Positions 1 to 33,047 of a stretch of DNA of 33,047 nucleotides are shown here, piece by piece (within the stretch, counting starts at the first letter, position 1; every line of letters starts with the position of its first letter). Under the pieces are notes generated by a model. It ran no database searches and was not told the origin of the DNA. It saw only the letters and a list, made by a program, of their open reading frames with translations. This DNA comes from Azonexus sp. GTDB lineage: Bacteria > Pseudomonadota > Gammaproteobacteria > Burkholderiales > Rhodocyclaceae. The stretch covers positions 1 through 33,047 of the forward strand of contig JAGOAU010000021.1 of NCBI GenBank assembly GCA_017983755.1, given 5' to 3'. The position numbers and the translations under genes are program-made.

Positions 1-506
1 ACGACGTGCTCTGCGAGGCAACCGGCTTCAACGGCAAGACAGCGGGCGGCATCGTTCGCGACGGCTTCGCGGTCGGTGGCTTGAAGGCGGGCACCACCAC
101 CCCCACGCCGGCGGTGGATGTCACGCGCACGGTTCGCGTCGAATTTACCGGCACCGTGATGCCGGGATTGCCGTGGGACATGCGTCCGCTCACCATCAGC
201 CTCGACCTGCATCCCGGCGAAATGCAGCAGGTCAGCTACCTGGTGCGCAACACCTCGGATCGCGAAGTGACCGGGCAGGCGGTTCCCAGCGTCACGCCGG
301 GGCAGGCTGCCCAGCATTTCGAGAAGATCGAGTGCTTCTGCTTTTCGCAGCAGACGCTCGGCCCGGGTGAAGCGCGCGAAATGCCGCTCGCTTTTATCGT
401 CAAACCGGAGGTCGACCGCAACATCACCCATATCACGTTGTCCTATGCCTTTTTCAGCATCGACGGGCAGCGCGAAACGCTGACCAGCGCCAGGGAGGTT
501 CGATGA
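1..506 (+). CDS. ctaG: Cytochrome c oxidase assembly protein CtaG/Cox11 (5' partial)
   Basis: Copper chaperone that delivers Cu(I) to the CuB site of cytochrome oxidase subunit I, acting on the periplasmic side of the inner membrane. The window opens inside the gene: the frame is open from base 3, and the N-terminal membrane anchor is missing. The visible part carries the family's FNGKT stretch, the beta-sandwich core (DMRPLTISLDLHPGE), the CFCF copper motif in KIECFCFSQQTL, and the conserved tail ending in ITLSYAFF. A GTG at base 6 could be mistaken for a start, but it falls in the middle of the conserved fold. The stop overlaps the ATG of cox3 (ATGA), so translation is probably coupled. The family call is secure; the true start is outside the window. 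Confidence 0.95.
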   Translation, partial: DVLCEATGFNGKTAGGIVRDGFAVGGLKAGTTTPTPAVDVTRTVRVEFTGTVMPGLPWDMRPLTISLDLHPGEMQQVSYLVRNTSDREVTGQAVPSVTPGQAAQHFEKIECFCFSQQTLGPGEAREMPLAFIVKPEVDRNITHITLSYAFFSIDGQRETLTSAREVR

Positions 507-1375
507 AAACCAGTGCAGTCCATAGCGCACCGCGCGATCACTATTTCGTTCCCCAACCCAGTCTTTATCCGGTGATCCTGTCCGGCGGCATGTTCCTGCT
601 GGCGCTCGGCTTCATCCAGTCGATCAACGGCTTTCTTCTCGGGCGCTGGGTCATGCTGGGTGGCTTCGCTGTCATCCTGTATGTCCTGTTCGGCTGGTTC
701 GGCAAGGTCATCAGCGAATCGCAAAGCGGCGCCTACCGGGACTGGGAAGATCTTTCGTTCCGCTACGGCATGATCTGGTTCATCGCGACCGAGGTCATGT
801 TCTTCGCCGCCTTCTTCGGCGCCCTGTTCTACGTGCGGACCATCTCGGTGCCGACCCTGGGCGGCATGGCCGAAGCGCATGGCACCAGCCTGTGGCCCGA
901 CTTCAGCGGCGCCTGGCCGACCAGCGGACCGAAAAACACGCCATTCACGCCGATGGGCGCCTCGGGCATTCCAGCGCTCAACACCGCCCTGCTGCTCAGT
1001 TCCGGTGCGACGGTCACCTGGGCGCACTGGGCGTTGCTGCGCGGCAAACGGACGCAACTCAATCTTGGGCTGGCCGCGACAATACTGCTGGGAACCACCT
1101 TCCTCGGCTTCCAGGCCTGGGAATATCACCACGCCTACACCGAACTCGGGCTGACGATGGGTGCCGGCGTCTACGGCGCCACCTTCTTCATGCTCACCGG
1201 CTTTCACGGCTTTCACGTCACACTCGGCACGATCATGCTGCTGGTCATCCTGCTCCGTTGCCTGAGCGGCCATTTCACCGCCGAACGCCATTTCGCCTTC
1301 GAGGGCGTGGCCTGGTATTGGCACTTCGTCGACGTGGTCTGGCTGATCCTCTTCGTCTTCGTCTACTGGCTGTAA
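503..1375 (+). CDS. cox3: Cytochrome c oxidase subunit III
   Basis: Integral membrane subunit III of an aa3-type heme-copper oxidase; it stabilises subunit I and its proton uptake path. The 290-residue length and seven hydrophobic segments fit the family. Diagnostic stretches are WFIATEVMFFAAFFGALFY (a helix with the buried conserved Glu), GFHGFHVTLGTIML, and the C-terminal WYWHFVDVVWLILFVFVYW. The ATG overlaps the ctaG stop by 4 bases. The 3' end overlaps by 13 bases, tail to tail, with the small minus-strand gene 1363-1563. Subunits I and II are expected upstream, outside the window. Confidence 0.97.
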   Translation: MKTSAVHSAPRDHYFVPQPSLYPVILSGGMFLLALGFIQSINGFLLGRWVMLGGFAVILYVLFGWFGKVISESQSGAYRDWEDLSFRYGMIWFIATEVMFFAAFFGALFYVRTISVPTLGGMAEAHGTSLWPDFSGAWPTSGPKNTPFTPMGASGIPALNTALLLSSGATVTWAHWALLRGKRTQLNLGLAATILLGTTFLGFQAWEYHHAYTELGLTMGAGVYGATFFMLTGFHGFHVTLGTIMLLVILLRCLSGHFTAERHFAFEGVAWYWHFVDVVWLILFVFVYWL

Positions 1376-1563
1376 CCGGGTATGAAACCGAACCGGAAGC
1401 CGAGCAGCAGGAGTACGAAAAGCGTTATCGACAGGCCAATGCGCAAGGTCAGCGCCCTGGCTGTGCGCTCGCCGGCCCCCCGGTCGCGGTAGAGATAGAA
1501 GAGCCCGGAAAACAGACTGCCCACGATGGCCAACAACAGCAAAATCACCAGCACCTTGATCAT
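1363..1563 (-). CDS. Small twin-transmembrane protein (DUF2909-like)
   Basis: A 66-residue protein with two hydrophobic helices (about residues 3-24 and 44-60) joined by a short basic loop (YRDRGAGERTAR). It resembles the twin-transmembrane DUF2909 family that often sits inside proteobacterial cytochrome oxidase clusters; its function is unknown, and a role in oxidase assembly is only inferred from context. It lies opposite to the oxidase genes: its 3' end overlaps the cox3 stop and its 5' end faces surf1. If surf1 starts at the ATG at 1526, the two coding regions also overlap head to head by 38 bases. No strong Shine-Dalgarno sequence is seen. Confidence 0.75.
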   Translation of the reverse strand: MIKVLVILLLLAIVGSLFSGLFYLYRDRGAGERTARALTLRIGLSITLFVLLLLGFRFGFIPGYSQ

Positions 1564-2329
1564 CGACGAGTCCTCCGCAAGACTTTCCGCCGGTCAGTAT
1601 GCGCGTCGGCCTGCCGGCGCGGCAAGAGCCTCGCGCCGGCAGGTGGCGATCCTCGGCGGCTTGTTGCTGGCCTTCCTGCTGCCTGCCTTCGTTTCGCTAG
1701 GCCTGTGGCAATGGCGCAAGGCCGAAGTCAAGACCACGCTGCAGGCCGAACTCGATACACGCAGCAATGACGCCCCGGTCATCATGCCGACCGCGCCAGT
1801 TGCCAGCGAATCGCTGCGCTACCGGCGGGTCATCCTGCGCGGCACCTACGATGCGGCGCGGCAGGTGCTGATTGACAATCGCCTCCATCGCGAACAGGCC
1901 GGCTACCACGTGATCACCCCGCTCCGCCTCGAAGGCTCGACTATGCACGTTCTGGTCAATCGCGGCTGGCTGCCGGCCGCCGCCGATCATCGCGTTCTGC
2001 CGGAAGCTGGCGTGCCGGCCGGGACGGTCGAACTGACCGGCATCGCCATCGTTCCTGCCCAGCGCTTCTTCAATCTGGTAGCACAACCCACCGAAGGCTG
2101 GGAACCGGTCTGGCAAAACCTCGACCTTGCCCGTTTCCGGGAAGTCCTGCCTTACCCGCTGCAGCCCGTGGTCATCCAGCTCGATGCCGCCGCTCCCGGC
2201 GGCTACCTTCGCGAATGGCCGCGCCCTGATGAACGTGCCGACCGCCATCGCAGCTATGCATTGCAGTGGTTCGGCTTTGCTGTCGCCAGCCTCGGCATCT
2301 GGGTCTATTTCCTGTGGCGCCGGCCATGA
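1526..2329 (+). CDS. surf1: SURF1 family cytochrome oxidase biogenesis protein
   Basis: SURF1 assists heme a insertion into oxidase subunit I. It is anchored by an N-terminal helix (GGLLLAFLLPAFVSLGLW) and a C-terminal helix (WFGFAVASLGIWVYFLW) around a periplasmic domain, the family's usual topology. Typical motifs are LGLWQWRKAEVK after the first helix, YRRVILRGTYD, and HVLVNRGWLP. The start is uncertain. The ATG at 1526 gives 267 residues, but the first ~39 residues look unlike the family and are antisense to the opposing small gene. A GTG at 1643, just before the first helix, is an alternative; neither has a clear ribosome site. The stop overlaps the next ATG (ATGA at 2326). Confidence 0.92.
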   Translation: MANNSKITSTLIIDESSARLSAGQYARRPAGAARASRRQVAILGGLLLAFLLPAFVSLGLWQWRKAEVKTTLQAELDTRSNDAPVIMPTAPVASESLRYRRVILRGTYDAARQVLIDNRLHREQAGYHVITPLRLEGSTMHVLVNRGWLPAAADHRVLPEAGVPAGTVELTGIAIVPAQRFFNLVAQPTEGWEPVWQNLDLARFREVLPYPLQPVVIQLDAAAPGGYLREWPRPDERADRHRSYALQWFGFAVASLGIWVYFLWRRP

Positions 2330-2919
2330 CGACCGCCTCCATCCGACCATCCCTGCCGCCACGCAACGGTTCGACCATGCTGGCGCTGGTCATCGGCCTG
2401 CTGGCTCTGCCCTTCGTGATTGCCGGCGGACTCTACCTGTTCGGCTGGCAGCCGGCGCGCACCATCAACCATGGGCAACTGCTCAGCCCGCCTTTGCCGC
2501 TGCCCGCCAGCGGACTGCAGACGCCGGACGGGCGGGAACTGGCAACCGCCGATCTGGGCGGCAAATGGCTCCTGCTGTTGAGCGGCAGCGGCCCCTGCGG
2601 CGCAGACTGCAGCGCCCGGATCGATGAAATGCGCCGCATCCAGGTTGCGCTGAACAAGGATATGGGCCGCCTGCGCCGTGTCGTCGTCAGCGACCAGCCG
2701 AACGATGGCGAATTCGCCGCCGCCCGCCAGCGCCAACCCGATCTGCTGGTGGCCACCGCCCCGCCGCACTGGCTGCCCGGCACCACCGGCGCCGCCGGCT
2801 ACCGCCTCCACATCGTCGACCCGCAAGGCCGGCTGGTCATGGATTACCCGGCCGACGTCGCCGCCAAGGGCGTGCGCGCCGACCTCGAACGCCTGCTCAA
2901 ATTCGCCTGGAACGGCTAG
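2326..2919 (+). CDS. SCO-like membrane-anchored oxidase assembly protein
   Basis: A 197-residue protein with one N-terminal membrane helix (about residues 18-38) and a soluble thioredoxin-like domain. C91 and C95 (PCGADC) form a CxxxC pair in the place where SCO copper chaperones carry theirs, and a His in YRLHIVDPQG sits where the SCO metal His is expected. The sequence is otherwise divergent from SCO1/SenC. Genes of this kind commonly follow surf1 in oxidase clusters. I infer redox or copper handling for CuA assembly; this is not shown directly. The ATG at 2326 overlaps the surf1 stop and gives a clean signal-anchor; an upstream in-frame GTG at 2266 lies inside surf1 and is rejected. Confidence 0.8.
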   Translation: MTTASIRPSLPPRNGSTMLALVIGLLALPFVIAGGLYLFGWQPARTINHGQLLSPPLPLPASGLQTPDGRELATADLGGKWLLLLSGSGPCGADCSARIDEMRRIQVALNKDMGRLRRVVVSDQPNDGEFAAARQRQPDLLVATAPPHWLPGTTGAAGYRLHIVDPQGRLVMDYPADVAAKGVRADLERLLKFAWNG

Positions 2920-2929
2920 GAGAACCGCC

Positions 2930-3826
2930 ATGCAAACCGTTGCCGTACCGACCCTGTCCTTCACGCAGCGCCTGGCCGCCTTTGGCCATTTGTGCAAACC
3001 AAGGGTCAACAGCCTGATCGTATTCACCGCGATGATCGGCATGTTCCTCGCGACCCCCGGCTTTCCGCCGCTGCTGCGCTTCCTCGTCGCCTCGCTCGGC
3101 ATCGCGCTGGTGTCCTTCGCCGCCGCCGCCCTCAACTGCCTGGTCGAACGCACCGTCGATGCCAAAATGGCGCGAACCAGTTGGCGCGCCACGGCACGCG
3201 GCGACATTTCGGCACTGGAAACCGTCACCCTGGCGACCATTCTCGGCGCCGCCGGGCTCTGGTTGCTGCACACCTTCATCAACGATCTGGCGATGTGGCT
3301 GACGCTGGCCACCTTCGTCGGCTACACCGTCATCTACACGCTGATCCTGAAGCCGGCGACACCGATGAACATCGTCATTGGCGGCGCTTCCGGCGCCATG
3401 CCGCCACTGCTGGGGTGGACGGCGATGACCGGCCAGATTTCGGCCGAGCCGCTCGTCCTGTTCCTGATCATCTTCCTGTGGACGCCGCCACATTTCTGGT
3501 CGCTCGCCTGCTACCGGCGCGAAGACTATGCGCGCTCGGGCCTGCCGATGCTGCCAGTGACCCACGGCATCTCCTTCACCTGCCAGCACATCCTCTGGTA
3601 CACGGTGATGCTCGCCGCCGCCAGCCTGATTCCCGTCTCCCTGGGGATGAGTGGCCGCTTCTACCTGCTCGCCATCAGTGTGCTCGACCTGGTCTTCCTC
3701 GGCTACGCCATCGCCCTCTGCCGCAATTACAGTGACGCCTTGGCCCGCCGCACCTTCCGCTATTCGATTCTCTACCTGACCCTGCTCTTCGCGGCGCTGT
3801 TCGCTGACCGCCTGATCGCCTTCTGA
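2930..3826 (+). CDS. ctaB: Protoheme IX farnesyltransferase (heme O synthase)
   Basis: Transfers a farnesyl group to protoheme to make heme O, the precursor of heme A; polytopic inner-membrane UbiA-type prenyltransferase. The 298 residues give about nine hydrophobic segments. Family landmarks: CKPRVNSLIVFTA near the N-terminus, the first Asp-rich motif in CLVERTVDAKMARTS, GGASGAMPPLLGW, and LWTPPHFWSLACYRREDYA. The start at 2930 has a good ribosome site (CTAGGAGA at 2916-2923). A longer frame from 2678 lies over the preceding gene and is a shadow. It is placed between the SCO-like gene and cox15, so hemes O and A are made by adjacent genes. Confidence 0.97.
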   Translation: MQTVAVPTLSFTQRLAAFGHLCKPRVNSLIVFTAMIGMFLATPGFPPLLRFLVASLGIALVSFAAAALNCLVERTVDAKMARTSWRATARGDISALETVTLATILGAAGLWLLHTFINDLAMWLTLATFVGYTVIYTLILKPATPMNIVIGGASGAMPPLLGWTAMTGQISAEPLVLFLIIFLWTPPHFWSLACYRREDYARSGLPMLPVTHGISFTCQHILWYTVMLAAASLIPVSLGMSGRFYLLAISVLDLVFLGYAIALCRNYSDALARRTFRYSILYLTLLFAALFADRLIAF

Positions 3827-3836
3827 ACACGGGAAA

Positions 3837-4925
3837 ATGCACCTGTACCGCCGCCTGTTGCTCGCTGCCACTGCGCTTGCCTTCGCCGTCATCGCGCTGG
3901 GCGCCTACGTGCGCCTCTCGGACGCCGGCCTCGGCTGCCCCGACTGGCCGGGATGTTATGGCCACTGGCTGGGCGTGCCTGACGAAACGCACGAACAGCT
4001 GGCTGCGCAACAGGCCTACCCGGAACGCACCGTGCACACGGCCAAGGCTTGGAAGGAAATGGTCCATCGCTATTTCGCCGGCACCCTCGGCCTGCTGATA
4101 CTAGCCATTTGTCTGCTCGCCTGGCGCTCCGAACGCCGCAAGCGCCAATCGCCGGCCTTGCCCACGCTGCTCCTTGGTATCGTCGGGCTGCAGGCGGCGC
4201 TCGGCATGTGGACCGTCACCCTGCTGCTCAAGCCGCTGATCGTAACGCTGCACCTGCTCGGCGGCATGACCACGCTGGCCCTGCTGGTCGCCATGTCGAT
4301 CAAGGAAGCTGATTCCGCCCCGGCCGATGACGGCAGCGGGCAAAAGCTTCGTCTGCCGGCCGCCATCGCCCTGCTCGCCGTCGTCGCCCAGATCGCGCTC
4401 GGCGGCTGGGTCAGCAGCAACTACGCGGCGCTCGCCTGTCCGGATTTCCCGACTTGCCAAGGCCAATGGCAACCGCCGATGGATTTCGCGCAGGCATTCA
4501 CACTGCATCGCGAACTGGGTTTCACTGGCGATGGCCGTTTGCTATCCGGCGAGGCCCTGACGGCGATCCACTGGAGTCACCGGCTCGGCGCGCTGGCCGT
4601 CCTGTTGGGCGTGGGTGCGTTGGCGCTGGCGCTCCTGCGTGCCCCACGTGGCGGATGGCGGCCCTGGGGCATGGCATTGCTGGGGTTGCTGGCCTTGCAG
4701 ATCGGGCTGGGGATCGCCAATGTCCTTCTCTCGCTGCCACTGCCGCTGGCCGTCGCCCACAACCTCGGCGCCGCCTGCCTTCTGAGCACCACGCTGGCAC
4801 TCAATATCAGGCTTCACAAAGCAAAAAGTCCTTACCGCCAATCGACGTATAAGGACTTTGCTGTAGCTGGCGGAGTGGACGGGACTCGAACCCGCGACCC
4901 CCGGCGTGACAGGCCGGTATTCTAA
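3837..4925 (+). CDS. cox15: Heme A synthase Cox15/CtaA
   Basis: Oxidises the methyl group of heme O to the formyl group of heme A; eight-helix inner-membrane enzyme with two related four-helix halves. Each half shows its pattern: YVRLSDAGLGCPDWPGCYGHW with HRYFAGTLGLL, then GGWVSSNYAALACPDFPTCQGQW with IHWSHRLGALAV and AVAHNLGAACLL, giving the heme-ligand histidines and Cys pairs. Natural homology ends near residue 328. The frame then stays open for about 34 more codons through the terminator of tRNA-Asp and into the tRNA gene itself (antisense), stopping at 4923-4925. The encoded tail GVDGTRTRDPRRDRP is the well-known translation of an antisense tRNA-Asp, not a protein domain. Length by this reading is 362 residues. 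Confidence 0.93.
   Translation: MHLYRRLLLAATALAFAVIALGAYVRLSDAGLGCPDWPGCYGHWLGVPDETHEQLAAQQAYPERTVHTAKAWKEMVHRYFAGTLGLLILAICLLAWRSERRKRQSPALPTLLLGIVGLQAALGMWTVTLLLKPLIVTLHLLGGMTTLALLVAMSIKEADSAPADDGSGQKLRLPAAIALLAVVAQIALGGWVSSNYAALACPDFPTCQGQWQPPMDFAQAFTLHRELGFTGDGRLLSGEALTAIHWSHRLGALAVLLGVGALALALLRAPRGGWRPWGMALLGLLALQIGLGIANVLLSLPLPLAVAHNLGAACLLSTTLALNIRLHKAKSPYRQSTYKDFAVAGGVDGTRTRDPRRDRPVF
4823..4859 (-). terminator. Intrinsic terminator of tRNA-Asp, inside cox15
   Basis: A perfect 10-bp stem (4825-4834 with 4850-4859, AAAGTCCTTA/TAAGGACTTT) and a 15-base loop. Read on the minus strand, it lies 9 bases past the tRNA CCA end and finishes in a run of five T (4827-4823). It therefore terminates the tRNA transcript, while on the plus strand it is part of the cox15 reading frame. 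Confidence 0.75.
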
Positions 4926-4944
4926 CCAACTGAACTACCACTCC
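4868..4944 (-). tRNA. tRNA-Asp (anticodon GTC)
   Basis: A 77-base cloverleaf on the minus strand, including an encoded 3' CCA (4870-4868). The acceptor stem GGAGTGG (4944-4938) pairs with CCACTCC (4878-4872), with discriminator G. The anticodon stem CCGGC/GCCGG holds loop CTGTCAC with anticodon GTC. The T arm reads GCGGGTTCGAGTCCCGT-like, with the standard TTCGA. All arms pair. Confidence 0.97.
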
Positions 4945-4985
4945 AATTCGCTGCTTCGGCAGGCCGGAACAATGGAACGGGGCGC

Positions 4986-4991
4986 ACTATA
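4986..4991 (-). promoter_or_regulatory. Candidate -10 box and GC-rich discriminator for tRNA-Asp
   Basis: The minus strand reads TATAGT followed by GCGCCCC, about 40 bases upstream of the tRNA. A near-consensus -10 with a GC-rich discriminator is typical of stringently controlled stable-RNA promoters. No good -35 is visible. Confidence 0.5.
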
Positions 4992-5035
4992 GCACAGCGC
5001 ATGCATTTCTGGCGGGCGTAGGCGGCGCTTCCAAC

Positions 5036-5041
5036 TACAAT
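5036..5041 (+). promoter_or_regulatory. Candidate -10 box for menD
   Basis: TACAAT at 5036-5041 would start transcription near 5048. That lies downstream of the alternative GTG start (5045), so it supports the ATG at 5069 as the menD start. No convincing -35 is seen. Confidence 0.35.
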
Positions 5042-5068
5042 CCGGTGTTTCCTTCACAATCGGCAAAG

Positions 5069-6682
5069 ATGACCGACACCGGCACACTCAACTTCCTTTG
5101 GTCGCAAGCGATGGTCGCCGGCTTTGTTGCCGCCGGCGTCTCGCATGCAGTGATTTCCCCCGGCTCCCGCTCGACCCCGCTGGCGCTGGCCATGCTGCGG
5201 CAGACCGGACTGGAATGCACGGTTGCGGTCGACGAGCGCAGCGCGGCATTTTTCGCGCTCGGCATCGCCAAGGCCAACCGCCGCCCGGCGCTGTTGCTGG
5301 CGACATCAGGCACGGCACCGGCCAACTGGTTGCCGGCCATCATCGAGGCCAGCCAGGCCGCCGTGCCGCTGATCGCGATCTCCGCCGACCGGCCCCCGGA
5401 ACTGCAGGGCTGTGGTGCCAACCAGACCATCGATCAATGCGCACTCTTCGGCACCCATGTCCGCGCCAGCCACCTGCTCGGCACACCCGACGCCGGCTTC
5501 GATCCGGTCTATCTGCGGCATCTCGCCGCCCGTGCTTGCGAACAGGCCTGCTGGCCGCATCCGGGACCGGTGCATATCAACCAGCCGTTCCGCGAACCGC
5601 TGCTGCCGGCCACTGCAACGCCAGCCTCCTACTCCGCCACGATTGTCGTTTCCCGGCCCGAACTGCGACCGCAAGAAAGTGAGATTCGCGCACTGGCCCA
5701 AGCCATTTCCGGCCGGCCGGGCATCATCGTCTGCGGCGAACTGGTGATGGAAACCGGCCTGGCCGAAGCGTTGACCGCACTTGCCGCCCGCCTGGACTGC
5801 CCGATCCTCGCCGAACCGCTCTCCAACCTGCGCTTCGGTCCGCATGACCGCTCGCACGTTTGCGTCCGCTACAACCGTTGGCTGGCCGACCCGCAGGCGG
5901 CCAACACGCGCCAGCCAGAATGGATTCTGCGCTTCGGCAGGTTTCCGGTGACCCGCAACCTGCAGAACTACCTGGCCTCCGATTCGGCCGTTCATGTCCT
6001 GGTCGAGCCCTGGCCGCGCTGGAGCGATTCGGCGCACCGTCTCACCCATGTGCTGCGCGCCGACCCGCTCGCCGTCTGCCAGGCACTTCTGGCCGCCGGA
6101 CCTGCTGCTGCGCCTGCCTCCTGGCTGCCCTGTTTCATGAAAATCGAGGCCACGGTAGCAGCGCCGGGAACGGTCACTGGGCACATCACCGTGCTGCTGG
6201 ATGAACTGGCGGCCAACACCCCCTTGTTCGTCGGCAATTCGCTGGCCATCCGCCAACTGGACAGCGCTTCGGGCAGCGGAGAAAAACCTTTGGTTTTCTA
6301 CGGTAACCGTGGCGCCAGCGGCATCGACGGAAATATTTCAACCGCCCTCGGCATCGCGGCCGTGCATGGTCGCGTCGTCGCCCTGCTCGGCGACCTGACC
6401 TGTCAGCACGATCTCGGCGGCCTTGCATTGGCACACGGGCGCAATGCCGTCATCGTTGCGGTCAACAATCAAGGAGGTGGCATTTTCGACCTCCTGCCGC
6501 AAGCCACTCTGCCCGAATTCAGGGAAGGCTGGAAGACGCCGCAGAGGCTCGACTTCGAGCACGCCGCCATGACCTTCGGCCTCGGATATGCCAGGGCCGA
6601 AGACGACAGCACCCTTCGCAACGCCCTGCGCCAGGCCATCCACGCCGGCGGGCCGCATTTGATCGAACTCGTGGTCGACTGA
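5069..6682 (+). CDS. menD: SEPHCHC synthase MenD (menaquinone biosynthesis)
   Basis: Thiamine-diphosphate enzyme that condenses 2-oxoglutarate with isochorismate, the first committed step of the classical menaquinone route. The 537-residue protein shows family motifs in order: ISPGSRSTPL (29-38), the cofactor-activating Glu in VDERSAAFF (E56), TSGTAPANWLPAIIEA, SADRPPELQGCGANQTIDQ, and the ThDP/Mg site from GDLT (441-444) to NNQGGGIF (466-473). The start is ATG 5069; GTG 5045 is possible but less likely given the -10 at 5036. No other men gene is in the window. It stands alone between tRNA-Asp and the higBA locus and its composition matches the core genome. The substrate is assigned from family motifs only. 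Confidence 0.93.
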   Translation: MTDTGTLNFLWSQAMVAGFVAAGVSHAVISPGSRSTPLALAMLRQTGLECTVAVDERSAAFFALGIAKANRRPALLLATSGTAPANWLPAIIEASQAAVPLIAISADRPPELQGCGANQTIDQCALFGTHVRASHLLGTPDAGFDPVYLRHLAARACEQACWPHPGPVHINQPFREPLLPATATPASYSATIVVSRPELRPQESEIRALAQAISGRPGIIVCGELVMETGLAEALTALAARLDCPILAEPLSNLRFGPHDRSHVCVRYNRWLADPQAANTRQPEWILRFGRFPVTRNLQNYLASDSAVHVLVEPWPRWSDSAHRLTHVLRADPLAVCQALLAAGPAAAPASWLPCFMKIEATVAAPGTVTGHITVLLDELAANTPLFVGNSLAIRQLDSASGSGEKPLVFYGNRGASGIDGNISTALGIAAVHGRVVALLGDLTCQHDLGGLALAHGRNAVIVAVNNQGGGIFDLLPQATLPEFREGWKTPQRLDFEHAAMTFGLGYARAEDDSTLRNALRQAIHAGGPHLIELVVD

Positions 6683-6833
6683 CCGGCTTTCGGTGGCAGG
6701 CACAGGGCGCCGATGCAGTTGGACCATTGCTGTGACATCCGGATAATGCCAACCCACAGGGAAACGGGAGCGTATCGCCAGGTAATCTTCGCCTGGAGCG
6801 ATGATGACCGTTACAAAAAAAGATCAGCAGTTT

Positions 6834-6852
6834 TATATCAGATTGATATACT
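6834..6852 (+). promoter_or_regulatory. Palindromic operator overlapping the -10 of higBA
   Basis: A perfect inverted repeat TATATCA-GAT-TGATATA (6834-6850, arms of 7, spacer of 3), overlapping TATACT (6847-6852), a near-consensus -10. This is the layout expected for autorepression by the HigA antitoxin or HigBA complex. A weaker alternative promoter is TTACAA (6811-6816), 17 bases, TATATC (6834-6839). Confidence 0.6.
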
Positions 6853-6859
6853 TTAAAGC

Positions 6860-7162
6860 ATGCACATCATTTCACTGAAAATGTTGCGGGAGTTCTGGGA
6901 AAAGCACCCAGAGGCTGAGCAAGTGTTGAAGGATTGGCATTCAGTTCTGGAGAAATCCACTGCAAAGGATTTCAACGAACTGAAAAACACATTCAACTCG
7001 GCCGACTATGTCGCTCCCTACACAGTGTTTGATGTGGGCGGTAACAACTATCGCGTTATTGTTGTCGTGCAGTACAAGTTCAAGAAGGTCTATGTCCGCG
7101 AAGTGATGACACATCGGGAATACGACAACTGGAACAAGCTATACAGAAAAGGAAAGGTGTAA
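6860..7162 (+). CDS. higB: HigB-type mRNA interferase toxin
   Basis: A 100-residue RelE-superfamily toxin of the HigB_toxin type, expected to cut mRNA at the ribosome. Recognisable features are the N-terminal LREFWEKHPEAEQVLKDWH, the central FNELKNTFNSADYV, a strand-rich core NNYRVIVVVQYKFKKVYVREV, and the terminal MTHREYDNWNK signature. The ATG lies only 7 bases past the candidate -10 (TATACT) and no Shine-Dalgarno sequence precedes it, so the message may be leaderless. The toxin gene precedes the antitoxin gene, as usual for hig loci. The GC content is clearly below that of menD, suggesting transfer. Confidence 0.92.
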   Translation: MHIISLKMLREFWEKHPEAEQVLKDWHSVLEKSTAKDFNELKNTFNSADYVAPYTVFDVGGNNYRVIVVVQYKFKKVYVREVMTHREYDNWNKLYRKGKV

Positions 7163-7164
7163 TC

Positions 7165-7596
7165 ATGCAGGCCGCGCAAAGCCGTTTTGACATCCGTGCA
7201 ATCCAGACCTCCTGGGCCAAGCTCGATGCAATGGCTCATATTCGTCCGATCCATGACGAAGCAGGCTATGACCGCATGGTTGCTCTCATGAATGACCTGC
7301 TTGATGTGGTTGGCGAAAATGAGGACCACCAGCTGGCTGGCCTTCTGGAGCTTGTCGGCGATCTGGTTTCTAACTATGAGCGCGAACACTTCACCATCGA
7401 AGCTTCCGAACCAAAGGACGCCCTGCGTTTCCTGATTGAGGCCAAAGGCCTGAAACAGGACGATCTCTCGGATATCGTCGCGCAAGGCAACCTGTCCAAT
7501 ATCCTTGCCGGTCGCCGCAAGATATCTGCAACGCTGGCCGGAAAGCTCGGCGAGTTCTTTGGTGTCAGCCCCGCACTGTTCATTCCCAAGGCTTGA
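7165..7596 (+). CDS. higA: HigA-type antitoxin with C-terminal helix-turn-helix
   Basis: A 143-residue partner of HigB. The N-terminal half (about 1-85) is an alpha-helical region rich in acidic residues. The C-terminal part (about 85-140) is an XRE-like helix-turn-helix: ALRFLIEAKGLKQDDLSDIVAQ, then NLSNILAGRRKISATLAGKLGEFFGVSPALF. It should neutralise HigB and repress the operon through the palindrome at 6834-6850. It starts 2 bases after the higB stop, with a ribosome site GGAAAGG at 7151-7157 inside the end of higB. A strong terminator follows, so the pair is a self-contained transcription unit. Confidence 0.92.
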   Translation: MQAAQSRFDIRAIQTSWAKLDAMAHIRPIHDEAGYDRMVALMNDLLDVVGENEDHQLAGLLELVGDLVSNYEREHFTIEASEPKDALRFLIEAKGLKQDDLSDIVAQGNLSNILAGRRKISATLAGKLGEFFGVSPALFIPKA

Positions 7597-7622
7597 CCAT
7601 TCGAGTCACCGCATTCTTCTGG

Positions 7623-7646
7623 ACCCGCTTCGGCGGGTTTTGTTTT
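7623..7646 (+). terminator. Intrinsic terminator after higA
   Basis: Stem ACCCGC (7623-7628) with GCGGGT (7633-7638) around a TTCG tetraloop, followed by TTTTGTTTT (7638-7646). It lies 26 bases past the higA stop and separates higBA from the large gene at 7686. Confidence 0.85.
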
Positions 7647-7685
7647 CTGCTGAAATTTAAGTCCGCCTCATCACAGCACTGAGCG

Positions 7686-10600
7686 ATGCCACAGTTCGAC
7701 ACTGTCACCTATTACGATACCCATGCTGAGGCTTTTTTCTCGGATACACAGGGCGTCGACATGGCACCGCTCCATCAGCGTTTTCTCGCCCAGTTGCCGG
7801 CTGGCGCGCATATTCTCGATGCGGGTTGCGGCTCGGGGCGGGACAGCAAGGCCTTTCATCAGCAGGGCTACCGCGTCACGGCATTCGACGCCTCCGCGAA
7901 ACTTGTGGCCCTGGCGCAAGCGCATACCGGCTTGCCGATTGCCCGGCGCAGCTTTGCCGACGTTCACGAAATCGCCACCTACGACGGCATCTGGGCCTGC
8001 GCCAGCCTGCTTCACCTGCCGGAAAACCAGCTCGCGGAAACTCTGCAACGCCTCTGGTACGCGCTCAAACCCGACGGCATCCTTTATCTCAGCTTCAAGT
8101 ACGGTGAAGGCGAACGCAAACACAACGGTAGGCATTTCACCGACGCTACTGAAAGCCGGCTGGCAGGCTGGTTAGCTGATCTTCCGGGCATCGCCGCGAC
8201 GGAAATCTGGATCACCGCTGACCAGCGCCCCGGCCGGGACGAGCAGTGGTTGAACGCGCTGATTCGTCGTACCCCGGCATTCATTGACACACCAAAGCTG
8301 GTTATCGGTGGCCGCGACCACCCATTTCTGCCCCAACTCTCACATGCCATTGCGCATGCCGATGAAATCGACATGACTGTCGCCTTCATCAAATCCAGCG
8401 GTCTGCGGTTGCTGATGCCTGATTTTCAGGAAGCGATGAACCGGGCAACGCCGAACAATCCGGTTCGGCTTCGTATCCTGACCAGTGATTACCTCGACGT
8501 CACCGACCCCGAGGCCCTGCGTCTGTTGATCCTGCTGCAATCCCAAGGTGCCCGGATCAAGGTATTCGAATCGAACGAACAAGGTTTTCACATGAAAGCC
8601 TACCTGTTCGCGCACTTCCGGAATGGACAACTTCACGGCACCGCCTTCATCGGTTCCAGCAATATCAGCCGCCAGGCGCTGACCGATGGTCTGGAGTGGA
8701 ATTACCGCATCGACTACCCCGGCGATGAGGGATTTCTGGAAGCGCGCAAACAATTCGAAATCCTGTTTGCTAATCCGCGTAGCGTTGAACTGAGCGATGA
8801 GTGGATCAACGCGTATGAGGCCAGGCGCAAACCAATGCCCCTGCCAATCTCGCTGAGCAACAAGGACGACGATCCTCCGCCAGAACCGACAGAGATTCAG
8901 CGGGATGCCCTCGCGGCCTTGCGCGAAACACGCTTCCGGGGGTTTCAGCGTGGTTTGGTCGTCCTCGCCACCGGCCTTGGCAAAACCTGGCTAGCGGCTT
9001 TCGATACCCGGCAAACGCAGGCCGCTCGCATCCTGTTTGTTGCCCATCGTGAGGAAATTCTGACGCAGGCAGCAACAACCTTCCTGCGCATCCGCCCGCA
9101 GGCCCGCATCGGTTTTTATACCGGTCGCCAACGCGACGGCGAAGTCGACATCCTCTGCGCTTCGATCCAGACCCTGGGCCGCGTCCAGCATCTGCAGCAG
9201 TTCGTCGCAACGCATTTTGATTACCTCGTCGTCGATGAATTCCACCACGCCGCTGCACCAATGTACCGGCGCCTGCTCCAGCACTTCACGCCACGCTTTC
9301 TGCTTGGCCTTACGGCGACCCCGGACCGTAGCGACCAATCTGACATCCTCGCCCTTTGCGACGACAATCTGGTTTTTGAGCGCAATCTATTCGCTGGTAT
9401 CAACGGCGGCTTCCTGGCCCCTTTCCATTATTTCGGCATCCTCGACGAGTCGGTCGACTACCGTGAAATCCCTTGGCGTAACGGTCAATTCGACCCGGAA
9501 ACCCTGGCCAACAAACTCGCCACACGCGCTCGGGCCAACCATGCCCTACGTGAATGGCAAACCAGGGCGCAGACCCGGACGCTAGCCTTCTGTGTTTCAC
9601 GCCGCCACGCCGATTTCATGGCTGAACAGTTTCGCGCTGCAGGCATCGCCGCCGACGCAGTCTATGCGGGTTCAAATTTGTCACGCGGCGAGGCATTGCA
9701 ACAACTGGCCGACGAACGACTGCAGGTGATCTTCTCCGTAGACCTGTTCAACGAAGGCGTCGATTTGCCGGCCATCGACACCGTGATGATGCTGCGCCCG
9801 ACCGAATCCAAAATTCTTTTCCTGCAGCAACTCGGGCGTGGTCTCCGTCATGCCGATGGGAAAAATCAACTGGTCGTCCTGGATTTCATCGCTAATCACA
9901 AATCCTTCTTGCACAAACCGCAAGCTCTCGCTGGATTATCTGGCCAGCTGCGCGAGTTGGGAGATTTCGCCCGCAAACTCGAAAAGAGCACCTGGCCCCT
10001 TCCCGAAGGTTGTTTCATCAATTACGACCTGCGTTTCATCGACTTTCTCAAGTCGCTCGACAGCAATGGTCTAGCCGAGGATTACACCACCCTTCGCGAG
10101 GTACTGGGACGCCGCCCGACCCTGACTGAATTTTATCGAGCAGGTACGGCGCCAACTCGTATCCGCCAGCAGTACGGCAGTTGGTTCGGGATGGTCGAGG
10201 CGATGGGCGATCTTGGTGAAGCGGATGAAGCTTTAGTCGATCGCTATCGGAGTTTCTTCGTTGAACTGGAAACTACTGCGATGACGCGTAGTTTCAAGAT
10301 GGTGCTTCTGGAAGCCTTCCAGAATCTGCAAGGGTGGACCAGGGCTGTTGCCTTGTCAGCCTTGGCACAGACATCCTGGACATTGCTGCACCGTCGTCCG
10401 CCCCTGCTCGCCGATCTTCCTGAAGACATTCGCCAACTGCACAGCGAATCCATCGAATGGCAACGTTACTGGCAAAAGAACCCGGTCAGTGCCTGGACTG
10501 GTGGAAATAGCAACAATGAAAAACCTCGTTTTTTCACCGTCGACCGTGACAGCTTCAAAACAACGCTCGTCGTCCCGCGCGAACGTGCAGAACAGTTCGC

Positions 10601-11549
10601 CGATCTGGTTCAGGAATTGATCGACTTCCGTTTTGCCACTTACGACGCCCGCAAAGCCGCTACTGGAGAAACAGCGCAGGTTCTTGCCTTCCCCACCCCC
10701 AAAGATCGACTGCCGCTTGAACTTCCTTATTTCGAAGACTTGCGCATCGCCTGTGGCCATTTCCGCACCAGTACCGCCGAAGCTCTGGAACATCGCTCGC
10801 TGCCGATCTCATACGGTCAACTCGACCCGGCAAGACATTTCATCGCTCGGGCAGTTGGTAACTCGATGAATGGTGGCAAGCACCCGATTCGTGATGGCGA
10901 CTTCTTGTTACTGGAACTGCTTACCGCACACAATGCCGGCTCCATCAGCGGACACATCGTCGCCATCGAACGCCAGGACGAATACGGCGATAACCAGTAT
11001 TTATTGCGTGTCGTCACCAAACAGGGGCCAGGCCATTACATCCTGAAAGCCAATAATCCGGACTACGAAGACTTGCCGGCTGATAACACCATGCGAACAT
11101 TGGCCCGTCTCAAGCAGGTTATTGACCCGCTCGATCTGGCCATCGGGCAGGCATTTATGCGCGAGGAAATCCCCTCGCTATTTGGAGAAGACTACAACCC
11201 GGGAAGCTGGAACAGTGGCCATGTCGTTCTGAACCAGCAAAACGCACATGTACTTCTGGTCACCTTGAACAAGCAGGGAAAAGCAGAAGATCATCGATAC
11301 ACTGATTACTGGATCGACGAAAATACCTTTCACTGGCAATCACAGAACACCACCAACCCGACAAGCAAGCGCGGACGTGAAGTCATCGAGCACAAGAAGA
11401 ACGGACGAAAAATCCACCTGTTCGTTAGAGAAAACAAACTCTCTGCGGGGAAAGCGGCTCCCTTTCTTTACTTCGGCCCAGTTGATTACATCAGCCATCA
11501 AGGCAGCGAACCCATGAGCATCGCGTTTGCGCTCGAAAACAAAATATAA
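7686..11549 (+). CDS. Fused methyltransferase / PLD nuclease / SF2 helicase / DUF3427 protein with S24-like insert
   Basis: A single 1287-residue polypeptide. Residues ~1-190 form a class I SAM methyltransferase: motif I DAGCGSG (45-51). No NPPY-type DNA-amino-methylase motif is seen; the later SFKYGEGER region resembles small-molecule-type methyltransferases. Residues ~205-380 are a PLD-family domain with H302-x-K304 and GSSN (323-326), a single HKD half-site. Residues ~400-740 are an SF2 helicase: Walker A ATGLGKT (428-434), DEFHH (517-521), GLTATP (541-546), motif VI QLGRGLR (715-721). The rest matches DUF3427, with a terminal TFHWQSQ...IHLFVRE block, interrupted at ~1050-1140 by an S24/LexA-like domain ([10 protein letters not shown]1060). 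PLD-helicase-DUF3427 proteins are known and frequent near defence genes; the methyltransferase fusion is the unusual part. Target and activity are unknown; an anti-phage or DNA-processing role is inference. Weak ribosome site. Confidence 0.88.
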
Positions 11550-11562
11550 CTATTTGAATTCA

Positions 11563-14160
11563 ATGAACAAGAAAAAATCAGCTCTCCCTGTAGATCCGGA
11601 GTTTGCGGGCCATACTCCCATGATGGTCCAGTACTTAAAACTAAAAAATCAGCATAAAAACACATTGCTGTTTTATAGAATGGGCGATTTCTACGAGCTG
11701 TTTTACGAGGATGCGGAAAAGGCGGCCCGCCTGCTCGACATTACGCTGACCACGCGCGGGCAATCGGCGGGCGTGCCGATCAAGATGGCCGGCGTGCCCT
11801 TCCATTCGCTGGAGCCCTACCTCGCCAAGCTGGTCAAGGCCGGCGAATCGGCGGTGATCTGCGAGCAGATCGGCGATCCGGCGACCAGCAAGGGGCCGGT
11901 CGAGCGTGCTGTGGCGCGCATCGTCACGCCGGGCACACTCACCGATGCGGCGCTGATCGACGACAAGCAGGACATCTGGCTGCTGGCGATCACCACCACG
12001 CGCAATACTGCCGGGCTGGCGCGGCTGAACCTGGCCAGCGGCGAATTCATACTCACCGAAATTCCCGTCGAGCAGATTCAGGCGACGCTGGAACGCATTC
12101 GCCCCGCCGAAATCCTACATCCCGAATCCTGGTCGCCGGATTTTGGCCGCGAAGCGGCGCGCACCCGCCAGCCGGACTGGTATTTCGAGTTCGATTCCGC
12201 CCGGCGCTTGCTATGCGAGCAATTTCAGGTCGCTTCGCTCGCCGGTTTCGGTGCCGAGGGCTTGAAGCCGGCCATCGCCGCCGCCGGGGCGCTGCTGCAA
12301 TACGCGCAGGCCACGCAATCCGGCAAATTACCACATTTGCGGGCGTTGACCGTGGAGCTCGAAGGCGCCTATCTCGGCCTCGACCTCGCCACGCGGCGCA
12401 ATCTGGAATTGACTGAAACGCTGCGCGGACAGCCATCGCCGACGCTTTTCTCGCTGCTCGACCATTGCGTGACCAGTATGGGCTCGCGCCTGTTGCGCCA
12501 CGCCTTGCACCACCCGCTGCGCGAGCGCGAGATTCCCGCCGCCCGCCATGGCGCCGTCGAGGCCTTGCTCGACGACTACGGGCGGATGGCCGGCGAGGTG
12601 CGGCGCGAACTCAAGGGCATCGCCGACATCGAGCGCATCGCCGGGCGCATCGCGCTGCGCAATGCCCGACCGCGCGACCTTGCCAGCCTGCGTGAATCGC
12701 TGGCTCGGCTGGCCGCCTTGCGCGCCCCGCTGGCAGGCAGCAGTGCGCCGCTGCTCGGTGTGCTGGAAAGCGATCTGGAAACGCCGACGACGGCGCTCGA
12801 TCTGCTGGTTCGCGCCATCGCCGCCGAACCCGCCGCGCAGATTCGCGACGGCGGCGCCATCGCGCCCGGCTACGATGCCGACCTGGACGAACTGCGCTCG
12901 CTCAACGACAACTGCGGCGCCTACCTGGTCGACATGGAGGTCCGCGAGCGCGAGCGCACCGGGATCAGCAGCCTCAAGGTCGAATACAACAAGGTGCATG
13001 GCTTCTACATCGAGGTCACGCATGCCCACACCGACAAGATTCCCGACGACTACCGCCGCCGGCAGACGCTGAAAAACGCCGAACGCTACATCACGCCCGA
13101 ACTGAAGGCCTTCGAGGACAAGGCGCTGTCGGCGCAGGAACGCTCGCTGGCCCGCGAAAAACTGCTCTACGAGGCCATTCTGGACGAACTGCTGCCGGCC
13201 GTGCCGACCCTGCAAATCATCGCCCGCGCTGTCGCCCGGCTCGACCTGCTGGCCGGCTTTGCCGACACCGCCTTGAAGCGCAACTGGAGCAAGCCGGAAT
13301 TTGCCCCGGAAACCGGGTTGACCGTAACCGGTGGCCGCCACCCGGTGGTCGAGGGCGAAATGGCCAACAGCGCCGAAACCTTCATCGCCAACGACTGCCT
13401 GCTCGCCGAGAACCGCCGCCTGCTGCTGATCACCGGCCCCAACATGGGCGGCAAATCGACCTACATGCGCCAGGTGGCGCTGATCGCCCTGCTCGCCCAC
13501 ATCGGCAGCTACGTGCCGGCCGACCGCTGCGTGCTCGGCCCGCTCGACCGCATCTTCACCCGCATCGGTGCTTCCGACGACCTCGCCTCCGGGCGCTCGA
13601 CCTTCATGGTCGAGATGACCGAGGCCGCCGCCATCCTGCACCACGCGACGGTGAACAGCCTGGTGCTGATGGACGAGATCGGGCGCGGTACCTCGACCTT
13701 CGACGGCATGGCGCTGGCCTTTGCCATCCTGCGCCACCTGATCGACAAAAACCGCTGCCTGACGCTGTTCGCCACGCATTACTTCGAGCTGACCCGGCTC
13801 GCGCACGAATACTCCGAACTGGCCAACGTACATCTCGACGCCGTCGAGCATAACGACCGCATCGTCTTCCTGCACGCCGTCGAGGAAGGCCCGGCCAACC
13901 AGAGCTACGGGATCCAGGTAGCGGCGCTGGCCGGCATCCCGAACGCCGTCGTGCGCGCCGCCCGCAAGCAGTTGCGCGAGTTCGAGCAGCGGACTGCGGT
14001 CGACCCGCTGCAACCCGATCTTTTCGCCCAGGGCGAACCGGAACTACCTGAATCCGAGCCGCATCCGGCGCTGGAGCAACTCGCCACCATCGACCCGGAC
14101 AGCCTGACGCCGCGCGCGGCGCTCGAAGCCCTCTACACGCTGAAAGGCCTGCTCAGGTGA
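11563..14160 (+). CDS. mutS: DNA mismatch repair protein MutS
   Basis: Mismatch-recognition ATPase of the MutSL pathway. The 865-residue length is normal. Motifs: [11 protein letters not shown], the mismatch-wedging F43-Y-E45 in RMGDFYELF, Walker [10 protein letters not shown] (K631), Walker [10 protein letters not shown] (D704, E705), STFDG, the THYFELT signature, and the C-terminal helix [14 protein letters not shown]. The start at 11563 fits the family; a TTG-led extension from 11527 adds unrelated residues. No Shine-Dalgarno sequence is visible before the ATG. The first ~140 bases are about 40% GC by hand count and use AAA, AGA, CTA and TTA codons. From about 11710 the gene switches sharply to ~63% GC or more. 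The gene reads intact and all catalytic motifs are present. Confidence 0.97.
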
Positions 14161-15077
14161 AATGTTGCCTGGCCGTCCTGCTGCTCGGCTGGGCAACGCT
14201 GACCGGCGCCGAAACCTGGCGCTTCGCGCTGATCGGCGATACGCCCTATTCCGATAGCGAGCGACGCGAATTGCCGCGCATGCTCGATGCCATTGCCGAG
14301 AGCCACGTGGACTTCGTCGTTCACATTGGCGATATCAAGAACGGACAGAGCCGTTGTGACGACGCCGTGTTCGAGGACCGACAGCAACTCTTCGACGGCA
14401 ATCCCGCGCCGTTCATTTTCGTTCCCGGCGACAACGAATGGAGCGATTGCGGGCGCGTTTCCAACGGCGCCTACGATCCGCTGGAAAGGCTCGCCGCACT
14501 GCGCAAGCTTTTCTGGCGGCAGCCCGATTCGCTGGGCCGGAAAAAGATTGCACTTGAGCGTCAGCCAGGCGCCTACAGCGAACACTCGCGCTTCCGCCTC
14601 GGCCCTGTCCTGTTTGTCACGCTGAACCTGCCGGGAGACGACAACAATTACCGCCTGCGCAGCGAACCCCGGCGCGAATTTCTCGAGCGTAATCCGCTAG
14701 TGCTCGCCTGGCTGACGGAAAGCTTCGCGCTGGCCCGGCGCGAAAAGCTGGCGGGGATCGTTCTAATGTTCCAGGCCAATCCCGGTTTCGCACGATTCTC
14801 CGAGAACCTGCCGCATCGCGGCTTCCGCGATTTCCTGGAAACCCTGCGCCAGGAAACCCTGGGCTTTTCCGGGCACGTTGTCGCGGTTCATGGCGACAGC
14901 CACATCAGCCGCATCGATCAACCCTTGCGCGACGACAAAGGGAAGAAAATCCCTAACTTCACCCGCGTCGAAACCTTCGGCTACCCGCTGATGGGCTGGA
15001 CGCGCGGGATCGTCGATACCGATTCACCCACGCTGTTTCGTTTCGAAACCTATCCCTGGCCACCCAAGGCTCAGTGA
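14157..15077 (+). CDS. Secreted calcineurin-like metallophosphoesterase
   Basis: A 306-residue protein starting at a GTG that overlaps the mutS stop (GTGA). Residues 1-18 look like a Sec signal peptide (basic Lys, hydrophobic [11 protein letters not shown], cleavage after TGA), so it is likely periplasmic. Metallophosphoesterase motifs: GDTPYSDSE (D28), HIGDIKNG (D59), PGDNEWSDC (Asp-Asn pair), and late AVHGDSHIS supplying metal histidines. Substrate unknown: it could be a nucleotide, phospholipid or phosphoprotein phosphatase. The coupling to mutS is positional and does not by itself suggest a repair role. The 3' end overlaps slyD tail to tail by 7 bases. Confidence 0.82.
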
Positions 15078-15574
15078 CAGCCTTCCTCGTCGTCGTCACC
15101 GGTATGGACGTGGCCATGCTCCAGCTCGTCGGCACTGGCCGGGCGAATCGACGTCACCGTGCAGGTGAACACCAGCGCCATGCCTGACAGCGGATGGTTG
15201 CCGTCGAGCACCACCTTGTCGTCGGCGATCTCGGTCACGCGGTAGATGATGAAATCCTCATCGTCGCCACCCTCTTCCGGGCCGCCCTCGAACTGCATCC
15301 CGACCTGGAGTTCCTTGGGGAAATCCTTGCGCGGCTCGACCTGCACCAGCTGGGCGTCGTAATCGCCGAAGGCCTCGTCCGGCTGCAGCTTGACCTGGAC
15401 GGACTCGCCGACCTTTTTGCCCTGCAGCGCTTCCTCGATCTTCGGGAAGATGTCCTCGAAACCGCCATGCAGGTAAACGAGCGGTTCGCGCCCTTCATCC
15501 ACCACTTCACCATCGGGGTCGGTCACGTGATAGTCGAGGGTGATGACGGAATTTTTTGCAACCTGCATGTTCAT
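15071..15574 (-). CDS. slyD: SlyD-type FKBP peptidyl-prolyl isomerase
   Basis: FKBP-fold prolyl isomerase with an inserted chaperone flap. The protein has the broken FKBP core (VITLDYHVTDPDGEVVD, YLHGGFEDIFPKIEEALQGKKVGE), the IF-domain insertion (about residues 68-125), and GNHPLSGMALVFTCTV closing the barrel. The tail [18 protein letters not shown] is a short His/Cys/acidic metal-binding end like that of SlyD, so nickel binding is plausible. I chose the ATG at 15574 because AGGA lies 9 bases upstream; ATG 15568 is also possible, and the frame extends up to 15601 without support. Length 167 residues. Confidence 0.92.
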   Translation of the reverse strand: MNMQVAKNSVITLDYHVTDPDGEVVDEGREPLVYLHGGFEDIFPKIEEALQGKKVGESVQVKLQPDEAFGDYDAQLVQVEPRKDFPKELQVGMQFEGGPEEGGDDEDFIIYRVTEIADDKVVLDGNHPLSGMALVFTCTVTSIRPASADELEHGHVHTGDDDEEGCH

Positions 15575-15938
15575 ATCTGAGTTTCCTGGTTTGGGTAGCA
15601 TTCCCGGCGCATCGTGTGTGCATTTGGACGCGCCAGTGAAAATTTGGTGCCCGGGAGGACGGGGGAGATTCTATCATCGCCCGGGTCCGAGCCAACGCAA
15701 CTGGCTGGATGCGCGGATGGACAAGGAAACACGGTGGAAAATCCGCGCTGGAGAATGTTAAAGTTCGGCGTCACCAATCTTGCTGTTGATTATTATTTCA
15801 GCGATTACCGGGTCCGTTGGCCGTTTATTTCAGGCAGGTCAAACACTGTCCAGCAACGAACCCGCTGTACGTTTGTTTAGAAAAACCGTGAATTCAGTTA
15901 GTTATCGGCCGCCTCTTCGAAATTCCGGTTATTAGACA
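15575..15938 (+). other. Gene-free stretch between slyD and the kinase-ankyrin gene
   Basis: About 360 bases with no credible gene. Short open frames at 15540-15761 and 15614-15880 lack ribosome sites, family resemblance and biased codon use. It contains the slyD promoter candidate. The composition drops from GC-rich near slyD to AT-richer from about 15755 onward, matching the following gene. I see no RNA fold or repeat I can name. Confidence 0.5.
15668..15695 (-). promoter_or_regulatory. Candidate sigma70 promoter for slyD
   Basis: Minus strand TTGGCT (15695-15690), 16 bases, TAGAAT (15673-15668), giving a 5' leader of about 90 bases before the ATG at 15574. Confidence 0.45.
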
Positions 15939-18083
15939 ATGACAATCTACTACATCAAATCCGGATCCACGGCCGAGGAAATTGATCTTGGATCAGCGAT
16001 CGGGGCGGATGCCAGCGGAAGCATTTTCGCGGTTACAGGGCCCAAGCAATTCAGCGACAGCATCGCGAAAATCTATCGTGATGCAGGTTTTTGTCATGCC
16101 GCGAAGCTTCAGTCTCTGATCGACAATGCACCTTCGAAAGTCTGGTTCGAGGCTTCTCCCGGATCACGCCACCCTCAGTTCGCTTGGCCACAAGCCATCA
16201 TCCATGCGCGAGACAAGGTTTCGGATGAATTGGCGCCAGTTGGTTACTTGATGCCCAAATTCGATTCGCACGCAGCGGTTACATTGGACGCGTATTTCCA
16301 TCAAAAACTTGGCGAAATAAACAACCTCACCCCTGAAAGCCTCTCGCTGCAACGTCGACTGGATGTAGCGATCGGTCTTTGCGGATTGCTCGCAGACCTT
16401 CATTCAAAACACATCTACTGCATCGACTTCAACCCAAAAAATATCCTCATACAGCGAGCGCATGGCCTCGTAACTTTTCAAAATTGCGATGGCTATTCCG
16501 TCGTCGCAAAAAATGGCACGCCCTATCCTGCCGGGCAATATTCAAAAGGTTACGTCGCACCGGAGGCGCTAAAAAGTGGCACCAAGCCAGGTGATCTCGG
16601 CGAGGCGCAAGACTGCTTTGCGTTGGCAGTCGTGCTTTTTCAGATTTTCAATTACGGCATCTACCCATATTCAGGCGTGATCCGGCCAGGCCATCCCCAT
16701 GCAGATGACGCCGACGACCGGGCCAAGGCTGGTTATTACCCATACGGACTGAATCAGAACCCGGCTATCGCTCCGCTGCCGCAATCGGTGCATGACCTCC
16801 TGCCAATGAAGCTACGTCAGCTATTTGATCGCGCTTTCGTTGCGGGAAACACCAGACCAACGTCCAAGGAATGGGCCATTGCCCTGTCCTCGCTCAAGAA
16901 AGCCATCAGATGGGCGCCTTGCCCTGCCTATCCGAACGATGCCGAGCATATTCACTTCGATGGCTTGCCCTGCAGCAAGTGCGAACTCGACCGCCGCATC
17001 AAAGTGCAGAAAGGTATTCGGGCGCCAGCAGCGATTGTCGAGGCCAAAGTCGAAACATCACAAGCAAGCGTCAGCCCGCCACCGGCAAGCAACACCCCGG
17101 ATAGCCCGCCTGCCCCCGCAAAGCCCGGCGGCCGGAGAAGTGAATTTCTCAAATATCTGGCTGCCGGCGCCGTCGTGTTTGCTCTACTTTATCTGTTCGG
17201 CAACGACGATCCGCCCCAGCAAACCTCCCGGCAAGCGCCTGTACAAGCGCCTGCACAAGCACCTCAGCAATCGGCCGTCCAGATACCGAGTATTCCGAGC
17301 GTGGCTATCGTTGAAAGGATACCGGACGTTGGTGGCGAAGAGCGGAAGCCCTTGTCGGTCGGCGAAATTTACTGGTGTATCGCCAAAAATCACCGGATTG
17401 ACGTCATCAACGAAATTTTAGGCAGAAACCAGGTAACCGCCCCGCCCTTATTGCAGGCATCGATTGTCGAATACAAGGCTCGCTGCGAAAAATATCGATA
17501 TGACCAGGCGGATCTGGCAAAGGCGCAGGACTACTTCGCAACTCGCGAAGCGGGTTTGGCCGATACGGCTGTTACCGAGGCGCATCAATTGGTGGCGGAT
17601 GCGCAACGTGTTGCGCCCACACAGAATTCAAGCAACGTCGCAGTTACGCGAACGCTGCCGCAAAAACCAAGTGTGACAGCGAACACTTCAAGCAGCCGGC
17701 TGGAACCGGAAACGCCGCGCAAGCCGCCTGAGCGTCGCCAAGCCTCGGATCAGACCACGACCTACGAGCAAGCGCGCCCCGCCGTAATCGAGGCACGTCC
17801 GGCAAGTCTGTCGCTTCTGAGTGCAATCACCCGGGGCGACAGGGCAAGTGTCGAGTACTACCTTGACAAGGGAACGTCGCCGAATGCACCGCTCTCGAAC
17901 GGTGCAACGCCTCTCAAGACAGCCGTCGTGTCGCACAACGTCGGAGTTGCCGAGGTCCTGCTAAGACGTGGCGCAGACGTCAATCAACGCGACAGCACAG
18001 GCAGAACGGCACTGCAATGGGCCAGACTGGGTAATAGTGAAAGCATGGTCGCGATGCTGCTGCGTTATGGAGCGACAGAGTAA
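15939..18083 (+). CDS. Kinase-like / Cys-cluster / transmembrane / ankyrin-repeat protein
   Basis: A 714-residue protein. Residues ~10-320 resemble a Ser/Thr protein kinase: a probable ATP lysine K44 in SIAKIYRD, a catalytic loop YCIDFNPKN (D163, N168), and GYVAPEA (204-210). At the DFG position the sequence reads N182-C-D184-G, so the metal-binding Asp may be replaced. C328, C345 and C348 form a possible metal-binding cluster, as in kinases of the TerY-associated type. A Pro-rich linker leads to a membrane helix (~403-422), then a Pro/Gln-rich linker, a Cys-containing helical region (~475-530) that I cannot name, and 2-3 ankyrin repeats (~625-714). The kinase is thus cytoplasmic and the ankyrin part probably periplasmic (inference). 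GC is lower than the neighbours. No clear ribosome site or promoter; no matching phosphatase gene nearby. Confidence 0.75.
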   Translation: MTIYYIKSGSTAEEIDLGSAIGADASGSIFAVTGPKQFSDSIAKIYRDAGFCHAAKLQSLIDNAPSKVWFEASPGSRHPQFAWPQAIIHARDKVSDELAPVGYLMPKFDSHAAVTLDAYFHQKLGEINNLTPESLSLQRRLDVAIGLCGLLADLHSKHIYCIDFNPKNILIQRAHGLVTFQNCDGYSVVAKNGTPYPAGQYSKGYVAPEALKSGTKPGDLGEAQDCFALAVVLFQIFNYGIYPYSGVIRPGHPHADDADDRAKAGYYPYGLNQNPAIAPLPQSVHDLLPMKLRQLFDRAFVAGNTRPTSKEWAIALSSLKKAIRWAPCPAYPNDAEHIHFDGLPCSKCELDRRIKVQKGIRAPAAIVEAKVETSQASVSPPPASNTPDSPPAPAKPGGRRSEFLKYLAAGAVVFALLYLFGNDDPPQQTSRQAPVQAPAQAPQQSAVQIPSIPSVAIVERIPDVGGEERKPLSVGEIYWCIAKNHRIDVINEILGRNQVTAPPLLQASIVEYKARCEKYRYDQADLAKAQDYFATREAGLADTAVTEAHQLVADAQRVAPTQNSSNVAVTRTLPQKPSVTANTSSSRLEPETPRKPPERRQASDQTTTYEQARPAVIEARPASLSLLSAITRGDRASVEYYLDKGTSPNAPLSNGATPLKTAVVSHNVGVAEVLLRRGADVNQRDSTGRTALQWARLGNSESMVAMLLRYGATE

Positions 18084-18138
18084 TACCCGTCAATTCGTAT
18101 AAGTGGCCGCCTTCATGTGGAGAAGGCTCGCCCGAACC

Positions 18139-18609
18139 TCATGAATTCAGTTCCTTGACGAGACGCAGCACTTCCAGTGCGTGGCCCTTGTAATTGACGT
18201 TGTAAAGGGCATGGCGAATCACGCCGGACTTGTCAATGACGAACGTGGAGCGGGCGATGCCGAATTTGCGGTGACCATCCACCTCCTTTGCCTGCCAAAC
18301 CCCATACTGCTTGCAGACGACGCCCTCGGCGTCCGACAGCAATTCCGTGCCAATGCCCTCCTTGTCGCGGAATTCCGCGTGTTTCAGGCACTCGTCGCGG
18401 CTGATACCAAACAGGACGCAGTCCTGCTCGAGAAAATCCTCTTCGTGATCCGAAAAATCGGTGGCTTCCCGGGTGCAACACGGTGTTCCATCCTTCGGGT
18501 AAAAGAACAGTACGACATGCTTCGTGCCTTGGTAAGTCGCCAGATCGACAGTCTCCATGTCGGCATCGGGCAATGAAAACGCGGGGGCTTTTTCTCCAAC
18601 CTTGAGCAT
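18139..18609 (-). CDS. bcp: Peroxiredoxin, Bcp/PrxQ family
   Basis: Thiol peroxidase reducing hydrogen and organic peroxides with thioredoxin. The 156-residue thioredoxin-fold protein has the peroxidatic site PKDGTPCCTREATDF, with the peroxidatic cysteine at C45 (TPxCT). Unusually, C44 sits directly before it, and the resolving cysteine found five residues later in many Bcp proteins is absent (Thr). Other Cys residues (EQDC, EGVVCKQ) might resolve it. I took ATG 18609 because AGGAG precedes it; the frame extends to 18894 across ftsB without homology. It has its own promoter candidate and ends near the kinase-ankyrin gene, convergent. Confidence 0.93.
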   Translation of the reverse strand: MLKVGEKAPAFSLPDADMETVDLATYQGTKHVVLFFYPKDGTPCCTREATDFSDHEEDFLEQDCVLFGISRDECLKHAEFRDKEGIGTELLSDAEGVVCKQYGVWQAKEVDGHRKFGIARSTFVIDKSGVIRHALYNVNYKGHALEVLRLVKELNS

Positions 18610-18652
18610 GTTGTTCTCCTGAAGCGCTCTGCGTAGGGTCTTGCTGTGAGCG

Positions 18653-18681
18653 ATTCTAACGGAGGCACCTGCTGCGGTCGA
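18653..18681 (-). promoter_or_regulatory. Candidate sigma70 promoter for bcp
   Basis: Minus strand TCGACC (18681-18676), 17 bases, TAGAAT (18658-18653), in the 86-base gap between ftsB and bcp. The spacing is optimal and 4 of 6 -35 positions match. Confidence 0.5.
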
Positions 18682-18695
18682 CGCCTTTATTTGCC

Positions 18696-18980
18696 CTATT
18701 TTCCGGGAACTTTTTCCGGAATTTGCACGAAGGTTTCGTCCTGGCGGATCATGCCGAGTTCGAAGCGGGCACGCTCCTCGATGGCGTCGTAGCCCTGTTT
18801 CAGGTCGCGGACTTCGGCATCGAGGCCCGCGTTCCTGATTTCCAGTTTCCTGGTGACTTCCTTTTGCTGCTGCAGTTGACGGTCGTACTCCCACACCTTC
18901 AGCCAGCCGCCCTTACCCAGCCACAACGGATATTGCAGCAGGGCGATGAGGGCGATGAGGCCGACCGTCAGCCAGCGCAT
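18696..18980 (-). CDS. ftsB: Cell division protein FtsB
   Basis: A bitopic division protein that forms the FtsQLB complex at the septum. The 94 residues comprise a short cytoplasmic start, one membrane helix (about 4-20), then a periplasmic coiled coil (about 28-65, [26 protein letters not shown]), with the family's [19 protein letters not shown] end. It begins 6 bases after the eno stop. The eno-ftsB pairing is conserved across proteobacteria and supports the call. Confidence 0.95.
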
Positions 18981-18986
18981 AAAGCG

Positions 18987-20282
<1,296 letters not shown>

Positions 20283-20315
20283 TTATCAACAGATTGAAAT
20301 AACTAATTAAACTAA

Positions 20316-20335
20316 ATTATAATAATCGAGGGAGG

Positions 20336-20344
<9 letters not shown>
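20316..20344 (-). promoter_or_regulatory. Candidate sigma70 promoter for eno
   Basis: Minus strand CTGAAG (20344-20339, inside the kdsA 3' end), 17 bases, perfect -10 TATAAT (20321-20316), in an AT-rich 65-base gap. It gives a leader of about 40 bases before eno. Confidence 0.6.
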
Positions 20345-22860
<2,516 letters not shown>

Positions 22861-22876
22861 TCAAACACGCATCATC

Positions 22877-22882
22877 TATAAT
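22877..22882 (+). promoter_or_regulatory. Candidate -10 box for the cnoX operon
   Basis: A perfect TATAAT 29 bases upstream of the ATG at 22912. No good -35 is visible, so strength is unclear. It lies in the divergent gap with pyrG. Confidence 0.45.
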
Positions 22883-22911
22883 CCGCATCAATCCAATCAC
22901 CGGTAATCCCC

Positions 22912-23769
22912 ATGTCCGAATTCGCATTTGACGTTTCCATCCAGGATTTCGAGGCCAAGGTGCTGCTGCCTGCCGAAACCGTGCCGGTCGTCGTCGACTT
23001 CTGGGCCCCCTGGTGCGAGCCCTGCAAGGTCCTCAAGCCGATGCTCGAAAAGCTGGCCGAGGAATACAAGGGCCGCTTCCTGCTGGCAATGGTCAATTCC
23101 GACGAAAACCCCGAACTCGCCCAGCATTTCGGCGTGCGCAGCATTCCCTCGGTCAAGGTACTGTTTCAGGGCCAGCTGGTCGACGAATTCAACGGCGTCC
23201 TGCCCGAAGGCCAGATCCGCGAATTCCTCGAGCGCATCGCCCTGCCCGCCGGCCCCGGCGGCAACCTGCGCGAGAAAGCTGCGGCTTTGGTCGCCGAGGG
23301 CAAGCTCGAAGAGGCGCTGGCCAAACTGGTCGAAGCCAGCCATGCCAACCCGCAGGATCAGGCGATTCAGCTCGACGCCGTCGATGTCCTCATGCAGTTG
23401 GGCCGCAACGACGAAGCCAAGCAACTGCTGGCTGGCGACTACGCCAATGAGCCGGACCGCGCCAACGCCCTGCGCGCGCGTCTGGCCCTGGCGGCCGGCG
23501 CTGCCGATACCGCTGAAATCGAAGCACGGCTGACCGCCAACTCGGCCGACCACGCCGCCCGCCTCGAACTCTCTCGCGCCTACGCCGCGCAAAGCCGCTT
23601 CCGCGAAGCCATGGAAGCGGCGCTGGAAGTCGTCGTCCGCGATCGCTTCTTTGACGAAGGCGCCGGCCGCAAGGCCTTGCTGCAACTGTTCGAAGCGCTC
23701 GGCGGCAGCGAGCAGTACGACGACCTGATCCGCGAGTTCCGCCGCAAGCTGTCGGCCGCGCTGAACTAA
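22912..23769 (+). CDS. cnoX: Thioredoxin-TPR chaperone, CnoX/YbbN-like
   Basis: A 285-residue protein with an N-terminal thioredoxin domain (about 1-110) and a helical, TPR-like C-terminal half (about 115-285; KLEEALAKLVEASHANPQD, ARLELSRAYAAQSRFREAMEAAL). The active site is WCEPC (C35, C38), a complete redox pair, unlike the reduced motif of E. coli CnoX. The family works as a holdase that hands substrates to GroEL and protects cysteines during oxidative stress. Whether this one also acts as a disulfide reductase cannot be decided from sequence. It heads a plus-strand run of four genes. Confidence 0.9.
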   Translation: MSEFAFDVSIQDFEAKVLLPAETVPVVVDFWAPWCEPCKVLKPMLEKLAEEYKGRFLLAMVNSDENPELAQHFGVRSIPSVKVLFQGQLVDEFNGVLPEGQIREFLERIALPAGPGGNLREKAAALVAEGKLEEALAKLVEASHANPQDQAIQLDAVDVLMQLGRNDEAKQLLAGDYANEPDRANALRARLALAAGAADTAEIEARLTANSADHAARLELSRAYAAQSRFREAMEAALEVVVRDRFFDEGAGRKALLQLFEALGGSEQYDDLIREFRRKLSAALN

Positions 23770-23791
23770 GCCTTCCCCGCAGACATCGGCA

Positions 23792-24694
23792 GTGCAGCTC
23801 TTCTACACCGATGTCTTCGTCCTGCCTCTACCGGCCGGGCACCGATTCCCGATGGAAAAGTATTCCCGGCTGCGCGAATCGCTGCTCGCCAGCGGCGACT
23901 TCGCCGTCGGCGATTTCCATCTACCACACGCCGCCAGCGACGAGGAACTGGCCCGCGCCCATGACCCCGGCTACATCCGCCAGGTCTGTTGCGGTCAACT
24001 GCCGGAAAAGGCCCAAAAAGCCATCGGCTTTCCGTGGAGTCCCGGCATGGTCGAACGCTCGCGCCGCTCGGCCGGGGCCACTATCGGCGCCTGCCGAGCT
24101 GCCCTCGCCAGCGGCACGGTCGCCGCCAACCTGGCCGGCGGCACGCACCATGCGTTCCGCGACCGTGGCGAAGGCTTCTGCGTCTTCAACGACGCCGCTG
24201 TCGCCGCCCGCGCCATGCAGGCCGAGGGTCGCGCCGGGCGCATCCTGGTCGTCGATTGCGACGTGCATCAGGGCAACGGCACGGCCAGCATCCTGGCCGG
24301 CGACGACAGCGTCTTCACCTTTTCCATCCACGGCGCACGCAATTTCCCGTTCACCAAGGAAAGCAGCGATCTCGACATCGAGTTGCCCGACGGCTGCAGC
24401 GACGAGGCCTACCTGACCCACCTCGACGACGGCCTCGCCACCGCTTTCGACCTCGCCCGACCCGACCTCGTCATCTATCTCGCCGGTGCCGATCCCTACC
24501 ACGACGACCGTCTCGGCCGCCTCGGCCTGAGCTTCGCCGGCCTCGCCGAACGCGACCGCCAGGTATTCGCGCATTCCCGTGCATATGGCATTCCGGTCGC
24601 CATCGCCATGGCCGGCGGCTACGCGCGGCAGATCGAGGATACCGTCGCCATCCACGCGACGACCATCCGGCTCGCGCGGCAGCTTTGGCGCTAG
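23792..24694 (+). CDS. Histone deacetylase-family (AcuC/HDAC-like) amidohydrolase
   Basis: A zinc deacylase of the HDAC superfamily, 300 residues, starting at GTG 23792. Residues seen: tandem His in GGTHHA (H119, H120), zinc ligands D157 and H159 in DCDVHQGNG and D234 in GADPYHDDR, and MAGGYAR near the end; the catalytic set is complete. Bacterial members remove acetyl groups from proteins, polyamines or small molecules; the substrate here is unknown. It lies 22 bases after the CnoX-like gene and 9 bases before nnr, so all are likely co-transcribed. Confidence 0.88.
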   Translation: MQLFYTDVFVLPLPAGHRFPMEKYSRLRESLLASGDFAVGDFHLPHAASDEELARAHDPGYIRQVCCGQLPEKAQKAIGFPWSPGMVERSRRSAGATIGACRAALASGTVAANLAGGTHHAFRDRGEGFCVFNDAAVAARAMQAEGRAGRILVVDCDVHQGNGTASILAGDDSVFTFSIHGARNFPFTKESSDLDIELPDGCSDEAYLTHLDDGLATAFDLARPDLVIYLAGADPYHDDRLGRLGLSFAGLAERDRQVFAHSRAYGIPVAIAMAGGYARQIEDTVAIHATTIRLARQLWR

Positions 24695-24703
24695 AATCGG
24701 TTC

Positions 24704-26197
24704 ATGGATAACGCCCTCTACCGCAGCCCCAGCCTGCGCCTGATCGAAGCCGCGCACAGCAGCGAGCCCTTGATGCAACGTGCTGGCACCGCCGCTGCGG
24801 CATGGGCGGCGGAACTGGCGATCCAGCGCGAACTGCCGGTGCTCGTTCTCGCCGGCCCCGGCAACAACGGTGGCGATGCCTTCGAAGCGGCGCGCCTCCT
24901 GCGCGAACGCTTCTTCGATACCTGTGTCGTCTTTGCCGGCGACCCCGGCAAGCTGCCGCCCGATGCGACCGCTGCCCACCAGCGATTCGTCGCAGCCGGC
25001 GGCACGACCTGCAGCGTCATTCCGGCTGACGGCCAGTGGTCGCTGATCATCGACGGCCTCTTCGGCATCGGCCTCGCCCGCGCGCCGGCCGGCACTTACG
25101 CGGAGCTGATCGAAACTGCCAACCGCCTGGCGGAACGCGACGCGTGCCCACTGCTGGCGCTCGACTGCCCCTCCGGGTTGAATGCCGACAACGGTCAGGC
25201 GTTCGCTCCCTGCATCCGCGCCAGCCACACCCTCACCTTCATCGCCGCCAAGCCGGGCCTGCTGACCGCAGCGGGGCCGGACCACTGCGGCGAGATTCGT
25301 GTCGCCCGTCTCGACCTGGCGCCGGAATCCGAAGTGCCATCCGATGGCCGCCAAGTCAGCTGGCCCGACTTCGCCCCGCATCTCCGCCCGCGCCGCCTGG
25401 ACAGCCACAAGGGGAGCTACGGCAGCGCCGGCATCCTCGGTGGTGCGCAGTCGATGGTCGGCGCCACCTTCCTCGCCGGCCGCGCCGCAATCAAGCTGGG
25501 TGCCGGCCGCGTCTACCTCGGCCTGCTCGATCCGCAGCCACCCGCCTGCGACCTGCAGCAACCTGAATTGATGCTGCGCCGCCCGCCGGCGTTACTACAT
25601 GCCGACCTGACGGCGCTGGCCTGCGGTCCCGGCCTCGGCAGCAGCCTGGAGGCGATCGAATTGCTGGAAACGGCCATCGCCGGCGAACTGCCGCTGCTGC
25701 TCGACGCCGATGCGCTCAATCTGGTCGCCAGCGAAGGCAACCTGCAGGTGGCGCTGGCCAGCCGCGGCAACCCGGCCATCCTGACGCCGCACCCGGCCGA
25801 AGCGGCGCGCCTGCTCGACAGCAGCGCCGCCGATGTGCAGGCCGACCGCATCGCTGCCGCGCAGGAAATCGCCGAGCGCTACCGCTGCCACGTGGCGCTG
25901 AAAGGTTACGGTACCGTGATCGCTGCAGTCGACGGCCGCTGGTGGATCAATTCCACCGGCAATCCCGGCATGGCCACGGCCGGCATGGGCGACGTGCTGA
26001 GCGGCCTCGTCGTCGCCCTGCTAGCCCAAGGCTGGCCGGCCATCCCCGCCCTGCTCGCCGGCGTTCACCTGCACGGTGCAGCGGCCGACCGGCTGGTCGC
26101 CGCCGGTGTCGGTCCGATCGGCCTGACGGCCGGCGAAGTGATCGACGCCGCCCGGCGAACATTCAACGAATGGGTCGCCACCGGCCAGGCTGCTTGA
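24704..26197 (+). CDS. nnr: Bifunctional NAD(P)HX epimerase / ADP-dependent dehydratase
   Basis: Repairs hydrated NADH and NADPH. The 497 residues combine an N-terminal YjeF epimerase domain (about 1-210; LAGPGNNGGDAFEAARLL, DGLFGIGLAR, LDCPSGLNADNG) with a C-terminal ribokinase-like dehydratase domain (about 220-490; GSYGSAGILGGAQSMVGA, ALACGPGLGSS, LLDADALNLVA, LTPHPAEAARLL, KGYGTVIA, NPGMATAGMGDVLSG). Both halves look intact. It precedes nadC, which fits a shared NAD maintenance role. Confidence 0.95.
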   Translation: MDNALYRSPSLRLIEAAHSSEPLMQRAGTAAAAWAAELAIQRELPVLVLAGPGNNGGDAFEAARLLRERFFDTCVVFAGDPGKLPPDATAAHQRFVAAGGTTCSVIPADGQWSLIIDGLFGIGLARAPAGTYAELIETANRLAERDACPLLALDCPSGLNADNGQAFAPCIRASHTLTFIAAKPGLLTAAGPDHCGEIRVARLDLAPESEVPSDGRQVSWPDFAPHLRPRRLDSHKGSYGSAGILGGAQSMVGATFLAGRAAIKLGAGRVYLGLLDPQPPACDLQQPELMLRRPPALLHADLTALACGPGLGSSLEAIELLETAIAGELPLLLDADALNLVASEGNLQVALASRGNPAILTPHPAEAARLLDSSAADVQADRIAAAQEIAERYRCHVALKGYGTVIAAVDGRWWINSTGNPGMATAGMGDVLSGLVVALLAQGWPAIPALLAGVHLHGAAADRLVAAGVGPIGLTAGEVIDAARRTFNEWVATGQAA

Positions 26198-26264
26198 GCC
26201 GGTTTTGCCCATGTCGATTTCCCAGACAGTACAATTCTTCGTTTAGCCCCAGCCAGCCGCTTCC

Positions 26265-27128
26265 ATGTCCATCGAATTCGATTACCCGCTCGCCGCCGAA
26301 ATCACCCGCAACGTCGATGCCGCCCTGGCTGAGGACATCGGTCCCGGCGACCTCACCGCCAGCCTCGTGCCTGCCGAGCGCACTGCCCGCGCCACGGTCA
26401 TTTCGCGCGAAGCCGGCGTGCTTTGTGGATGCGCCTGGTTCGACCGCTGCGTCACGCATCTCGACCCGGCGGCGGAGGTCGTCTGGCGGGCCGCCGACGG
26501 CGACCTCATCGCCACCAACCAGGTGCTTTGCGAAATCCGCGCCAACGCCCGTGCCCTGCTATCGGCCGAACGCAGCGCACTGAATTTCCTGCAACTGCTC
26601 TCTGCCGTCGCCAGCAAGGCACGCATCTACGCCGATGCTATCGCCGGTACGAAGGCGCAGGTGGTCGACACGCGCAAGACCCTGCCCGGCCTGCGTATCG
26701 CGCAAAAATACGCGGTTCGCTGCGGTGGCGGCGGCAACCACCGCCTGGCGCTGTGGGATGCCATCCTGATCAAGGAAAACCACATCCACGCCGCCGGCGG
26801 CATTCCCGAAGCGATGGCCGCCGCCCGGATCGCTGCCGCTCAGGCCGGCGAGCGCTGCAAGTTCATCCAGGTCGAGGTTGAATCGCTTGCCGAGCTGAGC
26901 ATTGCGCTGGCCGCCGGGGCGACGATGATCCTGCTCGACAACTTCTCGCTCGACATGATGCGCGAGGCGGCGGCCATCAACGCCGGCCGCGCGGTGCTTG
27001 AGGCGTCCGGCAACGTCAGCCTGGAAACAATACGCGGCATCGCCGAAACCGGCGTCGACCGGATCTCCGTCGGCGCGCTGACCAAGGACGTCAAGGCGCT
27101 GGACCTATCGATGCGTTTTGGCGACTAG
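26265..27128 (+). CDS. nadC: Nicotinate-nucleotide pyrophosphorylase (quinolinate PRTase)
   Basis: Converts quinolinate and PRPP to nicotinate mononucleotide with loss of CO2, in de novo NAD synthesis. The 287 residues show ALAEDIGPGDLTASLVP, SAERSALNFLQLLS, VDTRKTLPGLRIAQKYAVRCGGG, NHRLALWDAILIKENHI, EVESLAELSIAL, ILLDNFS, LEASGNVSLETIRGIAETGVDRISVGALT, all characteristic. A 67-base gap follows nnr and contains TACAAT at 26230-26235, a weak internal promoter candidate. The stop codon lies inside a long hairpin. Confidence 0.97.
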   Translation: MSIEFDYPLAAEITRNVDAALAEDIGPGDLTASLVPAERTARATVISREAGVLCGCAWFDRCVTHLDPAAEVVWRAADGDLIATNQVLCEIRANARALLSAERSALNFLQLLSAVASKARIYADAIAGTKAQVVDTRKTLPGLRIAQKYAVRCGGGGNHRLALWDAILIKENHIHAAGGIPEAMAAARIAAAQAGERCKFIQVEVESLAELSIALAAGATMILLDNFSLDMMREAAAINAGRAVLEASGNVSLETIRGIAETGVDRISVGALTKDVKALDLSMRFGD

Positions 27129-27159
27129 CCGCTGGCGGCTAGTCGCCCGCAGCGTTTTT
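27120..27159 (+). terminator. Terminator-like hairpin spanning the nadC stop
   Basis: A perfect palindrome with 13-base arms (27120-27132 and 27135-27147, GGCGACTAGCCGC and its complement); the practical stem is about 11-12 bp. A run of five T follows at 27155-27159, seven bases past the stem. The T run is displaced, so termination may be partial. Confidence 0.55.
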
Positions 27160-27212
27160 GGTCATAATCGCGATGCATTCCAAGAAAGCAAGATCACCCA
27201 GGGGAGTTTCAA

Positions 27213-27350
27213 ATGCTGTTTGCGCTGTTCTATGTAATCGCCATCGTCGTTCTGGTTCTGCACTTCACCGGCTTCCTTGCCCGGCATAACCTTGAATGGC
27301 TGGTCCTGGTGCTGGCCGGCGCCGTTTTCCCGGCGGTCATTTACCTGTAG
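27213..27350 (+). CDS. 45-residue two-helix membrane miniprotein
   Basis: A short open frame, ATG 27213 to TAG 27348-27350. It encodes a hydrophobic protein with two membrane segments (about residues 2-22 and 28-45) separated by a polar turn ARHNLEW. A strong ribosome site GGGGAG lies at 27201-27206, 6 bases before the ATG, and CATAAT at 27164-27169 is a possible -10. It overlaps the convergent methyltransferase gene by 14 bases. I do not recognise the family. The ribosome site, the complete helical-hairpin pattern and the otherwise empty gap support a real gene. Confidence 0.65.
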   Translation: MLFALFYVIAIVVLVLHFTGFLARHNLEWLVLVLAGAVFPAVIYL

Positions 27351-27969
27351 GTTTTCTCGCCACCAGGTCGATCAGCGCCGAGCGGCCTGCGTGGGCGCTG
27401 CCTTCTTCAATCAACGCCTCGTGCTCGCGCAGCAGCACGATTTCCCAGTCGGCGAAGATTTCCCGCAACAACACCTCGGTATAGAGGTTTTCCACGGCTG
27501 ACGGGCCACCGGTCCGGTATTCCAGCTGTTTCGGCGTGTAGCCCTGCAGGAACACCCATCCGCCCGGTTTTACCGCCTGTTTCATGCCTTCCATCATGCG
27601 CGGCCGCTCGGCCGGCCCGGCGAACTGGATGAAGATGCCGACCACGGCATCGAAGGCTGCCACCGGCCAATCCCAGTGAAAAACATCGGCAGCCACGAAG
27701 TCGACCGCGACATGCCGGCCACGCGCCAGCTTCGCGGCCATCTCCAGCGCCACTTGCGAAATTTCGGTGGCCGTGACGGCGCAACCCTGCTCGGCCAGCC
27801 AGACGGAATTGCGGCCCTCGCCATCGGCCACCGCGAGAACGCTCATCCCCGCGCCAAAGCGCTCGGCTTGCGACGCCAGAAATTTGTTGGGTGCCGTGCC
27901 GAAAAGGTAGTCGTCACCTGCATCGCGATAGCGGTCCAACCAGAAGGTCTCGTAATCGGGAAAGCTCAC
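27337..27969 (-). CDS. Class I SAM-dependent methyltransferase (TehB/TPMT-like)
   Basis: A 210-residue methyltransferase fold. Motif I reads VLAVADGEGRNSVWLAEQG, followed by VTATEIS (acidic residue for the ribose), VAADVFHWDW, FDAVVGIFIQF, and KPGGWVFLQGYTPKQL. This pattern matches the small-molecule (tellurite/thiopurine-type) methyltransferases; the substrate is unknown. The GTG start overlaps the thrC stop (GTGA), making it the last gene of the minus-strand run after thrC. The coupling to thrC is not obviously functional. Confidence 0.82.
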   Translation of the reverse strand: MSFPDYETFWLDRYRDAGDDYLFGTAPNKFLASQAERFGAGMSVLAVADGEGRNSVWLAEQGCAVTATEISQVALEMAAKLARGRHVAVDFVAADVFHWDWPVAAFDAVVGIFIQFAGPAERPRMMEGMKQAVKPGGWVFLQGYTPKQLEYRTGGPSAVENLYTEVLLREIFADWEIVLLREHEALIEEGSAHAGRSALIDLVARKPTGK

Positions 27970-29393
27970 ACGTGCTCAACGACGAACTGCTTGACCGCAT
28001 CGACATCTGGCGCCATGACGACGACGCGCTGCGGAAGCTGCTCGATACCGGCGAGATCGGGCGGCCGTACCGGCTCGGCACCCAGCGCCTCGCGGATGGT
28101 TTCCTCGAACTTGGCCGGCTGGGCGGTTTCGAGGACGATCATCGGGATGTTCGGCAGGCGATGTTCGAGCGCCACCTTGAGGCCATCTGCCGTGTGGGTA
28201 TCGAGCATGACGTTGTAGCGACCCTGCGCGAAACGGATCGTCTTGATGCGGTCGGCGTGCGTGCTCTTGCCGGAGACGAAACCGAATTTCGGCATTTTTT
28301 GCCAGTGGACCGTGGCCGACAGGTCGAAAGCCTCGCCCTTGTCGACCCTGGCCCACAATTCACTGACGATGGCCGGGTCGCGGCCGACCAGGTCGAAGAC
28401 GAAACGCTCAAAGTTGGAGGCCTTGGAAATATCCATCGACGGGCTGGAGGTGATGCTGGTTTCGGCCGCGCTGCGCGGACGATAGACGCCGCTGCGGAAG
28501 AATTCGTCGAGGACGTCGTTCTCGTTGGTGGCCAGCACCAGACGGGCGATCGGCAGGCCCATCTGGCGGGCGATATGGCCGGCGCAGATGTTGCCGAAAT
28601 TGCCCGAGGGCACGGCGAAGGCGACCTGCTCGTCGTTCGATTTCGTGGCCAGGAAATAGCCCTGGAAGTAATAGACGATCTGCGCCGCGACGCGCGCCCA
28701 GTTGATCGAGTTGACGGCGCCGATCTTGTATTTGGCCTTGAAGGCGGCGTCGTTGGACACCGCCTTGACGATGTCCTGAGCGTCGTCGAACAGGCCGGTG
28801 ACGGCAATGTTGAAGATGTTCGGGTCCTGCAGCGAATACATCTGGGCGCGCTGGAAGGCGCTCATCTTGCCGTCCGGCGAGAGCATGAAGACCTTGACGT
28901 TGTGCTTGCCGCGCATGGCGTATTCGGCGGCCGAGCCGGTGTCGCCGGAGGTGGCGCCGAGGATGTTGATCGATTCGCCGCGCTTTTCGAGCACGTACTC
29001 GAAAAGGTTGCCGAGCAGCTGCATGGCCATGTCCTTGAAGGCCAGCGTCGGGCCGTTTGACAGTTCCTGCGTGTAGAGACCAACTTCGAGCCGGGTCAGC
29101 GGCGTGATCTCGGCAGCATCGCCGCCGTTGCGGGTGTGGCAATAGACCTCAGCAGTATAGGTTTTGGCGACCAGCGCCTTCAGATCGCCGGCCGGGATGT
29201 CGGTGATGAACTTGGAGAGAATTTCGTAGGCCAGATCGGCGTACGACAGCTCGCGCCAGGCATCAAGTTCGCCGCGGCTGATCTGCGGGTAGCTTTCCGG
29301 CAAGTAGAGGCCGCCATCCGGCGCCAGGCCGCCGAGGAGAATGTCGCAGAAAGCCTGGGGCGCGGCGTGACCGCGGGTCGAGATATAGCGCAT
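27966..29393 (-). CDS. thrC: Threonine synthase
   Basis: PLP enzyme converting O-phosphohomoserine to threonine. The 475-residue protein belongs to the long (yeast/E. coli) subtype: MRYISTRGHAAPQAFCDILLGGLAPDGGLYLP at the N-terminus, the PLP lysine K120 in GPTLAFKDMAMQ, GATSGDTGSAA, FMLSPDGKMSAFQRAQM, AVNSINWARVAAQ, PSGNFGN, ATNENDVL, and SPSMDISKASNFER. The ATG at 29393 matches the family start; the frame is open up to 29846 inside the neighbouring gene and that part is rejected. In many proteobacteria thrC follows hom; here hom is not present upstream. Confidence 0.97.
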   Translation of the reverse strand: MRYISTRGHAAPQAFCDILLGGLAPDGGLYLPESYPQISRGELDAWRELSYADLAYEILSKFITDIPAGDLKALVAKTYTAEVYCHTRNGGDAAEITPLTRLEVGLYTQELSNGPTLAFKDMAMQLLGNLFEYVLEKRGESINILGATSGDTGSAAEYAMRGKHNVKVFMLSPDGKMSAFQRAQMYSLQDPNIFNIAVTGLFDDAQDIVKAVSNDAAFKAKYKIGAVNSINWARVAAQIVYYFQGYFLATKSNDEQVAFAVPSGNFGNICAGHIARQMGLPIARLVLATNENDVLDEFFRSGVYRPRSAAETSITSSPSMDISKASNFERFVFDLVGRDPAIVSELWARVDKGEAFDLSATVHWQKMPKFGFVSGKSTHADRIKTIRFAQGRYNVMLDTHTADGLKVALEHRLPNIPMIVLETAQPAKFEETIREALGAEPVRPPDLAGIEQLPQRVVVMAPDVDAVKQFVVEHV

Positions 29394-29425
29394 GGCGAAA
29401 ACCTGAAAGGCGAAAAACGGCGATT

Positions 29426-30550
29426 TTACCGCGTCGACCGCGGCACGCGCACGGCTTGCAGCAAGCCGGCGGCAAAGAGCAGCACAGCGCCGGCCACCAG
29501 GAGGCCGGCCGCGGGCGCGAAACCGGCAAGCAGCGCTAGCGTCGCCGCAAGAAACAGGAGCGCCCGCAAGCCGCCGGTGGCAGCCAGCTTTTGCCGCATC
29601 AAATGACGCGACGGCAGCGCCGGGCCCGGCCAGCGCCAGACCGGCAGCAACTGACTGAGCGCCCCTGTGACCAACGGCAATAAAAAACCGGCGCCCCAGG
29701 CGAGCAAAGTCGGATACGGCGGCAACAACCCGGCGCCGTGTGCGACGCCGGCCGCCAGCGTCAGCAACAAGCCGGCGACCGCAGCCAGCAGCGACGCGGC
29801 AACCCCGTCGCCAAGCATGACCCTGAAGCCAAAGCGCCGCGCCCACTGGCCCACCAGCCCCAGCGCGGCGACCAGCACCAGCGCCGCACCCGGCGCCGCA
29901 AACGGCCAGATGACCGCCGCGCCGGTGGCGACCACCAGCGCCCCGCCAGCCACCAGCCAGAGGCGACGGCGCAGCCAGCCGGCGGCCTCCGGATCAGGGT
30001 TGCCGAGCGCCGTCGGCAGCAACACCGGCAAGGTGCCGAGCGCCGCCAGGCCAACCAGGCCGAGGGTATTCAGATGCAGGTGAAAAACCCGCAGCGGCTT
30101 CCAGTACGAGGGCAGCGCCGGAATCAGGAGGACCGCCAGCAAGGCCAGCATCAGGCAGCCGAGCGCAGCGCCGTACCAGCGCCAGCCGGGGTGCGGCGAG
30201 CCCAGGGCAGCACGCGCCCGGGCGGCGATCCAGTTGAGCAAAATGGCCGCCAGAACGAGGTCGACCGCAGCAGCCGGATGCAATACCCAGTACGGCAGCA
30301 GCCCCTGCATGGCGGCGACAGCCACCAGCCCGACCAGTTGCGCGGCGCCCGGCAGCCGCCTGATCACTTTCCCAGGATCGCCAGTGCGTGTCAGCACCGG
30401 CACGAAATGCGTCATGGCCGCGAAGATCAGCGGCATGATGCCGACGGCGAACGCCAGATGCGCCACCGCAAGCTGCGAACCGACCCCGCTCAGCGCCAGG
30501 ATGGCGCTGCCCAGCAGCGAGAGAAGGGTCAGGCTCGCGGTCTGGAGCAA
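29426..30550 (-). CDS. NnrS-like / oxidase-subunit-I-like polytopic membrane protein
   Basis: A 374-residue protein with about ten to twelve hydrophobic segments. Histidines lie in helices: LAVAHLAFAVG, MTHFVPVL, and VFHLHLNTLGLVGLAALGTLPVLLP, a stretch that resembles the heme-ligand region of heme-copper oxidase subunit I and NnrS proteins. NnrS-type proteins bind heme and copper and are linked to nitric oxide tolerance in denitrifiers. Function here is inferred from that resemblance and from the DUF2249 partner directly upstream. The start is taken as TTG 30550, immediately after the DUF2249 stop; no better start precedes the first helix. Confidence 0.65.
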   Translation of the reverse strand: MLQTASLTLLSLLGSAILALSGVGSQLAVAHLAFAVGIMPLIFAAMTHFVPVLTRTGDPGKVIRRLPGAAQLVGLVAVAAMQGLLPYWVLHPAAAVDLVLAAILLNWIAARARAALGSPHPGWRWYGAALGCLMLALLAVLLIPALPSYWKPLRVFHLHLNTLGLVGLAALGTLPVLLPTALGNPDPEAAGWLRRRLWLVAGGALVVATGAAVIWPFAAPGAALVLVAALGLVGQWARRFGFRVMLGDGVAASLLAAVAGLLLTLAAGVAHGAGLLPPYPTLLAWGAGFLLPLVTGALSQLLPVWRWPGPALPSRHLMRQKLAATGGLRALLFLAATLALLAGFAPAAGLLVAGAVLLFAAGLLQAVRVPRSTR

Positions 30551-30817
30551 TCAGGCGACGACGGCGAAGTCGATCACGATGGCACCCGGTTCGCGTTGCT
30601 TGTACTCGATGTTCAAGCTGTCACCGTAACGGGCCTGCAACTGGGCAAGCAGCGGCAGCGGATCGTGGTCATTGCAGAAGCGCATGGTCTCGCCGGGCTG
30701 CAGCGCGTCCAGCGCGCCGAAGATGGCGGCATGGCGGAAGCGCTTGGCGACGCCGCGCGCGTCGAAGGGATAGAGGGCTTCCGGGGAGGTGTGGTTGCAG
30801 ACATGAATGGGTTGCAT
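30551..30817 (-). CDS. DUF2249 domain protein
   Basis: An 88-residue protein covering a whole DUF2249 domain: FDARGVAKRFRHAAIFGALDALQPGETMRFCNDHDPLPLLAQLQARYG, then YKQREPGAIVIDF. DUF2249 proteins often accompany nitrogen-oxide and respiration genes; their molecular activity is not settled, and the fold resembles TusA-type sulfur carriers. I chose ATG 30817 because AGGAG (plus-strand CTCCT 30823-30827) lies 5 bases upstream; the frame extends to 30871 without support. It directly precedes the membrane protein gene, and an FNR-type box lies about 70 bases upstream. Confidence 0.85.
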   Translation of the reverse strand: MQPIHVCNHTSPEALYPFDARGVAKRFRHAAIFGALDALQPGETMRFCNDHDPLPLLAQLQARYGDSLNIEYKQREPGAIVIDFAVVA

Positions 30818-30857
30818 GATAACTCCTTGAATGGCTTGCCGAAGTGGCACGCGGCAG

Positions 30858-30899
30858 ATTCTGCCGGGCATTCAGCCAAGTTTCCTTGATCCGAATCGC
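30858..30899 (-). promoter_or_regulatory. FNR/DNR-type box with matching -10 upstream of DUF2249
   Basis: TTGAT-CCGA-ATCGC at 30886-30899 matches 8 of 10 positions of the palindrome TTGAT-N4-ATCAA. If the box is centred at -41.5 (a class II activator site), the -10 on the minus strand falls exactly on CAGAAT (30863-30858), which matches TATAAT at 4 of 6. The start would be near 30851 with a leader of about 33 bases. Confidence 0.5.
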
Positions 30900-30997
30900 C
30901 CTAGACCCCAAACCGCGCATGGGCAATGAGCAAGCTTCGCCGGTTGCGGTCGACACCCTGAAACAGCCAAATTTCATTTTCCGTCACCGCCCTGTGG

Positions 30998-31003
30998 GAT
31001 AAT
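30998..31003 (+). promoter_or_regulatory. Candidate -10 box for minC
   Basis: GATAAT preceded by TGTGG, 30 bases upstream of the minC ATG. No convincing -35 is seen. Confidence 0.35.
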
Positions 31004-31033
31004 CGCCCTCCTTCCAGCAACACCGCAGCAAGC

Positions 31034-31786
31034 ATGGCAAAAGATTCACCGATTCAGTTCAAGGGCACCTCGCTCAAGATCATCCAGACGCAACTCCGCA
31101 CCACCGACCTCGCCAGGCTGCACAAGGCCCTAGCCGAACTCACCGGCAACAGCCCGGACTTTTTCGAGAACGAACTGGCGATTCTCGATTTCAGCAACGC
31201 CGAAGACCTTCCCGACCGCGTCGATTGGGCGGAAATCCGCGACCTGCTGCGCAACTCCGGTCTCGCTGCGGTCGCCACGCGCGGCTTGCCGGATGCGCTG
31301 GCGGCCACTGCCGCCGCCGCCGGTCTGCCGACAGTGAGTGCAGATGCGCTGAGCCGCGCGCCGCGCGCCAGGGCACCCGAACCGGCTGCAGCGGCAGAAC
31401 CCGCTCCCCTCCCCCCACCCGCGCCGGAACCCGCGCCGCGCACGGTCATCCTCGACAAGCCCCTGCGTTCCGGCCAGCGCTTCTATGCGCGCGGCAGCGA
31501 CCTGGTCGTCACCGCCATGATCAGCGCCGGCGCCGAGGTCATCGCCGATGGCAATATCCATGTCTATGCACCGTTGCGCGGCCGCGCGCTGGCCGGCGCC
31601 GGCGGCGACAAGGCGGCGCGCATCTTCACCACCAGCATGGAAGCCGAACTGGTTTCCGTGGCCGGCATCTACCGCACCTTCGAGGCCGGTGTACCCGACG
31701 AACTGGCGCGCCAGCCAACCACCGTCAGCCTGTATGAAAACGACGGCGAGCTGCGCCTGAACGTCGCGCCCCTGGCGCTCCGCTAA
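31034..31786 (+). CDS. minC: Septum site-determining protein MinC
   Basis: Inhibits FtsZ assembly away from mid-cell. The 250 residues comprise an N-terminal FtsZ-inhibiting domain (about 1-105; [23 protein letters not shown]), a long Ala/Pro-rich linker (about 112-138, longer than in E. coli), and a C-terminal beta-helix (about 140-245) with [45 protein letters not shown], the dimerisation and MinD-binding signature. First gene of minCDE. Confidence 0.96.
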
Positions 31787-31828
31787 ACATTCAATAACTC
31801 CCAGCAACTTCCCCAGCGAGAACATCAC

Positions 31829-32644
31829 ATGACCAGAATCATCGTCGTCACCTCGGGCAAAGGCGGGGTCGGCAAGACCACGACCAGCGCCAGCTTTTCC
31901 ACCGGCCTCGCCCAGCGCGGCTTCAAGACGGCCGTCATCGACTTCGACGTCGGCCTGCGCAACCTCGACCTGATCATGGGCTGCGAGCGCCGCGTCGTTT
32001 ATGACCTAATCAACGTTATCAACGGCGAAGCCACGCTGACCCAGGCGCTGATCAAGGACAAGCACTGCGAGAATCTGTGGGTGCTGCCCGCCTCGCAGAC
32101 GCGCGACAAGGATGCGCTGACCGAGGAAGGCGTCGAGAAGGTGCTCAAGGAACTGGAACACCAGGGCTACGACTACATCGTCTGCGACTCACCGGCCGGC
32201 ATCGAGTCGGGCGCCGTGATGGCGCTGACCTTCGCCGACGAGGCGTTGGTCGTGACCAATCCGGAAGTTTCCTCGGTGCGTGACTCCGACCGCATCCTCG
32301 GCATCCTGCAGGCCAAGTCGCGGCGCGCCATCGAAGGCCGCGAGCCGGTCAAGGAGCACCTGCTGATCACGCGCTACAACCCAACCCGCGTCGAGGCCGG
32401 CGAAATGCTTTCCTACAAGGACATCCAGGAAATCCTGCGGGTGCCGATCATCGGCGTCATCCCCGAGTCCGAGGAAGTCCTGCAGGCCTCCAACCAGGGC
32501 GCGCCGGTGATCCACCAGAAGGACACCGACGCCGCCGAGGCCTACCACGATGTCATCACCCGCTTCCTCGGCGAGGACAAGCCGCTGCGTTTCGTCGATT
32601 ACGTCAAGCCCGGCCTGCTGAAGCGCCTGTTCGGAGGCAAGTGA
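31829..32644 (+). CDS. minD: Septum site-determining ATPase MinD
   Basis: A membrane-cycling ATPase that recruits MinC and is released by MinE. The 271 residues start with the deviant Walker [11 protein letters not shown] (signature K11, K16), followed by [32 protein letters not shown], and the DSPAGIE Walker B region. The C-terminal [11 protein letters not shown] is the amphipathic membrane-targeting helix. It lies 42 bases after minC and 1 base before minE. Confidence 0.98.
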
Positions 32645-32645
32645 G

Positions 32646-32900
32646 ATGTCCTGGCTCCAGAAACTGTTCGGCAACCAGCCGAAGACCGCCCAGGTCGCCA
32701 AGGAACGCCTGCAACTGATCATCGCTCACGAACGCGATGGCGGCGGCCGCGCCAATTTCCTGCCCGACCTGCAGCGCGAGTTGATCGCCGTGATCTCCAA
32801 GTACGTCAAGGTGAACCCGGACGACATCCGCGTCTCGCTGGAAAAGCAGGACCGCTACGAGGTCCTGGAAGTCAACATCGTGCTTCCCGAAAAAGGCTGA
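32646..32900 (+). CDS. minE: Cell division topological specificity factor MinE
   Basis: Stimulates MinD ATPase and drives Min oscillation. The 84 residues have the membrane-binding and MinD-contact N-terminus ([29 protein letters not shown]) and the dimerisation domain ([29 protein letters not shown], then VLEVNIVLP). The ATG is 1 base after the minD stop with GGAGG at 32633-32637 inside minD. Confidence 0.97.
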
Positions 32901-32963
32901 CAAAAAAAACGGGGCCCGAGCAGACTGTGTAAAAACGCGCAGTAGTTGCATGTAGCCCATAAG

Positions 32964-32993
32964 AACGCCTCGCGTAGTTTGCGAGGCGTTTTT
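32964..32993 (+). terminator. Intrinsic terminator after minE
   Basis: Perfect 10-bp stem AACGCCTCGC (32964-32973) with GCGAGGCGTT (32981-32990), 7-base loop, ending in five T (32989-32993). It lies 64 bases past the minE stop. Because A residues also precede the stem, it could serve weakly in the other direction. Confidence 0.85.
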
Positions 32994-33047
32994 GTTGGTG
33001 GCGTGTCAGAAAGCCAAAAACTGCGCTCAGGCAGCCGCCAGTCTGGC

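Follow-up and report, generated by a model that had tools for sequence, protein, structure and literature searches.

An open reading frame of 1287 amino acids in a genome of Azonexus sp. encodes an accessory and probably mobile protein which, with moderate confidence, we interpret as a restriction enzyme built on the plan of SauUSI, supplemented with a control domain of the RecA-responsive type and partnered by a methyltransferase (MT). The gene occupies positions 7686-11549 of the forward strand of the analysed contig (33,047 nucleotides, hereafter the window), starts with ATG and has no internal stop codons. The features of the gene and its upstream surroundings are as follows (all on the + strand).

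6860..7596, +, HigB-like toxin gene and HTH gene, the latter a likely antitoxin (Pfam/PADLOC)
7621..7640, +, putative terminator-like hairpin between the toxin/HTH pair and the MT-nuclease gene (consensus match)
7686..8270, +, class I SAM methyltransferase domain, here named MT-A, aa 1-195 (Pfam, structural model, Foldseek)
8283..8840, +, PLD-family nuclease domain, aa 200-385, H302xK304...GSSN323-326 (PLDc_2; alignment with SauUSI 7clg from aa 202)
8853..9965, +, SF2 helicase-like motor, aa 390-760 (Pfam, SauUSI alignment, motifs)
9993..10685, +, region placed like the coupler of SauUSI, aa 770-1000 (weak HNH_repeat match, 20.6 bits, below the cut-off of 26)
10713..11135, +, S24 domain of the LexA/UmuD/lambda CI type, aa 1010-1150 (Pfam, profile, Foldseek)
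10752..10757, +, Cys1023-Gly1024, corresponding to the bond cleaved in LexA/UmuD (aligned with Ala-Gly of the organism's own LexA and Cys-Gly of UmuD)
10863..10865, +, Ser1060, corresponding to the nucleophile of S24 proteins (aligned with Ser of the organism's own LexA)
11007..11009, +, Arg1108, where S24 proteins have their general-base Lys (S24 alignment)
11133..11546, +, DUF3427/SRA-fold target-recognition domain, aa 1150-1287 (Pfam, SauUSI match, Foldseek, profile)

A domain-level HMM search returned matches above the cut-offs for Methyltransf_25 (aa 43-131), PLDc_2 (226-357), ResIII (401-548), Helicase_C (625-722), Peptidase_S24 (1020-1134; 33.3 bits, cut-off 23.3) and DUF3427 (1123-1287). 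The MT, PLD and SF2 motifs read from the sequence by the first-pass annotation lie where it had placed them. Its inventory, however, missed the S24 domain, the most unusual part of the protein. The fusion of methyltransferase, nuclease and helicase in one chain is likewise real: an MT match is also present in 57 of 62 related loci of other genomes, so we set aside an assembly or frame artefact. The five loci devoid of it (L030, L042, L059, L061 and L062) are all partial-length matches.

The nuclease core is of a known kind. SauUSI, a type IV restriction enzyme of S. aureus (PDB 7clg, PMC7913695), matches the protein at 310 bits over residues 202-818 and 1154-1275, and the PADLOC model mREase_IV matches it at 408 bits. 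Both proteins have a PLD nuclease, an SF2 motor, a coupler (residues 618-805 in SauUSI, PMC7913695) and an SRA-fold reader in identical order, and in both the HxK and motor motifs are intact. SauUSI, in contrast, lacks the N-terminal MT and the S24 domain, the latter being located between coupler and reader in our protein. The PLD motifs are HMK at 302-304 and GSSN at 323-326; those of the motor are Walker A ATGLGKT (428-434), DEFH (517-520), TATP (543-546) and motif VI QQLGRGLR (714-721). Among the 70 relatives bearing both MT and S24, the PLD motif is found in 69, and Walker A, DExH and TATP in all. Judging from sequence, the PLD-SF2-DUF3427 core is the known SauUSI-type plan and therefore not a new nuclease. 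For the C-terminal reader, SRA folds are among the Foldseek matches. The 5mC pocket of SauUSI consists of Met829, Tyr831, Asp858 and Trp868, with Tyr831 contacting the methyl group (PMC7913695). In the profile alignment, Asp858 and Trp868 correspond to Asp1207 and Trp1217, and each of the 16 rows of alignment A2 that include the reader retains both (counted by eye), whereas Tyr831 and Met829 are replaced by His and Ser, respectively; therefore, the specificity for 5mC may not hold. The reader is missing in many relatives.

The S24 domain resembles LexA, UmuD and lambda CI in fold, in the Cys-Gly (Ala-Gly) site and in the nucleophilic Ser, which follow in the same order. The top Foldseek matches are lambda CI, including its complex with RecA, and LexA, with UmuD ranking lower; 2hnf and 8gmu are among the matches, and the profile search aligned UmuD (8gmt_B) across the Cys-Gly site. 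Unlike LexA, UmuD and CI, which act in a repressor or polymerase-subunit context, this domain is attached to a nuclease, and at the position of their general-base Lys it carries Arg. Across homologous S24 domains the scissile pair is nearly invariant (Cys in 76 of 77, Gly in 77 of 77) and the Ser is kept in 77 of 77, while the general-base position is occupied by Arg in 75 of 76, the exception being Lys in L059. Lys is also found at this position in L148 and L149, which, like L059, are HIT-linked proteins. Pfam detected no HIT domain in L086 and L089, the two alphaproteobacterial relatives scanned; by eye, the N-termini of the alphaproteobacterial relatives resemble degenerate HIT domains. In the model, Cys1023-Gly1024 lies in a loop of low pLDDT.

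As read from the alignment, the Lys-to-Arg replacement argues against normal self-cleavage. Among the papers listed by a literature search, no usable account of LexA Lys156-to-Arg was found. It is quite possible, at somewhat less than even odds, that the domain has lost catalysis altogether and is purely a module for docking or reading, which might hold the nuclease on RecA filaments or shape the coupler; such a role competes with the self-cleavage step alone. The near-universal Arg, combined with persistence of the fold and Ser, speaks for this option. Against it stand the conservation of the scissile Cys-Gly pair, for which pure docking has no need, the conservation of the Ser, and the Lys found in the sister HIT-linked proteins.

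The MT domain was modelled with a pLDDT of 95.8, and its best Foldseek match is RPA2492 (PDB 3e23), with 34% identity and a TM-score of 0.91 over the whole MT. RPA2492 is a structural-genomics methyltransferase solved with SAM and labelled uncharacterized; in contrast to the MT domain, it is a stand-alone chain of 211 residues, with WAHACLLH where MT-A has WACASLLH. The SAM-binding motif DAGCGSG is found at 45-51, and 11 residues are invariant in 47 aligned MT sequences (Y10, F33, G47, G49, R52, D53, W103, H110, G140, R149 and W188). In our reading, the domain appears to be an active SAM enzyme that is partnered with the nuclease. Could it instead be inert, binding SAM merely as a gate or sensor and so making the nuclease SAM-dependent? 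Some restriction enzymes are known to be gated by SAM, and the lack of a DNA-methyltransferase motif would be in keeping with it. We nevertheless regard this as quite improbable, because H110, K138, R149, W188 and N190, which lie beyond the SAM site, are as conserved as the site itself, and in many relatives the MT is a protein of its own.

The first-pass annotation had argued from the missing NPPY-type motif against a classical DNA amino-methylase, and this holds. Neither motif IV of amino-methyltransferases, (D/N/S)PP(Y/F), nor the PC motif of m5C enzymes is present, strand 4 being followed by WACASLLH, and no DNA methyltransferase is named in the best 50 of the 1917 fold matches; identity as a DNA amino-methylase was set aside since its motif is absent. 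An m5C enzyme acting through Cys105, a residue kept in 90 of 91 MT-A sequences, was also rejected: a second family, MT-B, carries Ser there, yet stands in for MT-A. The MT may still act on a nucleic acid, because the RNA methyltransferases METTL6 and Bud23 occur in the same best 50 of 1917 matches to the model. No PADLOC 2.0 model covers the MT, apart from a partial match to mad2 (56.7 bits over 34-141).

These observations also bear on a single-chain restriction-modification enzyme similar to types ISP and IIG, in which the shared C-terminal reader would select the sites where the MT methylates the host's DNA, and the nuclease would cut unmethylated DNA. MT and nuclease are often partners, fused in one clade, and pairs of MT and HNH genes resemble restriction-modification pairs. 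LlaBIII combines nuclease, SF2 motor, MT and reader in a single chain, and enzymes of this type match our protein weakly in the motor. However, LlaBIII and LlaGI have a DNA N6 methyltransferase of another type, a different domain order and no S24. Further, besides the absent motif and the absence of DNA methyltransferases from the best fold matches, the MT of 195 residues comes without a reader and many of its nuclease partners show none. The family of the motor and reader is, moreover, modification-dependent. We consider this reading improbable.

Among relatives with readable flanks, 70 of the 73 that bear S24 have the MT either fused or encoded next to the nuclease gene, as do 11 of the 53 that lack S24, six of those being broken or incomplete. 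The MT is thus a genuine partner of the S24-bearing nuclease, although within PLD-SF2 proteins the correlation may largely reflect one clade. The idea of a single-gene system stands only for the one fused clade; in 26 of the 70 relatives bearing both S24 and MT, the MT is a separate gene, and the fused or split state changes three times on the tree. Inside the fused clade, L031 lacks the fused MT-A and has an MT-B gene instead, and appears to have swapped one for the other. Nor is S24 always present, four MT-bearing members of the clade being without it (L053, L054, L055 and L057). MT-A also adjoins HNH nucleases, HNH-S24 proteins and another SF2-S24 helicase-nuclease. Three of its non-SauUSI-type partners carry S24 but most do not; only two of the 13 HNH partners viewed have it (L134 and L193/L196, the latter two being one contig). 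The presence of MT and S24 alongside other DNA-cutting enzymes suggests a portable control unit. Some MT relatives have no nuclease directly beside them, namely, 4 of the 11 plasmid records viewed at a minimum of 40% identity and, in the viral collection, 7 of the 13 loci viewed, 12 of which were assessed. In L199, the MT reading frame is open.

The gene is accessory rather than core and is patchily distributed, in keeping with the first-pass annotation. It has a match in 24 of 199 genomes of the family, its own included, and in none of the four other members of the genus (threshold 1e-60). All four have mutS, and in one of them menD directly precedes mutS, which represents an empty site. In the window, the gene runs up to its stop at 11549 and mutS probably begins with the ATG at 11563, so that the genes do not overlap and 13 bases separate them; the longer mutS ORF starts with TTG at 11527. 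This proximity, seen also in L001, L004 and L061, could indicate a repair or housekeeping enzyme acting with MutS. We find this very unlikely given the genus-mates that have mutS only, the patchy distribution and the fact that, in DNA fetched around each of the 62 related loci, a mutS-family neighbour occurs in just those three. L004 shares with the window a stretch that begins at 6817 and includes the nuclease gene. One CTGT-N8-ACAG match with one mismatch lies at 7679-7694; a LexA-regulated promoter was set aside because the window contains eight such matches against 6.8 expected.

Some relatives are located on plasmids, and some loci have defence genes as neighbours, including ABC-three-component genes, CRISPR I-Fv and Mokosh MkoC (1538 bits). 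Many neighbours are ordinary, however, and the 25 flanking families listed first include dnaA, gyrB, dehydrogenases and mutS. The uncontrolled PADLOC/Pfam tally comprises defence genes as well as ordinary ones; it covers 148 proteins flanking 27 loci (two core pieces dropped from 150; L177, L179, L181, L182 and the window left out), of which the Septu, AbiEii and SoFic models match one or two each.

We infer a role in defence for the SauUSI-plan enzyme. By analogy with SauUSI, the SRA-fold reader (1150-1287) would dock on DNA and probably flip a modified cytosine-type base, after which the SF2 motor would translocate and a dimeric PLD site would cut. The S24 domain, which in other proteins partners the RecA-ssDNA filament, is inserted between motor and reader and would tie the enzyme to the state of DNA damage by binding such filaments. 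Perhaps slow self-cleavage at Cys1023-Gly1024 would also part motor and nuclease from the reader and switch restriction off, a built-in restriction alleviation; where S24 is C-terminal, cleavage would remove S24 itself. For the MT, the most likely substrate is a nucleotide, the nuclease or some other molecule of the host, its modification rendering the nuclease safe or licensed. A broader scenario, which we advance only tentatively and hold to be unlikely, is that MT and S24 form a cassette exchanged among unrelated nucleases (PLD-SF2, other SF2 and HNH) that couples restriction to the state of the RecA filament, with S24, through its Ser-Arg site, reading filaments or slowly cutting itself as a switch and the MT setting the nuclease or protecting against it.

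In the open-access full-text literature, we found no description of the MT-S24-nuclease combination; a figure legend of PMC13092281 names validated systems with an MTase, with which overlap is possible. Restriction enzymes must be restrained when host DNA is at risk, and EcoKI is restrained by a separate protease, ClpXP (PMC11109961). If the S24 domain acts as proposed, its position inside the enzyme would provide a direct link, within one protein, between the DNA-damage response and restriction. The MT family, paired with different nucleases and sometimes with S24, offers a search handle for systems unnamed in the PADLOC library used.

The gene at 7686-11549 on the forward strand is a single unbroken ORF coding for a 1287-aa protein, in which the motifs named by the first-pass annotation were found where it had placed them; its domain list lacked the LexA/UmuD/lambda CI-type (S24) domain. 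Pfam searches returned the following domains, all above the cut-off:

aa 43-131, class I methyltransferase
aa 226-357, PLDc_2
aa 401-548, ResIII/DEAD
aa 625-722, Helicase_C
aa 1020-1134, Peptidase_S24
aa 1123-1287, DUF3427

A LexA-box-like sequence with one mismatch (7679-7694) spans the start codon; such sequences occur in the window at chance level.

The core of the protein is of the SauUSI type. The PADLOC type IV model scored 408 bits (best stretch aa 217-778), and the SauUSI chain of known structure 310 bits (aa 202-818 and, weakly, 1154-1275). The predicted model of aa 985-1287 (pLDDT 83.6) matches SauUSI and the SRA domains of SUVH proteins and MspJI. According to PMC7913695, the SauUSI reader (residues 806-953) has the SRA fold, and in the DNA model the flipped 5-methylcytosine is contacted by Asp858 and Trp868, its methyl group by Tyr831, with Met829 filling the gap. 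In our alignment, counted by hand, Asp858 and Trp868 correspond to Asp1207 and Trp1217, whereas Tyr831 and Met829 are replaced by His1179 and Ser1177. Each of Asp, Trp and His is present in 16/16 reader-bearing rows of our alignment of relatives (counted by eye); L148, a related locus outside it, has Glu at the Asp position. Judging from these residues, the reader plausibly targets a flipped cytosine-type base, and its preferred modification may differ from that of SauUSI. In some loci (L044, L048, L049, L056, L060, L138) the MT and PLD-SF2-S24 genes are directly followed by another gene of the SauUSI-like PLD-SF2-DUF3427 type, at about 35-41% identity and without an S24 match, hence two SauUSI paralogues in tandem.

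The fold of aa 1010-1150 best matches lambda CI (2hnf, 2ho0 and the CI-RecA complex 8gmu), and also LexA, with UmuD lower. A profile search found UmuD (8gmt_B, E-value = 1.7e-4), aligning ACGHF with its CGF and GNSM with its GDSM. LexA of the same genome has Ala-Gly at our Cys-Gly, Ser at Ser1060 and, instead of our Arg1108, the Lys of TVKRL. Among 77 distinct S24 domains, many of them close kin so that the counts are not independent, Cys is conserved in 76, Gly in 77 and Ser in 77; the Lys position is occupied by Arg in 75 of the 76 domains covering it and by Lys in one (L059), as well as in two further actinobacterial relatives (L148, L149). Model confidence around the Cys-Gly is low (pLDDT below 50 at model residues 39-41 and 43-47), as expected of a mobile loop. 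The actinobacterial sister proteins L147 (=L059), L148 and L149, with Ser and Lys in S24, carry an N-terminal HIT hydrolase domain (a Pfam match in L148 and L149, recognised visually in L059) in place of the methyltransferase.

The methyltransferase domain (METHYLTRANSFERASE) is a true partner of the nuclease. A match to it is present in 57 of 62 related loci. We further considered 132 distinct PLD-SF2 proteins (148 before duplicates were removed), scoring the methyltransferase as present if a tblastn match at 1e-8 fell within the same ORF or at most 700 bases away; loci from genome searches had a flank of only ~1.5 kb. Among S24-bearing proteins, 70 have the methyltransferase, three do not (L030, L042, L148) and three lie at a locus edge; among those without S24 the numbers are 11, 42 and 3, the broken gene L043 being entered in both rows. 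The 11 comprise fused, broken or incomplete genes (L069, L045, L081, L082, L041, L043), short clade members (L053, L054, L055, L057) and L087. The Fisher p of 1.4e-19 overstates the association, because S24 proteins are largely one clade.

The fusion recurs (44 of the 70 S24- and methyltransferase-bearing proteins), but the single-gene reading of the first-pass annotation does not extend to all relatives: in 22 the methyltransferase is a separate adjacent gene of the same family (MT-A), and in four it is an adjacent gene of a different family, MT-B, which shares roughly 26-31% identity with MT-A. Fused and split states changed three times on a quick-search tree of 126/132 proteins (six fragments left out). 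Within the fused clade, L031 lacks the fused domain and has a separate MT-B gene directly upstream, and L138 has MT-A as a separate gene. MT-B also adjoins L177, L179 and L181; in L182, MT-A lies upstream and MT-B, on the opposite strand, downstream.

The same methyltransferase family also stands beside other nucleases. A methyltransferase-only search of 299 phylum genomes gave nine at E ≤ 1e-30, including our own; in seven of the other eight a nuclease is fused or adjoining, and in G463 (38% identity) no recognised nuclease is. The partners in these seven genomes (G), two of them with their locus (L), are:

PLD-SF2-S24: G372 (fused), G360
HNH: G456, G476, G272
HNH-S24: G340 (locus L134)
other SF2 protein with truncated S24: G414 (locus L133)

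The N-terminus of L133, given no Pfam name, is PD-(D/E)XK nuclease-like by eye. The family was found in 27 plasmid records, of which 12 were inspected. Eleven of them reach 40% identity: in seven a nuclease adjoins the methyltransferase or is fused to it (the short fused gene H56, and H58, H61, H62, H63, H66, H70), and in four none directly adjoins it (H57, H64, H69, H75). None adjoins in the twelfth, H77 (33%). The viral collection yielded 16 loci, 13 inspected and 12 of these scored for neighbours (L199 left out). Five of the 13 have a nuclease (HNH in L194, L195 and L197, HNH-S24 in L196, PLD-SF2 in L200) and seven none (BLAST set). L193, on the same contig as L196, adds another HNH-S24 protein, in which Cys-Gly, Ser and Arg are all present. 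An S24 profile search of 369 class genomes matched seven, our own included; five (L177, L178, L179, L180, L181) have MT-A or MT-B in the same gene or next to it, and L176 ends at the contig edge. One could imagine methyltransferase and S24 as a portable control cassette exchanged among nucleases and tied to the RecA-filament state. We consider this unlikely, slightly more so because S24 occurs on only 2 of 13 HNH partners observed; the same count very slightly weakens the overall explanation that we prefer.

On five viral-collection contigs (L202-L206; one is 64 kb long, the other four 152-193 kb) a standalone methyltransferase relative (35-38%), possibly a phage counter-measure, has no recognised nuclease adjoining. 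In L132 (5737-11160) an HNH-methyltransferase gene pair adjoins a gene matching Mokosh MkoC (1538 bits).

The gene is accessory and probably mobile. The housekeeping-only distribution that, according to the first-pass annotation, would speak against a defence system was not seen: matches at E ≤ 1e-60 occur in 24 of 199 genomes of the family, our own among them, five of which (G016, G036, G164, G167, G192) have only SauUSI-like paralogues at 35-38% identity, and in 0/4 other genus members. In the phylum, 21 of 398 genomes match at 1e-50, own and paralogues included. Between the aligned portions of menD and mutS lie 108 bases in G062 and about 1 kb in G112 and G177, against 5.0 kb in the window; the 10.5 kb read in G147 contained no menD match. 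L004 shares the block 6817-11533, including a toxin-antitoxin pair, at 77%, with mutS 1.7 kb further on. Some relatives reside on plasmids and some adjoin defence genes, but many neighbours are ordinary genes. In Nitrosomonas halophila (L061, 8079-8906) only an S24-reader remnant is left, again just before mutS. A further gene of the window (15939-18083) codes for a protein of 714 aa with C-terminal ankyrin repeats; its protein-kinase match is below threshold, and it weakly matches defence-associated kinases.

The enzyme class is already known. For the addition of methyltransferase and S24, and the spread of the methyltransferase over different nucleases, no description was found in our searches of open-access full texts. 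The available parts of PMC7159879 and PMC3874153 treat DUF3427 and SauUSI and mention neither addition; those of PMC7641849 describe EVE-PLD-helicase fusions and an operon with a methyltransferase of another family, and those of PMC12839542 cite SauUSI without S24.

The nearest fold to the methyltransferase is RPA2492 (3e23, function unknown), followed in the best 50 matches mostly by small-molecule and peptide methyltransferases, with the RNA methyltransferases METTL6 and Bud23 further down. From these model-based matches we expect a nucleotide, protein or metabolite as substrate rather than DNA bases in sequence context, and nucleic acid may also serve.

By analogy with SauUSI, the reader would dock, the motor translocate and the PLD dimer cut. 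We further propose that S24 links the enzyme to RecA filaments. If our protein were cut at Cys1023-Gly1024, the motor would stay joined to the nuclease but be separated from the reader, so that targeted restriction would cease upon damage to host DNA. In proteins that end in S24, a cut would shed S24 alone, which fits removal of a restraint; either may apply, and we do not rank them. Because Arg occupies the Lys position, cutting, if any, would be slow or conditional, or the domain would only dock. The domains, conserved sites, co-occurrence and patchiness observed directly are best explained, in our somewhat better than even judgement, by an accessory SauUSI-type enzyme under S24-mediated damage control with a methyltransferase partner.
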